This document shows positions 1 to 64,000 of a stretch of DNA of 64,000 nt, piece by piece; the first letter of the stretch is position 1; the number at the start of each line of letters is the position of its first letter. The position numbers and the translations under genes are program-made. Under the pieces are notes generated by a model. That model ran no database searches. It saw only the letters and a list, made by a program, of their open reading frames with translations, and had not been told where the DNA came from. The stretch is from Falsirhodobacter algicola. Its GTDB lineage: Bacteria > Pseudomonadota > Alphaproteobacteria > Rhodobacterales > Rhodobacteraceae. The DNA lies in NCBI RefSeq assembly GCF_018279165.1, contig NZ_CP047289.1, positions 1,424,501 to 1,488,500 on the forward strand, read 5' to 3'.

Positions 1-1732
1 GCCCATCCTCCAGCACGAGGATACGGTCCATATGCGCGATGGTGGACAGGCGATGCGCGATGGCGATGACGGTCTTGCCCGCCATCACCCCATAGAGTGC
101 CTCTTGTATCGCCGCCTCCACCTCGGAATCCAATGCCGATGTCGCCTCGTCCAGCACGAGGATCGGCGCGTCCTTCAGGATCACCCGCGCAAGGCCGATG
201 CGCTGGCGCTGCCCGCCGGACAGTTTCACGCCCCGCTCGCCCACATGCGCGTCATAGCCGCTCCGCCCTTCGGCATCCCGAAGCGTCAGAATGAAGTCAT
301 GGGCGGCGGCGCGGCGGGCGGCGGTCACCATCTCCTCCTCCGAGGCGGTGGGGCGGCCATAGAGGATGTTCTCCCGGACCGAGCGGTGCAGAAGGCTCGG
401 GTCCTGCTGCACCATCCCGATCGCGCCGCGCAGGCTGGCCTGCGTCACCCCGGCGATGTCCTGCCCGTCGATGCGGATCGCACCGCTCTCGGCGTCGTAA
501 AAGCGCAAGAGGAGCTTCACCAGCGTCGATTTCCCCGCCCCCGAGCGGCCGACGATGCCCAGCTTCTCGCCGGGGCGGATCGACAGGGTCACATCCTGCA
601 CCCCGCCCGATCCGCGCCCGTAATGATGGCTGACATGGTCGAGTTCGATCGCCCCCTTCGTCAGCATCAGCGCGGGCGCGGCGGGGCGGTCGGTCAGGGT
701 GACGGGCTGGGCGATCGTCTCCATCCCCTCGGCGATGGTGCCGAGCGATTGGAACAGCTGCTGCGTCGCCCACATGATCCAGTAGGTCATGTTGTTCAGC
801 CGCAGCACCAGCGCCGCCGCCGCCGCCACCATCCCGACCGACGCCGCCCCCTGATGCCACAGCAGCACGGCCCAGCCGATGACCGCCACGATCATCACGC
901 CGTTGATCACCGTCAGGGTGATGTCCATCCGGCTGACGATCCGCATCTCGGCGGCGAAGGTGGTGCGGGCCTCTTCGATCGCTTCGCGGGCATGGGCCTC
1001 TTCGCGGTCGTCATGGGCGAAGAGTTTCACCGAATGGATGTTGGTATAGGCATCGACCACGCGCCCCGTCACCGCCGAGCGCGCCTCGGACGAGCGTTTG
1101 GCCGCGGGGCCCGCCCGCCGCACCGTCCAGCGCAGCAGAAGGCCATAGGCCGCGAACCATGCCAGCAGCGGCAGCATCAGCCGCGCATCCGCCTGCCCCA
1201 GCACCACGAGGCTGCCGACCGCCGTCGTCGCGGCAAAGGCCACGGCGTCGAACAGGTTGAACACCGCATCCCCGGCCGCAGGGGGCGTCTGCATGATGCG
1301 GTTGGCAAGGCGGCCCGCGAAATCCCCCTCGAACCAGCCGACGGGCTGGCGCAGCACATGGCGATGCGCCCGCCAGCGGATCAGCGTGCCGAAATTGGGC
1401 AGCACCGCGTTGTAGAGCAGCCCCGTATGCCCCGCCGAGGCCATAGGCCGCAGCACCAGCACCGCCAGCGTGACCAGAACGACCTCGGTTCCATGCGCGG
1501 CCCAGAAGGTTTCGGGGGCCGTGCGGGACAGAAGATCCACCACCCGCCCCACATACCAGATGAGCGCGAGATCCCCGACCGCCACCACGACCGACAGCAC
1601 CGCCGTCGCCACGAAGACACGGCGGAACGGCCGGGCATAATCCAGCAGGAACGGCCAGAGCCGGTTCGGCGGGGTATCTGTCGGGTCATAGGGCGCGTAG
1701 GGATCGACGAGCCGTTCGAAGAAGCGGAACAT
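1..1732 (-). CDS. ABC exporter, fused permease-ATPase (3' end outside window)
   Basis: Half-size ABC exporter of the MsbA/multidrug type, with the membrane domain (about residues 30-330) followed by the nucleotide-binding domain. The ATPase motifs are intact: Walker A GRSGAGKST near residue 396, signature LSGGQRQR near 501, Walker B ILVLDEATSALDS near 522 and the switch His in AHRLST near 560. About 577 residues are visible and only the last few lie beyond the window edge. The start MFRFFERL is the first ATG after an upstream gap. It lies downstream of cca on the same strand. The substrate cannot be told from sequence. Nothing points to a type I secretion ABC protein (no C39 peptidase domain, no HlyD neighbour). 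Confidence 0.93.
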   Translation of the reverse strand, partial: MFRFFERLVDPYAPYDPTDTPPNRLWPFLLDYARPFRRVFVATAVLSVVVAVGDLALIWYVGRVVDLLSRTAPETFWAAHGTEVVLVTLAVLVLRPMASAGHTGLLYNAVLPNFGTLIRWRAHRHVLRQPVGWFEGDFAGRLANRIMQTPPAAGDAVFNLFDAVAFAATTAVGSLVVLGQADARLMLPLLAWFAAYGLLLRWTVRRAGPAAKRSSEARSAVTGRVVDAYTNIHSVKLFAHDDREEAHAREAIEEARTTFAAEMRIVSRMDITLTVINGVMIVAVIGWAVLLWHQGAASVGMVAAAAALVLRLNNMTYWIMWATQQLFQSLGTIAEGMETIAQPVTLTDRPAAPALMLTKGAIELDHVSHHYGRGSGGVQDVTLSIRPGEKLGIVGRSGAGKSTLVKLLLRFYDAESGAIRIDGQDIAGVTQASLRGAIGMVQQDPSLLHRSVRENILYGRPTASEEEMVTAARRAAAHDFILTLRDAEGRSGYDAHVGERGVKLSGGQRQRIGLARVILKDAPILVLDEATSALDSEVEAAIQEALYGVMAGKTVIAIAHRLSTIAHMDRILVLEDG

Positions 1733-1785
1733 GACGGACCTTCGGTTGCCCCACGGATATAGCGCCCGCGCGGCAAGGGAAAGGC

Positions 1786-2898
1786 TCAGCCCAGAAGCTC
1801 GTCCCGCGTCAGCCGAAAGCCCGAGGCGATCCACCGCGATTCGAGCATACGCAGACGCTCGCCCAGCGCGGCCCCGGACAGCGCGGGCATCAGATCGCGG
1901 GCGCTGACGGGACAGCGGGCGGCGGCGGCCTCCTCCAGCCCCGCAAGCTGCGGGGGCTGGCCCGTCAGCGCCCCGCGCACGAGGCCCGCATCCCGCGCCT
2001 CCTCGGCCCCGTGGCGATAGGCGATCTCCATGAGGGGCGTTCCTTCGCGCGCGGCCCCGGCAAGGCGCGACAGGCGCGCGGCCTCGGCCTTCGAGAGGCG
2101 CAGATCGGCATCCGTGGCCAGCACCGCAAGGCGGCGCATCGGATCGGGCGGCAGATCGCCCTCCAGATGCACCAGCACCGCCAAGGGCACCGGGTCCGCG
2201 CCCGGCAGCATCCGCCCCAGAATGCCCGCCGCCGCCATGGTGCAGACCGCAGGCGCCGGATCGCGGGCCGAAAGGAGCTTCTTCAGCTCCATCCCCACCC
2301 GTTCGCGCGACAGGGTGTCCATGCCATCCGCATGGGCGGCGCAGGCGGCCAGCGCCTCCGGGTCGGGATCGTCCGCGCCATAGATCGCGTGGAACCGGAA
2401 AAACCGCAGGACGCGCAGGTAATCCTCGGCGATGCGGGCCCCCGGATCGCCGACGAAGCGCACCCGCCGCGCCCGAAGGTCCGGCAGGCCCCCCAGCGGA
2501 TCCAGCACCTGCCCATCCGGCGCGGCATAGAGCGCGTTCATCGTGAAATCGCGCCGGGCCGCATCCTCGGCGATGTCGTCCGAAAAGGCGACGGTGGCAT
2601 GGCGCCCGTCGGTGGCGACATCGCGGCGGAAGGTCGTGATCTCATAGGGGCGGCCGCCGGCGATGACGGTGACGGTGCCATGGGCGATGCCCGTCGGTAC
2701 GGCGCGCAGGCCCGCGCCCTCGGCCAGTGCCATCACGCGGTCCGGATGGGCGTCCGTCGCGATGTCGAGATCGCTGACCGGCGCCCCCAGCAGCGCGTTG
2801 CGCACGCAGCCGCCGACGAACAACGCCCGATGCCCCGCCGCCGTCAGCATCTCGCAGACGGGCCGTGCCTCCGAAAGCCAAGGGTCCTGAAGGGTCAT
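1786..2898 (-). CDS. cca: CCA tRNA nucleotidyltransferase / poly(A) polymerase family
   Basis: Class II nucleotidyltransferase that adds or repairs the 3' CCA of tRNA. The head domain shows GGCVRN (residues 29-34), the metal-binding DLD (43-45) and RRDFTMNAL (115-123), all diagnostic of the poly(A) polymerase/CCA family. At 370 residues it has the usual length of the alphaproteobacterial short form without an HD domain. Its ATG overlaps the stop of the upstream Nudix gene by four bases, so the two are probably translationally coupled in an hslO-Nudix-cca operon. Whether it adds CC, A or both cannot be read directly. Confidence 0.93.
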   Translation of the reverse strand: MTLQDPWLSEARPVCEMLTAAGHRALFVGGCVRNALLGAPVSDLDIATDAHPDRVMALAEGAGLRAVPTGIAHGTVTVIAGGRPYEITTFRRDVATDGRHATVAFSDDIAEDAARRDFTMNALYAAPDGQVLDPLGGLPDLRARRVRFVGDPGARIAEDYLRVLRFFRFHAIYGADDPDPEALAACAAHADGMDTLSRERVGMELKKLLSARDPAPAVCTMAAAGILGRMLPGADPVPLAVLVHLEGDLPPDPMRRLAVLATDADLRLSKAEAARLSRLAGAAREGTPLMEIAYRHGAEEARDAGLVRGALTGQPPQLAGLEEAAAARCPVSARDLMPALSGAALGERLRMLESRWIASGFRLTRDELLG

Positions 2899-3440
2899 GC
2901 CATCCTCCGGGCCAGATCATACAGGATGTCGGCCGTCGCGCCCCAGATGTAATGCGGCCCCCATGGAACGGTCCAGTACACGCGCTCCTGCCCGGCCCAG
3001 CGCCGCTGCCGCCGGACGAAGCGCGAGGGATCGAGCACATGGGCCAGCGGCACGGTGAAAACCTCGTCCACCTCGCCGGGCTGGGGGATGGGGGTGAAGG
3101 GGGCGGTGATCTCGGCCAGAACCGGCGTGATGGCAAAACCGGTGACGGTCGCCAGATCGGGCAGCAGGCCCAGCACCTCCACCGCGGCGGGGGGAAGGCC
3201 GATCTCCTCGCGGGCCTCGCGCAGGGCGCAATCGGTGGGGCCGGCATCCACGGGGTCGAGCTTGCCGCCCGGCAACGCGATCTGCCCCGGATGGTGCCGC
3301 AGCCCCGAGGCGCGTTTGGTCAGCCACAGCCGGCCATCCTGAACGGCCAGCAGCACCGCCGCCGGCCGCAACGCGGCGTCCGGCGGGGCCATGGGCGCGT
3401 CCGGACGCGCCAGCGCCGCGATCAGGGCGTCACGCACCAT
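2895..3440 (-). CDS. Nudix hydrolase, CoA pyrophosphatase type
   Basis: A 181-residue Nudix protein. The Nudix box runs from G58 to G81 (GGKLD...REAREEIG). Just before it is the family signature seen in CoA diphosphatases, LTKR-x4-LRHHPGQIALPGG. Members cleave CoA and its esters to 4'-phosphopantetheine and 3',5'-ADP. It is part of a tight minus-strand operon, overlapping hslO by 11 bases upstream and cca by 4 bases downstream. Substrate assignment rests on the signature; other Nudix activities are possible. Confidence 0.88.
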   Translation of the reverse strand: MVRDALIAALARPDAPMAPPDAALRPAAVLLAVQDGRLWLTKRASGLRHHPGQIALPGGKLDPVDAGPTDCALREAREEIGLPPAAVEVLGLLPDLATVTGFAITPVLAEITAPFTPIPQPGEVDEVFTVPLAHVLDPSRFVRRQRRWAGQERVYWTVPWGPHYIWGATADILYDLARRMA

Positions 3441-4407
3441 CCCCGTCGCGCCCCAGCGTCGCCGGATCGAATTCGTAATGCGCGCCGCAGAACTGGCAAT
3501 CGGCGGTCACGATGCCCTCGGCGGTCACCATCTCGGCGATCTCGTCGGCGGGATAGGGTTCCAGCGCGTCGCGCACCTTCTCGGCCGAGCAGGTGCAGCC
3601 GAAGCGCAGGGGCTGGCTGTCATAGACGCGGGGGGCCTCTTCGTGGAACAGCCGCACCAGAAGGTCGGTCGGCGCGACGGTGGGGCCGACCAGCTCCAGA
3701 TCCTCCACGGTATCGAGGAGGTAGTTGGCGCGCGTCCAATTCTCGCCCTCGTCGCCGTCGAGGATGTCGGCATGGGTCAGGAGCCCACCCTCGCCCGAGG
3801 CTTCGCCGACCGAGGGGCTGGCCTTGGGCATGTGCTGCAGCATCACGCCGCCCGCACGCCAGCCCTCCGCCTCTCCGGGCAGTTGCGACCGGCCGAAGGA
3901 CAGCTCGAACCGGGTCGGAAGCTGCTCGGACTGGGCGAAATACGTCTCGGCGCAGCGCGAGAGGGAGCCGCCGGAGATGGGCGTGATCCCCTGATAGGGC
4001 ACCGTCCCCTCCCCCTGATCGATCAGGATGGCGAAATACCCCTCGCCCAGTTGATCGAAGGCGGCGGCGTCGGTCAGTTCCTCGGCGTCGAAACCGGCAT
4101 AGGCGCGGATGCGGGCGGGCTGGCCGTCATCGGTCGGGCCGTAGTAATCGGTCGCGATCAGCTTCACCGCACCGCTGCCGCGGATCTGCAGGCTCAGCTT
4201 CCAGCGCAGCTTGATCGTCTGGCCGATCAGCGCGGTCAGAAGCGCGGCTTCGGCCACCAGCGCCTCGATCTGCGGGGGGTAATCATGTTTCGACAGGACC
4301 TGATCCAGCACGCCATCCAGTCGAACGACGCGACCGCGGATGTCCGAACGGTCAAGCTGGAAGGGAAGGACGGTGTCGTCCCATGCGATTTTCGATCCGA
4401 TAGTCAT
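3430..4407 (-). CDS. hslO: Hsp33-family redox-regulated chaperone
   Basis: Hsp33 is a cytosolic holdase switched on by oxidation of a zinc-binding cysteine cluster. The four cysteines are present near the C-terminus as C271-x-C273 and C304-x2-C307. The start MTIGSKIAWDD is preferred over an in-frame ATG 30 codons upstream, which would give an unrelated N-terminal extension across the intergenic region. The product is then 325 residues, normal for the family. It is the first gene of the hslO-Nudix-cca set. The upstream region holds a 12-bp direct repeat that could carry promoter elements. Confidence 0.92.
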   Translation of the reverse strand: MTIGSKIAWDDTVLPFQLDRSDIRGRVVRLDGVLDQVLSKHDYPPQIEALVAEAALLTALIGQTIKLRWKLSLQIRGSGAVKLIATDYYGPTDDGQPARIRAYAGFDAEELTDAAAFDQLGEGYFAILIDQGEGTVPYQGITPISGGSLSRCAETYFAQSEQLPTRFELSFGRSQLPGEAEGWRAGGVMLQHMPKASPSVGEASGEGGLLTHADILDGDEGENWTRANYLLDTVEDLELVGPTVAPTDLLVRLFHEEAPRVYDSQPLRFGCTCSAEKVRDALEPYPADEIAEMVTAEGIVTADCQFCGAHYEFDPATLGRDGDGA

Positions 4408-4427
4408 GGGTTTCCTTGCGGCACGAG

Positions 4428-4455
4428 GCTTGGCATATCTTGGGCTTGGCATATC
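4428..4455. repeat. 12-bp direct repeat between hslO and a Nudix gene
   Basis: GCTTGGCATATC occurs twice (4428-4439 and 4444-4455), with repeat starts 16 bases apart, in the 88-bp divergent region. On the plus strand CTTG (4429-4432), 17 bases and CATATC (4450-4455) loosely resemble the alphaproteobacterial RpoH pattern CTTG-N17-CYTATNT. It may be a promoter or operator. Function not established. Confidence 0.45.
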
Positions 4456-4495
4456 CCGTCCATATGGGGACGGCAACCGAGAGGCCCAAGACCAC

Positions 4496-4948
4496 ATGAT
4501 CCGGCGATACGGAGAGGCGTTGAAGGCCGGGCAGACCTACCGGCGGCGCGCAGGCGTCTATGCCGTCTGCCTGAGCGGCGATGACGTGCTGACCACCCTT
4601 CAGGAGGTTCCCCAGCCCGAAATCCAGCTGCCCGGCGGCGGCATCGACGCGGGCGAGCATCCCGTGGCGGCCCTGCACCGCGAGGTGATGGAGGAGACGG
4701 GCTGGCGCATCGCGCTCGGCCGGCGGCTGGGAACGTATCGGCGCTTCACCTACATGCCCGAATACGACCGCTGGGCGGAGAAGGTCTGCCATGTCCATAT
4801 CGCGCGGCCGGTGCTGCGGATCGGCGCGCCGACCGAACCGCGCCACCATGCGCTGTGGCTGCCGGCGGCGGACGCGCTGGAGGCGCTGGGCACCGAGGGC
4901 GACCGGGCGATGCTGGCCCGCGCGCTGGCGCTGGGCCCCCGCATCTGA
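4496..4948 (+). CDS. Nudix hydrolase
   Basis: A 150-residue single-domain Nudix protein with a complete box from G47 to G69 (GGGIDAGEHPVAALHREV followed by MEETG). The reading frame is open upstream, but ATG at this position gives the usual compact family N-terminus (MIRRYGEALKAG) and clears the divergent promoter region. It resembles the Nudix protein often found beside hslO in Rhodobacterales. It is transcribed divergently from hslO. The substrate is unknown; nucleotide or nucleoside diphosphate derivatives are the general possibility. Confidence 0.85.
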   Translation: MIRRYGEALKAGQTYRRRAGVYAVCLSGDDVLTTLQEVPQPEIQLPGGGIDAGEHPVAALHREVMEETGWRIALGRRLGTYRRFTYMPEYDRWAEKVCHVHIARPVLRIGAPTEPRHHALWLPAADALEALGTEGDRAMLARALALGPRI

Positions 4949-4968
4949 GGGAAAGCACGGGGCGAGGG

Positions 4969-4997
4969 TTGCCGGGATGGGGGCCTTCCGCTATTAT
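4969..4997 (+). promoter_or_regulatory. sigma70-like promoter of the capsule export operon
   Basis: TTGCCG (4969-4974), 17 bases, TATTAT (4992-4997), the -10 being one base from consensus. Transcription would begin near 5004, ahead of both candidate starts of the kpsE-like gene. Seen by eye only. Confidence 0.55.
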
Positions 4998-5093
4998 CTT
5001 TGGACTTCATGCCCGGCTTTCGGCCGCGGCGCAGGACCAGCCATGCGGTCCGGGTCCGTTCCCGTCGTGGCACCAGATGGAAGACATCGATAC

Positions 5094-6659
5094 ATGACAT
5101 CCGATCCCGACAATCCTTCGGCCCCGGCAACCGCGCAGCAGGCCGTCCGACCGCGTGTGCAACCCGGCCCCCGTGCCGGGGGTGCGGGCGGTGCAGGGGC
5201 GGGTCCGGGCGGTCCGCGCAAGGGCATGGGCGGCAAGGGTCCGGGCGGCGGTGGTCCGGGCGGCGGCCAGGGCAATGGTCCGGGCAACGGTCCGGGCGGC
5301 ATGAAGATGCGCGCGCTTCAGGGCGGTGGGCCGAACAAGCCGGGCGGGGCCAAACCCGGCCCGCGCGCCAAGGCGGGCGGCTGGCCGAAGCTGGTGCAGC
5401 AACCGGCCGATACCACGCGCCCCCAAGCGCAGGCTCCGGGCCGTCAGGCCCCCCTTCCCGATCCGCAGAGCGAGCCGCCGACCGCGCCGCAGCCCGCCAC
5501 TGACCCCGTCGCCGAACGGCTGGCCGAACGCGTGGCCGCCCCGGCCCGCCTGCGTCCGCGGCATCGCAAGCTGTTCGCCGTGTTCCTTGCGGTGGTGGTG
5601 CTGCCGATCCTCGCGACGGCGGCCTACATGTACATCTGGGCCAGCGATCAATACAGCTCCACCCTCGCCTTCACGATGCGCTCCGAAGACAGCGCGTCGG
5701 CGGCGACGGACCTCTTGGGCGGGCTGGGCAGCACGATCGGCGGCACCAACAGCGCCAGCGACAGCGACGTGCTCTATGAATTCGTCCGCAGTCAGGACAT
5801 GGTCCGCGCGGTGGACGCGCAAGTCGATCTGCGCACCCTCTATTCCCGGCCCGGCTCGGATCGCCTGATGCGGTTCGACCCCGATGGCACGATCGAGGAT
5901 CTGACCAATTACTGGCAGCGCATGACGCGCATCTCCTACGATGGCTCCACCGGCCTGATGGAGATCCGCGCCCTCGCCTTCCGTCCCGATGATGCGCAGG
6001 CCATCGCCTCGGCCATCAACGACGAGGCGACGCGCCTTGTGAACGAGCTGTCGGCCCAGTCGCGCGAAGATGCGATCCGCTATGCGCGCGAGGATCTCGA
6101 CACCGCCGTGGACCGCCTGAAGACGGCCCGCGAGGCGCTGACGGCCTTCCGCATCCAGAACCAGATCGTCGATGTGAACGCCGACCTTCAGGGCCAGACC
6201 GGCATCGTCGCCAGCCTGCAATCCCAGTTGGCGACGGCGCTGGTGGATCTGGATCTCCTGCGCAGCTCGACGGGGGCCGACGATCCCCGCGTGCGGCAGG
6301 CCGAAACGCGCATCGGCGTCATCCAGGATCGCATCGCTAGCGAGCGGCAGAAGTTCAGCAATGGCAGCGCGACCGCCACGGGCGACAACTACGCCAACGT
6401 CGTGGCCGAATACGAGCGGCTGACCGTGGACCGCGAATTCGCCGAAACGGCCTATACCTCGGCGCTGGCGGCGTATGATTCCGCTGTGGCCGAAGCGAAC
6501 CGCCGGACGCGCTACCTCGCCGCCTATATCCGCCCCACCGCGGCGGAGAAGTCGGAATATCCGCAGCGCGCGCTCATCACCGGGCTCGTGGCGCTGTTCA
6601 GCTTCCTGACATGGGCCATCGGCGCGCTGATCTACTACTCCCTGCGGGATCGCCGGTAG
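5094..6659 (+). CDS. kpsE: Capsule export inner-membrane protein, KpsE/Wzz-type (PCP-3)
   Basis: A polysaccharide co-polymerase-like protein that works with KpsMT to move capsule across the envelope. A long cytoplasmic N-terminus, very rich in Gly and Pro (about residues 20-140), precedes TM1 near residue 160 (LFAVFLAVVVLPILATAAY). A large periplasmic region with predicted coiled coil follows, then TM2 near residues 492-514. This two-TM topology with a coiled periplasmic loop is that of KpsE/chain-length proteins. Start uncertain: ATG at 5043 has AGGA six bases upstream and would add 17 residues; the chosen ATG has GGAAG ten bases upstream. It is the first gene of kpsE-T-M. No outer-membrane partner (KpsD/Wza) is in the window. 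Confidence 0.85.
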   Translation: MTSDPDNPSAPATAQQAVRPRVQPGPRAGGAGGAGAGPGGPRKGMGGKGPGGGGPGGGQGNGPGNGPGGMKMRALQGGGPNKPGGAKPGPRAKAGGWPKLVQQPADTTRPQAQAPGRQAPLPDPQSEPPTAPQPATDPVAERLAERVAAPARLRPRHRKLFAVFLAVVVLPILATAAYMYIWASDQYSSTLAFTMRSEDSASAATDLLGGLGSTIGGTNSASDSDVLYEFVRSQDMVRAVDAQVDLRTLYSRPGSDRLMRFDPDGTIEDLTNYWQRMTRISYDGSTGLMEIRALAFRPDDAQAIASAINDEATRLVNELSAQSREDAIRYAREDLDTAVDRLKTAREALTAFRIQNQIVDVNADLQGQTGIVASLQSQLATALVDLDLLRSSTGADDPRVRQAETRIGVIQDRIASERQKFSNGSATATGDNYANVVAEYERLTVDREFAETAYTSALAAYDSAVAEANRRTRYLAAYIRPTAAEKSEYPQRALITGLVALFSFLTWAIGALIYYSLRDRR

Positions 6660-6665
6660 GCGCGC

Positions 6666-7382
6666 ATGATCCGGTTCGAGAATCTGAGCAAGGCCTTCCC
6701 CACGCCTGACGGGCGCAAGAAGGTCATTCTCGACAATGCTTCGTTGACGATCCCCTCCGGCGTGTCGGTGGCGCTGCTGGGGCGCAACGGGGCGGGGAAG
6801 TCCACCATTCTGGAACTGATCGGCGGGCGCATCCCGGCCGATAGCGGCCATGTGGACACCACGGGCACCATCTCGTGGCCCGTCGGGTTCGGCGGCAGTT
6901 TCCATGGCGACATGACGGGGGCGCAGAACGTCCGCTTCATCGCCCGCATCTATGGCGTGGACAGCGACGAGCTGGTGGATTTCGTGGACGACTTCGCCGA
7001 GATCGGCGCCCATATGGACATGCCGGTGCGCACCTATTCGCAGGGGATGCGCTCTCGGCTGGTCTTCGGCGTCTCGATGGGGATTCCGTTCGACACCTAT
7101 CTCGTGGACGAGGTGATGGCCGTGGGCGACGCCGCCTTCAAGCAGCGCAGCCAGACGGTGTTCCGCTACCGGCTGCGCACGGCGGGCGCGATCGTCGTCT
7201 CCCACTCCATGATGCAGCTGCGCAAGATGTGTCAGGCGGGGGCCGTCCTCGACAAGGGGCGGATCACCTATTTCGACGATCTCGAAGAGGCGATCGCCCG
7301 GCACCGTGCCAATATGGGCCTGCCCCTCTTGAAGCAGCATCAGCGTTTCGACGATGACGACGAGGATGAGGACGACGAATGA
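6666..7382 (+). CDS. kpsT: Capsule polysaccharide ABC transporter ATP-binding protein
   Basis: KpsT-type ATPase of an ABC-2 exporter. Walker A GRNGAGKST (39-47), the degenerate signature YSQGMRSR (124-131) and Walker B TYLVDEV (144-150) are all in place, and the variant signature is typical of polysaccharide exporters (KpsT/Wzt/RfbE). The protein ends in an unusual run of acidic residues (RFDDDDEDEDDE). Its stop overlaps the start of kpsM by four bases. It is expected to energise export of the capsule assembled by the glycosyltransferases downstream. Confidence 0.93.
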   Translation: MIRFENLSKAFPTPDGRKKVILDNASLTIPSGVSVALLGRNGAGKSTILELIGGRIPADSGHVDTTGTISWPVGFGGSFHGDMTGAQNVRFIARIYGVDSDELVDFVDDFAEIGAHMDMPVRTYSQGMRSRLVFGVSMGIPFDTYLVDEVMAVGDAAFKQRSQTVFRYRLRTAGAIVVSHSMMQLRKMCQAGAVLDKGRITYFDDLEEAIARHRANMGLPLLKQHQRFDDDDEDEDDE

Positions 7383-8191
7383 CCTCCGCCCCGATCCCCC
7401 CCTCGAAGAAGCCCTCGCTTCCCGATCCGTCCTTCGCCTCGGCGCGGGTGATCTTCTCGCTCATGCTGCGCGAGATGAACACGACCTATGGGCGTCAGCC
7501 CGGCGGCTATGCTTGGGCGATCATCGCGCCGATGGCGGGCATCTGCGTGATGGCGCTGGCGATGTCCTTCGTGGTGCGCGTGCCGCCCTTGGGCACGAAC
7601 TTCATCCTGTTCTACGCGACCGGATTCCTGCCCTTTCAGGCCTACAACCATATCAGCACGAAGGTCGGCAACGCGGTGATCTATTCGCGCCCGCTTCTGG
7701 CCTATCCGCGGGTGACGTGGATGGATTCCATCGTCGCGCGCACCCTTCTGACCGTGCTGACCGAGGTGCTGATCTTCTGCCTCGTGATGGGGTCGGTGCT
7801 GGCGGTGGTGGATGCCCATACCGTGCTGGACGTGGGCAAGGTGATCGAAGGCTTTGCGATCATGTTCGCCTTCGGGATCGGGGTCGGGCTGATGAACTGC
7901 CTCATCACGGCCCATTTCGTGATCTGGCCGCAGATCTTCTCGCTCGCGAACCGGCCGCTCTTCCTTGCGGCGGGCATCTTCTTTCTGGTGGACGAGCTTC
8001 CGGCCAAGGCCCGCGCCGTTCTGGAATGGCTGCCCGTGGCGCATGGCGTGGCCCTGATGCGCGAGGGGTTCTATCCCAGCTACCATCCGGAGTTCATCTC
8101 GGTCAGCTATTGCATGATCGTGTCGCTGCCGATGATCGCGCTGGCCCTTCTGCTGCTGCGCCGCAGCCATCTGGTCGCGCTGGAGCGGTAG
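7379..8191 (+). CDS. kpsM: Capsule polysaccharide ABC transporter permease
   Basis: An ABC-2 family integral membrane protein of 270 residues with about six hydrophobic segments, the expected topology and length for KpsM. It starts inside the last codons of kpsT (ATGA overlap), indicating coupled translation of the ATPase and permease. Together with the KpsE-like protein it forms the inner-membrane part of a group 2/3-type capsule exporter. The lipid-anchor synthesis genes (kpsC/kpsS) are not in this window. Confidence 0.92.
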   Translation: MTSAPIPPSKKPSLPDPSFASARVIFSLMLREMNTTYGRQPGGYAWAIIAPMAGICVMALAMSFVVRVPPLGTNFILFYATGFLPFQAYNHISTKVGNAVIYSRPLLAYPRVTWMDSIVARTLLTVLTEVLIFCLVMGSVLAVVDAHTVLDVGKVIEGFAIMFAFGIGVGLMNCLITAHFVIWPQIFSLANRPLFLAAGIFFLVDELPAKARAVLEWLPVAHGVALMREGFYPSYHPEFISVSYCMIVSLPMIALALLLLRRSHLVALER

Positions 8192-8196
8192 TGTCG

Positions 8197-8217
8197 CGCC
8201 CCTCCGCGCGGGGGGCG
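8197..8217 (+). terminator. GC hairpin after kpsM
   Basis: CGCCCC (8197-8202) can pair with GGGGCG (8212-8217) across a 9-base loop just after the kpsM stop. There is no T-run, so this is only a weak terminator candidate. Confidence 0.3.
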
Positions 8218-8272
8218 TACGCGATCTTCACCCCGCATCTGCCATCTTCCGGCCACACCGCCGGAGAGTCTG

Positions 8273-9592
8273 ATGCCCGATACAACCACGATCCTCGGCC
8301 TGCCCCTGCTGCAACCGGCGCAGGCCCAGAAACACGTCACCCATAACGAGGCGCTGCTGATGCTGGACGCCCTCGTCCAGCCCGCCGTCGCCGAACGGCG
8401 GTCCGATCCGCCCCCCGCCCCGGAGGATGGCGACCGCATCCTCGTGGGCGACGATCCCACCGCCGCCTTCGCCGCCCATGCGCAGGCCATCGCCGTGCGC
8501 CAGAACGGCAGCTGGAGCTTCCTCGCCCCCCGGCCCGGCTGGCGCGTGCATGTCCTCGATACGGCCGAGGATCTGCTGTGGGACGGCACGGCATGGACGG
8601 GCCCCGGCGCGCGCGCGCTGACTGCCGCCCGCCTCGGCATCGGCACCGAGGCCGATGACGTGAACCGCCTTGCCCTGCGCGCCGAGGCGAGCCTTTTCAC
8701 CCATGCGGGTGCGGGCCATCAGCTCAAGGTGAACAAGGCAAGCGCCGCCCAGACCGCGAGCCTTCTGTTCCAGAGCGCATGGTCCGGCCGGGCCGAGATC
8801 GGCCTTGCCGGGACCGACGATCTGTCGATGAAGGTCAGCGCCGATGGCGGCACATGGACCGAGGCGCTGCGCCTGTCGGGCCGCACCGGGCTGATGACCG
8901 GGGCCGCCGTGCAGACCGCCGCCACCGACACCGCCGCCGGGCGGCTGATGACGGTCGGGGCCTTCGGCAATACCGGCGCCGTGCGGCCCGACACCGCCGC
9001 CGACCTCAATGACATGACCGGCATCCACCGGCGCGTCCTTGCCGCGACCGGCACCGCCAACCGGCCCGACAGCGCCGCGGAATGGATCGTGGACTGCGCC
9101 ATCAGCGGCACCGTCACGATCCAGACCGCGCGCGAGGTGACGACCGCCGCCCCCCGCACCGCGATCCGCTGCGGCACGAACGGGGTATGGTCGGCATGGT
9201 CCTTCCCGCTCGCGATCGGCCGCGCGGTCGGCAAGGTCAGCCAGACGGCGGGCACCGCCACCGGCGCGCTGATGGAAAAGGGCAGCAACGCCAATGGCGA
9301 ATATGTCCGCCTTGCCGATGGGATGCAGATCTGCACCTCGCCGACGCTGACCTTCGGCGCGGTGACGACGGCGCAGGGAACGCTCTATCGTTCGGGCGAC
9401 AGCACATGGACCTTCCCGGCGGAATTCGCGTCGGCGGACAAGATCTGCGTCAGCGGCCAAAGCTCCAACAGCGCCCGCTGGATGAGCGGCAACCTGCCCG
9501 GCACCACCAGCGTGGTGCTGCGGCTGATGGCGGCGACCTCGTTCACGGGGTCGGAATATGGGCGCGCCCTTGCCATCGGGCGCTGGTACTGA
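8273..9592 (+). CDS. DUF2793 protein, phage/GTA fibre or spike type
   Basis: A 439-residue protein opening with the DUF2793 hallmark (GLPLLQPAQAQKHVTHNEAL, residues 9-28). This domain occurs in receptor-binding fibres of prophages and gene transfer agents of Rhodobacterales. The remainder is Thr/Ala/Gly-rich and beta-like, with repeated short TG/TA motifs, and ends in a fibre-tip-like segment rich in Ser, Asn and Trp. It is followed by two small overlapping genes of the type that accompany phage tail fibres. No capsid, terminase or integrase gene is nearby, so it is an isolated cassette placed between capsule export and capsule synthesis genes. A host-surface-binding role is inferred. Confidence 0.8.
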   Translation: MPDTTTILGLPLLQPAQAQKHVTHNEALLMLDALVQPAVAERRSDPPPAPEDGDRILVGDDPTAAFAAHAQAIAVRQNGSWSFLAPRPGWRVHVLDTAEDLLWDGTAWTGPGARALTAARLGIGTEADDVNRLALRAEASLFTHAGAGHQLKVNKASAAQTASLLFQSAWSGRAEIGLAGTDDLSMKVSADGGTWTEALRLSGRTGLMTGAAVQTAATDTAAGRLMTVGAFGNTGAVRPDTAADLNDMTGIHRRVLAATGTANRPDSAAEWIVDCAISGTVTIQTAREVTTAAPRTAIRCGTNGVWSAWSFPLAIGRAVGKVSQTAGTATGALMEKGSNANGEYVRLADGMQICTSPTLTFGAVTTAQGTLYRSGDSTWTFPAEFASADKICVSGQSSNSARWMSGNLPGTTSVVLRLMAATSFTGSEYGRALAIGRWY

Positions 9593-9604
9593 ATCGGAAT
9601 GGAC

Positions 9605-9901
9605 ATGAAGATCACCCTGACCCCGATGCGCCGCGACGCATCGCTCGAACTTGTGCGCACCGGCGACATCCTGACGGTGAACGGCACCCCCTACGATTTC
9701 ACGCCCCTGCCCGATGGCGCGAGCCTGCCGGCCGAGGCCGTCAGCGGCGATTGGCTGGCCGGGCCGGTGGAGCGGATCGAAGGCGACCTGCATCTGTGCG
9801 TCATCCTGCCCCACGGCCCCGAAGGCGGCCCGTCCCATCTGATCACGCTGACGCCGGAGGGCGACGGCCCCATCGCCCTGCCCTATGGAGAGGCCCAATG
9901 A
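9605..9901 (+). CDS. Small phage-associated protein (fibre accessory)
   Basis: A 98-residue protein (start MKITLTPMRRD, with GGA six bases upstream; an ATG two codons earlier is the alternative). It contains short beta-type segments and the pattern GDILTVNGTPYDF. It begins 12 bases after the DUF2793 gene and its stop overlaps the next start (ATGA), so the three genes form one unit. Proteins of this appearance sit behind fibre genes in Rhodobacterales prophages. I do not recognise a named family. Confidence 0.7.
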   Translation: MKITLTPMRRDASLELVRTGDILTVNGTPYDFTPLPDGASLPAEAVSGDWLAGPVERIEGDLHLCVILPHGPEGGPSHLITLTPEGDGPIALPYGEAQ

Positions 9902-10107
9902 CGATCGATTTCACCAAGGTCATCACCGCCGAGGCGCGCGAGCGCGAACGCCGGCAGGAAGCGCAGGATCAGGCGCAGGCCGAAGCTCGCGCGCTTCTGA
10001 CCGAAACGGACTGGATGGTGATCCGCGCCGCCGAATGCGGCACCCCCCTGCCCGAGGCGATCCGCGACGCGCGCGCGGGTGCCCGCGCCGTCCTGTCGGA
10101 TGAATGA
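9898..10107 (+). CDS. Small tail-fibre-assembly-chaperone-like protein
   Basis: A 69-residue protein. An N-terminal charged helix rich in Glu, Arg and Gln is followed by LLTETDWMVIRAAECGTPLP, which resembles the C-terminal (L)-x-(TDW)-x-(V)-x-R-x2-(E)-x-(G) motif of phage tail fibre assembly chaperones. It overlaps the previous gene by four bases. The likely job is folding or assembly of the DUF2793 fibre. The assignment rests on motif and position only. Confidence 0.65.
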   Translation: MTIDFTKVITAEARERERRQEAQDQAQAEARALLTETDWMVIRAAECGTPLPEAIRDARAGARAVLSDE

Positions 10108-10126
10108 TATCGCGGGCCCGGCCCGG

Positions 10127-10147
10127 AGGGGAGAATCCTTCTCCCCT
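10127..10147 (+). terminator. Hairpin terminator after the fibre cassette
   Basis: AGGGGAGAA (10127-10135) and TTCTCCCCT (10139-10147) form a perfect 9-bp stem with a 3-base loop, 20 bases after the last stop. Only a short pyrimidine stretch follows, so efficiency is uncertain. Confidence 0.5.
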
Positions 10148-10157
10148 TCACCTTCTA

Positions 10158-10174
10158 TTAACCATTTTTAACCA
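10158..10174. promoter_or_regulatory. CtrA-like binding motif
   Basis: TTAACCAT (10158-10165) is followed by TTAACCA (10168-10174), giving TTAA-N6-TTAA. TTAACCAT is the half-site and TTAA-N7-TTAA the full site described for the alphaproteobacterial regulator CtrA. TTAA is rare in this GC-rich sequence and the motif lies in an intergenic AT-rich patch, 52 bases upstream of the next gene. Spacing is one base short of the full consensus. Confidence 0.4.
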
Positions 10175-10225
10175 GTTCTGAACGACGAGTGATCAAGGGT
10201 CGTCGTCAACAGTTCCGGGTATAGA

Positions 10226-10942
10226 ATGAAACTCCAGCTCAGCCTCAACCGCATGCGCATGCAGATGATGTCCATCGAACGCATGATGCGCCTTCTGCAG
10301 TCGGAGCTGGAGACGCAGATCGGCGCGCTGGCCCCGGCGGATGTGAACCGTTTCGCCGATGTGCCCTCGGGGCTGTCGCGGCTGCTGCAGAACGGCGAGA
10401 CGATGGCCCCGCGGCTGGCCGAGGCCTACAAGCCCTTTGCCGATGCCGTCTGGGTCGGTCTGGACCACGAAAAGGGCAGCGCCAGCGCCACCGTCGCGCT
10501 GAAGGCGGCCAGCGAGCCTGCCGCCCTCGGCACCTTCCGCAGCGCACGCCTGTCGATCAACCCGGTCTTTCCCTTGGCCGAGAAACCCGGCTGGCTGACG
10601 CTGGAGACGGATATCGACCTCGACCCCCTGCGCCGGGCGCGGGGAATGCGCCTCGATCTCGTCAGCTTCTTCGACATCGCCAGCCGCAACGAGGTGAACA
10701 TCGCCCGCAACGTCCAGATCGGTCTGCGCCGCTTTTGGGAGGACGGCAATTTCGACGACCTGCTGAACTATCAGATGCCGGTTTCGACCATGCCCTTCGA
10801 ACATGCGGTGACGGTGCCCGACAGCACCTTCGCCGAACTGCAACTGGACCGGGCGCACCGCCTGTCGCTGATCTTCGTGCTGCCCACGGCCGGCGATTAC
10901 ACGTTCCACATGGATTACCTCTCCATCAAGAGCCTCGGCTGA
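10226..10942 (+). CDS. Conserved-looking protein of unknown function in capsule locus
   Basis: A 238-residue protein that I do not recognise. Residues 1-40 form a Met/Arg-rich amphipathic helix. The rest alternates hydrophobic strands and ends in a segment (YTFHMDYLSIKSL) that looks like the last strand of a jelly-roll fold. There is no signal peptide and no membrane segment. Its stop overlaps the start of the GT4-GT2 gene (TGATG), so both are probably co-transcribed from the promoter region carrying the CtrA-like motif. A role in polysaccharide binding or modification is possible but is inference from position. Confidence 0.7.
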   Translation: MKLQLSLNRMRMQMMSIERMMRLLQSELETQIGALAPADVNRFADVPSGLSRLLQNGETMAPRLAEAYKPFADAVWVGLDHEKGSASATVALKAASEPAALGTFRSARLSINPVFPLAEKPGWLTLETDIDLDPLRRARGMRLDLVSFFDIASRNEVNIARNVQIGLRRFWEDGNFDDLLNYQMPVSTMPFEHAVTVPDSTFAELQLDRAHRLSLIFVLPTAGDYTFHMDYLSIKSLG

Positions 10943-12927
10943 TGCGCATCCTCTATGTCTCGCGCGAGACGCCGATCCATCCGGCGGGCGGCATCGCGAC
11001 CTACCTGTCCTACATGGTGCCCGCGATGCGCGATGCCGGGCATGAGGTGTTCCTGTTCTCGTGGACCGAGGGGCCGGGGCATGGCGTTCCGGCCGACACC
11101 GCGCCCTTCCCGCCGGGCCATGTGCATCTGGAGAATGTCGATCTGCACGAGGCGTGGCGCTGCTACCCCTCTCCGGCGCGCAACCTCTTTCTGGCGAACT
11201 GGCTGTCGCAGCGGATCGCGGCGAAGGTCGCCGAATGGGGCATCGACGTGATCGAGGCGACGGATTACCTCTCGCCCTGCCTCGACCTCTATCAGAACCT
11301 GCAATCGGCATCGGGGGCCGACCGGCAGCTTTGCGTGACCTACAATCACGGCTTCATCGAGGATTTCTACGAGGCGGATCAGATCCGGCTCTCGCCCTCG
11401 TCGCGGATCGACCATCTGTGCGAACGCCAGCAATGCCGCATCAGCGATCTGACGATCGCCCCGTCCGAAACGGCGCGCGGGCGGCTTGCCTCCTACGGCA
11501 TCCACGAACGGGTGGAGATGATCCGCGAGCCGTATCTGTTCCGCAAGGCCGCCCATCAGGCCCCGCTGCGGACCGAGATCAACTATATCGGGCGCATCTC
11601 GCTGTCGAAGGGGATCGACAAGGTCATCTATCTGGCCAATCTGATCGAGCCGGTGATGCCGCTGCGCGAGATCCGCCTGATCGGCCGCATCGTGGACACG
11701 CCCTTCCGCAACAGCGACATGCGGTCCTACGTGCTGTCGCGCTTGAACCCGGACATCCGGGACCGGACCTCCTTCACCGGCTTTCTTCCGCGCGACTCCG
11801 CCCTGCGCCTGCTGGAGCCGGGGGCGATCTGCCCCAGCCTCGGCTCGGCGGAGACCTTCTCCTATGCCTGCGTCGAATCGATCGATGCGGGCCTGCTGCC
11901 GGTCGTACGCTTCGGCACCCCGATGGCGGAGTTCTTCCCCGAGCATCTGCATGCCCATGTGCTCGACGAACAGATGCGCAGCGTGCGCGGCCTGCAGCAG
12001 CAGATGGAGGCCATGGCCGCCGAGGCGACGAGCGTGATGCGCGATGTGCGCGAGCATTGCGAAGCCACCCTCGCCCCCGCCCGCATCGCCGAGGAGATGG
12101 GCTGCCGCTACGACCGCGCCCTGCGCGACAAACGCGGGGCCACCAGCGTGGCCGTGCCGCGCCGACCGATGACGGCGGCCGACGTCACCGTGCTGATCCC
12201 CGCCTACAAGCCCACGGCCGAATTCATGGAGACGGTGGATTCGCTGGCCGCCCAGACCATCGGGCCGCCGCGCGTCATCATCTGCGACGACGGCACCCCG
12301 GAGTCGCACCAGCACTGGTTCGATTACGCCCGCGCCTGCCTGCCCGATCTGGAGATCATCCGCCAGCCGAATGCCGGGCTTCTGGCCAGCCGCAACACCC
12401 TGATCGAGGCTTGCGACACGCCGCTGTCGGTCTTCATCGACACCGACGACATGTTCCTGCCGGACCTGATCGGCAACATGCTGGAGGCGTGGAACCATTC
12501 CCCCATGCGCCCCGATGCGGTGATCCCGCAGCGCCGCAATTTCGGGGAAAGCAACGAGGCGGTGATGCAGCATCTGCTGGGCGATCACATGCATCTCTTG
12601 GTGAACGATTACCGCATGACCTCGCTCATCCGCACGGACATCCTGCGCGAGATCGGTTTCGACGCCACCCGCCGCAACGGCGAAGGGGACGATTGGGCCT
12701 TCTGGCTCAGCTTCACCGGGCGGGGGCATCGCGGCATCCTGCTGCCGCAGCAGGGCTTTCTCTATCGGTTCCGCAAAGGGTCCATGTCGTGGCCATGGTC
12801 CGAGGGGCAGGATGTCGGCGGCCAGTTGATGCTGCGCGACAGCATCCTCGAGATGTGCCGCACCCATCCGAGCCACGTCACATCGCTGGTCCGGGCGAAT
12901 TACGCCCGCACCGTTTCATTGGCCTGA
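10942..12927 (+). CDS. Two-domain glycosyltransferase (GT4 + GT2 fusion)
   Basis: A 661-residue protein with two catalytic modules. Residues 1 to about 400 form a GT-B glycosyltransferase of family 4 type (N-terminal SRETPIHPAGGIATYL; C-terminal INYIGRISLSKGIDKV and a SLGSAETFSYACVESI nucleotide-sugar site). From about 415 the chain continues as a GT-A family 2 module: TVLIPAYKPTAEF, then CDDGTPE and the metal-binding IDTDDMF. Such double enzymes can add two sugars in succession. It follows the unknown 238-aa gene with a one-base overlap and precedes a sulfotransferase by seven bases. Confidence 0.88.
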   Translation: MRILYVSRETPIHPAGGIATYLSYMVPAMRDAGHEVFLFSWTEGPGHGVPADTAPFPPGHVHLENVDLHEAWRCYPSPARNLFLANWLSQRIAAKVAEWGIDVIEATDYLSPCLDLYQNLQSASGADRQLCVTYNHGFIEDFYEADQIRLSPSSRIDHLCERQQCRISDLTIAPSETARGRLASYGIHERVEMIREPYLFRKAAHQAPLRTEINYIGRISLSKGIDKVIYLANLIEPVMPLREIRLIGRIVDTPFRNSDMRSYVLSRLNPDIRDRTSFTGFLPRDSALRLLEPGAICPSLGSAETFSYACVESIDAGLLPVVRFGTPMAEFFPEHLHAHVLDEQMRSVRGLQQQMEAMAAEATSVMRDVREHCEATLAPARIAEEMGCRYDRALRDKRGATSVAVPRRPMTAADVTVLIPAYKPTAEFMETVDSLAAQTIGPPRVIICDDGTPESHQHWFDYARACLPDLEIIRQPNAGLLASRNTLIEACDTPLSVFIDTDDMFLPDLIGNMLEAWNHSPMRPDAVIPQRRNFGESNEAVMQHLLGDHMHLLVNDYRMTSLIRTDILREIGFDATRRNGEGDDWAFWLSFTGRGHRGILLPQQGFLYRFRKGSMSWPWSEGQDVGGQLMLRDSILEMCRTHPSHVTSLVRANYARTVSLA

Positions 12928-12934
12928 GGACGGA

Positions 12935-13668
12935 ATGCGCAAGGTTTTCATCATCGGGGCGCATCGCTCGGGCACGAGCAAGATCGCCTCCTACTTCTCG
13001 GACGTGCTGGGTTTCGCGGGCTATGCCGAGGGCCATGCATGGCGGTTCCTCGCCTCGCTGCAGGATGGGCGGGCGGAGATCACGCGCACCATTCCCGAAA
13101 GCGCCTACGAGGTGAACCGGATCGGGATGGACACCGTGCTTCTGGCGATGACGCGGACGCTCGACAGTCTCGTTCTCGCCCATCACGGGGGGCGGGATTA
13201 TTACGACAAGACGCCCGGCTTTCGGATGATCGACACCTGCCCCCTGATCGCCCGCCACATTCCCGAGGCGCAGTTCATCCACATGCACCGCAACGGGATC
13301 GAGAATGTGAAATCGAACCTGCGCCTCTGGCCCAACCGGCATTTCGACGATGCCTGCCGGATGTGGAGCGCGCCGATCAAGAGCTTCCACGCCGTGCGGG
13401 GGGAGTTGGGGGCGCGGATGATCAGCTTCGACATGGCCGATTTCCTGATCGACCCGTGGAACGCGCATGGCCGGATCCTTGCGCATCTGGGGCTGGACCC
13501 CCGCTGGACCGAGGATGAGGTCCGCGCCTATTTCGCCACGGGCAGCAATTCCAGCACGGGCGAAGTGCCGCGCGGGCGCATCGCCCCCACGCTCGCGGCG
13601 CAATCGTGGACGGAGGCGCAGAAGGCCTGCTTCCGCGAGATCTGCGGCCCGCAGATGGAGGCGCTCGG

Positions 13669-13681
<13 letters not shown>
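12935..13681 (+). CDS. Sulfotransferase family protein
   Basis: A 248-residue P-loop sulfotransferase. The 5'-phosphosulfate-binding loop is GAHRSGTS (8-15), and IHMHRNGIENVKSN fits the 3'-phosphate-binding helix. Members move sulfate from PAPS to hydroxyls of sugars or proteins. Next to capsule glycosyltransferases, a carbohydrate acceptor is the most likely. It is last in a plus-strand set and its 3' end overlaps the convergent GT2 gene by 13 bases. PAPS could come from the cysD/cysNC genes in this same window. Confidence 0.83.
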
Positions 13682-15770
<2,089 letters not shown>

Positions 15771-15837
15771 TCACGATCCCTTCCGTTGTGCTTGGCCTTA
15801 CCTAGCAGACGGTTAAGGGGGATCAATCCGTTATCGG

Positions 15838-16824
15838 TCAGCGTTGGAAGGGTTCCGCCTGTGCCCAGCGCCATGCATCGCCGATCATGTCGCGCAGGGT
15901 GGAGCGGGCGGGGTTCCAGCCGAGATCGCGGATCGCCGCCTCGGAGCCGGAGACCAGCGTCACTGCATCGCCCGCGCGCCGATCCCCGAAGACCACCGGC
16001 ACGTCCCGATTGGTGACGGTGCGCGAAGCCTCGATCACCTCCCGGACCGAGAATCCGTTGCCCGTTCCAAGGCAGAAGACCCGGCTCTCCCCGCCCTTCA
16101 GCAGCCATTTCAGGCCCAGGACGTGCGCGTCCACCAAATCCATGACATGGACGTAATCGCGCACGCAGGTGCCGTCGCGGGTGTCGTAATCGGTGCCGAA
16201 CACCGTCAGCGCCGGGCGTTTGCCTGCCACCGCATCCAGCATCAGCGGGATCAGGTGCGTCTCGGGGGTGTGCTGCTCGCCCACCTCGGCCTCGGGATCG
16301 GCCCCGGCGACGTTGAAGTAGCGGAAGATCACGCTGTTCAGGCCATGGGCGGGGCCGAAGTTGCGCACCATCTCCTCGATCGCCAGCTTCGATCCGCCAT
16401 AGGCGTTGATCGGGCGTTGGGGCGTCCCCTCGTCGAGGAGCACGCCGTCCTGATCGCCATAGGTCGCGCAGGTGGAGGAGAAGACGAAGTTGCGGATGCC
16501 CGCCGCCACCGTCGCCTCCAGAAGGTTCAGCGCGCCGTTCACGTTCACCCGCCAATAGGTCGCCGGGTCCTTCATCGATTCCCCGACCAGCGACAGCGCC
16601 GCGAAATGCATCACCGCAACGGGCTTATAAAGCGCGAGGGCGGCGTCGATCTCGGGCCGGTTCATCAGATCGCCCCGGACCAGCGGGCCGAACTTCACAG
16701 CCTCTTCCCAGCCGGTGGAGATGTTGTCGAAAGTCACCGGAACGAAGCCCGCCGCCTTCAGAACCTTGCAGGCATGCGCGCCGATGTAACCCGCGCCCCC
16801 CGTGACCAGAACGTGCTGCGCCAT
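15838..16824 (-). CDS. galE: UDP-glucose 4-epimerase
   Basis: An extended short-chain dehydrogenase/reductase of 328 residues. NAD is bound at GGAGYIGAH (9-17); the catalytic SSTCATYG and Y142-x3-K146 (AYGGSK) are intact. It interconverts UDP-glucose and UDP-galactose, feeding glf immediately downstream on the same strand. The start MAQHVLVTGG was chosen because the open frame upstream is unrelated to the family. The 220-bp region upstream is shared with the divergent RTX gene. Confidence 0.94.
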   Translation of the reverse strand: MAQHVLVTGGAGYIGAHACKVLKAAGFVPVTFDNISTGWEEAVKFGPLVRGDLMNRPEIDAALALYKPVAVMHFAALSLVGESMKDPATYWRVNVNGALNLLEATVAAGIRNFVFSSTCATYGDQDGVLLDEGTPQRPINAYGGSKLAIEEMVRNFGPAHGLNSVIFRYFNVAGADPEAEVGEQHTPETHLIPLMLDAVAGKRPALTVFGTDYDTRDGTCVRDYVHVMDLVDAHVLGLKWLLKGGESRVFCLGTGNGFSVREVIEASRTVTNRDVPVVFGDRRAGDAVTLVSGSEAAIRDLGWNPARSTLRDMIGDAWRWAQAEPFQR

Positions 16825-16968
16825 GTCGATGTCCCTTCCTTGGCCTTTGATCCTCTGTTGCCGCGCGGGGGGGCGCGGCGCAAGCCCGGACTTGACCGGG
16901 CGGCAGAGCGTTACCGGAAGATTACGGAAACGCCACGGCTTTGACGAAAAACCGGCGGGTTCGCCATC

Positions 16969-16995
16969 CACTTGCCCCGGTTTCGACCGGAAGTG
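16969..16995. other. Hairpin in the galE-RTX divergent region
   Basis: CCGGT (16977-16981), TTCG, ACCGG (16986-16990) form a tetraloop hairpin that extends, across a 3-base bulge, by CACTT/AAGTG (16969-16973 with 16991-16995). The 220-bp intergenic region shows no other clear element and no convincing promoter. Confidence 0.4.
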
Positions 16996-17044
16996 GCCCC
17001 GGCCAGCGCCATATGGTGCGAGGCAATGTCGCAAGTGGGGCGTC

Positions 17045-19660
17045 ATGTGGAAGCTGATCGACCGGGAGACGGCGGGCGACGGATCCGACCTGTTCGTGGC
17101 GATGACGCTCGTGGAAACGGGCGCGGATGCCGTGCTCTATACAAGCACCCGCTATGGCGGGTCGGTGCGGGGATGGTCGCTGGCCAAGGGGCTCGATGCC
17201 CTGTCCGCGCCGCTGCCGCAGGGGCGGTCGGACGCAGCGGGGGTCGCGGCCGATCTCGTCTACCTGCCCATCGGGGATGGCGCGCTGCTCTATGGCGGTG
17301 GCGGCACGGGGGGGCTGTTCCTGCGCCTGATGCGCAGCGACGGCGCGCTCGCCACCCCCCTGTCGCTGGGCGCGCCCAAGGCGTTGAAGGGCAACGATCT
17401 GACCCATGCCGCCGCCGTCACGCTGGATGACGGGCGCATCGCCGTCATCGGCGGGCTGGCCCGAACGGACGGGATCGGAACGCTGATCTTCGACGCCTCG
17501 GGCAAGCTCGTCTCTTCGGCGATCGGGCAGACCGGGGCGCAGGCGGTGACCGCCGTGGCCGCGACCGAGATCGGCGGAAAGGACTACATCCTGACGCTGG
17601 GCGACGGCGCGGCCCCCATCCTGAAGCTCTGGAGCATGGGCGCGGATGCCGCCCTGACCGAACGGGCAAGCCTGTCTTCGGCCCAAGGACTGTGGGTGCA
17701 GGCACCGACCGCCCTCGCCACGGCCGCCCTCGACGGCAAGACCTTCGCCATCGTCGCGGCCGCCGGCTCTTCCTCCCTCACGGTGGTGCAGATCGGGAGC
17801 AGCGGCAGCCTGACCGTGCGCGATCATGTGCTCGACGATCAGAACACCCGCTTCGGCGGTGCCACCGCGCTGGAGGTGGTGCAGGCGCAGGGCGCGGTCT
17901 GGGTGCTGACGGGGGGCGATGACGGGGGGCTGTCGCTGCTGCGGCTGCTGCCGGACGGTCGGCTTTTGTCGGCGGGGATGCTGGCCGATACGGATGCGAT
18001 GGGATTGCAGGGCATCTATGGGATCGCGGCGCAGGCGGCAGGGGACGGGCTGGATGTCTATGTCACCTCGACCGAGGGCGGGGTCACGCGGCTGCACGCG
18101 ACGCTGCCGAGCGGCAAGCTGATCAGCGGCACCGCCGCCGTCCTGTCGGGCGGCACGGGCGATGACATCCTGATGGATGGCGCAGGCAGCCAGACGCTGA
18201 AGGGCGGCGCGGGGGCGGATGTCTTCGTCATGGCCTCGGACGGGCGCGCCGATACGATCTCGGGGTTCGAACTGGGCAAGGATCGGATCGACCTGTCGGC
18301 TTGGGGGCTGATCCGCAGCCTCGATCAACTGACCTTCGCCTCCAAATCGAACGGGATCACCATCACCTACGGCAAGGAGGTGCTTCAGGTGCTCTCCTCC
18401 ACCGGAAAGACGATCAAAGCGGCGCAACTGTCGCTTTCGGATCTGGTGGATATGTCGCATCTGCCGCCCGTCCTGCCGGACCTGCCCCCTTCGACCAATG
18501 TGCCGGGCGGGCTGACGGCGCTGCGCGGATCCTCCGCCGAGGATCGTCTGGTGGGCAGCGGGCGGGCCGACACGCTGATGGGCTTTGGCGGGGATGACAC
18601 GCTCTGGGGCAATGACGGCAAGGATCTGATCCAAGGCGGCGGCGGCGGGGACGAGCTTTATGGCGGCAATGGCGCGGACCGGATCTATGGCGGGGACGGC
18701 AAGGATGTCCTCTGGGCCGGGGCGGGGAACGATTCCCTTTGGGGCGGCAGCGGGGATGACACGCTCTGGGGGCAGAACGGCAACGATTCGCTCTCGGGGG
18801 GGAATGGCCGCGATCTGCTGCAGGGCGGCAACGGCAACGACACCCTGCGCGGCGAGAATGGCGACGATACCCTGCGCGGCGATGCCGGGGCCGACAGCCT
18901 CGTGGGGGCGGCGGGCGCGGATGTCCTCTATGGCGGCGCCGGGAACGACCGGATGTGGGGCGGCAACGGCGCCGACCTGCTTCAGGGGGGCAATGGCAAC
19001 GACAAGCTCTATGGCGGCTCCAGCAACGACAAGCTCTATGGCGAGAACGGCAATGACAGCCTCTGGGGCGATAACGGCAACGACAAGCTCTATGGCGGGG
19101 CGAACAACGACCTGCTCTATGGCGGCGCCGGGCGCGACCGGCTGGAGGGCGGCGGCGCCAAGGACACGCTCTATGGCGGCGGATCGGCCGATACGCTTCT
19201 GGGGCAGGACGGCACCGACAAGCTCTATGGCGAAAACGGCAACGACTGGCTGGAGGGGGGCGCGGGCAACGACACCCTGTTCGGCGGTGCCGGAGCCGAC
19301 ACCTTGATCGGCGGCACGGGCGTGGATGCGTTGACGGGGGGAACCGGCGCGGATGTCTTCGTCTTTCAACGCGCCTCCGACAGCGCCAAGGGCAAGCCCG
19401 ACACCATCACCGATTTCAGCCGCGGCACCGACCATATCGACCTGCGCCCCATCGACGCAGATGCGGCCCTCAAGGGCGATCAGGCCTTCGCCTTTCTGGG
19501 GACCAAGGCCTTCTCTGCGGATGGCCATGGCGAGGTGCGCGTGGCCGATCACGCCCGCGGGGTGCTGGCCAGCATCGACATCAACGGCGACGGGCGCATG
19601 GACATGGAAATCCTACTGTCACACCTGAGCACATTGTCGGCGAGCGATTTCCTGCTCTAG
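17045..19660 (+). CDS. Large RTX calcium-binding protein with N-terminal propeller-like region
   Basis: An 871-residue protein. Residues 1 to about 430 contain repeated ~50-60-residue units (VxAxxxxGxxYIL/VxVLTGGDDGGL types) suggestive of a beta-propeller. A short RTX block (GGTGDDI, GGAGADV) and a serralysin-C-like segment come next. Then follow 31 consecutive nonapeptides (residues 493-771) and a second DVFVF...DTITDF...DHIDL capping segment. The C-terminus ends SASDFLL, as in many type I secreted RTX proteins. It should be exported by a T1SS and fold with calcium outside the cell, but no T1SS genes are present here. It lies within the capsule locus, so an adhesive or matrix role is inferred. 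No protease or lipase motif was seen. Confidence 0.85.
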   Translation: MWKLIDRETAGDGSDLFVAMTLVETGADAVLYTSTRYGGSVRGWSLAKGLDALSAPLPQGRSDAAGVAADLVYLPIGDGALLYGGGGTGGLFLRLMRSDGALATPLSLGAPKALKGNDLTHAAAVTLDDGRIAVIGGLARTDGIGTLIFDASGKLVSSAIGQTGAQAVTAVAATEIGGKDYILTLGDGAAPILKLWSMGADAALTERASLSSAQGLWVQAPTALATAALDGKTFAIVAAAGSSSLTVVQIGSSGSLTVRDHVLDDQNTRFGGATALEVVQAQGAVWVLTGGDDGGLSLLRLLPDGRLLSAGMLADTDAMGLQGIYGIAAQAAGDGLDVYVTSTEGGVTRLHATLPSGKLISGTAAVLSGGTGDDILMDGAGSQTLKGGAGADVFVMASDGRADTISGFELGKDRIDLSAWGLIRSLDQLTFASKSNGITITYGKEVLQVLSSTGKTIKAAQLSLSDLVDMSHLPPVLPDLPPSTNVPGGLTALRGSSAEDRLVGSGRADTLMGFGGDDTLWGNDGKDLIQGGGGGDELYGGNGADRIYGGDGKDVLWAGAGNDSLWGGSGDDTLWGQNGNDSLSGGNGRDLLQGGNGNDTLRGENGDDTLRGDAGADSLVGAAGADVLYGGAGNDRMWGGNGADLLQGGNGNDKLYGGSSNDKLYGENGNDSLWGDNGNDKLYGGANNDLLYGGAGRDRLEGGGAKDTLYGGGSADTLLGQDGTDKLYGENGNDWLEGGAGNDTLFGGAGADTLIGGTGVDALTGGTGADVFVFQRASDSAKGKPDTITDFSRGTDHIDLRPIDADAALKGDQAFAFLGTKAFSADGHGEVRVADHARGVLASIDINGDGRMDMEILLSHLSTLSASDFLL
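18521..19357 (+). repeat. 31 tandem RTX nonapeptide repeats (27-bp units)
   Basis: 837 bp of consecutive 27-bp units encode 31 nonapeptides (consensus LxGGxGNDx) in unbroken register. Individual units are divergent at DNA level, and repeated stretches such as GGCAACGGCAACGACA recur. This is protein-coding repeat within the RTX gene, not a CRISPR. Confidence 0.9.
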
Positions 19661-19732
19661 GAAAGACCGCTTGAGGCAGACCCCCGCGCGCGTTATGCCA
19701 ACCGCTGACATATCGGACAGGAGAGCGATCCC

Positions 19733-20782
19733 GTGCCATTCTGGACCAAGACGGATAGCGGCGTGCCGCAGGAGGACAAGCGCACGCTCTATGTCCATAT
19801 CGGCGCACATCGCACCGCGACGACCTCGATCCAAGCGTTTCTGAACGCGAACCATGCGCCGCTGAAGGCGAAGGGCTATCTCGTGCCCTTCGGGACCGGC
19901 CGGCATATGGACCAGTTGAACGGCCTTCTGAACGGGCGCGTCTCCCCCGAGGATTTCGCGGCCGATCTGACGCGCCGCGCGGAATCGCATCCCGAGACGA
20001 TTCACTCCATCGTCCTCAGCGACGAGGATGTGGCCAAGCGGCACGATCTGTCGAAACTGGCGCGCCTTGGCCGCCATTTCGATGTGAAGATCATCTATGC
20101 GCTGCGTCGGCAGGATCTCTGGCTCGAAAGCTGGTGGTCGCAGAACGTGAAGGGCCAGTGGGACGCGCAGCTGGCCAACAAGACCTTCGACGATTTCATC
20201 CGCGACCGGGGCGAGTTCCACTGGATCGACTACGACGCCTTCGTGGGGCGGCTGGAAAAGCAGTTCGGCGCCGAGAACATCAACCTCTTCGTGTTCGAGC
20301 GGGAGTCCATGCCCGAGGGGGTGGCTGGCACCTTCTGCCGCGCGATGGGGCTGTCCGACATGTCCGGCCTGCGCGATGCGCCGCGCCAGAACGGCAGCAT
20401 GACGCCCCAGATCAGCGAGGTGATGCGCCAGCTTCCCCTGACGCGCACCACGCAGGCCTTCCGCCAGCATCTGGTGGCCGCCTTCGCGCAGGCCGACCGG
20501 ACCGTGCGCGCGATGAAGCTGCCGCAGCTGATCCTGACGCATAAGGACCGCACGGCGCTGATGGCCGGCTATGCCGCAGGCAACGATGCGCTGGCCCGCC
20601 GCCGCTTCGGCCGCGACACGCTGTTCCTCGAACCCATGCCCGCGGCGGATGCGCCGGTGGCCGATCTGGCGCTGCCCTCTTCGGGCGATGTCATGATGGA
20701 GATGGTCCTGCGCCCCTTCGTGGAGGGGCTGATGGAGATCGAGGCCAGCCGCGCCGCAGCCGGCCCCAAGAAGAAGGGCTAG
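19733..20782 (+). CDS. Sulfotransferase-like P-loop protein
   Basis: A 349-residue protein with VHIGAHRTATTSIQAFL (21-37), a sulfotransferase-type phosphosulfate-binding loop, and YALRRQDLWLESWWSQ, which fits the 3'-phosphate-binding region. The GTG start is backed by AGGAGA nine bases upstream. The C-terminal third is unlike standard sulfotransferases and may recognise the acceptor. Its stop overlaps that of the convergent GT2 gene. Capsule or exopolysaccharide sulfation is the favoured role; protein sulfation is an alternative. Confidence 0.7.
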   Translation: MPFWTKTDSGVPQEDKRTLYVHIGAHRTATTSIQAFLNANHAPLKAKGYLVPFGTGRHMDQLNGLLNGRVSPEDFAADLTRRAESHPETIHSIVLSDEDVAKRHDLSKLARLGRHFDVKIIYALRRQDLWLESWWSQNVKGQWDAQLANKTFDDFIRDRGEFHWIDYDAFVGRLEKQFGAENINLFVFERESMPEGVAGTFCRAMGLSDMSGLRDAPRQNGSMTPQISEVMRQLPLTRTTQAFRQHLVAAFAQADRTVRAMKLPQLILTHKDRTALMAGYAAGNDALARRRFGRDTLFLEPMPAADAPVADLALPSSGDVMMEMVLRPFVEGLMEIEASRAAAGPKKKG

Positions 20783-21672
20783 ACCCGCTCGATCTGCGGC
20801 TGGAAGGTGGTGCCTTGCCACACGGCCTTCCAGATCTGGCGGCGCAGCGGCTTGGTCACCTGCCCATCCCGCATCTGGCGGTACACCTGCCACGCGAATT
20901 GCGCGACACCCGGCCAGCCCTGTTCGCGGCGCCGGAACGAGGTTTCGTTGCGCGCGCCGTAGCGGAACTTCCAGATGTTCTTTTCGGTGATGAGGCCGTA
21001 ATTCACGCCCGCATTGTCCGGCGTGTCGTGGATCACGAGGCTGTCCGGCACGAAGATGCCGGGATAGGACCGCGCGATGCGCTGCGTGTATTCGGCGTCG
21101 TCATACCAGATGAAATAGTCCTTGATCGGCAGCCCATGCTCGGCCACCGCCCAGCGGGGGATCAGCGCCGACACGAACGAGCAAGAGCGCACCAGCGTCC
21201 ACGGCGTTTCGGCCGTGTAGAAGCGCGGCCAGTCCCAGACGGTGCCGGGGGTGTTCATCTCGCAATGCGAGCCGTCGATCCATTTCACGTTGGAACAGGC
21301 GAAGCTGGGACGCCAGCCATAGGACGCCTCGAACCCCGTCAGCGCATCGATCAGCTTTTGCAGCGCGTCCGGTTCGGGATAGGCGTCGTCGTCGCTGATC
21401 CAGAGGTAGTTCGCCCCCTGCTCATAAGCGATCTTCATGCCCGCATGGAAACCGCCCGCGCCGCCGATATTCTCGGGCAGGCGCACATGCCGGATCGACG
21501 GGTCGGTCATCGCGCCCACGCGTTCGGCCGTATCGTCGGTGGAGGCGTTGTCCACCACATAGATCACGTCCGGGCGGACCGTCTGGTTCTGAAGCGCCTC
21601 GATCACCTTCATCAGCTTGGCCGAGCGGTTGAAGGTGACGATGACGGCGGCGGTGGTGGATTTCAGCGTCAT
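20779..21672 (-). CDS. GT2 glycosyltransferase, GlfT2-like
   Basis: A 297-residue GT-A enzyme with AVIVTFNRSAKL, VVDNASTDDT, LPENIGGAGGFHAGM (65-79) and the metal-binding ISDDDAYPEPDAL (DDD 94-96). The GGAGGF and DDD signatures match galactofuranosyl- or rhamnosyltransferases of the GlfT2 kind. Its ATG overlaps the stop of the GT4 gene upstream (ATGA), so the two act as a pair. With glf and galE about 6 kb away, galactofuranose is a plausible donor sugar. Confidence 0.87.
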   Translation of the reverse strand: MTLKSTTAAVIVTFNRSAKLMKVIEALQNQTVRPDVIYVVDNASTDDTAERVGAMTDPSIRHVRLPENIGGAGGFHAGMKIAYEQGANYLWISDDDAYPEPDALQKLIDALTGFEASYGWRPSFACSNVKWIDGSHCEMNTPGTVWDWPRFYTAETPWTLVRSCSFVSALIPRWAVAEHGLPIKDYFIWYDDAEYTQRIARSYPGIFVPDSLVIHDTPDNAGVNYGLITEKNIWKFRYGARNETSFRRREQGWPGVAQFAWQVYRQMRDGQVTKPLRRQIWKAVWQGTTFQPQIERV

Positions 21673-23294
21673 GCCGGCTCCTTTGGCGCAAGCGCCTGCT
21701 GATAGAAGTCCTTGATCACCTCCTCGGCCGTCGGATCGGCGGACAGGGCGGCGTAGCGGTCGCGCAGCTGGGCGGCCTGCGCATCGAGATGGGCCTGATC
21801 TTCCCACAGGCGGCGCACGGCGGCCACGATGCCGCGGCAGGCCTGCTGCGGATCGCGCGGCACCAGAAGCGCGTCGGGCAGGATCTCGTCCTGCGCGCCG
21901 ACGCGGGTGGAGATGGGGATGGCCCCCTGCTCGATCGCCTCATAGCAGACCAGCGCCAGCCCCTCGTTGGCCGAGGGCAGGATCATGATGTCGCTCTTCG
22001 CCAGCAGCGCCGGCACATCGGTCCCGGCTTCGTGCAGGGTCACCATCTCGCGCAGGCCGAGGCGGTTGATCAGGCGCAGGCAGGCGGCACCGAACGGCCC
22101 CTCGCCGACCATGTGGAACGCCGGAACGACCCCGGCGCCGCGCGCCCAATCGGCCAGCGCCTTCATCGCCAGCACCACGGTGATCGGGCGCTTTTGATAA
22201 TAGAGACGGCCGACGAAGGTCACGGTCAGGTTCGTCTGCCGCGCCGCCATGTTGGGCGTGGCGGGCGTCACGCTGTGCGCCCGGTCCAACATGCGGCCCA
22301 GACGGATCTTGGGGCCGGTGTGGAACCGCTCGCGGTACATCCGCGCCAGTTGGTCGCTGATGACGTGATGCATGTCGATATAGTTCGACCACACGCCCGA
22401 GATGCGGGCGAACCCGCCATCGGCGTATTCGATGATATGCGTGCTGTCGATCACCTTGACCCACGGCGTCGTCACGCGCAGATGCGCCAGCGCGGCATAG
22501 ACCGGGGTGCAGTGGTGGATATGGATCAGGCCGATATTCTCCTCGCGGATCAGCCGTTCCAGATAGAGCGGCCATTCATGCGGCGGCAGATAGCGGTCGA
22601 GGCGAAGGAAGGTGACATCCTCGCCAAGCTTGCCCTCCATCCGTTGCAGGCTGCGATTGCCTGCGACGACGAAGATGCGCAGCCCCAGATCGCGCGCCCA
22701 GCGGACGCAGTCGAAGGCCAGCTTCTCCGCGCCGCCCGTTTCCAGCCAGTGCATGGCGATCAGGATGGCGGGGCGGCCATCCGCCGTGGCGGGCGCCGGG
22801 GCGGAGTAATCGGGGGCAAAGCCGGTGAAGGGCAGGCTGCGCCACGAATGGCCGGTGCTCCGCGCCTCCTGCCGGCGTTCGTGCCAGTGGCGCAGGCGTT
22901 CGTACATCATGGGCGAAGCGCGATAGAGATGGCGCAGCTTGCCCCGCGGGGCCCAGTCGGGATCGCTGACCTTGCGTTCCAGCGGCGTCGCCTTGCGCGG
23001 AAAGGCCAGACGGACCGTGAGGCGCGGCGCGTCGGGAGAGGACGATCCCCGTTCGATGATGCCGAAGGTGTCGGCCGACAGCAGATGCGGCTCCAGCACG
23101 ATCGGGCCGTGGATGATGTCGGGATGGCCATAGACCGGGTCCATGCCCTGCGACAGGATGAACCGGATGGCGTGATGCGGAAAGCGTCGTTCGTAGATGG
23201 CGACGGCCTTCTCGATCTCGGAACGGATCGGCACGTCCGCGGCATGGGCGCCCGCGTAATGCGAGGCGGCGACGGACAGGGAAGCGTCTGTCAT
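21669..23294 (-). CDS. GT4 glycosyltransferase with N-terminal extension
   Basis: A 541-residue protein. Residues 1 to about 170 are an extension with no recognised motif. From about 175 it is a GT-B family 4 enzyme: ILIAMHWLETGGAEKLAFD, IHIHHCTPVY, VTFVGRLYYQKRP and the C-terminal SANEGLALVCYEAIEQG donor site. The ATG used here has AGGA five bases upstream; an in-frame ATG 20 codons earlier lacks an SD. It is the first gene of a two-gene unit with the DDD-type GT2. Confidence 0.87.
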   Translation of the reverse strand: MTDASLSVAASHYAGAHAADVPIRSEIEKAVAIYERRFPHHAIRFILSQGMDPVYGHPDIIHGPIVLEPHLLSADTFGIIERGSSSPDAPRLTVRLAFPRKATPLERKVSDPDWAPRGKLRHLYRASPMMYERLRHWHERRQEARSTGHSWRSLPFTGFAPDYSAPAPATADGRPAILIAMHWLETGGAEKLAFDCVRWARDLGLRIFVVAGNRSLQRMEGKLGEDVTFLRLDRYLPPHEWPLYLERLIREENIGLIHIHHCTPVYAALAHLRVTTPWVKVIDSTHIIEYADGGFARISGVWSNYIDMHHVISDQLARMYRERFHTGPKIRLGRMLDRAHSVTPATPNMAARQTNLTVTFVGRLYYQKRPITVVLAMKALADWARGAGVVPAFHMVGEGPFGAACLRLINRLGLREMVTLHEAGTDVPALLAKSDIMILPSANEGLALVCYEAIEQGAIPISTRVGAQDEILPDALLVPRDPQQACRGIVAAVRRLWEDQAHLDAQAAQLRDRYAALSADPTAEEVIKDFYQQALAPKEPA

Positions 23295-23411
23295 CGTGTC
23301 CTGTTCTCCGGAAAGGGTCGTGGGGCGACGGCTCTCGGCGCGCGGTTCTGTCATCGGCAGGCATCACCCCGGTCTGCGGCCCCGGCGGGGCCTTCGTCCC
23401 TGTGCTTAGAA

Positions 23412-23440
23412 GATAATCGGGGCCTTGCAAAGACCGTCAG
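23412..23440 (-). promoter_or_regulatory. Candidate promoter for the GT4-GT2 pair
   Basis: On the minus strand CTGACG (23440-23435), 17 bases, ATTATC (23417-23412). It overlaps the regA stop codon and lies about 118 bases before the GT4 start. The match to sigma70 consensus is moderate. Confidence 0.3.
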
Positions 23441-23967
23441 CGGACCTGCCACTTCTCCAGCTTGCGGGCCAAGGTGCGGCGGTGCATCCCCAGACGCCGC
23501 GCCGTTTCGGAGATGTTGAAATCGGTCGCAACCAGCGTCTCGTGGATCCGCTCCCATTCGAGGGTCTTGATCGTGGTCGGCTGGCTGGCGGCCGCCACGC
23601 CCGGATCGCCCGTGCCGCGGCGAAAGGCGTCGAGGATGTCATCGGTGTTCGACGGCTTCGTCAGATAATGGCAGGCCCCGAGCTTGATCGCCTCCACCGC
23701 GGTAGCGATGCTGGCAAAGCCCGTCAGCACCACGATCAGCATCCCCGGATCGCGGCGGTGCAGCTCGTCCACGCAGACGAGGCCCGATCCGCCGTTCAGC
23801 TTCAGATCGACCACCGCATGGGTGGGGTGATGCTCGGCCAGCACCTCGGGCAGCGCGTCGGGGCCGGAGGCGGTCACGACATCGAAGCCGCGCTTTTCCA
23901 GACTGCGCTTCAACGTGGCCGCGAAATCGGCATCGTCCTCGACCAGCAGGATCAGACCTTCAGACAT
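23437..23967 (-). CDS. regA: RegA/PrrA/ActR redox response regulator
   Basis: A 176-residue regulator. The receiver domain has an acidic pocket VEDDAD and phosphoacceptor D54 in VVDLKL. A Fis-type HTH lies at the C-terminus (ISETARRLGMHRRTLARKL). Length and the almost invariant HTH fit RegA/PrrA/ActR, global regulators of respiration, photosynthesis, carbon and nitrogen fixation in response to redox state. It overlaps regB by eight bases. Both are at the end of the cyo-surf1 set. Confidence 0.95.
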   Translation of the reverse strand: MSEGLILLVEDDADFAATLKRSLEKRGFDVVTASGPDALPEVLAEHHPTHAVVDLKLNGGSGLVCVDELHRRDPGMLIVVLTGFASIATAVEAIKLGACHYLTKPSNTDDILDAFRRGTGDPGVAAASQPTTIKTLEWERIHETLVATDFNISETARRLGMHRRTLARKLEKWQVR

Positions 23968-25222
23968 CTTTCTTCCTCAGCGCCATGGAGATGAGCGGCA
24001 GGCGCACCCGCACTTCGGCCCCCGCATCGCCGTTCACCGCCGTGATATCGCCGCCCAGCTTGCGCACCGCGCTCATCGTCAGGAACAGGCCGAGGCCGCG
24101 GCCCGGACGTTCCTTGGTGCTGCGATAGGGGCGGCCGATCTCGGACAGGATCTCGGGCGCGAAACCGGGGCCGTGATCGCGGACCACCAACAGCAGATCG
24201 TCCGCAACCCGCCTTGCGTCAAGGCCCACCCAGTCGGGCGACACCTCTAGCGCGTTGTCGAGCACGTTCATCAGCATTTGCTTCAGCGTGGCATCGAGGA
24301 CGATCGGCATGTCCGGCTCGAAACTGTTCTGCAGGACGAGCCCCTCGAAATCCCGCAGATCGGCCCAATCGTTGGCCAGATCCTCGACGAAGTTCTGCAC
24401 CGTCGTCGGCCGGGGCGATTCGCCGCGCACCTCGCCCGAGGTCATCAGGATGCCGGTCACGATCGCCTTGCAGCGATCGACCGCCTTTTGCATCGTCGCG
24501 ATATCTTCGCGCTGTTCGGGATCGCTGGCCGCATGGCGCCAGTCGCCGAGGATCACCGAGATGGAGGCGAGCGGCGTGCCCAGTTCATGCGCCGCCCCCG
24601 AGGCGAAGAGGCCCATGCGGACGATATGCTCGTCCTCCATGGTGCGCTGCTGCATCCGGCTCAGCCGTTCGGTCCGGTCGCGCAGGTTGCCGGTGATGCG
24701 GGTGACGAAGGCCGCGATCAGCACGGCGTCCACGATCAGCCCCACCACCATGCCTGTGACATAGATCGGAAACAGCTCCATCCCCGGCGGGAGCAGCAGC
24801 GGCAGATGCAGCGGGATCAGCAACGCGAGGAAGAGGCAAATCAGCCCCACCAGCGCCCATGTGATGCGGCGCGGCAGCAGCACGGCCGACAGCGTTACTT
24901 GAAGAAGATAGAGGATGATGAACGGATTGGTCGCCCCGCCCGACAGCGCCAGTTGCGTCGTCAGCGCGACGACATCGACCACCATCTCCAGCGTGGTGGC
25001 CCATCGCCATGCGCGGAACCGGGTGCGGCTGATCAGGTTCATCACGATCAGCACCGCCAGAACCAGCATCATCGGCGCCAGCGGCAGGACGACGCCGATC
25101 ACCATGCTGGCGACCGAGATGGTGGCGATCTGGCCGAGCACGGCGATCCAGCGCAACTGAACCAGAAGGCTCAGGTTGCGCCCATCGGTCAGATCGGGGC
25201 TCAGCCGCGGCGCAGTCGCCAT
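23960..25222 (-). CDS. regB: RegB/PrrB/ActS sensor histidine kinase
   Basis: A 420-residue membrane kinase with six hydrophobic segments. The quinone-binding heptapeptide GGATNPF lies at about 95-101, and the H-box HELGTPLASI has the phospho-His near 212. A conserved Cys near 251 (VDRCKAIV) corresponds to the redox-active Cys of RegB. ATP-binding N and G boxes follow. It senses ubiquinone redox state and oxidation and phosphorylates RegA. It overlaps surf1 by 22 bases upstream and regA downstream. senC and hvrA, usual neighbours in Rhodobacter, are absent here. Confidence 0.95.
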   Translation of the reverse strand: MATAPRLSPDLTDGRNLSLLVQLRWIAVLGQIATISVASMVIGVVLPLAPMMLVLAVLIVMNLISRTRFRAWRWATTLEMVVDVVALTTQLALSGGATNPFIILYLLQVTLSAVLLPRRITWALVGLICLFLALLIPLHLPLLLPPGMELFPIYVTGMVVGLIVDAVLIAAFVTRITGNLRDRTERLSRMQQRTMEDEHIVRMGLFASGAAHELGTPLASISVILGDWRHAASDPEQREDIATMQKAVDRCKAIVTGILMTSGEVRGESPRPTTVQNFVEDLANDWADLRDFEGLVLQNSFEPDMPIVLDATLKQMLMNVLDNALEVSPDWVGLDARRVADDLLLVVRDHGPGFAPEILSEIGRPYRSTKERPGRGLGLFLTMSAVRKLGGDITAVNGDAGAEVRVRLPLISMALRKKDV

Positions 25223-25923
25223 TCATGAACCCCGACATAGATGCTGGCCGCCAGCAGGCCTGCCGCCAGCAGGAACCATGTGATGGCATAGTTGAGGTGA
25301 TGGTTGCGGAACGCGATCACCGTCAGCCCGCCCACCGGCGCGCCCTGCCCCGCATCCTCGGCATCGATGAAGAAGGGGGCGACCGGGCCGAGATCCTTCG
25401 CCGCCGCGATCGCCGCGACATCGCGCGAGAACCAGCGCCCGCCTTCGGGATCGTTGCTGCGCAGGAAGCCGCCATCCGGTTCGGTGATGCGCAGAAGGCC
25501 CGTCACCGTCTGCTCGCCCTCGGGGCGGGCATAGTCGTCCCGGGTTTCGGCCGGCACGAAGCCGCGATTGATGAGATAGGTGCCATCCGCTGTCTCCAGC
25601 GGGGTCATCACCCAGAAGCCCGCGCCCAGATCGGTGACGGCCTGCGTCAGCACGGCATCGGCGTTGCGGAAGGTGCCCGTCACCTCCACCCGGCGGTATT
25701 CGTCGTCGGTGCGGTTGATGCCGGCCCATTCGGAGGGCGGCGGCGCTGCGACGGGGCGCGCATGAACGCGCGCATCCACGCGGGCGATCAGGTCCGTCTT
25801 CCAGTGCAGGCGCTGGACCTGCCAGACGCCGAGGGCGAGCAGCAGGACCACGCCCGCTGCCGCCAAAAGCCCGAGAACGGCCAGCGTTCCCGCCGATCGG
25901 GGCCGCGTCTCGGTGCTGGCCAT
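25201..25923 (-). CDS. surf1: SURF1-family oxidase assembly protein
   Basis: A 240-residue protein with two terminal TM helices (about 12-32 and 212-232) flanking a periplasmic domain, plus the family motifs LGVWQVQRLHWK near the N-terminus and INRGFVPAE mid-protein. SURF1 supports haem a insertion into subunit I of haem-copper oxidases. Two bases separate it from cyoD. In Paracoccus denitrificans a SURF1 paralogue specific for the ba3 quinol oxidase sits in the same place, so this is probably the quinol-oxidase-specific form. Confidence 0.92.
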   Translation of the reverse strand: MASTETRPRSAGTLAVLGLLAAAGVVLLLALGVWQVQRLHWKTDLIARVDARVHARPVAAPPPSEWAGINRTDDEYRRVEVTGTFRNADAVLTQAVTDLGAGFWVMTPLETADGTYLINRGFVPAETRDDYARPEGEQTVTGLLRITEPDGGFLRSNDPEGGRWFSRDVAAIAAAKDLGPVAPFFIDAEDAGQGAPVGGLTVIAFRNHHLNYAITWFLLAAGLLAASIYVGVHEWRLRRG

Positions 25924-25925
25924 CG

Positions 25926-26357
25926 TTACTCCGACTCCGGGTTTTCCGGGGCGCCGCTGCCCATGCCCTGACCCTGCTCCACGCCGGAGACGGTCATGCT
26001 GTGGTTCGGCATCATGTTGGCGTTCATGTTGAACATGACCCAGACGGAGCCCGACACCATGATCCCGACCACGACGAGCGTGAACACCGTCGAGGTAAGG
26101 GTCCAGCCCTCCTCGGAGGTGGGGGTGACATGGAGGAAGTAGATGACGTGCACGATGATCTGCACGATGGCGAAGCCGGTCACCGTCAGGATCGTGGTCG
26201 TCGGATTTTCGAACCCGCCCGACATGACGATCCAGAACGGGATCACCGTCAGGATGACCGACAGCACGAAGCCGGTCATGTAGGATTTGAACGAGCCGTG
26301 CGAATGACCGTCGCCGTGGTGGTCGTGATGTGCGTCGGCATGGGCGTGATGGGCCAT
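25926..26357 (-). CDS. cyoD: Cytochrome o/ba3 quinol oxidase subunit IV
   Basis: A 143-residue protein with a His-rich N-terminus (MAHHAHADAHHDHHGDGHSH), three TM helices and a Met/Gly-rich tail. It matches the CyoD/QoxD family in topology, though the tail is longer than in E. coli. Subunit IV assists assembly and stability of the oxidase. One base separates it from the stop of cyoC. Confidence 0.92.
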   Translation of the reverse strand: MAHHAHADAHHDHHGDGHSHGSFKSYMTGFVLSVILTVIPFWIVMSGGFENPTTTILTVTGFAIVQIIVHVIYFLHVTPTSEEGWTLTSTVFTLVVVGIMVSGSVWVMFNMNANMMPNHSMTVSGVEQGQGMGSGAPENPESE

Positions 26358-26358
26358 G

Positions 26359-26976
26359 TCAGATCATCCTCACAAGGTAGACGAAGGTGAAGACGCCGAT
26401 CCAGATGACGTCGAGGAAGTGCCAGAACAGGCTCAGGCAGCTCAGCCGCCGCTGCATGTCCGAGGTCAGGCCGAACTTGCGCACCTGCAGGACCAGCGTG
26501 GCCAGCCACAGCGTGCCGAAGGTGACGTGCAGACCGTGCGTGCCGACCAGCAGGAAGAAGGCCGACAGGAACGCCGAACGCTGCGGACCCGCACCTTCGT
26601 GGATCAGGTGGTGGAACTCGTAGATCTCGATTCCGAGGAAGGCGAGACCGAAGAGCGCCGTGACCAGCAGCCAGCCGATGACGTGACGGCTGTTGTGCTT
26701 CTGCATCGCCAGCATCGCGAAGCCGTAGGTGATCGACGAGAAGAGCAGCATCGCGGTGTTGATCGCGATGAGGTCCAGATCGAACAGTTCCTTCGGGCCG
26801 GGCCCGGCGGCAAAGGAGCCGCCGAGAACCGCATAGGTCGCAAAGAGGACCGCGAAGATGAGGCAATCGCTCATCAGGTAGATGTAGAAGCCCAGCATGG
26901 TGCTGGCGCCTTCGGGGTGGTGCGGCTCCTCCGCGAGGTGGAAGGCGCCGTCTTTGGGCAAGGTAACAGTGCTCAT
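26359..26976 (-). CDS. cyoC: Cytochrome o/ba3 quinol oxidase subunit III
   Basis: A 205-residue protein with five TM helices, typical of CyoC/QoxC. Family signatures include LGFYIYLMSDCLIFAVLFATY, a conserved Glu in FLGIEIYEFHHL and HGLHVTFG. It is the third gene in cyoABCD, separated by three bases from cyoB. It is expected to be a structural subunit without cofactors. Confidence 0.95.
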   Translation of the reverse strand: MSTVTLPKDGAFHLAEEPHHPEGASTMLGFYIYLMSDCLIFAVLFATYAVLGGSFAAGPGPKELFDLDLIAINTAMLLFSSITYGFAMLAMQKHNSRHVIGWLLVTALFGLAFLGIEIYEFHHLIHEGAGPQRSAFLSAFFLLVGTHGLHVTFGTLWLATLVLQVRKFGLTSDMQRRLSCLSLFWHFLDVIWIGVFTFVYLVRMI

Positions 26977-26979
26977 GGT

Positions 26980-28968
26980 TCAGACCTGCGCGAGTTGCTT
27001 GGTGCGGGCGTCCTCGGTCTTTGCGACCTCCTCGGCCGGGATGTAGAAGTCACGGTCCCGGTTGTAGGTGTGATAGATCGCGTAGCCGATCATCGACACG
27101 AAGGACAGCGCCGCAAGCCACCAGATGTACCAGATCAGGGCAAAGCCGCAGACCGTGGCGAACCCGGCGAGAATGAAGCCCGCCTCGGTGCCCTTGGGCA
27201 TGTGGATCGGGGCATAGCCGGACACCGGACGCTGATAGTTGCGCGCCTTCATGTCATGCCAGGCATCGACCTCGTAGGCCACCGGGGTGAACGCGAAGTT
27301 GTAGGCGGGGGGCGGCGAAGAGGTCGCCCATTCCAGCGTGCGGCCGTTCCACGGATCGCCCGTGACATCGCGCAGCTGATCGCGCTTCAGGATCGAGACG
27401 GCGATCTGGATCAGGAAGGCCCCGATGCCCACCGCGACCAGCGCGGCGCCGAATGCGGCGATGGCGAACCAGATGCGCAGGTCGGGATCGTCGAAGACCC
27501 GCATCCGCCGCGTCACGCCCATCAGGCCGAGCACATAGAGCGGGGTGAAGGCGAACCAGTAGCCCAGCACCCAGCCCCAGAACGACACCTTGCCCCAGAA
27601 CGGATCGAGACGGAAGCCGAAGGCCTTGGGGAACCAGTAGTTGACGCCCGCGAACACCCCGAACACCACGCCGCCGATGATCACGTTGTGGAAGTGCGCG
27701 ATCAGGAACAGCGAGTTGTGCAGCACGAAGTCGGCCGGCGGCACAGCCAGAAGCACGCCCGTCATCCCGCCGATCGTGAAGGTCACGAGGAAGGCGATGG
27801 TCCACATCATCGGCGCTTCGAACCGGATGCGCCCCTTATACATGGTGAACAGCCAGTTGAAGATCTTCGCACCCGTCGGGATGGAGATGATCATCGTCGT
27901 GATCCCGAAGAAGGAGTTCACGCTCGCCCCCGACCCCATCGTGAAGAAGTGGTGCAGCCACACGATGTAGGACAGGATGGTGATGACGATCGTCGCATAG
28001 ACCATCGAGGTGTAGCCGAACAGCCGCTTGCCCGAGAAGGTGGACGTCACCTCGGAGAAGACCCCGAAGAGCGGCAGGATCAGGATGTACACTTCCGGGT
28101 GGCCCCAGATCCAGATCAGGTTGACATACATCATCGGGTTCCCGCCCAGATCGGCGGTGAAGAAGTTGGTCCCGATGTAGCGGTCGAGCGTCAGCAGAAC
28201 CAGCACGGCCGTCAGGACCGGGAAGGATGCGACGATCAGGATGTTGGTGCAGAGCGCGGTCCAGCAGAAGATCGGCATCTTCATCATGGTCATGCCCGGG
28301 CAGCGCATCTTGATGATGGTCACCAGAAGGTTGATGCCCGACAGCGTCGTACCGACACCGGCCACCTGCAGACCCCAGATGTAGTAATCGACACCCGTGG
28401 ACGGCGATGCCCCGATCCCCGACAGCGGCGGGAAGGCCAGCCAGCCGGTTTGCGCGTATTCACCGACGAAGAGCGAGATCATCGTCAGCACCGCGCCGCC
28501 GACCGTCATCCAGAACGAGAAGTTGTTCAGGAACGGGAAGGCCACGTCGCGCGCGCCGATCTGCAGCGGCATGACGAAGTTCATCAGACCGGTCACGAAC
28601 GGCATCGCGACGAAGAAGATCATGATGACGCCGTGCGCCGTAAAGACCTGATCGTAGTGGTGCGCGTTCAGATAGCCTTCGGAGCCGTTGAAGGCCCAGA
28701 CCTGCTGGATCCGCATCATCACCGCATCGGCGAAGCCGCGCAGCAGCATGATCGTTCCCAGCACCATGTACATGATGCCGATCTTCTTGTGGTCGATGCT
28801 GACGACCCAGTTCTTCCAGAGCGGCACCCAGAGACGGAAATACGTCATGGCTGCCAGAACCGCCGTGCCGAGCACGGCGACCCCGATGAATGTTGCCACC
28901 AGCACCGGCTCGTGGATCGGGATGGCGGCCCATGTCAGGCGGCCAAAGATGAATTCGGTTAGGGTCAT
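26980..28968 (-). CDS. cyoB: Cytochrome o/ba3 quinol oxidase subunit I
   Basis: The catalytic subunit (662 residues) of a haem-copper quinol oxidase, with low-spin haem, binuclear haem-CuB centre and proton channels. Visible signatures include [10 protein letters not shown], the CuB/Tyr helix [19 protein letters not shown], the CuB His pair in VWLHHFFT and the haem-ligand region [11 protein letters not shown]. It transfers electrons from ubiquinol to oxygen and pumps protons. Haem type (o or a) cannot be read from this protein; the linked surf1 favours haem a. Confidence 0.97.
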
Positions 28969-28981
28969 ATCGCCTGTTCCG

Positions 28982-30145
28982 TCAAAGGGCCTGTGCGCTC
29001 GTCGGCGCGGAAAGAAGGGTGATCGCTGGCGTCAGCGAAGGGCCGGGACGATCGAGGCCGTGGCCACGCACCGGGCTCGTATCGCGGGCGGCGACGATCA
29101 CCTGCTCGTTGCCGTAGATGCGCTGCGAATCGAGCACCGTGCAGAACGCATCGACCGTGACCGGGGTGGAGCCGAAGGGCGTCGGACCGCGGGTGAACAC
29201 CTTGGTGGACAGTTCGGTCACGTTCATCGTGCCGGCATTGCCGAAGCCGCCAAGCTCGTCCACCGCCATCATCTCGTCGACGCACATCCGCGTGCCATCG
29301 ACGCAGCGGTTGACGATCGCGTGCCACAGGCCCGGCTCGACCGAGTTGTAGTAGCTGACGGGAACGTTCTCGGAGGGCTGCTCCAGCTGAGCATAGAGAT
29401 CGCGGTCGAGCGGTGCGCCCTGAGCGCGGACCGAGTCCACCCAGTCGTTGAACCCATCCTCGGAGAGGACATGCGTCTCAAAGCGCATATGCGAGAAGCC
29501 GTGACCAGAGTAATGCGCCGAGAAGCCTTCATAGACGCCCTCGTGGTTCATCACGCCGTTCAGCTTCGTCTCCATCGCGGGCATGGCATAGATCATACCG
29601 GCCATCGCGGGGATGTAGAAGGCGTTCATCACCGAGGTCGCCGTGATCGAGAATTCGACCGGACGGTCCACCGGGGTCGCAACCTCGTTGATGGTCGCGA
29701 TGCCGTATTCGGGATAGATGAACATCCACTTCCAGTCCATCGCCACGACCTGCACGCGCAGCGGCTCGTAATCCTCCTCGATCGGTTGATCGGCGGCGAT
29801 TCGGTCCAGCGGGCGGTACGGGTCCAGAAGGTGCGTGCCGACCCAAGTCAGCGCGCCGAGGCAGATGATGATCAGCAGCGGCGCCGACCAGATCACCAGC
29901 TCGAGGCGGGTGGAGTGGTGGAACTCGGGGTCGTACTCGGCGTCCTTGTTGGACTCGCGGTACTTCCAGGCGAAGAAGCCGACGAGCGCGATCACCGGAA
30001 TGATGATCAGCAGCATCAGCAGCGTCGAGATCACGAGGACATCGCGCTGCTGTGCCGCAACGTCACCCGCGGGCGACAGCACCACGGGCTTGCAGGCGGC
30101 TATGAGGGCGAGCGGCGCCAATGCGGCGAGGCGAAAGCTTTTCAC
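28982..30145 (-). CDS. cyoA: Cytochrome o/ba3 quinol oxidase subunit II
   Basis: A 387-residue lipoprotein subunit. With the GTG start chosen, the N-terminus is a classic lipoprotein signal ending in LIAAC (Cys18); ATG codons farther upstream would bury this signal. Two TM helices follow (about 35-55 and 80-100), then a cupredoxin-fold domain lacking the CuA ligands, as expected for a quinol rather than cytochrome c oxidase. It is the first gene of cyoABCD-surf1-regBA, 161 bases from the divergent MFS gene. Confidence 0.93.
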
Positions 30146-30229
30146 GGCGAATCCATTCGGAATGGTCGGACTGATGGCCGAGGTGGCATTGTATGGCCCC
30201 GCGATAAACCCGAAGCCCGAGCGGCAACA

Positions 30230-30259
30230 TTGGACAATTTGCCCAATCCCAAGTCTAAT
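30230..30259 (+). promoter_or_regulatory. Candidate promoter with inverted repeat for MFS gene
   Basis: TTGGAC (30230-30235), 18 bases, TCTAAT (30254-30259). An inverted repeat ATTGG-N9-CCAAT (30229-30247) overlaps the -35 and spacer and could be an operator acting on either divergent gene. Confidence 0.38.
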
Positions 30260-30306
30260 GCAATAAAGGCAGACAGCAAACCAAGCAATCGAATGGAGTT
30301 GAGCCC

Positions 30307-31638
30307 GTGAGCATCCCTGCATCAACGACGGCGGAGCAGGACGCCCGCCGCCTGCATTCCGACAGCCACGGGCGGCATGAGGCCGACCCGGGCGAGATGG
30401 CGATCGGTGTCATCATCGGGCGGACGGCGGAGTTCTTCGACTTCTTCGTCTTCGCCATCGCCTGCGTCCTCGTGTTCCCCGTCCGCCTGTTCCCCTTCGT
30501 GGACGCGCTGACCGGCACGCTCTATTCCTTCGCGGTGCTGGCGCTGGCCTTCGTCGCCCGGCCCTTCGGGTCGGCCTTCTTCCTCTGGGTGGACCGCACC
30601 TATGGCCGCGCGGCCAAGCTGACGGCGGCGCTGTTCCTGCTTGGAACCTCCACCGTCGCGATCGGCCTGATCCCGACCTACGAGACGCTCGGCCCGGCGG
30701 CCATCATCATTCTGTGCGTGCTGCGCATCGGGCAGGGCTTCGCGCTCGGCGGGGCATGGGACGGTCTGGCCTCGCTCCTGTCGCTCAGCGCGCCGGAGCA
30801 TAAGCGCGGCTGGTACGCGATGATCCCGCAGCTCGGCGCGCCCATCGCGCTCGTGGTGGCGGCGGGCCTCTTCGTGTACCTGACGCTCGGCATGTCGGCG
30901 GTGGACTTCTACGACTGGGGCTGGCGCTATCCGTTCTTCGTCGCCTTCTCCATCAACGTCGTGGCGCTGTTCGCCCGTCTGCGGATCGTGGCGACGCCCG
31001 ACTATGAGGAAATGTTCGCCAACAACGAACTGCAACCGACCTCGCTGCGCTCCACCCTGCGGGCCGAGGGCCGGTCGATCGTGGTCGGCATCTTCACCCC
31101 GCTGGCCAGCTTTGCGATGCTGCACATGCTGACGGTCTTCCCGCTCGGCTATGTCTTCCTCTTCACGGAAAACAGCCCCGCCGGCTTCCTGACGACGCTG
31201 GTGATCGGCGCGCTGGTCGGCCTCGGCGCGACGGCCCTGTCGGGGCGCCTGTCGGACACGATCGGTCGCCGCAAGCTGCTGACCGGTGCCACCATCGGCA
31301 TCGCGGCCTTCGCCATCGTCGGGCCGATCCTGCTCGGCTTCGGTGGCGTGGGGCAGACGATCTACGTCATCCTCGGATTCATCCTGCTGGGCCTCAGCTT
31401 CGGTCAGGCGTCGGGTGCGGTCGCGGCCAGCTTCGGCAAGGGCTACCGCTACACCGCCTCGGCGGTCACCTCGGATCTGGCTTGGGTCGCGGGGGCGGGT
31501 CTTGCGCCCTTCGCCGCGCTGTTCCTGACGGCCTCGCTCGGCCTCTGGGCGGCGGGTGCCTACCTTCTGTCCGGCGCGATCTGCACGCTGATCGCCCTGC
31601 GCGTGAACCGCCTGACGGGGAACATGGGCCGCGCCTGA
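30307..31638 (+). CDS. MFS transporter, metabolite:H+ symporter type
   Basis: A 443-residue protein with twelve hydrophobic segments. The signatures of the MHS/ProP-KgtP branch are present: IIGRTAEFFDFFVFA near the first helix, ARPFGSAFFLWVDRTYGRA in the loop between helices 2 and 3, and SGRLSDTIGRRKL between helices 8 and 9. Members import organic acids or osmolytes with protons. The GTG start has GGAG about ten bases upstream. It diverges from cyoA and ends at a strong terminator. The substrate is unknown. Confidence 0.88.
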   Translation: MSIPASTTAEQDARRLHSDSHGRHEADPGEMAIGVIIGRTAEFFDFFVFAIACVLVFPVRLFPFVDALTGTLYSFAVLALAFVARPFGSAFFLWVDRTYGRAAKLTAALFLLGTSTVAIGLIPTYETLGPAAIIILCVLRIGQGFALGGAWDGLASLLSLSAPEHKRGWYAMIPQLGAPIALVVAAGLFVYLTLGMSAVDFYDWGWRYPFFVAFSINVVALFARLRIVATPDYEEMFANNELQPTSLRSTLRAEGRSIVVGIFTPLASFAMLHMLTVFPLGYVFLFTENSPAGFLTTLVIGALVGLGATALSGRLSDTIGRRKLLTGATIGIAAFAIVGPILLGFGGVGQTIYVILGFILLGLSFGQASGAVAASFGKGYRYTASAVTSDLAWVAGAGLAPFAALFLTASLGLWAAGAYLLSGAICTLIALRVNRLTGNMGRA

Positions 31639-31661
31639 TGCGCCCCAGTCCTTTCGGCATC

Positions 31662-31688
31662 AAGGCCCCGCTTCGGCGGGGCCTTTTT
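31662..31688 (+). terminator. Rho-independent terminator of the MFS gene
   Basis: AAGGCCCCGC (31662-31671), TTCG loop, GCGGGGCCTT (31676-31685) followed by TTT: a 10-bp stem ending in a T-run, 24 bases after the stop. Confidence 0.85.
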
Positions 31689-31712
31689 CGTTCCGCCCTG
31701 CCCCGGACATGA

Positions 31713-31738
31713 AAAAAGCGGCCCGAAGGCCGCTTTTT
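31713..31738 (-). terminator. Bidirectional terminator of cysNC
   Basis: A-run plus AGCGGCC (31717-31723), CGAA loop, GGCCGCT (31728-31734) plus T-run. It is symmetric, so it can end transcription of cysD-cysNC on the minus strand and back up the MFS terminator on the plus strand. Confidence 0.8.
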
Positions 31739-31759
31739 CCGTGCGATGCGATGCCGGGA

Positions 31760-33670
31760 TCAATCCCGCAGCAGATAATCCACGATCATCTCGGCGGCGG
31801 CTTCGGCCGACATCTCGTTGGTGTTGACCACGATCTCCGCCGACTCGGGTGCCTCATAGGGGCTGTCGATGCCGGTGAAGTTCTTCAACTGGCCCGCGCG
31901 CGCCTTCTTATAAAGGCCCTTCACGTCGCGGCTTTCGGCCACGTCCAGCGGGGTGTCCACGAAGACCTCCACGAACTCGCCCTCGGCCATCAGGTCGCGG
32001 ACCATGCGGCGTTCGGACTGGAACGGACTGATGAAGGCCGTCAGCACGATCAGGCCGGCATCCGTCATCAGGCGGGCCACTTCGCCCACGCGGCGGATGT
32101 TCTCCACCCGGTCGGCATCGGTGAAGCCGAGATCGCGGTTCAGCCCGTGGCGCACATTGTCGCCATCCAGCAGGAACGAATGCCGCCCCATGGAGTGCAG
32201 CTTCTTCTCCACGAGGTTGGCGATCGTGGATTTGCCCGAACCCGACAGGCCCGTGAACCACACGACCCGCGGCTTCTGCCCCTTCTGGGCGGCATGGGCG
32301 TCACGGTCGATATCGACCGCCTGCCAGTGGATGTTCTGCGACCGGCGCAGCGCGAAGTGGATGAGGCCCGCCGCCACGGTCGCGTTCGTCATCCGGTCGA
32401 TCAGGATGAAGCCGCCCATCGTGCGGTCGTCGTCATAGCTCTCGAACACCAGCGGGCGGTCGGTGGAGATGTTGCACACCCCGATCGCGTTCAGCTTCAG
32501 CGTCCGCGAGGCCAGATGCTCGGCGGTGTTCACGTTCACCTCGAACTTCGGTTCGGTGATGGTGGCGGTGACCGATTGCGTGCCCAGTTGCAGGATATAG
32601 GGACGGCCCGGAAGCATCTCGGCCTCGTCCATCCAGATCAGCGTCGTCTCGAACTGATCGGCGACTTCGGGCGGCATGTCGGCCGCCGCGATCACCGACC
32701 CGCGCGAGCAGTCGATCTCGTCGGCGAAGGTGATCGTGACCGCCTGCCCCGCGATCGCGCTGTCGAGATCGCCGTCATAGGTCACGATCGACTTCACGGT
32801 GGAGGTCTTGCCCGACGGCACGACCCGCACCGCATCGCCCGGTCGCACCATCCCCGAGGACACCGTCCCCGAGAAGCCGCGGAAATCGAGGTTCGGACGG
32901 TTCACCCACTGCACCGGCATGCGGAACGGACGCTCGCGCGCCGAACGGTCGGTCAGCGGCACCTCTTCGAGATGCGCCATCAGCGTCGGGCCGTAATACC
33001 AGTCCATGCCGGTGGACCGCTCGACGATGTTGTCGCCCCGCAGGCCCGAGATCGGGATCGCGGTGAATTCCTTAATGCCGATCGATTCGGCGAAGGCGCG
33101 GTAATCGGCGACGATCTCGTCGTAACGCTCCTGCGAATACCCGACGAGGTCCATCTTGTTCACCGCCAGCACCACATTCGGGATGCCGAGGAGGTTCACG
33201 ATGTAGCTGTGCCGCCGCGTCTGCGTCAGCACGCCCTGACGCGCGTCGATCAGGATCACGGCAAGATCGGCGGTGGACGCGCCGGTGACCATGTTGCGGG
33301 TGTATTGTTCGTGGCCGGGCGTGTCGGCGACGATGAACTTGCGCTTGTCGGTCGCAAAGAAGCGATAGGCGACATCGATGGTGATGCCCTGCTCCCGCTC
33401 GGCGGCCAGACCGTCCACCAGAAGGGCGAAGTCGATCTCCTGCCCTTGGGTGCCGACGGCCTTCGAATCCTTGGACAGCGTCGCCAGCTGATCCTCGAAG
33501 ATCATCTTGCTGTCATAGAGCAGGCGACCGATCAGCGTGGATTTACCGTCATCCACCGACCCGCAGGTGATGAAGCGCAGCATCGTCTTGTGCTGGTGCT
33601 TGGCAAGATAGGCGTCGATGTCTTCGGCGATCAGCGCGTCGACCTTGTACTCGTGCGTCTGCTCGGTCAT
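31760..33670 (-). CDS. cysNC: Bifunctional sulfate adenylyltransferase subunit 1 / APS kinase
   Basis: A 636-residue fusion. The N-terminal GTPase (CysN) has GSVDDGKST (37-45) and [12 protein letters not shown]; an EF-Tu-like beta region follows. The C-terminal APS kinase (CysC) has its own P-loop GLSGSGKST near residue 474 and [15 protein letters not shown]. The enzyme makes APS with CysD and phosphorylates it to PAPS. Its ATG overlaps the cysD stop by one base. The APS kinase part makes PAPS available to sulfotransferases, two of which are encoded in the capsule locus here. The fused form also occurs as NodQ in rhizobia. Confidence 0.95.
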
Positions 33671-34581
33671 CAGAAGTAACCTTCCTGCTTCTTCTTTTCC
33701 ATCGAGGCGGCGCTGTCATGGTCGATCGCGCGGCCCTGCCGTTCGGATGTGGTGGTGAGCAGCATTTCCTGAATGACTTCGGACAGGGTCGCGGCCTCGG
33801 ATTCGACGGCCCCCGTCAGGGGATAGCAGCCCAGCGTGCGGAACCGGACGGAGCGGAGTTCCGGCTCCTCCCCCGCGCGCAGCGGGAAGCGGTCGTCATC
33901 CACCATGATCAGCAGCCCGTCGCGTTCCACGACCGGGCGCGGCGCCGAGAAATAGAGCGGGACGATCTCGATCCCCTCGAGCTGGATGTACTGCCAGATG
34001 TCCAGTTCGGTCCAGTTGGAGAGCGGGAAGACGCGGATCGATTCCCCCTTCTGCTTGCGGGCGTTGTACTGGCTCCAGAGTTCGGGGCGCTGGTTCTTCG
34101 GGTCCCAGCGGTGATTGGCCGAGCGGAAGGAGAAGACGCGTTCCTTGGCGCGGGATTTCTCCTCGTCGCGCCGTGCGCCGCCGAAGGCCGCATCGAAGCC
34201 GTATTTGGTCAGCGCCTGCTTCAGGCCGTCCGTCTTCCACATGTCGGTGTGCAACGAGCCGTGGTCGAACGGGTTGATCCCCTTCTCCATCGCCTCGGGG
34301 TTGTGATGGACCAAGAGGCGCATGCCGGCATCGGCGGCGGCCTTGTCGCGCAGCTTGTACATCTCTTGGAATTTCCAAGTGGTATCGACATGCAGCAACG
34401 GGAAAGGCGGCGGCGAAGGGAAGAACGCCTTCTTGGCCAGATGCAGCATGCAAGCCGAGTCCTTGCCGACGGAATAGAGCATCACCGGGTTCGTCGCAGT
34501 CGCCACGACCTCGCGCATGATCTGGATGCTTTCCGCCTCAAGCCGCTGCAGGTGTGTCAGTTGCCGGTCATCCAACGCCAT
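33670..34581 (-). CDS. cysD: Sulfate adenylyltransferase subunit 2
   Basis: The catalytic PP-loop subunit of ATP sulfurylase. The SVGKDS loop lies at 37-42 and further family motifs are visible ([38 protein letters not shown]). About 303 residues from the chosen ATG ([11 protein letters not shown]), which has GAGAAG six bases upstream; an ATG seven codons earlier is the alternative. It forms an operon with cysNC. The 138 bases upstream, before recQ, show no clear promoter. Confidence 0.95.
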
Positions 34582-34719
34582 GGTCATCTTCTCACAATTC
34601 ATTCGAAGCCACGTTTCACTGCCACAGCCAGCGGCGGCGCGAAAGGTGCCATATACCTCAAGAGAACATGCACGCCCGGCACGGACAACGAAAAAGTCGC
34701 CTCCGAGCGCGATCGGGCG

Positions 34720-36756
34720 TCAGCCGTCGTGCAGGATCTCGAGGAAGGCCGCGCCGAAACGGTCCAGCTTCTGCGGACCCAGCCCGCCGATCCGGTCCAG
34801 ATCGGACAGGGTGGAGGGGCGGCTTTCGGCGATGCGGCGCAGGGTCGCAGTGGGCAGGTTCATCGGCTTGCCCGTCCCGTCCTCGCCGCGGGCAAGGCGG
34901 ACCTGCGCCTCGGCCAGCCGGTCGAAGATGAGGCCCGCATCGCGCCCCGCAAGGCGGCGGCGCTGCGGGTGCATCGGCTCGGCCGCGCCGTTGATCACCG
35001 CAAGGAAGGCCGAGCCATAGCTTTCCAGCTTGCGCGCCCCGACCCCGGTGATGCGCGCCATGTCGTCCAGCGTGGCGGGGCGGCGCTCGGCCATCTCGGC
35101 CAAGGTGCGGTCGGTGAAGATCACATAGGCGGGGACGTTCTGCGCCTCGGCCAGCGCGCGGCGCTTGGCCTTCAGCGCGGACATCAGGGGCGCGTCCTCG
35201 TCGCTGACCAGCGTCTTGACGGCGGTGCGGCCGGGGGCCTTGTCCACCGTGTCGCGGCGCAGGGTGATCGGCTGCTCCCCCTTCAGGATCGGCAGCGCCT
35301 CGTCGGTCATGCGCAGGGCGCCATGGCGTTCGGGATCGGGGCGCACCAGATCGCGCCCCATCATCTGCCGGAACACCGCGCCCCATGCGGGTTTGGACAG
35401 ATCGCGCCCGACGGCAAAGGTCGGCAGCGCGTCATGCCCCCGTTCGGCCACCTTGGTGGTGCGGTTGCCGGTCAGGATGTCGATCAGATGGCCCGTTCCG
35501 AACCATTCACCCGTGCGCAGGATCGCCGAGAGCGCCTTGCGCACGGCCTCGGTCGCGTCGAACACCTCGACGGGGCGGTCGCAGATGTCGCAATTGCCGC
35601 ACGGCTCGGAGGTTTCGCCGAAATAGCGCAGAAGGCCCTGACGGCGGCAGCTCATCGCCTCGGCAAGGCCCAGAAGGGCATTGAGGCGCCCGTGATCGGC
35701 GGCGCGGCGTTCGGGCGGGGCCACGCTTTCGTCGATCTGGCTGCGGCGCAGGCGAATGTCGTCGGGGCCGTAGAGGGTCAGCGTTTCGGCCGGGGCGCCG
35801 TCGCGGCCCGCGCGGCCGATCTCCTGATAGTAGCCTTCGATGGTCTTGGGCAGATCGGCATGGGCAACCCAGCGGATGTCGGGCTTGTCGATGCCCATCC
35901 CGAAGGCCACCGTCGCCACGACGATCAAGCCATCCTCGCGCTGAAAGCGGGTTTCCACCATGCGCCGTTCTTCGGGGTCCATGCCGCCATGGTAATGGGC
36001 GGCGCTGTGTCCCGCCTCTTCCAGCGCGCGGGCCAGCGTCTCGGTCTTGGCGCGGGTGGCGGTATAGACGATGCCCGACAGGCCCTTGCGACGGCCCGCC
36101 CAATCGAGGATCTGGCGGCGCGGGCTGTCCTTCACGGCAAAGGCAAGGTGGATGTTCGGCCGATCGAAGCCGCGCAGGAAGGTGGCGGGCGTCTCGCCGC
36201 CAAACAGCCGCTCCACGATCTCGGCCTGCGTTTCGGCATCGGCGGTGGCCGTGAAGGCCGCGAGCGGCACGCCGAGGCTGCGCCGCAGCGTGCCGATCCG
36301 CAGGTAATCGGGGCGGAAATCGTGCCCCCATTGGCTGACGCAATGCGCCTCGTCCACCGCGATCAGGCCGACGCCGATGCGCCGCAGCATCCCTTCGGCC
36401 ACGCCAAGGCGTTCGGGCGCCATATAGAGCAGCTTCAGCCGGCCCTGATCCAGCGCCTCGAAGACTTCCTCATTCTCGGCCTCGGTATTGGCCGATGTCA
36501 GCGCCCCCGCCTCCACGCCCACCTCGCGGAGCGATCGGACCTGATCGCGCATCAGCGCGATCAACGGCGAGATGACGACCGTCACCCCATCGCGGCACAG
36601 CGCCGGAAGCTGATAGCAGAGCGATTTGCCCCCGCCCGTGGGCATGATGGCCAGCGTGTTCTGCCCGGCCGTCACCGCGGCCACGATCTCTTCCTGCCCG
36701 GGGCGGAAGGCATCGAAGCCGAAGATGTCGCGCAGGAAGGTCGCCGGGGCCGTCAT
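34720..36756 (-). CDS. recQ: ATP-dependent DNA helicase RecQ
   Basis: A 678-residue 3'-5' helicase. The Q motif region FRPGQEEIV is followed by motif I MPTGGGKS (38-45), DEAH near 137, and motif VI in RAGRDG. The RQC zinc-binding cysteines are spread over RRQGLLRYFGETSEPCGNCDICD. The C-terminus holds HRDC domain(s) from about 520 onward, possibly two in tandem (the motif pairs ITGVGARKL and IGGLGPQKL repeat). The start overlaps the yggT stop (TGATG). Confidence 0.95.
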   Translation of the reverse strand: MTAPATFLRDIFGFDAFRPGQEEIVAAVTAGQNTLAIMPTGGGKSLCYQLPALCRDGVTVVISPLIALMRDQVRSLREVGVEAGALTSANTEAENEEVFEALDQGRLKLLYMAPERLGVAEGMLRRIGVGLIAVDEAHCVSQWGHDFRPDYLRIGTLRRSLGVPLAAFTATADAETQAEIVERLFGGETPATFLRGFDRPNIHLAFAVKDSPRRQILDWAGRRKGLSGIVYTATRAKTETLARALEEAGHSAAHYHGGMDPEERRMVETRFQREDGLIVVATVAFGMGIDKPDIRWVAHADLPKTIEGYYQEIGRAGRDGAPAETLTLYGPDDIRLRRSQIDESVAPPERRAADHGRLNALLGLAEAMSCRRQGLLRYFGETSEPCGNCDICDRPVEVFDATEAVRKALSAILRTGEWFGTGHLIDILTGNRTTKVAERGHDALPTFAVGRDLSKPAWGAVFRQMMGRDLVRPDPERHGALRMTDEALPILKGEQPITLRRDTVDKAPGRTAVKTLVSDEDAPLMSALKAKRRALAEAQNVPAYVIFTDRTLAEMAERRPATLDDMARITGVGARKLESYGSAFLAVINGAAEPMHPQRRRLAGRDAGLIFDRLAEAQVRLARGEDGTGKPMNLPTATLRRIAESRPSTLSDLDRIGGLGPQKLDRFGAAFLEILHDG

Positions 36757-37043
36757 CAGTAGAAGGCGGCCGCGTTGTTCACGAGGATGATGCGCAGCGC
36801 ATAGACGGCCAGCAGCGCCACCAGCGGCGCCAGATCCAGCCCTGCCATGGACGGAAGCACCCGGCGGATCTGGCCATAGACCGGCTCCAGCAGGCGGTTC
36901 AGCCCTTCCCAGATCTGCCAGACGATGGGCTGGCGCAGGTTCAGCACGCCGAAATTGATCAGCCAGCTCATGATGACATGGGCGAAGATGATGAACTGCA
37001 CGACGCTGAGGATCAGCAGAAGGATCTGAAGCAGAGAAACCAT
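36756..37043 (-). CDS. yggT: YggT family membrane protein
   Basis: A 95-residue protein with two hydrophobic segments (about 5-25 and 65-85) and the YggT motif NPFRLL-like NRLLEPVYGQIRRVLP. Its function is not settled; it has been linked to osmotic shock tolerance and cell-division or septum-related clusters. It is upstream of recQ with overlapping stop and start codons. Confidence 0.88.
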   Translation of the reverse strand: MVSLLQILLLILSVVQFIIFAHVIMSWLINFGVLNLRQPIVWQIWEGLNRLLEPVYGQIRRVLPSMAGLDLAPLVALLAVYALRIILVNNAAAFY

Positions 37044-37191
37044 GGGCCCGTCCGTTGGAACAATTCGATCCCAGACCTAAGCGTTCGGGCGGTCCGGCAC
37101 AACGGGCTTCATGCCGCGCCGCCCTGCGCCATTGCGGCGCGCCCCGCCTTTCCGCTATGGCTTCGGGCGGGCGAGGCAGCGAGGCCAGTGC

Positions 37192-38529
37192 ATGACATCC
37201 ACCGGGGGCAAGGCGCGCCGGGCGATCTGGGGCTGGTACTTCTTCGACTGGGCCAGCCAGCCCTATGCCACGCTGCTGACCACGTTCATCTTCGCCCCCT
37301 ATATGGCGCGGATCATGGGCGACGGGGCGGCGGCGCAGGCCGTCTGGGCCTATGGGCTGGCGGCGGCGGGGGTGCTCATCGCGGTCGGCTCGCCGCTCTT
37401 GGGGGCGGTGGCGGACCGGACGGGCGGGCACCGCCGGTTCCTTCTGGTGTTTTCGGCGATGTATGTCCTTGGCGCGGCGGGGCTGTGGTGGGCCGAACCG
37501 GGCGCGCCCCGCACCGCGTGGACCGTCACCTGCTTTGCCATCGGCCTCGTGGGGATGGAATACGCCACGACCTTCACGAATGCCGTGATGCCCCGCCTTG
37601 CCCCGCGCGCCGAACTCGGGCGCATCTCCGGCTCCGGCTGGGCCTTCGGCTATGCGGGCGGGGTGATCGCGCTGGTGCTGATGCTGGTCTTTCTGCAGGA
37701 GGGGCCGGACGGGCGCACCCTTGCGGGGCTGACCCCGGCCTTCGGCCTCGATCCCGCGCGGGCCGAGGGGACGCGCGCCGTCGGCCCCTTTACCGCACTG
37801 TGGTACGCGCTGTTCATCCTGCCGTTCTTCGTGTTCACCAAGATGCCCCCCGCCGGGCCGGACGGGGTGCGCGCCGCGCTGCGGGGGGCCCTGCCCGATC
37901 TGCGGGCCGCGCTGATGCGGCTGCGCCGGGATCGGAGGCTTGGCGGGTTTCTTCTGGCCTCCATGCTCTACCGCGATGCGCTGAACGGGATCTATGCCTT
38001 CGGCGGGATCTACGCCGTAGGGGTCCTTGGATGGGAGGTGCGGGCGGTCGGGATCTTCGGCATCCTTGCCGCGATCGCCGGGGCCGCGGGCGCATGGGCC
38101 GGGGGGCGGGCGGATCGGCGGTTCGGGCCGCAGCCCGTGATCATGGTCTGCCTCGGCCTGCTGACGGCGGCGGCGGCGGCGGTGCCGATGCTGGGGCCGG
38201 AGCGCATCCTCGGCCTTCCGGTCGCGCCCTTGGTGCCGACCGCCGCCTTCTATGCCATCGGCGCGCTGATCGGGGCGGCGGGGGGCGCGGCGCAGGCCGC
38301 CAGCCGCACGCTGCTGATCGACCGCGCCGATCCCGCCCGCATCACCGAGGCGTTCGGCCTCTTCGCCCTTTCGGGCAAGGCGACGGCCTTCCTCGCGCCG
38401 CTGGCGATCGGCATCGCGACGCAGATCAGCGGATCCCAGCAGATCGGGGTTCTGCCGGTCATCGCGCTCTTTCTTGCCGGGCTGGGGCTGCTATGGTGGT
38501 CGGGCATGAACCGCAGGCCGCACAGATGA
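37192..38529 (+). CDS. MFS transporter, UMF1/Atg22-like
   Basis: A 445-residue, twelve-TM protein beginning WGWYFFDWASQPYATLLTTF, the N-terminal signature of UMF1 (Atg22-like) permeases. YATTFTNAVMPRLAP and GGRADRRFGPQPV loops match the family. The yeast relatives export amino acids from vacuoles; the bacterial substrate is unknown. The ATG chosen lies just before the first helix. Its stop overlaps the start of mepA (ATGA). Confidence 0.86.
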   Translation: MTSTGGKARRAIWGWYFFDWASQPYATLLTTFIFAPYMARIMGDGAAAQAVWAYGLAAAGVLIAVGSPLLGAVADRTGGHRRFLLVFSAMYVLGAAGLWWAEPGAPRTAWTVTCFAIGLVGMEYATTFTNAVMPRLAPRAELGRISGSGWAFGYAGGVIALVLMLVFLQEGPDGRTLAGLTPAFGLDPARAEGTRAVGPFTALWYALFILPFFVFTKMPPAGPDGVRAALRGALPDLRAALMRLRRDRRLGGFLLASMLYRDALNGIYAFGGIYAVGVLGWEVRAVGIFGILAAIAGAAGAWAGGRADRRFGPQPVIMVCLGLLTAAAAAVPMLGPERILGLPVAPLVPTAAFYAIGALIGAAGGAAQAASRTLLIDRADPARITEAFGLFALSGKATAFLAPLAIGIATQISGSQQIGVLPVIALFLAGLGLLWWSGMNRRPHR

Positions 38530-39404
38530 TCCCCCTTCTCGCCGCGGCGCTGAGCGTCGCCCTCTCCCTGCCCGCTGCGGCCCAGACCTTGGCGAGCGAG
38601 GCCTTCGCCGCCGCCGCCCGGCCCACATCGGGGCCGGCCCATGCGATCGGGGGCTACAGCCGCGGCTGCGCCACGGGGCTGCAACCGCTGGCCGAAACCG
38701 GGCCGACATGGCAGGTCATGCGCACCTCGCGCAATCGCAACTGGGGCCAACCCGAGACGATCCGCTTCCTGCAGGATCTGTCGGTCGCGGCCACCAAGGT
38801 CGGCTGGCGGGGGATCTATATCGGCGACATCGCACAGCCCCGCGGCGGGCCGGCCCCTTCGGGCCATGCGAGCCATCAGACGGGGCTGGATGCCGATGTC
38901 TGGCTGCGCCCGCCCACCAGCCTGACCCTGAGCCGCGCCGCGCGCGAGGATCTGCCCTTCGTTTCGGTCCGGACGGCGGATCAGCGGGAGGTGAATGCCA
39001 ACTGGACCCCGGCGCATCAGGCACTGCTGCGCGCCGCCGCAAGCGATCCGCGCGTGGACCGCATCTTCGTCGCCGCCGCCATCAAGATCGCGATGTGCCG
39101 CACCGCGACCCCCGCCGACACGCCATGGCTGCAGAAGATCCGCCCCGAGGTGGGGCACGATTCGCATTTCCACGTCCGCCTGAAATGCCCGGCGGGCGAT
39201 ACCCTGTGCGAGACGCAGACGCCGACCGTGGCCGAACTGTCCAAGGGCGGCAATGGCTGCGATGCTACGCTGCAATGGTGGGTGACGGACTTCCTCGAAC
39301 CGCCCGCCGCCGATGGCCCCGCCGCGCCCGCCCGCAAACATCCCCGCCAGTACACGCTGGCCGACCTGCCTGCCCAATGCTCCGACGTCTTGCGCGCGCG
39401 CTGA
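38526..39404 (+). CDS. mepA: Penicillin-insensitive murein endopeptidase
   Basis: A periplasmic LAS-type zinc peptidase of 292 residues with a signal peptide (cleavage near AAAQ, residue 20). Metal and catalytic motifs are SGHASHQTGLDADVW near 112 and GHDSHFHVRL near 210. It cuts D-Ala-meso-DAP cross-links in peptidoglycan. Six cysteines suggest disulfides. It is translationally coupled to the upstream MFS gene and overlaps the next gene by 28 bases. Confidence 0.92.
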   Translation: MIPLLAAALSVALSLPAAAQTLASEAFAAAARPTSGPAHAIGGYSRGCATGLQPLAETGPTWQVMRTSRNRNWGQPETIRFLQDLSVAATKVGWRGIYIGDIAQPRGGPAPSGHASHQTGLDADVWLRPPTSLTLSRAAREDLPFVSVRTADQREVNANWTPAHQALLRAAASDPRVDRIFVAAAIKIAMCRTATPADTPWLQKIRPEVGHDSHFHVRLKCPAGDTLCETQTPTVAELSKGGNGCDATLQWWVTDFLEPPAADGPAAPARKHPRQYTLADLPAQCSDVLRAR

Positions 39405-40240
39405 TCGCGCTTCCCTTGCTGGCGCTGCTGGCGGCGGTGGCCTCGTGGCTGCTGCCGGCGGGGGGGAATCACGCCGGAACCTACCGTTGGCAGGGCGACG
39501 ATCCGCGCTTTGGCGGCTTTTCGGGGCTGGACCTCGCGGCGGACGGGCGCCGCTTTACCGCCATCACCGACAAGGGCGATTGGCTGACCGGCACCATCCT
39601 GCGCGACGGCACCCGCATCACCGGCATCGAGGCGACGCCCCTTCAGGCCCTGCGCGCCGCCGATGGTGGCCCCCTGCCCATCCCCCAATCGGATGCCGAG
39701 GGGCTGGTGCTGGCGCCGGACGGCACCGCCTTCATCAGCTTCGAGCAGCGGGTCGGCCTGCGCCGCTACGCCGCGATGGACGGATTGCCCGAGGCGCTGC
39801 CCGATGCCCCCTTCCGCACCCTGCCCTTCAATGCCGGGCTGGAATCGGTCGCGCTGGACGGGGGCGATCTGCTGACCATCCCCGAAGCGCCGAATGGCGA
39901 AACCTTCACCCTCTGGCGCCTGACGGATCGGTGGCGGCGCGATTTCCGCATCGCGCGGCGCGGCATCTTCCGCATCTCGGACGCCACCGTCTTCGAGGGG
40001 CGGCTCTATGTGCTGGAGCGGGCGTTCCTCGGCTTCGGCTTCTCCACTCGGGTGCGGCGCTTCGACATGGATGGCGGCGGCGAATGGACCATGTTCACCA
40101 CCCGGCCGGGCAAGTTCGACAACCTCGAAGGGCTCGGCGTCTGGCGCGACGGGGCCGATACGGTGATCACGATGCTGTCGGATGACAACTTCATGCCCTT
40201 CGAACGCACGGAATTCGTCGAATACCGCTTTGCGGATTGA
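39377..40240 (+). CDS. Esterase-like-phytase family protein, secreted or anchored
   Basis: A 287-residue protein with an N-terminal signal or anchor helix (ARALIALPLLALLAAVASWLL). Motifs FGGFSGLDLAADGRRFTAITDKG, DAEGLVL, ESVALDG and NLEGLGVW mark the esterase-like activity of phytase domain (a beta-propeller). Substrates are unknown in nearly all members. The start overlaps the 3' end of mepA by 28 bases, indicating a shared transcript. Confidence 0.84.
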   Translation: MLRRLARALIALPLLALLAAVASWLLPAGGNHAGTYRWQGDDPRFGGFSGLDLAADGRRFTAITDKGDWLTGTILRDGTRITGIEATPLQALRAADGGPLPIPQSDAEGLVLAPDGTAFISFEQRVGLRRYAAMDGLPEALPDAPFRTLPFNAGLESVALDGGDLLTIPEAPNGETFTLWRLTDRWRRDFRIARRGIFRISDATVFEGRLYVLERAFLGFGFSTRVRRFDMDGGGEWTMFTTRPGKFDNLEGLGVWRDGADTVITMLSDDNFMPFERTEFVEYRFAD

Positions 40241-40293
40241 CGCGGGTGCGGTATAGGCGGCCGCCCAAGTTCTCCGCCACCTTGTCAAAACGG

Positions 40294-40926
40294 ATGTCCC
40301 ACATGACCCGCGCGCACCTGCCCTTCATTCTGGCCATGGCGGCCATCGTCGTCGCCTCCAACATCCTCGTTCAGATCCTTCTGGGCGATTGGCTGACATG
40401 GGGGGCCTTCACCTATCCGCTGGCCTTCCTTGTGAACGACATCACCAACCGCGTGCATGGCGCAAAGGCGGCGCGGCAGGTGGTGATCGCGGGCTTCGTC
40501 ACCGGGCTCGCCTGCTCGCTGATCGGCACGCAGATTGTGGGGGAGTTCGGGCCGCTCGTCTCCTTCCGCGTGGCGCTGGCCTCGGCGACGGCGTTCCTCG
40601 TGGCGCAGCTGCTGGACGTGTTCGTGTTCGACCGTCTGCGCGCGGCGGCATGGTGGCGCGCACCCGCCATCTCCACCGTGCTGGGGGCGACGACGGATAC
40701 GGTGCTCTTCTTCACCATCGCCTTCTCCGGCTGGCTGACGCTGCTGGATCCGGCATCGGACGTATCTTGGGCGAACGAGGGGGTGCCGCTGCTGGGCCAC
40801 GGCCCGATCCTGCCGCTCTGGATGTCGCTGGCCACTGCGGATTGGTGCGTGAAAATTGGGCTCGCCGCGATCGCGCTGGTGCCTTTCCGCCTGATCGTTC
40901 GGCGGATGACCACATCATTTGCGTGA
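40294..40926 (+). CDS. yhhQ: Queuosine precursor transporter, YhhQ/VUT family
   Basis: A six-TM protein of about 210 residues. NITNRVHG-type motif (VNDITNRVHGAKAARQVV) and ASATAFLVAQLLDVFVFDRLR fit the VUT/YhhQ family, which salvages preQ0/preQ1 for queuosine synthesis. The start is ambiguous between MSHMTR here and the ATG three codons on; upstream sequence in the same frame is not family-like. No preQ1 riboswitch was recognised upstream. Confidence 0.88.
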   Translation: MSHMTRAHLPFILAMAAIVVASNILVQILLGDWLTWGAFTYPLAFLVNDITNRVHGAKAARQVVIAGFVTGLACSLIGTQIVGEFGPLVSFRVALASATAFLVAQLLDVFVFDRLRAAAWWRAPAISTVLGATTDTVLFFTIAFSGWLTLLDPASDVSWANEGVPLLGHGPILPLWMSLATADWCVKIGLAAIALVPFRLIVRRMTTSFA

Positions 40927-40932
40927 AGATCG

Positions 40933-40961
40933 TTGACATGCCTCCGATCTGTGCCAACCTC
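40933..40961 (+). promoter_or_regulatory. Promoter-like element before the mini-ORF RNA
   Basis: A perfect -35 TTGACA (40933-40938) lies seven bases after the yhhQ stop. Seventeen bases on is AACCTC (40956-40961), a poor -10. Suggests an independent transcript starting near 40968. Confidence 0.4.
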
Positions 40962-40981
40962 ACAGGTATCGGCAACGCATT

Positions 40982-40998
40982 GAAAGGAGGTGATCCAG
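40982..40998 (+). promoter_or_regulatory. Extreme ribosome-binding site, 17-base complement to 16S rRNA 3' end
   Basis: GAAAGGAGGTGATCCAG is the exact reverse complement of the usual alphaproteobacterial 16S 3' tail (CTGGATCACCTCCTTTC). Ordinary SD sites match 4-8 bases. GGAGG is seven bases before the GTG codon, the optimal distance. Confidence 0.8.
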
Positions 40999-41054
40999 TG
41001 TCGAGAGTGATATTGGAGAGAGGTGTCGGGACAGTCGGAGGGCACTTCAGCTAG
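40998..41054 (+). CDS. 18-residue mini-ORF (possible leader peptide)
   Basis: GTG start to TAG stop encodes MSRVILERGVGTVGGHFS. The ribosome-binding site is as strong as it can be. Codons AGA (twice), ATA, TTG and GGA are unusual for this GC-rich genome, where CGC/CGG, ATC and CTG dominate. The peptide has no membrane segment. Given position in a structured RNA directly upstream of arfB, a leader peptide or translation sensor is more likely than a functional protein, but a free small protein cannot be excluded. Confidence 0.6.
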   Translation: MSRVILERGVGTVGGHFS

Positions 41055-41123
41055 GGGCAGCCCCCAAGCGGAACACCCATCGATTGGGATGAAACCTAAC
41101 TGGCTCATCTCCTTGGATCTCGG

Positions 41124-41156
41124 AAAGGGTCGTCGGCCGTGACGGCCCTTTCTCTA
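41124..41156 (+). terminator. Terminator-like hairpin directly before arfB
   Basis: AAAGGGTCGTC (41124-41134) pairs with GACGGCCCTTT (41141-41151), 11 bp with one G-U and a 6-base loop, followed by CTCT. It ends only 13 bases before the arfB ATG, in the place its SD should be, so it can act as terminator, attenuator or both. Confidence 0.6.
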
Positions 41157-41163
41157 TGAAATC

Positions 41164-41586
41164 ATGCTGCATATTACAGACACTCTTCACATCGCCGACT
41201 GGGAATTGACGGAACATTTCGTGCGCGCCTCCGGGCCGGGCGGGCAGAACGTCAACAAGGTCGCGACGGCGGTCGAACTGCGGTTCGAGGCCGAACGCTC
41301 CCCCCATCTGCCGGGGCCGGTGAAGGCGCGGCTGAAACGGCTGGCCGGGCGGCGCTGGACGCAGGAAGGTGCGCTGATCCTTCAGGTGGACGAGACCCGG
41401 TCGCAGGCCCGCAACCGCGAAATCGCGCGCGAGCGGCTGGCCGGGCTGATCCGTCAGGCGCTGGTGGCGCCGAAGCGGCGCATTCCGACCAAGCCGACCT
41501 TGGGCAGCCAGAGGCGGCGGCTCGCTGCCAAGGCGAACCGCGCCCAGATCAAGGCCGGGCGCGGCAACATCACGGACGAGGACTGA
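41164..41586 (+). CDS. arfB: Alternative ribosome-rescue factor B (peptidyl-tRNA hydrolase)
   Basis: A 140-residue class I release-factor-like protein. The catalytic loop ASGPGGQNVNK (GGQ 26-28) and the long basic C-terminal tail (PTKPTLGSQRRRLAAKANRAQIKAGRG), which enters the empty mRNA channel, are both present. ArfB/YaeJ hydrolyses peptidyl-tRNA on ribosomes stalled at mRNA ends. No SD precedes the ATG; a hairpin and TATGAAATC occupy that space. It converges with ctpA, three bases apart. Confidence 0.94.
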   Translation: MLHITDTLHIADWELTEHFVRASGPGGQNVNKVATAVELRFEAERSPHLPGPVKARLKRLAGRRWTQEGALILQVDETRSQARNREIARERLAGLIRQALVAPKRRIPTKPTLGSQRRRLAAKANRAQIKAGRGNITDED

Positions 41587-41589
41587 GCC

Positions 41590-42933
<1,344 letters not shown>

Positions 42934-42941
42934 ACCCTGTC

Positions 42942-44051
42942 CTATGTTTCCCGAAGCTCCGCGAACCATTCGGCCGGATCGACCGGCCCCGTTCCGCGGC
43001 GCAGCTCCAGATACAGCGTTTCCGTCTCGCCCGAACCCGGCGCATCGGCCGCCTGATCCAAGACATTCACCAGACCCTGATCACCGCCCGGCATCAACCC
43101 CAAAGCCGCGCCGGCCGGCACGACCTCTCCTACCTCGCCATATACCGTTTGCAGGCCTGCCAGCACCATCAGATAACCGTCACCCGGCTCTAGGATCATC
43201 ACATTTCCGTAGCCCGAAAGCGGACCGCGGTAGCGGATGGTCGCCGCGACCGGGGCCGTGACCAATGCAGCGGGGCGCGTCACGAAGATGATCCCCGGAC
43301 GGCGCACCCCGGCCGCATCGGGCTGATTGGCCCGGCGCACCAGCGTGCCATGCGCGGGCAGCGGCAGCGTGCCCTTGGCCTCGGCAAAGCCCGGCGGCAT
43401 CCCCTCCGGGTCCAGCTGCGCGGCGAAACTGTCCAGCGTCTCGGAGCTTTCGAGAAGCGCGCGCAGCACGCCCGGATCCTCGGTGAAGCGGCGCGGCAGG
43501 TCCGTCCGGTCCGAAATCGCTTGGCTCAGCGCGATCCGCGCCTCCTGCGCCACGCGCAGCCCCTCGGCCAAGGTACCGCTCGCCTCCAGCCGGGCGGCGC
43601 GCAGGCGGCCCAATTCTTCGAGCTGGCGGCGCAGATCGTCGGCCTCGGCCTGAAGGGCCGGGGTCACATCGGCCATGATCAGGCCGGTGCGCACCGTCGC
43701 CAGCGGGCCGCCCGGATGCAGGAACAGCATCGGCCCGGGCGTCGTGTCCATCCGTGCCAACGCGCCCAGAAGCTGCGAGATGTCGCGGTCGCGCCCCTCG
43801 GCCTGCGCCCGCAGATCCGCCTCGCGGGCGGACACCTGCCGCAGGCCTTCGCGCAGCGCGGTCAGCCCGTCCTCGTAGGCGGTGATGGTCCGCGTCAGCG
43901 CGCCCACCCGGTCGCGCCCGTCGCGGGCGCTGCGCATGTCGGTGATCGCCTCGCGCAGGGATGCGGCGGCACCCTGCGCCTGTTCGGCCACCCCTGCCGC
44001 CTGCAGCGGCCCGGCCATCAGGCACAGGGCAAGGGCCGCCGCGCGGATCAT
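42942..44051 (-). CDS. Murein hydrolase activator, EnvC-like (M23/LytM)
   Basis: A 369-residue periplasmic protein with a signal peptide (cleavage near LQAA, residue 19), a long coiled coil (about 25-200) and a C-terminal LytM domain (about 240-360, with GYLMVLAGLQTVYGEVGEVV). Zinc-ligand motifs of active M23 peptidases are missing, as in EnvC, which activates amidases during septal splitting rather than cutting peptidoglycan itself. Its ATG overlaps the gpmI stop, and ctpA follows. Confidence 0.88.
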   Translation of the reverse strand: MIRAAALALCLMAGPLQAAGVAEQAQGAAASLREAITDMRSARDGRDRVGALTRTITAYEDGLTALREGLRQVSAREADLRAQAEGRDRDISQLLGALARMDTTPGPMLFLHPGGPLATVRTGLIMADVTPALQAEADDLRRQLEELGRLRAARLEASGTLAEGLRVAQEARIALSQAISDRTDLPRRFTEDPGVLRALLESSETLDSFAAQLDPEGMPPGFAEAKGTLPLPAHGTLVRRANQPDAAGVRRPGIIFVTRPAALVTAPVAATIRYRGPLSGYGNVMILEPGDGYLMVLAGLQTVYGEVGEVVPAGAALGLMPGGDQGLVNVLDQAADAPGSGETETLYLELRRGTGPVDPAEWFAELRET

Positions 44052-45556
44052 GCGATCAGGCTCTCCCCCGTCATCTCGGCCGGTTGCGGCAGGCCCATCA
44101 GCGCCAGCAGCGTCGGTGCGACATCGGCAAGGCGCCCGTCGCGCAGGCGCGCGCCGTCCGGCCCGCCGAACAGGATCGCGGGAACGAGGTTCGTGGTATG
44201 AGCGGTGTGCGGGCCGCCCGTTTCGGGATCGACCATGGTTTCGCAGTTGCCGTGATCGGCGATGACCAGCATCGCGCCGCCCGCCGCCTCCAGCGCATCC
44301 ACGGCGCGGCCAAGGCCGGTATCCACCGCCTCGCAGGCCGCGGTCGCGGCCTCGAGGATGCCGGTATGGCCCACCATGTCGGGATTGGCGAAATTGACGA
44401 CGATCAGATCGTAGCCATGCTCGATCGCGGCCACCAGCTTCTCGGCGACCTCCGGTTCGGACATCTCGGGCTGCAGATCGTAGGTCGCGACCTTGGGGGA
44501 GCGGGGCATCGCGCGGTCCTCGGCCTCGAACGGCTGCTCGCGCCCGCCATTCAGGAAGAAGGTGACATGCGGATACTTCTCCGTCTCGGCAAGGCGGAAC
44601 TGGGTGCGGCCCTGCGCCGCCACCCATTCGCCCAGCGTGTTCACCAGCACCTGTTTGGGAAAGACCGTCGTCATGTAGGCATCATGCGCGGCCGAATAGT
44701 CCACCATCCCAAGGATCGCCGCCCATTCCACCGCGCGGCGGGGGGCCGCGTCGAAGGCGGGATCGGCCAGCGCCGACAGGATCTCGCGCGCGCGGTCGGC
44801 GCGGAAGTTCAGGCAGAAGATCCCGTCGCCATCCGCAGCGCCCGCGTAATCGCCGATCACGGTGGGGGCGATGAATTCATCCGTCTCGCCGCGGGCATAG
44901 GCGGCCTCGATCGCGTCGGCGGCCGAAGGGGCGTTCGCGCCCTTGCCGTCCACCATCGCCTCCCATGCGCGCATCACGCGGTCCCAGCGGGTGTCGCGGT
45001 CCATCGCGTAGTAGCGGCCCGACACGGTGCCGACGCGCACGCCCTCCGGCAGATCGTCCAGAAGCTGGCGCATGAAGGCCCGCGCCGAGGAGGGGGCCAC
45101 GTCCCGCCCGTCGGTGATCGCATGCAGCACCACCGGCACACCGGACGCCGCTACGGCGCGGCAGGCGGCAAGCACATGCAGGATATGCCCATGCACCCCA
45201 CCATCCGAGATGACGCCCATCAGATGCGCCGTCCCGCCCGAGGCTTTCATCGCGTCGATGAAATCGGTCAGGGCGGGGCGGGTGAAGAAGCTGCCATCCT
45301 CGATCGCCAGATCGATCTGGCCCAGATCCATCGCGACCACGCGGCCCGCGCCGATATTGGTGTGGCCCACCTCGGAATTGCCCATCTGCCCCTTGGGAAG
45401 GCCCACATCGGGGCCGAAGGTGACGAGCGTGGAATGCGGGCAGCCGGCCATCAGCCGGTCCATCGTGGGCGTGCGCGCCAGCGCCGGGGCATTCGCCTCG
45501 GTCTGATCGCGCAGACCCCAACCATCGAGGATGCAGAGAACGACGGGTCTGGTCAT
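44048..45556 (-). CDS. gpmI: 2,3-bisphosphoglycerate-independent phosphoglycerate mutase
   Basis: A 502-residue dimanganese enzyme of glycolysis and gluconeogenesis that interconverts 3- and 2-phosphoglycerate. The alkaline-phosphatase-type metal motif LDGWG (10-14), the phosphoserine S61 in GQMGNSEVGHTNIG, VHGH, and DHGNCE near the end are all intact. The ATG follows GGAGG by six bases. It is upstream of the EnvC-like gene and downstream of trhO by 55 bases. Confidence 0.96.
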   Translation of the reverse strand: MTRPVVLCILDGWGLRDQTEANAPALARTPTMDRLMAGCPHSTLVTFGPDVGLPKGQMGNSEVGHTNIGAGRVVAMDLGQIDLAIEDGSFFTRPALTDFIDAMKASGGTAHLMGVISDGGVHGHILHVLAACRAVAASGVPVVLHAITDGRDVAPSSARAFMRQLLDDLPEGVRVGTVSGRYYAMDRDTRWDRVMRAWEAMVDGKGANAPSAADAIEAAYARGETDEFIAPTVIGDYAGAADGDGIFCLNFRADRAREILSALADPAFDAAPRRAVEWAAILGMVDYSAAHDAYMTTVFPKQVLVNTLGEWVAAQGRTQFRLAETEKYPHVTFFLNGGREQPFEAEDRAMPRSPKVATYDLQPEMSEPEVAEKLVAAIEHGYDLIVVNFANPDMVGHTGILEAATAACEAVDTGLGRAVDALEAAGGAMLVIADHGNCETMVDPETGGPHTAHTTNLVPAILFGGPDGARLRDGRLADVAPTLLALMGLPQPAEMTGESLIA

Positions 45557-45611
45557 GGGGGGCCTCCTTGCTGAGGCCCGTTGTAGGCCGCAGAACACCG
45601 TCCCGCAACCG

Positions 45612-46484
45612 TCAGCCGCGCGTGCGCTGACGCTGGCGCATGCGGAACCGTTCGCGGTCGTCCTCGGTGTATTCGGACCGGCAGCGGGGGCAGGACACGC
45701 CCTCTTCGTAATCGGCATGGGCGCGGGCGGCGGCATCGACGGGACGGCCGCAGGCATGGCACATGCCGTGGCTTCCCGGCTCCAGCCCATGACGGACCGA
45801 GACGCGCCGATCGAAGACGTAGCATTCCCCCTGCCAGAGGCTGTCATCCTCGGGCACATCCTCGAGGTATTTCAAGATGCCGCCCTTGAGGTGGAACACA
45901 TCCTCCACCCCCTGCCCCAGAAGGTAGTTGGTGGATTTCTCGCAGCGGATGCCGCCGGTGCAGAACATCGCCACCCGCTTGCCGGCGAACCGGTCGCGAT
46001 TCGCCTCCCACCATGCCGGAAACTCGCCGAAGGACCGCGTGCCGGGATCGACCGCGCCTGCGAAGGTGCCGATCTCCACCTCGTAATCGTTGCGGGTGTC
46101 GATCACCACGACATCGGGCTCTTGGATCAGGGCGTTCCAGTCCCGCGCCTCGACGTAATGGCCGACGCGGGCGCGCGGATCGACATCGGGCTGGCCCATG
46201 GTCACGATCTCGCGCTTCAGGCGGACCTTCAGGCGATCGAACGGCATCTCGGCGGCGCGGCTTTCCTTCCATTCCAGCCCGGCGCAGCCCGGCAAGGCGC
46301 GGATCGCCGACAGAAGGGCGTCGATCCCGGCGCGCGGGCCGGCGACGGTGCCGTTGATCCCCTCGGCCGCGATCAGGAGCGAGCCGCGCACCCCGCCCCC
46401 TTCGGCCACGGCGCGCAGGCCGGGGATCAGGGCGGCAGGATCGTCAAAACGGGTGAAATGATACAGGGCGGCGACGGTGAACAT
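45612..46484 (-). CDS. trhO: tRNA uridine(34) hydroxylase, rhodanese family
   Basis: A 290-residue YceA/TrhO protein. An N-terminal acylphosphatase-like domain (GINGTVAGPR) is followed by a rhodanese domain with the active-site loop MFCTGGIRCEKSTNYL (Cys near 174) and a Cys-rich C-terminus (CHACGRPV...CPRC) that looks like a zinc ribbon. TrhO makes 5-hydroxyuridine at tRNA position 34 without needing prephenate. The start MFTVAALYHF is the family N-terminus; an ATG 15 codons upstream is less likely. Confidence 0.92.
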   Translation of the reverse strand: MFTVAALYHFTRFDDPAALIPGLRAVAEGGGVRGSLLIAAEGINGTVAGPRAGIDALLSAIRALPGCAGLEWKESRAAEMPFDRLKVRLKREIVTMGQPDVDPRARVGHYVEARDWNALIQEPDVVVIDTRNDYEVEIGTFAGAVDPGTRSFGEFPAWWEANRDRFAGKRVAMFCTGGIRCEKSTNYLLGQGVEDVFHLKGGILKYLEDVPEDDSLWQGECYVFDRRVSVRHGLEPGSHGMCHACGRPVDAAARAHADYEEGVSCPRCRSEYTEDDRERFRMRQRQRTRG

Positions 46485-46587
46485 GCGCGCCAGATGCGCC
46501 GCGCCCGCCGGAAAATCAAGGCCCGGCATTGACGAGGCCCCCTGCCGCCCCTACCCATCATGGGCCGCCACGCAAGGAGACGGGCCG

Positions 46588-47181
46588 ATGGACGCGCTCA
46601 TCGTCATCGACGTGCAGAACGACTTTTGCCCGGGCGGAGCCCTGGCCGTGGCGGAGGGCGATGCCATCCTGCCGCGCATCAACGCGCTGATGCCGAGCTT
46701 CGACATCCGCGTTCTGACACAGGATTGGCATCCGGCCGATCATTCCAGCTTTGCCGCCAATCACGGCGCGGACCCCTTCAGCCAAGTGCAGATGCCCTAT
46801 GGCCCGCAGGTGCTCTGGCCCGTGCACTGCGTGCAGGGAACGCCCGGTGCCGCCTTCCATCCCGGCCTTGCCGCGGACGCGGCCGAGCTGATCCAGCGCA
46901 AGGGCACGCATGCCGCGGTGGACAGCTATTCCGCCTTCTTCGAAAACGATCATACCACCCCCACCGGGCTGGAGGGCTGGCTGCGGGCGCGGGGGGCGAC
47001 GTCGGTCACGCTGTGCGGGCTGGCACTGGATTATTGCGTCGCGTTCTCGGCGCTGGATGCGGTGCGGCTGGGATTCCCGACGCGCGTGCTGACCGGCGCC
47101 TGCCGCGCCATCGACATGGGCGGATCGCTCGCGGATGCGCTGGCGCGGATGCGCGCCGCCGGCGTCACCTTGGAGGACTGA
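46588..47181 (+). CDS. pncA: Nicotinamidase
   Basis: A 197-residue isochorismatase-like hydrolase converting nicotinamide to nicotinate. The catalytic Asp is D8 (LIVIDVQNDFCPGGAL), metal ligands lie in DWHPADHSSFAANH, and the nucleophile Cys is near 150 in LCGLALDYCV. AAGGAGA precedes the ATG. It is one base from pncB, so the two steps of nicotinamide salvage are in one operon. Confidence 0.95.
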   Translation: MDALIVIDVQNDFCPGGALAVAEGDAILPRINALMPSFDIRVLTQDWHPADHSSFAANHGADPFSQVQMPYGPQVLWPVHCVQGTPGAAFHPGLAADAAELIQRKGTHAAVDSYSAFFENDHTTPTGLEGWLRARGATSVTLCGLALDYCVAFSALDAVRLGFPTRVLTGACRAIDMGGSLADALARMRAAGVTLED

Positions 47182-47182
47182 G

Positions 47183-48475
47183 ATGGTCGACATCGCGACG
47201 CGCGTGCACAATCACAAGTGGAAGATCGACCCGATCGTCCGCTCGCTGATCGACACGGATTTCTACAAGCTGCTGATGTGCCAGTCGATCTTCCGCAACC
47301 GTCCCGACACGGTGGTGAAGTTCAGCCTGATCAACCGCTCCACCAGCTTCCGCCTTGCCGACATGATCGACGAAGGCGAATTGCGCCAGCAGCTGGACGC
47401 CGTGCGCGCGCTGCGCCTGACGCGGGGCGAAAGCACATGGCTGCGAGGCAACACCTTCTATGGCAAGCGCCAGATGTTCCGCTCCGACTTCATGGAGTGG
47501 TTCGAGGGCTTGCAGCTTCCGCCCTATCACCTCGAAAAGAAGGACGGCCAGTATGAGCTGACCTTCGAGGGCACATGGCCCGAGGTGATGCTGTGGGAAA
47601 TCCCCGCCCTTGCCATTCTGGTCGAACTGCGGTCGCGCGCCGTGCTGGAACGGATGGGCCGGTTCGAGATTCAGGTCCTCTATGCCCGCGCCATGGCCAA
47701 GCTGTGGGAGAAGATCGAACGTCTGAAGAAGATCGAAGGCCTCAAGATCGCCGATTTCGGCACCCGCCGCCGCCATTCCTTCCTGTGGCAGGACTGGTGC
47801 GTGCAGGCGATGCAGGAAGGGCTGGGGGCATCGTTCCTCGGCACCTCCAACTGCCTGATCGCCATGCGCCGCGAGGTGGAGGCGATCGGCACGAACGCGC
47901 ACGAACTCCCCATGGTCACGGCGGCGCTGGCCGACACCGATGCCGAACTGGCCGAAGCCCCCTACCGCGTCATGGCCGACTGGCACGAGGAGCATGAGGG
48001 CAATCTGCGCATCATGCTGCCCGACACCTTCGGCTCGGCCGGTTTCCTCGACCGCGCGCCGGATTGGCTGACGGGCTGGACCGGCATCCGCATCGATTCG
48101 GGCGATCCGGCCGAGGGCGCCGAACGCGCCATCCGCTGGTGGCAGGATCGCGGCGAAGACCCGCGCGAAAAGCTGGTGATCTTCTCCGACGGCTTGGATG
48201 TCGACAAGATCGAGGAACTGGCCGCGCGTTTCCGGGGCCGGGTGAAGGCCTCGTTCGGCTGGGGCACGATGCTGACCAACGACTTCCGCGATCTCGTGCC
48301 GGATGGGGCGCTCGATCCCTTCAGTCTGGTGTGCAAGGCGGTCTCTGCCGATGGCCGCCCGACGGTGAAGCTTTCCGACAACCCCAACAAGGCGCTCGGC
48401 CCCGCCGAGGAGGTTGCCCGTTACAAGCGCGTGTTCGGCGTGGGCCAGCAGACCGCGCAGGATGTCATCGTATGA
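47183..48475 (+). CDS. pncB: Nicotinate phosphoribosyltransferase
   Basis: A 430-residue enzyme that makes nicotinate mononucleotide from nicotinate and PRPP with ATP. Motifs [13 protein letters not shown] near the start, [27 protein letters not shown] and [10 protein letters not shown] fit PncB. GGAGG lies inside the last codons of pncA just upstream. Together with pncA it recycles nicotinamide to NAD. Confidence 0.96.
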
Positions 48476-48482
48476 GGCTTGC

Positions 48483-48950
48483 ATGACCCTTCCCTATCGC
48501 CCCTGCGTCGGCGTGATGATGATCGACCCCGATGGCCGGATCTTTGCCGGTCGCCGCATCGACAGCGATGCCCCCGCTTGGCAGATGCCGCAGGGCGGCA
48601 TCGACAAGGGCGAGGACCCGAAGGCCGCCGCCCTGCGCGAGCTGTGGGAGGAGACGGGCGTCACCGCCGACCTCGTGGAGCTGATCGACCGGACCGAGGA
48701 TTGGGTGACCTACGATCTGCCGCCCGAACTTCTGGGCAAGGTCTGGGGCGGGAAATATGGCGGGCAGCGGCAGAAGTGGTTCCTGTTCCGCTTCCTCGGC
48801 CGCGACGATCAGATCGACATCACCGCCGGTCATCCCGAATTCTCCGAATGGCGGTGGATCGATGCCGCCTCCATGATCGAGGCGATCGTGCCCTTCAAAC
48901 GCGCCGTCTACGAAGAGGTGGTCGCCGCGTTCCGCCCGCATCTGGCCTGA
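48483..48950 (+). CDS. rppH: RNA pyrophosphohydrolase, Nudix
   Basis: A 155-residue Nudix protein with the box [18 protein letters not shown]...EETG (38-59) and the RppH hallmark [20 protein letters not shown] plus KWFLFRF. It removes pyrophosphate from the 5' end of mRNA (start of RNase E decay) and also cuts diadenosine polyphosphates. It starts seven bases after pncB, and its stop overlaps the start of the next gene. Confidence 0.93.
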
Positions 48951-49810
48951 TGCCGACGCTGCTGTCGCTTGGGCACGGCTATTCGGCGCGGGCGCTGGCG
49001 GCGCGGCTGCTGCCGCGGGGTTGGCGGGTGATCGGCACCACGCGCGATGCCAGCAAGCCGTGGCAGCCGGGGGTGGAGCGTCTGATCTGGCCCGCTCCGA
49101 TCCCGGACGGGGTGACGCATCTTCTGGCCTCGGCCGCGCCGGATGCGGCGGGCGATCCCTTCCTTGCCACCCATGCCGAGGCGCTGGCGGCCCTGCCGCT
49201 GCACTGGGCGGGGTATCTGTCCACCACCGGGGTCTATGGCGATCACGGCGGCGGCTGGGTGGACGAGGACACGCCCCCCGCCCCCACCACCCGCCGGGGC
49301 GAGCAGCGCCTTTTGGCCGAACGGCAGTGGCAGGCGCGGATGCCGGTGCATATCTTTCGGCTCGCCGGGATCTACGGCCCCGGTCGCGGCCCGTTCGAAA
49401 AGGTGAAGGACGGCACCGCCCGGCGCATCATCAAGCCGGGGCAGGTCTTCAGCCGCATCCATGTCGAGGATATCGCGCAGGTGCTGGACGCCTCGATCCA
49501 CGCGCCCGCGCCCGGCATCTTCAATGTCTGCGACGACGATCCCGCCCCGCCGCAGGATGTCATCGCCGAAGCGGCCCGCCTTCTGGGCCTGCCCATCCCC
49601 CCCGCCATTCCGTTCGACGAGGCGGAAATGTCGCCCATGGCGCGCAGCTTCTATGCCGAATCGAAACGGGTGCGGAACGACCGGATGAAGGCCCTTGGCG
49701 TGCGGCTGCGCTTTCCCGATTATCGCGCGGGGCTGGCGGACCTTCTGGCATCGGCCAGCGTCAGCGCAAAGCAGAGTATGCCGCCGACCGACAACAGCGC
49801 CCCCACATAA
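48950..49810 (+). CDS. NAD-dependent epimerase/dehydratase family protein (YeeZ-like)
   Basis: A 286-residue extended SDR-like protein. LSLGHGYSARALAARLLPRGW is a Rossmann nucleotide-binding start, STTGVYGDHGG holds the Ser/Thr and Tyr region, and FRLAGIYGPGR is typical of the YeeZ group. The usual YxxxK lysine is not evident. Function is unknown. The C-terminal 30 codons overlap the convergent MFS gene by 91 bases. Confidence 0.8.
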   Translation: MPTLLSLGHGYSARALAARLLPRGWRVIGTTRDASKPWQPGVERLIWPAPIPDGVTHLLASAAPDAAGDPFLATHAEALAALPLHWAGYLSTTGVYGDHGGGWVDEDTPPAPTTRRGEQRLLAERQWQARMPVHIFRLAGIYGPGRGPFEKVKDGTARRIIKPGQVFSRIHVEDIAQVLDASIHAPAPGIFNVCDDDPAPPQDVIAEAARLLGLPIPPAIPFDEAEMSPMARSFYAESKRVRNDRMKALGVRLRFPDYRAGLADLLASASVSAKQSMPPTDNSAPT

Positions 49811-50916
49811 CCCGAGGATTGATAGCCGTAGCCCGCCGCGATGGCCGTCGCCGCAAGGGCCGGGCCGATGGCATTTGCCACGTTGAACGCCGAATGGTTG
49901 AGCGCGGCGGCCAGCGTCTGCGCCTCGCCCGCGACATCCATCAGGCGCGATTGCAGCGGGGTCGAAAGCGCGCCCGTCATCCCGATCAGGAACACCAGCG
50001 GCATCAGCGTGCCCAGCATCCCCGAGGCGGGGGCATAGAGCAGCATCAGCGCGCCGCTGCAGGCCATCACCCCGAAGGGCGCAAGGTTCGGCCAGCGGTC
50101 CGACAGCCAGCCCACGACGATCGTGCCGACCACCATCCCGACGCCCATGACCGCCAGCACGAAGGGCACCGCCGCCTCGCCCGCCTGCGTCACATGGATC
50201 GTGGTGGAGGCGACGTAGCTGTAGACCGCGAAGAACCCGCCAAAGCCCACCGCCCCCGTCAGCAGCGTCAGCAGCACCTGCCGATTGCCGAGCGCCGACA
50301 GTTCCGACAGCGGCGATCCGGTGCGGGGCGCGTCCACCTTGGGCGCATAGGTCCAGACCAGCACGGCGCAGGCCAGCGCAAGGATCGCGACGATGCCGAA
50401 GCCATAGCGCCAGCCCACCGTCTGCCCCAGCACATTGGCGAAGGGCACGCCCAAGACGGTGGCCACCGTCAGCCCGGTCATCACCCGCGCCACCGCCTTC
50501 GACCGCTGCCCCCGCGGCACCACGCTGGCCGCCATCAGAGAGGCGACGCCGAAATACGCCCCATGCGGCAGGCCCGAGACGAAGCGATAGACGAGCATCC
50601 CCTCATAGCTTTGCGCAAAGGCTGAGGCGACATGGGCCACCGCATAGACGATCATCAGCGCGATCAGCAGCGTCCGCCGCGGCCAGCGCGCGCCCAGCAC
50701 CGCCAGCACCGGCGCGCCGACCACGACACCCAGCGCATAGGCCGAGATCACATGGCTCGCCACCGTGTCGGAAATCCCGAGCGCGGGCGAGAAATAGGGG
50801 ATCAGCGCCATGGCCGCGAATTCGGAGGTGCCGATGGCGAACCCGCCGATCGCCAGCGCGAAATGGATGACGCCGGGACGGATCTCGGCATCGGTCATGC
50901 TGATGGAGTGCGACAT
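49720..50916 (-). CDS. MFS transporter, DHA1 (AraJ/YdhP-like)
   Basis: A 398-residue, twelve-TM drug/sugar antiporter-type permease. TSEFAAMALIPYFSPALGIS in helix 1 and GAPVLAVLGARWPRRTLLIA between helices 2 and 3 are characteristic. The start MSHSIS has AGGA and GGACGAGG upstream. It is downstream of dxs on the same strand by 107 bases. The substrate is unknown; arabinose or drug efflux are typical labels for this family. Confidence 0.88.
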   Translation of the reverse strand: MSHSISMTDAEIRPGVIHFALAIGGFAIGTSEFAAMALIPYFSPALGISDTVASHVISAYALGVVVGAPVLAVLGARWPRRTLLIALMIVYAVAHVASAFAQSYEGMLVYRFVSGLPHGAYFGVASLMAASVVPRGQRSKAVARVMTGLTVATVLGVPFANVLGQTVGWRYGFGIVAILALACAVLVWTYAPKVDAPRTGSPLSELSALGNRQVLLTLLTGAVGFGGFFAVYSYVASTTIHVTQAGEAAVPFVLAVMGVGMVVGTIVVGWLSDRWPNLAPFGVMACSGALMLLYAPASGMLGTLMPLVFLIGMTGALSTPLQSRLMDVAGEAQTLAAALNHSAFNVANAIGPALAATAIAAGYGYQSSGYVGALLSVGGILCFALTLADARRSASPAR

Positions 50917-51023
50917 CCTCGTCCTTTCCTGTGCCATCCCGCGCTTATGGCAGGGGGCACACCGATGCCAAGCCCCTGATGTTCCTCGTATAGCGGCCAT
51001 GCGACACGCGCATGACGCCGCCG

Positions 51024-52934
51024 TCAGGCCCGCCGCGTCAGGGCGGACACGCCCAGCATCTGAAGCGCCAGCCCCTCGATCTGAGCGGCGTCGAGGCCCG
51101 CGATGTGATACATCGCCGCCGGGCTCGCCTGATCGATGAAGGTGTCGGGCAGCACCATGGAGCGGAACTTCAGCCCCCGGTCGAAGACCCCGGCCTCGGC
51201 GAGGCATTGGGCGACATGGCTGCCGAAGCCGCCGATCGCGCCCTCCTCCACCGTCAGAAGCGCCTCGTGCTCGCGCGCCAGCGACAGGACCAGATCGCGG
51301 TCCAGCGGTTTGGCAAAGCGGGCATCGGCCACGGTGGTGGAAATGCCGCGCGCCTCCAGCGCCTCGGCGGCGCGCTCCACCTCGAAGAGGCGCGTGCCGA
51401 AGGACAGAAGCGCCACACGCTCCCCCTCGCGGATCACGCGGCCCTTGCCGATCGGGATCGGCGTGCCGCGCAGCGGCAGGGGCGCGCCCGTCCCCTCGCC
51501 CCGCGGATAGCGGAAGGCGATCGGGCCGTCATCATGGGCTGCGGCGGTGGCGACCATATGCACCAGCTCCGCCTCGTCCGCGGCGGCCATCACGGTGAAA
51601 CCGGGCAGATTGGCCAAGAAGGCGATGTCGAAGCTGCCGGCATGGGTGGCGCCATCGGCCCCCACCAGCCCGGCGCGGTCGATGGCAAAGCGCACCGGAA
51701 GGCGCTGGATCGCCACGTCGTGCACCACTTGGTCATAGCCGCGCTGCAGGAAGGTCGAATAGATGGCGCAGAACGGACGCAGCCCGCCCGCCGCCATGCC
51801 CGCCGCAAAGGTGACGGCATGCTGTTCGGCGATGCCCACATCGAAGCAGCGTTCGGGGAAGCGCTGCGCCATCAGGTTCAGGCCCGTGCCGTCGGGCATC
51901 GCGGCCGTCACGGCCACCACCTTCGAATCGCGCTCCGCCTCCGCCACGAGGGCTTGGGCGAAGACCTTGGTATAGCTCGGCAGGTTCGAGGCCGCCTTGG
52001 CCTGCGCAAAGGTCTGCACATCGAACTTGGCGGTCGCATGGCCCTTGTCGGCCGCGCGTTCCGCGGGGGCATAGCCTTTGCCCTTCTTGGTGATCGTGTG
52101 GATCAGCACCGGCCCCGTCGCCTTGGCCCGCACCGTCCGCAGCACCGGCAAAAGCGCATCGAGATCATGCCCATCCACCGGGCCGATATAGGAAAAGCCC
52201 AACTCCTCGAACAACGTGCCGCCGAAGGCCATGCCCTTCAGCATCTCCTTGGCGCGGCGCGCGCCTTCTTGGAAGGGTTCGGGCAGCATCGCCACCGCGC
52301 CCTTGGCCGCCGATTTCAGATCGTGGAACCGCGCATCGCCATACAGCCGCGACAGATAGGCCGACAGCGCCCCCACCGGCGGCGCGATCGACATCTCGTT
52401 GTCGTTCAGGATCACGAAGAGCCGCGTATCCATATGCCCGGCATTGTTCATCGCCTCGAAGGCCATGCCCGCCGACATGGCCCCATCGCCGATCACCGCG
52501 ATCGCATCGCCCGGCTGGCCGCCCAGATCGCGCGCGGCGGCAAAGCCCAAGGCCGCGCTGATGGAGGTAGAGGAATGGGCCGCGCCGAAGGGGTCGTACT
52601 CGCTCTCGCTGCGCTTGGTGAAGCCCGACAGCCCGCCCTCCATCCGCAGGGTGCGGATGCGGTCGCGGCGGCCGGTCAGGATCTTGTGCGGGTAGCATTG
52701 ATGGCCCACATCCCAGATCAGCTTGTCCTTGGGCGTGTCGAAGACGGCATGCAGCGCCACCGTCAGTTCCACCACGCCAAGGCCGGCCCCGAGATGCCCG
52801 CCGGTCACGGAGACGGCGTCGATCGTCTCGGCCCGCAATTCATCGGCCAATTGGCGCAGCTCGCGGTCGGTCAGGCGCTTCATGTCCGCCGGAATGGTGA
52901 CGCGGTCGAGGATCGGGGTCGTGGGTCGTGTCAT
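51024..52934 (-). CDS. dxs: 1-deoxy-D-xylulose-5-phosphate synthase
   Basis: A 636-residue thiamine-diphosphate enzyme, the first step of the MEP isoprenoid pathway. Motifs [44 protein letters not shown], the ThDP-binding [16 protein letters not shown] and [15 protein letters not shown] are all present. The start [12 protein letters not shown] lies four bases from ispA. The order xseB-ispA-dxs is characteristic of Rhodobacter relatives and groups isoprenoid synthesis genes that feed quinones and carotenoids. Confidence 0.97.
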
Positions 52935-52938
52935 GTCT

Positions 52939-53805
52939 TCAGCTTTCCCGCGAGATGACGAAGCGCGCGGCTTCGCACAGGATGGCGGCATCGTCACCAT
53001 AGGGAGCGAGGGCGGCACAGGCCTCCTCCGCCAGTTCGGCGGCGCGCGTCTTGGCACCGGCAAGGCCCAGAAGGCTGACGAAGGTGGCCTTGCCCGCCTC
53101 GGCATCCTTGTTGAGCCGCTTGCCAGCCTTGGCCGCATCGCCTTCCACGTCCAAGATGTCGTCGGCAACTTGGAAGGCAAGGCCCAGCGCGCGGGCATAG
53201 GCGGCCAGCGGCGCCGGATCGGCCTCGGCGATCCGGGCGCCCGCCTCGGCGGCGAACCCGATCAGCGCGCCGGTCTTGCCCGCCTGCAACCGGGTGATCG
53301 CCTGAAGATCGAGCGGCACGGGCGCCGTTTCCGCCGCGATGTCCAGCGCCTGCCCCAGCACCATGCCCTCGGCCCCCGAGGCGCGGGCAAGGGCGGCCAC
53401 CAGCGCGATCCGCGCCTCGGCCGGGCCCAGAACGGGATCGGTCAGCAACTCGAACGCGAGGGTCTGCAACGCATCCCCCGCCAGCACGGCCGTCGCCTCG
53501 TCCCAGCGCACATGCACCGTCGGCTGGCCGCGGCGCAGATCGTCGTCGTCCATGCAGGGCAGATCGTCATGCACGAGGCTGTAGGCGTGCAGCGCCTCGA
53601 CGGCGGCGGCGGCGGGCATCGCCCGATCCCCCACCCCGTGCAGCCGCGCCGATTCCAGAACGAGGAACGCCCGCAGCCGTTTGCCGCCGCGCAGCGCATA
53701 GCGCATCGCCTCCACCACGGGCACGTCGTCGCGCCGGGCAAGGGCCGCGATCAGATGCGCCTCGGTCGCATTGGCCGCTTCGGCCAGACGCGCGGGAAAG
53801 CTCAC
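52939..53805 (-). CDS. ispA: Farnesyl/geranyl diphosphate synthase
   Basis: A 288-residue all-alpha prenyltransferase. The first Asp-rich motif [10 protein letters not shown] (80-89) is the bacterial DDx4D type, and the second, [11 protein letters not shown], is near 230. [10 protein letters not shown] and the KTGALIGFA region are conserved. The GTG start is fixed by a four-base GTGA overlap with the xseB stop. It supplies C15 or C20 precursors for ubiquinone, hopanoids or carotenoids. Confidence 0.95.
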
Positions 53806-54032
53806 AGCCCCTCCGCCGGCGCGGTGCCGACAGCGCGGCCTTCCTGCGCGCGGATCATCTCCACCTTCTCTTCGGCGGCCTTCAGCTTGTCGGCGCAATG
53901 GGCCTTCAGCGCGGCGCCGCGTTCATAAAGGGCGATCGACTGTTCCAGCGGCACATCGCCCTTTTCCAGCGCGGCGACCACGCGTTCCAGTTCGGCCATG
54001 GCGTCTTCGAAGCTCATTTCGGAAATCTGCAT
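53802..54032 (-). CDS. xseB: Exodeoxyribonuclease VII small subunit
   Basis: A 76-residue protein with the XseB signature SFEDAMAELERVVAALEKGD and the helix SIALYERGAALKAHCADKL. It partners the large XseA subunit (not in this window) in single-strand DNA degradation. It starts the xseB-ispA-dxs operon. Confidence 0.93.
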   Translation of the reverse strand: MQISEMSFEDAMAELERVVAALEKGDVPLEQSIALYERGAALKAHCADKLKAAEEKVEMIRAQEGRAVGTAPAEGL

Positions 54033-54101
54033 GGCGGCCTCCTTGTGCGCTCAGGCGTGCGTTCGCCCGGACCATAGCGCCGCCCGCAGGGCAATGCCAG
54101 C

Positions 54102-54797
54102 CTAGTCCGGCGCCAGCATGTAGCCCGCCCCGCGCACGGTCTGCAGATAGCGGGGCTGGCGGGGATCGTTCTCGATCTTGCGGCGCAGGCGGGTGATCTG
54201 CACATCGACGGCCCGTTCCTGCGTGTCGCTCTGATCCTCGGCCATGTCGCCGATCAGACGCTCGCGGCTGACGGGTTCGTGGGGGCTGGCGGCAAAGACG
54301 CGCATCAGCGCCGATTCCGTGGTCGTCAGCCGCACGAGATCGCTGCCGCGCCACAATTCCCCCCGCTCCATGTCATAGCGCACATCGCCCAGATGCAGGA
54401 CCTTCGGCCCGGCCTGCGGCTTCACATGCGGCACACGGCGCAGGATGGCGTTGATGCGCAGCAACAGCTCCTTCGGCTCGAAGGGTTTGGGCAGGTAGTC
54501 GTCGGCCCCCGCCTCCAGCCCCTCGATCCGGCTCTGGGTTTCGCCGCGCGCGGTCAGCAGCAGGATCGGGGTCGTCATGAAGGTGCGCAGATCGCGCGTC
54601 AGCGACATTCCATCCTCGCCCGGCATCATCACATCCAGCACGATCATGTCGAAATCCAAGCCCGCCAGAAGCCGGCGGGCCTGCGCCGCATCGCGCGCCG
54701 CCGAAACGAGGAAACCATTGCGGATGAGGAACTTCTTCAGAAGCCCCCGGATCCGTTCGTCATCATCCACGACCAGAAGATGCGGTGCGTCGTTCAT
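54102..54797 (-). CDS. petR: OmpR-family response regulator PetR
   Basis: A 231-residue two-domain regulator. The receiver domain has VVDDDERIRGLL and phosphoacceptor D55 (IVLDVMMPGEDG). The C-terminal winged helix ends RLRRKIENDPRQPRYLQTVRGAGYM. No histidine kinase is adjacent; the partner is a MarR-type gene whose stop overlaps this start (TGATG). That is the petP-petR arrangement of Rhodobacter capsulatus, where both lie near the cytochrome bc1 genes. The bc1 genes are not in this window. Confidence 0.9.
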   Translation of the reverse strand: MNDAPHLLVVDDDERIRGLLKKFLIRNGFLVSAARDAAQARRLLAGLDFDMIVLDVMMPGEDGMSLTRDLRTFMTTPILLLTARGETQSRIEGLEAGADDYLPKPFEPKELLLRINAILRRVPHVKPQAGPKVLHLGDVRYDMERGELWRGSDLVRLTTTESALMRVFAASPHEPVSRERLIGDMAEDQSDTQERAVDVQITRLRRKIENDPRQPRYLQTVRGAGYMLAPD

Positions 54798-55294
54798 CAG
54801 CCCTTCTCCTTCAGGCCGTGATACTGCTTGCGCAGCTCGGGGTCCATCATCGCTTCCAGCACCTGCCGGAAGCCCTGCACCGCCTGCGGGCCCGCCGCGC
54901 GATAGGCCGCCCGCATCCGGGCGCGCTGAGCATCCGAAAGCTCGCGCTCCAGCGCCTCTCCGGTCTGGGTCAGGTGCAAGAGCCGCTCGCGCCGGTCGGT
55001 GCGGCCCACCCGCGCCTCCACCAGCCCATCCTCCAGAAGGACGCGCAGGATGCGGTTCAGGCTCTGCTTCGTGACGCCCAGCACCGTCAGCAGGCGCGTG
55101 ACCGTGATTCCCGGCGCGCGGTGGATGAAGTGGATCGCACGGTGATGCGCCCGGCCATAGCCGTATTCCTCCAGAATGCGGTCGGGATCGGCCGTGAAGC
55201 CGCGATAGGCGAAGAACATCGCCTCGATACCCTTGCGAAGCTGTTCATCCGTCAGAAACAGCAGCTGTTCGCCGCCGATGGGTGGATTGGCCAT
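54797..55294 (-). CDS. petP: MarR-family transcriptional regulator PetP
   Basis: A 165-residue protein. The winged-helix core carries the MarR-type recognition helix region VTRLLTVLGVTKQSLNRILRV and wing DRRERLLHLTQTG. The pattern HHRAIHFIHRAPGITV and its linkage to an OmpR-type regulator match PetP. The ligand is unknown. It diverges from ilvE, and GAGGAGG precedes its ATG. Confidence 0.88.
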   Translation of the reverse strand: MANPPIGGEQLLFLTDEQLRKGIEAMFFAYRGFTADPDRILEEYGYGRAHHRAIHFIHRAPGITVTRLLTVLGVTKQSLNRILRVLLEDGLVEARVGRTDRRERLLHLTQTGEALERELSDAQRARMRAAYRAAGPQAVQGFRQVLEAMMDPELRKQYHGLKEKG

Positions 55295-55317
55295 GCCGCC
55301 TCCTCGATCCTGTTCAC

Positions 55318-55346
55318 GTTTTACGGCAGGGTTGTTGACATTCCAA
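55318..55346 (-). promoter_or_regulatory. Candidate petPR promoter
   Basis: On the minus strand TTGGAA (55346-55341), 17 bases, TAAAAC (55323-55318), 24 bases from the petP start. It overlaps the ilvE -35 element on the other strand. Confidence 0.42.
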
Positions 55347-55363
55347 GTGCCAAGGATTAGCGA
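55335..55363 (+). promoter_or_regulatory. Candidate ilvE promoter
   Basis: A perfect -35 TTGACA (55335-55340), then 17 bases, TAGCGA (55358-55363). The -10 is poor, so activator dependence or a different start is possible. Confidence 0.35.
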
Positions 55364-55432
55364 AATGCCACGTTTGGCGCAATTTTATGTCCGAACAACC
55401 AATACGAAAGAAATATCGCTAAGGAGAGCGAC

Positions 55433-56302
55433 ATGGCTGGGGCCTATGACGATCGCGACGGCAAGATCTGGATGGATGGCACGCTGGTGGAATGGCGGGA
55501 TGCGAAGGTCCATGTCCTGACGCACGCGCTCCACTACGCCTCCTCGGTCTTCGAGGGCGAACGCTGCTACAACGGCAAGATCTTCAAAAGCCGGGAGCAT
55601 TCGGAACGCCTGCTGAAATCGGGCGAGCTTCTGGACATGCAGATCCCCTACACGGTCGATCAGATCGAAGAGGCCAAATACGCCATGCTGAAGGCCAATG
55701 GCTGGACCGATGCCTATGTCCGCGCGGTCGCCTTCCGCGGCGCGGGCGAGGATATGGGCGTGTCCGCCGCACGCAACAAGGTGCAGCTGGTGGTCGCGGG
55801 CTGGGAATGGGGCGCCTATTACGGCAGCGCCAAGATGGAGGGGGCCAAGCTCGGCATCTCCAAATGGAAGCGCCCGTCGCCCGAAACGATCCCGAGCCAA
55901 GCGAAGGCCGCCGGTCTCTACATGATCTGCACCATGTCCAAGCACGACGCCGAGGCGAAGGGCTTCTCGGATGCGATGATGCTGGATTACCGCGGCTATG
56001 TCGCCGAAGCGACGGGCGCCAACCTGTTCTTCGTGAAGAACGGCGAAGTGCACACCCCGAAGGCCGATTGCTTCCTGAACGGGATCACGCGCCAAACCGT
56101 CATCGCCATGCTGCGCGAACAGGGCGTGACCGTGCACGAACGCCATATCCTGCCCGAGGAACTGGATGGGTTCGAACAGTGCTGGCTGACCGGCACCGCC
56201 GCCGAATGCACCCCGGTAAGCCAGATCGGCGATCACACCTTCGAGGTGGGTGATCTGACCCGCAAGGTCACGGCCGATTACGAAGCCCTCGTCCGGGCCT
56301 AA
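55433..56302 (+). CDS. ilvE: Branched-chain amino acid aminotransferase
   Basis: A 289-residue fold-type IV PLP enzyme. The PLP lysine lies near 157 (PSQAKAAGLYM), with YRGYVAEATGANLFFV and GITRQTVIAMLRE as further family motifs. It catalyses the last step in Leu, Ile and Val synthesis and the first in their breakdown. AAGGAG precedes the ATG by seven bases. It is a single gene between a divergent petPR promoter and a strong terminator. Confidence 0.95.
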   Translation: MAGAYDDRDGKIWMDGTLVEWRDAKVHVLTHALHYASSVFEGERCYNGKIFKSREHSERLLKSGELLDMQIPYTVDQIEEAKYAMLKANGWTDAYVRAVAFRGAGEDMGVSAARNKVQLVVAGWEWGAYYGSAKMEGAKLGISKWKRPSPETIPSQAKAAGLYMICTMSKHDAEAKGFSDAMMLDYRGYVAEATGANLFFVKNGEVHTPKADCFLNGITRQTVIAMLREQGVTVHERHILPEELDGFEQCWLTGTAAECTPVSQIGDHTFEVGDLTRKVTADYEALVRA

Positions 56303-56306
56303 AGAA

Positions 56307-56329
56307 AAGGGGGGCTCTGTGCCCCCCTT
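56307..56329 (+). terminator. Terminator of ilvE
   Basis: AAGGGGGGC (56307-56315), TCTGT loop, GCCCCCCTT (56321-56329), a 9-bp stem just after the stop. The symmetric A/T ends let it also serve the convergent 55-aa gene. Confidence 0.7.
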
Positions 56330-56335
56330 CCCCCA

Positions 56336-56503
56336 TCAGGTTTCGTGGCCGCGTTCGATGCGGGCGTATTCGCGGGCGCGTCGGTTTTCGTCGTCCCGCT
56401 CCACGGGGCGGCGATGCAGGGCGGCGGTGGCGGGGTGGGACCCTTCCGGCGCCTGCTTTCTGTCGATCTCGGTGTAATGCTTCAGTCGGCTGTCATCGGT
56501 CAT
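56336..56503 (-). CDS. Small charged protein, 55 residues
   Basis: Starts MTDDSRLKHYTEIDRKQAPEG and is very hydrophilic, rich in Arg, Glu, Asp and His, with no membrane segment. AAAGGAGG eight bases before the ATG is strong support for translation. I do not recognise it. It lies downstream of the glutathione transferase gene on the same strand and ends at the ilvE terminator. Confidence 0.6.
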   Translation of the reverse strand: MTDDSRLKHYTEIDRKQAPEGSHPATAALHRRPVERDDENRRAREYARIERGHET

Positions 56504-56564
56504 GCGCGGTCCTCCTTTCGCATGCCCGCCATATAGGGCGCGCAGCCCGCCGTTGAACCCCGCG

Positions 56565-57221
56565 TCAGAAATCGAGGTCCGAATAGTGCCGGGCTGGGGC
56601 CTGCCCCGGGATTTGATCCGACAGGATGCTGCGGAAGGCCGGGCGCGATTTGATCTTCGCATACCAGTCCTTGATGACCGCGTGGCGGTTCCAATCCACG
56701 TCCGACACGTAATCCAGCGCCGAGATATGCGCCGCCGCCGCGAAATCGGCCAGCGTCATCGCATCCCCCGCCAGCCAGCGGCGCTGATCCAGCAGCCATG
56801 CCATGTAATCGAGGTGATACTTGATCCGCTGAGAGCCGGATTTGATGTTGCGCGCATCCGGCGTACGCCCGCCCACCTTCAGACGCTCATAGACCAGCTT
56901 GGCGGTGACTTCTTCGTGGAACTTGTCGTCGAACCAAGCGCAGATGCGGCGCACCTCGTAACGGCCATCGGCATCGCGCGGCATCAGGGGCGGCGTCGGG
57001 ACCGTATCCTCCAGCCATTCGCAGATCGCTTGGCTTTCGGACAGAAAGCGGCCATCCACCCGCAGCACCGGCACCTTGCCCGCAGGGTTGCGGCGCAGGA
57101 ATTCGGGGTTCTGCTCCCAGAACCGCTCCTCCACCAGTTCCACCTCGATCTTCTTTTCGGCCAAGGTCAGGCGCACCTTGCGGCAGAACGGAGAGAGGGG
57201 GAAGTGATAGAGGCGATTCAT
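56565..57221 (-). CDS. Glutathione S-transferase family protein
   Basis: A 218-residue protein. The thioredoxin-fold N-terminal domain has YHFPLSPFCRKVRLTLAEK with Ser/Cys at the active site, NPAGKVPVL (cis-Pro loop) and ESQAICEWLE (glutathione-binding Glu-Ser). An all-helical C-terminal domain with LADFAAAAHISAL follows. The start is MNRLYHFPLSP. Substrate unknown; detoxification or redox roles are typical. Confidence 0.9.
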   Translation of the reverse strand: MNRLYHFPLSPFCRKVRLTLAEKKIEVELVEERFWEQNPEFLRRNPAGKVPVLRVDGRFLSESQAICEWLEDTVPTPPLMPRDADGRYEVRRICAWFDDKFHEEVTAKLVYERLKVGGRTPDARNIKSGSQRIKYHLDYMAWLLDQRRWLAGDAMTLADFAAAAHISALDYVSDVDWNRHAVIKDWYAKIKSRPAFRSILSDQIPGQAPARHYSDLDF

Positions 57222-57282
57222 CGTGGCATCCAAGTCTGGGGTCCCCCTGAAATGCCGCGACGGGGCCGCATATGCAACCCGC

Positions 57283-58020
57283 CTAGCCCTCGAAACAGCG
57301 GGCGCGGCCATCCGCGCGGATCGTTGCCGCCCCCGAGGCCGCCGCCTGCGCCCGCCCCAGCACGAAGTTGGTCGGATGCGCAGCGTCCCGGCCCTTGGGG
57401 TTGGGCAGCACCGCCGCCAGCCGCGCGGCCTGCGTCGCCGTCAGATCGGCCGCATCCACCCCGAAATAATGCCGCGCCGCCGCTTCCACCCCGAACACGC
57501 CCTCGTCGAATTCGGCCACGTTCAGATAGACCTCGAGGATGCGGCGCTTGGACCAGAGTGTTTCGATCACCGGGGTCATCAGCGCCTCCAACGCCTTGCG
57601 CGGCCAACTGCGGCCATGCCACAGGAACACGTTCTTGGCCGTCTGCTGGCTGATGGTGGAGGCGCCGCGATTCGAGCCTTCGGCGACGGCGTCGCGGATC
57701 GCGGCCATGTCGAAGCCCCAGTGGCGGCAGAAATTGGCATCCTCCGCCGCGACGGCGGACCGGCCCATTACCGGGGCGATCTGATCCCACGGCGTCCATT
57801 CATGCTGCAACGATCCAAGGCGCAGGCGTTCGGTCAGCATGTAGGGCGTCATCGGCACCGGCACCCAGCGGAAGATCAGCACCGCCGCCAGCATCAGGGC
57901 GACCACCCCGATGGCGACACGGCGCAGCCAGCGGCGCAGGTCCGGGCGCGGCAGGCTGCGGCGCTTCGGGGCGGATTTGCGGGATGCGGATTTGCGGGCG
58001 GCCATGCGCCCTTTAGCCAT
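57283..58020 (-). CDS. mtgA: Monofunctional biosynthetic peptidoglycan transglycosylase
   Basis: A GT51 enzyme of about 245 residues that polymerises lipid II into glycan strands. A basic N-terminus (KSASRKSAPKRRSLPRP) precedes one TM helix (about 35-55). Catalytic motifs AAEDANFCRHWGFD and GASTISQQTAKNVFLW are intact. It lacks a transpeptidase domain, as expected. The start is uncertain by five codons: the second ATG has AAAGGG close by. Confidence 0.93.
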   Translation of the reverse strand: MAKGRMAARKSASRKSAPKRRSLPRPDLRRWLRRVAIGVVALMLAAVLIFRWVPVPMTPYMLTERLRLGSLQHEWTPWDQIAPVMGRSAVAAEDANFCRHWGFDMAAIRDAVAEGSNRGASTISQQTAKNVFLWHGRSWPRKALEALMTPVIETLWSKRRILEVYLNVAEFDEGVFGVEAAARHYFGVDAADLTATQAARLAAVLPNPKGRDAAHPTNFVLGRAQAAASGAATIRADGRARCFEG

Positions 58021-58044
58021 GACAGCCCGCGGCCGGTCAATGAA

Positions 58045-58068
58045 AAAGGCCCGCTTTCGCGGGCCTTT
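58045..58068 (-). terminator. Terminator of gltB
   Basis: AAAGGCCCGC (58045-58054), 4-base loop, GCGGGCCTTT (58059-58068). Read on the minus strand it ends in TTTTTCA, three bases after the gltB stop. Confidence 0.8.
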
Positions 58069-58071
58069 CCC

Positions 58072-62597
<4,526 letters not shown>

Positions 62598-62601
<4 letters not shown>

Positions 62602-62702
62602 GGCTGGCCTCCTGCAGAGAGCGTGGCAAGGGAAGCGGCGCGGCTGCGCCCGTTCCCGGCAAAGATGATGGTCGCGGCCTCGCGGCCGTATCGGGGAGTC
62701 AT
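62598..62702 (-). CDS. Small ORF, 34 residues, coupled to gltB
   Basis: Starts MTPRYGREAATIIFAGNGRS. AAGGAGG is seven bases before the ATG. Its start overlaps the stop of the 43-residue ORF and its own stop overlaps the gltB start (both ATGA), so it is placed to couple translation into gltB. I do not recognise the peptide. It may be a real micro-protein or only a coupling ORF. Confidence 0.45.
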
Positions 62703-62830
62703 GACTCGTCCTCCTTGCGCGCCGGCGCGGGGGCGGGCGGCGGGGCGGGCGGTGTCTTGGTCAGTGCCGCATCCCGGGCGTCCCAGACGGCCCATGGGGT
62801 GCAGCAGGGGCAATTCTCGTGATGGCTCAT
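62699..62830 (-). CDS. Small Cys- and Pro-rich protein, 43 residues
   Basis: Starts MSHHENCPCCTPWAVWDARD and continues with a PAPPPAPAPA stretch and a charged end (ARKEDES). The HHENCPCC cluster could bind a metal or redox partner. AGGAGG lies about eight bases before the ATG. Lies between the 221-residue secreted protein and the 34-residue ORF in the gltD-gltB unit. Function unknown. Confidence 0.55.
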   Translation of the reverse strand: MSHHENCPCCTPWAVWDARDAALTKTPPAPPPAPAPARKEDES

Positions 62831-62843
62831 GCCTCGGCCCTCC

Positions 62844-63509
62844 TCAGGACAGGACCGTGTCGCAGTCGAAGATCGGCTGGCTGGCCTCGAAGCCCTTCTC
62901 GCCAGGGAAGGCAAAGCTCATCGGGCGGCTGTCGCTCGGGAGCCATTCGCCATCCGCATCGCCATATTCCGACGGCCCGGCAAAGAAGCTGCCCAACTCG
63001 CGGCTCACGAATTCATGGCCGCGCGCGCGGCGCAGCACGGTGCCGTCGCCATCGGTCTCGGTGAACTCGAACTCCGTCTCCTGCAGGGTCTGCCCGTCGA
63101 TCACATGATCCTTGCCCGTCAGGGTGTCATACCCCGTGACATGGGTCGGCGCGCGGTCGTCATGCTCCAGCCAGAAATCATAGCTGTCGCGCCCCGTTTC
63201 ATAGAGCGTCGTGATCGAGGCCGGATCGTTCCGTTTGCCCAGCACCTGCATCCCCTCGGCGTCGCGGCTTTGCAGCCATTCGCCTTCGGTGTCGGTCTGG
63301 GTCATGAAATACGGCCCCGTCTGCCCCGCATCGACGCGCCATGCGGTGTTCGGCGCATCGCCCGTGCAGACGTAGTGATTGGACACGCGGCATTCCTTCG
63401 ACTGCACCGTCATCGTGGTTGTGCAGCCGGCGGGCGGCGTGAAGCTGGCCGCCGGCACTGCGGCAGGAACCGCAGCCGGCAGCAGCGCAAGGATCAGGGC
63501 CCGGATCAT
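62844..63509 (-). CDS. Secreted protein of unknown function between gltD and gltB
   Basis: A 221-residue protein with a signal peptide (MIRALILALLPAAVPAAVPA) and five Cys in the mature part (CTTTM, KECRVS, YVCTG, FDCDT). The rest is beta-rich and acidic, with no transmembrane segment beyond the signal. Its start overlaps the gltD stop (ATGA), an odd place for a periplasmic protein. I do not recognise the family. Confidence 0.75.
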   Translation of the reverse strand: MIRALILALLPAAVPAAVPAASFTPPAGCTTTMTVQSKECRVSNHYVCTGDAPNTAWRVDAGQTGPYFMTQTDTEGEWLQSRDAEGMQVLGKRNDPASITTLYETGRDSYDFWLEHDDRAPTHVTGYDTLTGKDHVIDGQTLQETEFEFTETDGDGTVLRRARGHEFVSRELGSFFAGPSEYGDADGEWLPSDSRPMSFAFPGEKGFEASQPIFDCDTVLS

Positions 63510-64000
63510 TCCGCCGCCACCTGCGCCGGCGCGGACAGATAATCGAGGATGGCCGTAGCCGCCTCGCGCCCGTCGCGGATCGCCCAGACCACGAGCGAAG
63601 CCCCGCGCACGATGTCGCCCACCGCATAGACGCCGGGAATGGTCGTGGCATGGGTGCGGAAATCGGCCTTCACCGTGCCCCAGCGCGTGGTGGAGAGATC
63701 AGGCGCGGACCAATGGGTCGGCAGATCCTCGGGCTCGAACCCGAGGGCGGTGATCACGAGGTCGGCCGGCTCGACATAATCGGCGCCCTCCATGACCTCG
63801 GGGGATTGGCGGCCGGAGGCGTCGGGCGGCCCGAGGCGCATCTTCTGCACGATCACGCCCTCGACATGCTCATCGCCGGTGAAGCCCTTGGGCGCGGTCA
63901 GCCAGACGAATTCGACGCCCTCTTCCTCGGCGTTCTGCGTCTCGCGCTTGGAGCCGGGCATGTTCGCCCGGTCGCGGCGATAGAGGCATTTCACGCTGGT
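63506..64000 (-). CDS. gltD: Glutamate synthase small subunit, C-terminal part (cut by window edge)
   Basis: About 164 C-terminal residues are visible and the 5' end lies beyond the window. KCLYRRDRANMPGSKRE and the FAD-binding GVYAVGDIVRGASLVVWAIRDGREAA match GltD, the NADPH-oxidising subunit that passes electrons to GltB. It is first in gltD-(three genes)-gltB. The stop overlaps the start of the secreted-protein gene. Confidence 0.95.
   Translation of the reverse strand, partial: TSVKCLYRRDRANMPGSKRETQNAEEEGVEFVWLTAPKGFTGDEHVEGVIVQKMRLGPPDASGRQSPEVMEGADYVEPADLVITALGFEPEDLPTHWSAPDLSTTRWGTVKADFRTHATTIPGVYAVGDIVRGASLVVWAIRDGREAATAILDYLSAPAQVAAE

Follow-up and report, generated by a model that had tools for sequence, protein, structure and literature searches.

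The window, which is the whole 64,000-nucleotide stretch of Falsirhodobacter algicola DNA analyzed here, contains an open reading frame (ORF) of only 18 codons behind a Shine-Dalgarno (SD) sequence of 17 bases, and the locus raises the question of what this combination is, how it might work, and what selection maintains in it. A preliminary description made from the DNA letters held that no described system fits; as far as can be told this is wrong, as the element reads as rreR. We take it, almost certainly in this reading, to be that 18-amino acid relative of Bradyrhizobium rreB. The element is almost certainly known already in kind; what is possibly new is that, in the Rhodobacteraceae type, the predicted fold buries the start codon in a hairpin and pairs the SD with a second, downstream stretch that copies the 16S tail.

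An extended Shine-Dalgarno sequence

The sequence GAAAGGAGGTGATCCAG is complementary to 17 bases of the Rhodobacteraceae 16S rRNA 3' tail, and its final G doubles as the G that opens the GTG start codon (40998-41000), which bears out the earlier claim of a 17-base complement to the alphaproteobacterial 16S tail running into the GTG (Table 1). The tail used for this comparison is that of relatives: the genome's own 16S has no match in the assembly, and the 16S-tail pattern was found in 0/7 genomes of the genus. A 51-base 16S tail query was searched against plasmid records and matched 218 of them (100% in Rhodobacter, Cereibacter, Paracoccus and Ruegeria), at sites presumed to be rRNA operons, as RNA genes are unannotated in those records; the end of this tail complements each of the 17 bases exactly. 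In rreR a small ORF is expected to be preceded by 16 or more bases that complement the 16S 3' end; here there are 17, with the tail of relatives standing in for the 16S absent from this assembly.

The exact 17-mer occurs once in the 2.78 Mb genome, and the single further site with no more than two mismatches lies in the interior of a coding frame, as judged from our own translation. The 12-mer core AAAGGAGGTGAT also occurs once, and its reversed control not at all.

Table 1. Features of the element and the adjacent gene; coordinates are positions in the window, and helices, promoter and terminator are predictions.
Feature	Coordinates	Strand	Basis
-35-like TTGACA	40933..40938	+	TTGAC upstream in 36/47 Rhodobacteraceae-type copies
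-10-like CAACCT (CANNCT in many relatives)	40955..40960	+	Comparison by eye
Extended Shine-Dalgarno, 17 bases, complement of 16S 3' tail	40982..40998	+	Sequence, locus comparison, 16S-tail match
P1 5' strand, SD core AAGGAGGTGA	40984..40993	+	Minimum-energy fold, pair counts
H1 hairpin over start codon, TCCAGTGTC (40994-41002) with GATATTGGA (41009-41017)	40994..41017	+	Pair counts
18-codon ORF taken to be rreR, GTG start, TAG stop (41052-41054), VSRVILERGVGTVGGHFS	40998..41054	+	Locus comparison, alignment
P2 helix, in which 41032-41040 pairs with 41078-41086 across the end of the ORF	41032..41086	+	Pair counts
Small G+C hairpin at stop codon, GGGG/CCCC core	41050..41069	+	Minimum-energy fold, locus sequences
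P1 3' strand TCATCTCCTT, within 16S-tail mimic 41099-41114	41105..41114	+	Fold, pair counts, shuffle control
Intrinsic terminator, 14-bp stem in fold, T-rich tail	41122..41153	+	Minimum-energy fold, pattern scan
arfB, ribosome rescue aminoacyl-tRNA hydrolase	41164..41586	+	NF006718, 182.7 bits against a cut-off of 100

Distribution and types of the element

A blastn search of 61 genomes with the segment 40930-41166 as query finds the element in 31 of them, the window's own included, and these comprise 31/37 genomes of the window's family and 0/24 outside it; the same segment has no match among the plasmid records. The exact 17-mer is kept in 18/30 of the loci fetched by blastn (own included), and 26/30 have no more than one mismatch. 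A look at relatives was one of the checks proposed in the preliminary description, and conservation there is strong. A chance match was considered and is ruled out by the uniqueness of the 17-mer in the genome together with its conservation.

A pattern scan of public genomes for the SD yields at least 119 stretches which, having been selected by that SD, give no independent evidence on its conservation. Among the 80 matches listed, all are alphaproteobacterial by label save three metagenome-assembled genomes (MAGs) labelled Proteobacteria and one Gemmatimonadota MAG, in which the match could reflect chance, transfer or misbinning; 39 further loci give the same picture.

Among the collected copies, the length of the ORF follows the type of peptide. 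Copies of the VSRxxLE type, referred to here as the Rhodobacteraceae type, have 18 codons in 47/48 cases, the MSHG type (Sphingomonadales by label) has 18 in 17/17, and the KRCHLAG type (four Bradyrhizobium and one Xanthobacteraceae) has 14 in 5/5; one of the groupings used length to define the latter two types, and a separate grouping by peptide finds neither at another length. The 39 further loci include two MSHG copies with ORF lengths of 20 and 59. Peptide types differ from taxa, such that one copy from the window's own family (L028) is counted among the 88 copies of other types. In the Bradyrhizobium loci the same SD precedes ORFs for 14-amino acid peptides, VSYLKRCHLAGIAR among them.

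Predicted transcript

The promoter-like and terminator motifs in Table 1 suggest a small mRNA that is transcribed independently, from a predicted promoter to a predicted terminator, with a length of ~190 bases and a probable start at ~40967. A strict promoter scan found no promoter, and the terminator pattern scan returned one site, against 0.9 expected in shuffles.

Many Rhodobacteraceae-type copies have a stretch like TTGACAAACACAAAATCTGTGGCAGGCT within 72 bases upstream of the SD (40933-40960 in the window). A near-palindrome, CACAAAATCTGTG, lies in the -35/-10 spacer of many copies and is perhaps a regulator site; in the window copy the -35 and -10 motifs are kept and the palindrome is poorer. 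The pattern CTTG-N14..19-C[CT]AT, which corresponds to the idea of a heat-shock-type promoter, is present in 20/133 stretches and in 4/266 control stretches.

Predicted RNA fold and a copy of the 16S tail

The minimum-energy fold of the window RNA has a free energy of -81.1 kcal/mol (z -3.43). A first register for P1, at alignment columns 8-21, was discarded after the minimum-energy fold and replaced by P1 plus H1.

Covariation was evaluated in 42 Rhodobacteraceae-type sequences, from which four sequences without a mimic-like match and two duplicates had been omitted, a choice that flatters P1. Taken together, P1, H1 and P2 are 88.5% paired in these sequences and 42-47% paired when slid; cells changed on both sides number 43, against 17.7 in shuffles, and the covariation score exceeds all 500 shuffles and lies far above the slid controls. 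Other measures discriminate less: the nine pairs with two-sided change are equalled by a slide of -1, and the number of pair types is reached by 56/500 shuffles. The three helices contribute unequally. H1 is paired in 96.8% of cells and has two pairs with two-sided change, and most of the covariation is in P2, where six of nine pairs have changes on both sides. In P1 covariation is limited to one pair, and 20/42 sequences cannot form that pair; the two outermost pairs of the helix are missing in 17/42 and 19/42. RNAalifold, given the same alignment, proposes P1 and H1, with P2 absent.

Pairing of the SD with the distal region has a mean probability above 0.5 in 45/48 copies, and such distal pairing is still seen in 63% of 576 shuffles of the whole 3' region. 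A control in which the terminator was kept, and from which the 3/48 copies without a mimic-like match were omitted (this too flatters P1), gives pairing above 0.5 in 45/45 copies versus 51% of 540 shuffles, and above 0.9 in 34/45 versus 6.3%. In a test of the duplex only, p<=0.05 is reached by 26/45 copies of the Rhodobacteraceae type, 11/39 of the MSHC type, 0/15 of the Sphingomonadales type, 2/7 of the Phyllobacteriaceae-like type, 1/5 of the Bradyrhizobium type and 9/20 others. Locking of the SD by the mimic is fairly supported for the Rhodobacteraceae by these predictions. A 16S mimic throughout the class was considered and dropped, as the duplex-only test gives no support for the class as a whole. 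One Rhodospirillaceae locus (L142) has CGGATCACCTCC ~103 bases past the SD, and this 12-mer is fully complementary to the SD of the locus.

Energies and a proposed mechanism

Binding of the 17-mer to 16S is calculated at -32.4 kcal/mol and opening it costs 12.7, a net of about -20 kcal/mol; opening the SD, the start codon and 15 more bases costs 17.8 kcal/mol. A 9-mer SD is calculated at -12.5 versus 6.2 to open, a net of about -6 kcal/mol, and would also bind. When the RNA is folded only to 41100, and thus lacks the mimic, opening the 17-mer costs 9.1 kcal/mol, and the mimic adds only ~3.6. By these energies, local structure such as H1 contributes more to the opening cost than the mimic does, and the long SD gives the 30S subunit a wide margin over the fold, although one that is not strictly required.

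The reading we lean toward, with little better than even confidence, is that of a small mRNA, partly locked by its own fold, in which binding of the 30S subunit governs both translation and decay. Comparison of the copies points to a conserved fold in which the downstream copy of the 16S tail is predicted to pair with the SD and the start codon to be held in its hairpin. A 30S subunit would have to displace this fold, with the 17-bp duplex supplying a large margin, and having bound may clear slowly, in line with what is reported for rreB/rreR; slow clearance would make translation weak and tie the lifetime of the RNA to 30S binding. The ORF would be translated to a fixed length, its stop codon meeting a hairpin, and the peptide would have little weight. 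The preliminary description expected tight 30S binding to slow initiation clearance, and the idea that such binding hinders translation and does not boost it agrees with what Hahn et al. 2017 reportedly found. Our confidence in this mechanism is lowered because a 9-base SD binds too and the mimic adds so little to the opening cost; also against it are the frequent failure of P1 pairs and the distal SD pairing that persists in shuffled 3' regions (63% and 51%). Also to be weighed against it is that, in ribosome profiling of Caulobacter, non-coding RNA regions taken as a group are reported to be mostly untranslated (PMC4117421).

An alternative is that the RNA acts in trans, as a 30S decoy or a regulatory RNA, with the ORF a by-product. 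The strength of the 17-bp duplex with the 16S tail would suit such a role, as would a fold that covaries and the naming of relatives as sRNAs, which include Rfam CC2171 and the Mesorhizobium huakuii sRNA MH_s33, listed under RF01867 (PMC5596092). A by-product would not, however, be expected to be exactly 18 codons long in 41/42 aligned copies with interchangeable stop codons, and one locus per genome would probably supply too little RNA to titrate many 30S subunits, except at very high abundance; we consider a role in trans unlikely.

The adjacent arfB gene

The element is flanked by a gene for a queuosine precursor transporter (TIGR00697, 40303-40926) and by arfB, which starts 10 bases past the terminator with no SD visible by eye. 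By a strict motif, arfB lies within 450 bases downstream in 32/48 Rhodobacteraceae-type copies (31/46 when two same-contig pairs are each counted once), and a looser motif adds one arfB-linked copy (L074); the 39 further loci include five of this type, of which three have arfB; of the remaining two, one has sequence for only 242 bases past the SD. Near the copies of other types arfB is found in 0/88, of which three have less than 450 bases to look in, and no arfB-like GGQ frame is present within 800 bases at the 30 loci scoring best against RF01867. At four loci (L063, L070, L087 and L097) an arfB-like motif is not directly adjacent but 1.15 to 1.65 kb away on the downstream side, which would fit an insertion of genes, and at three others (L033, L035 and L036) the post-terminator ORF reads, from a VDAD motif seen by eye, like a YaiI/YqxD protein and not arfB.

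This arrangement raises the prospect of a cis-acting leader or attenuator, in which translation of the mini-ORF decides terminator read-through into the rescue gene. The frequent proximity of arfB, its start close behind the terminator without a recognizable SD, and the nature of ArfB, itself a translation-rescue factor, speak for such an arrangement. Neither the minimum-energy nor the centroid fold, however, has an antiterminator that competes with or excludes the terminator; the linkage to the putative regulated gene is not constant, with 16/48 copies of the type lacking arfB by the strict motif and none of the other types having it; and the mini-ORF encodes no run of a single amino acid in the aligned copies. 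A literature search, with most subscription papers outside its reach, found no link of arfB or RF01867 to this mini-ORF. Coupling of the mini-ORF to arfB is possible, and attenuation of this kind improbable. More doubtful still is that in the Rhodobacteraceae the RNA is a self-contained 30S gauge. Because one molecule has both the perfect complement of the 16S tail and a copy of that tail, the mimic would compete with 30S subunits for the SD, and the outcome would set RNA decay and leakage into arfB; if true, this would make the rescue of ribosomes depend on how many subunits are free.

What is selected in the reading frame

The 42 aligned copies have no gaps, and in the 41 that stop after 18 codons the stop is TAG in 19 copies, TGA in 15 and TAA in seven. 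Of the blastn-fetched loci, 27/30 also have exactly 18 codons at a fixed position, and the 18-codon ORF expected of rreR is thus conserved in the Rhodobacter/Roseobacter lineage; among these 30 loci the distance from SD to start is shorter by one base in two (L022 and L027), and L028 differs. Rare codons had been pointed out in the mini-ORF, correctly: AGA and ATA are each used 0.55 times, ACA 2.0 times and TTG 4.25 times per 1000 codons in a sample of window ORFs (33 in number, each 250 amino acids or longer and with GC3 >0.8), a selection that favours codons ending in G or C.

Entropies at codon positions 1, 2 and 3 are 0.725, 0.695 and 0.729 (42 sequences), with no excess of variation at third positions, which H1 and P2 also constrain within the ORF. 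Because entropy is equal over the codon positions and yet the 18-codon frame is kept with any of three stops, it seems that a fixed-length ORF is maintained and must be translatable, and that the peptide is secondary; conservation of the element looks to be RNA-driven. The weakest reading, a functional 18-amino acid micro-protein, has in its favour the fixed length and the recurrent L-E and V-G-T residues, but is highly improbable given the even third-position variation, the conserved TTGGA that H1 pairing accounts for, and the unrelated peptides of 14 to 31 amino acids that other types carry behind the same SD. The suggestion of a strongly expressed micro-protein, made in the preliminary description, finds no support in this evenness over codon positions, nor in an SD and start codon that are predicted to be paired.

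Relationship to known systems

In this element family SD pairing reaches an extreme, and it does so within a class whose genes can often do without an SD: in Caulobacter 75.4% of genes have none (PMC4117421). The internal 16S mimic, if real, would offer a clean system for the effects of over-tight SD pairing on initiation and mRNA decay, and joining rreB/rreR, Rfam CC2171 and the Sphingomonadales copies allows existing transcript data to be pooled.

Hahn et al. 2017 (RNA Biol 14:1353-1363) reportedly described rreB and rreR as small mRNAs with an SD of 17 bases that complements the 3' end of 16S, a GTG start and a tiny ORF, said to be of 14 codons in Bradyrhizobium and 18 in the Rhodobacter/Roseobacter lineage. 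The RNA is said to be a small separate transcript that co-sediments with 30S subunits and is weakly translated, and reportedly is stabilised when a stop codon replaces the start codon. The extended 17-base SD, the GTG start and the tiny ORF are, by that description, common to rreB/rreR and the window element.

The profile of RF01867 (CC2171, a Caulobacter sRNA) matches the window copy over the full model length with 28.8 bits (E 0.00015) against a gathering cut-off of 75, and at Rfam's cut-offs no RNA family is found in the window; the window copy is a relative of RF01867, and not a member by Rfam's rule. Sub-threshold matches are present in 20/20 of the loci scanned (of the 30 fetched). Among 385 genomes of the class, 96 match at E<=0.01, own included, and 13 are above the cut-off; the lowest-scoring of these may be chance matches, because the profile also matches 2/14 genomes used as controls (those of Caulobacter vibrioides and of a Deinobacterium, one of the two above the cut-off). 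The 30 best-scoring RF01867 loci all have the SD (with no more than three mismatches) and a short ORF, and the five 14-codon loci all match, at 59.0, 49.7, 42.1, 41.7 and 28.3 bits, each below the cut-off. At one locus (L027, 1370-1447) the 3' part of the element has a weak match to RF02353, the Bradyrhizobium sRNA family BjrC68 (E 0.0029, 28.3 bits, cut-off 39).

CC2171 shares its SD and the position of its terminator with the window element, although Rfam labels it 'sRNA' and names no ORF, whereas the window element has an ORF of 18 codons. The rnTrpL/peTrpL RNA of Sinorhizobium is likewise a short alphaproteobacterial RNA with a tiny ORF but, unlike the window element, its 14-amino acid ORF is leaderless, belongs to the trp attenuator and lacks an extended SD (PMC10117765). 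The extended SDs of Staphylococcus aureus form a long start-proximal SD:16S duplex as in the window element, but are located on ordinary genes, where they are said to help start-codon selection (PMC13009471).
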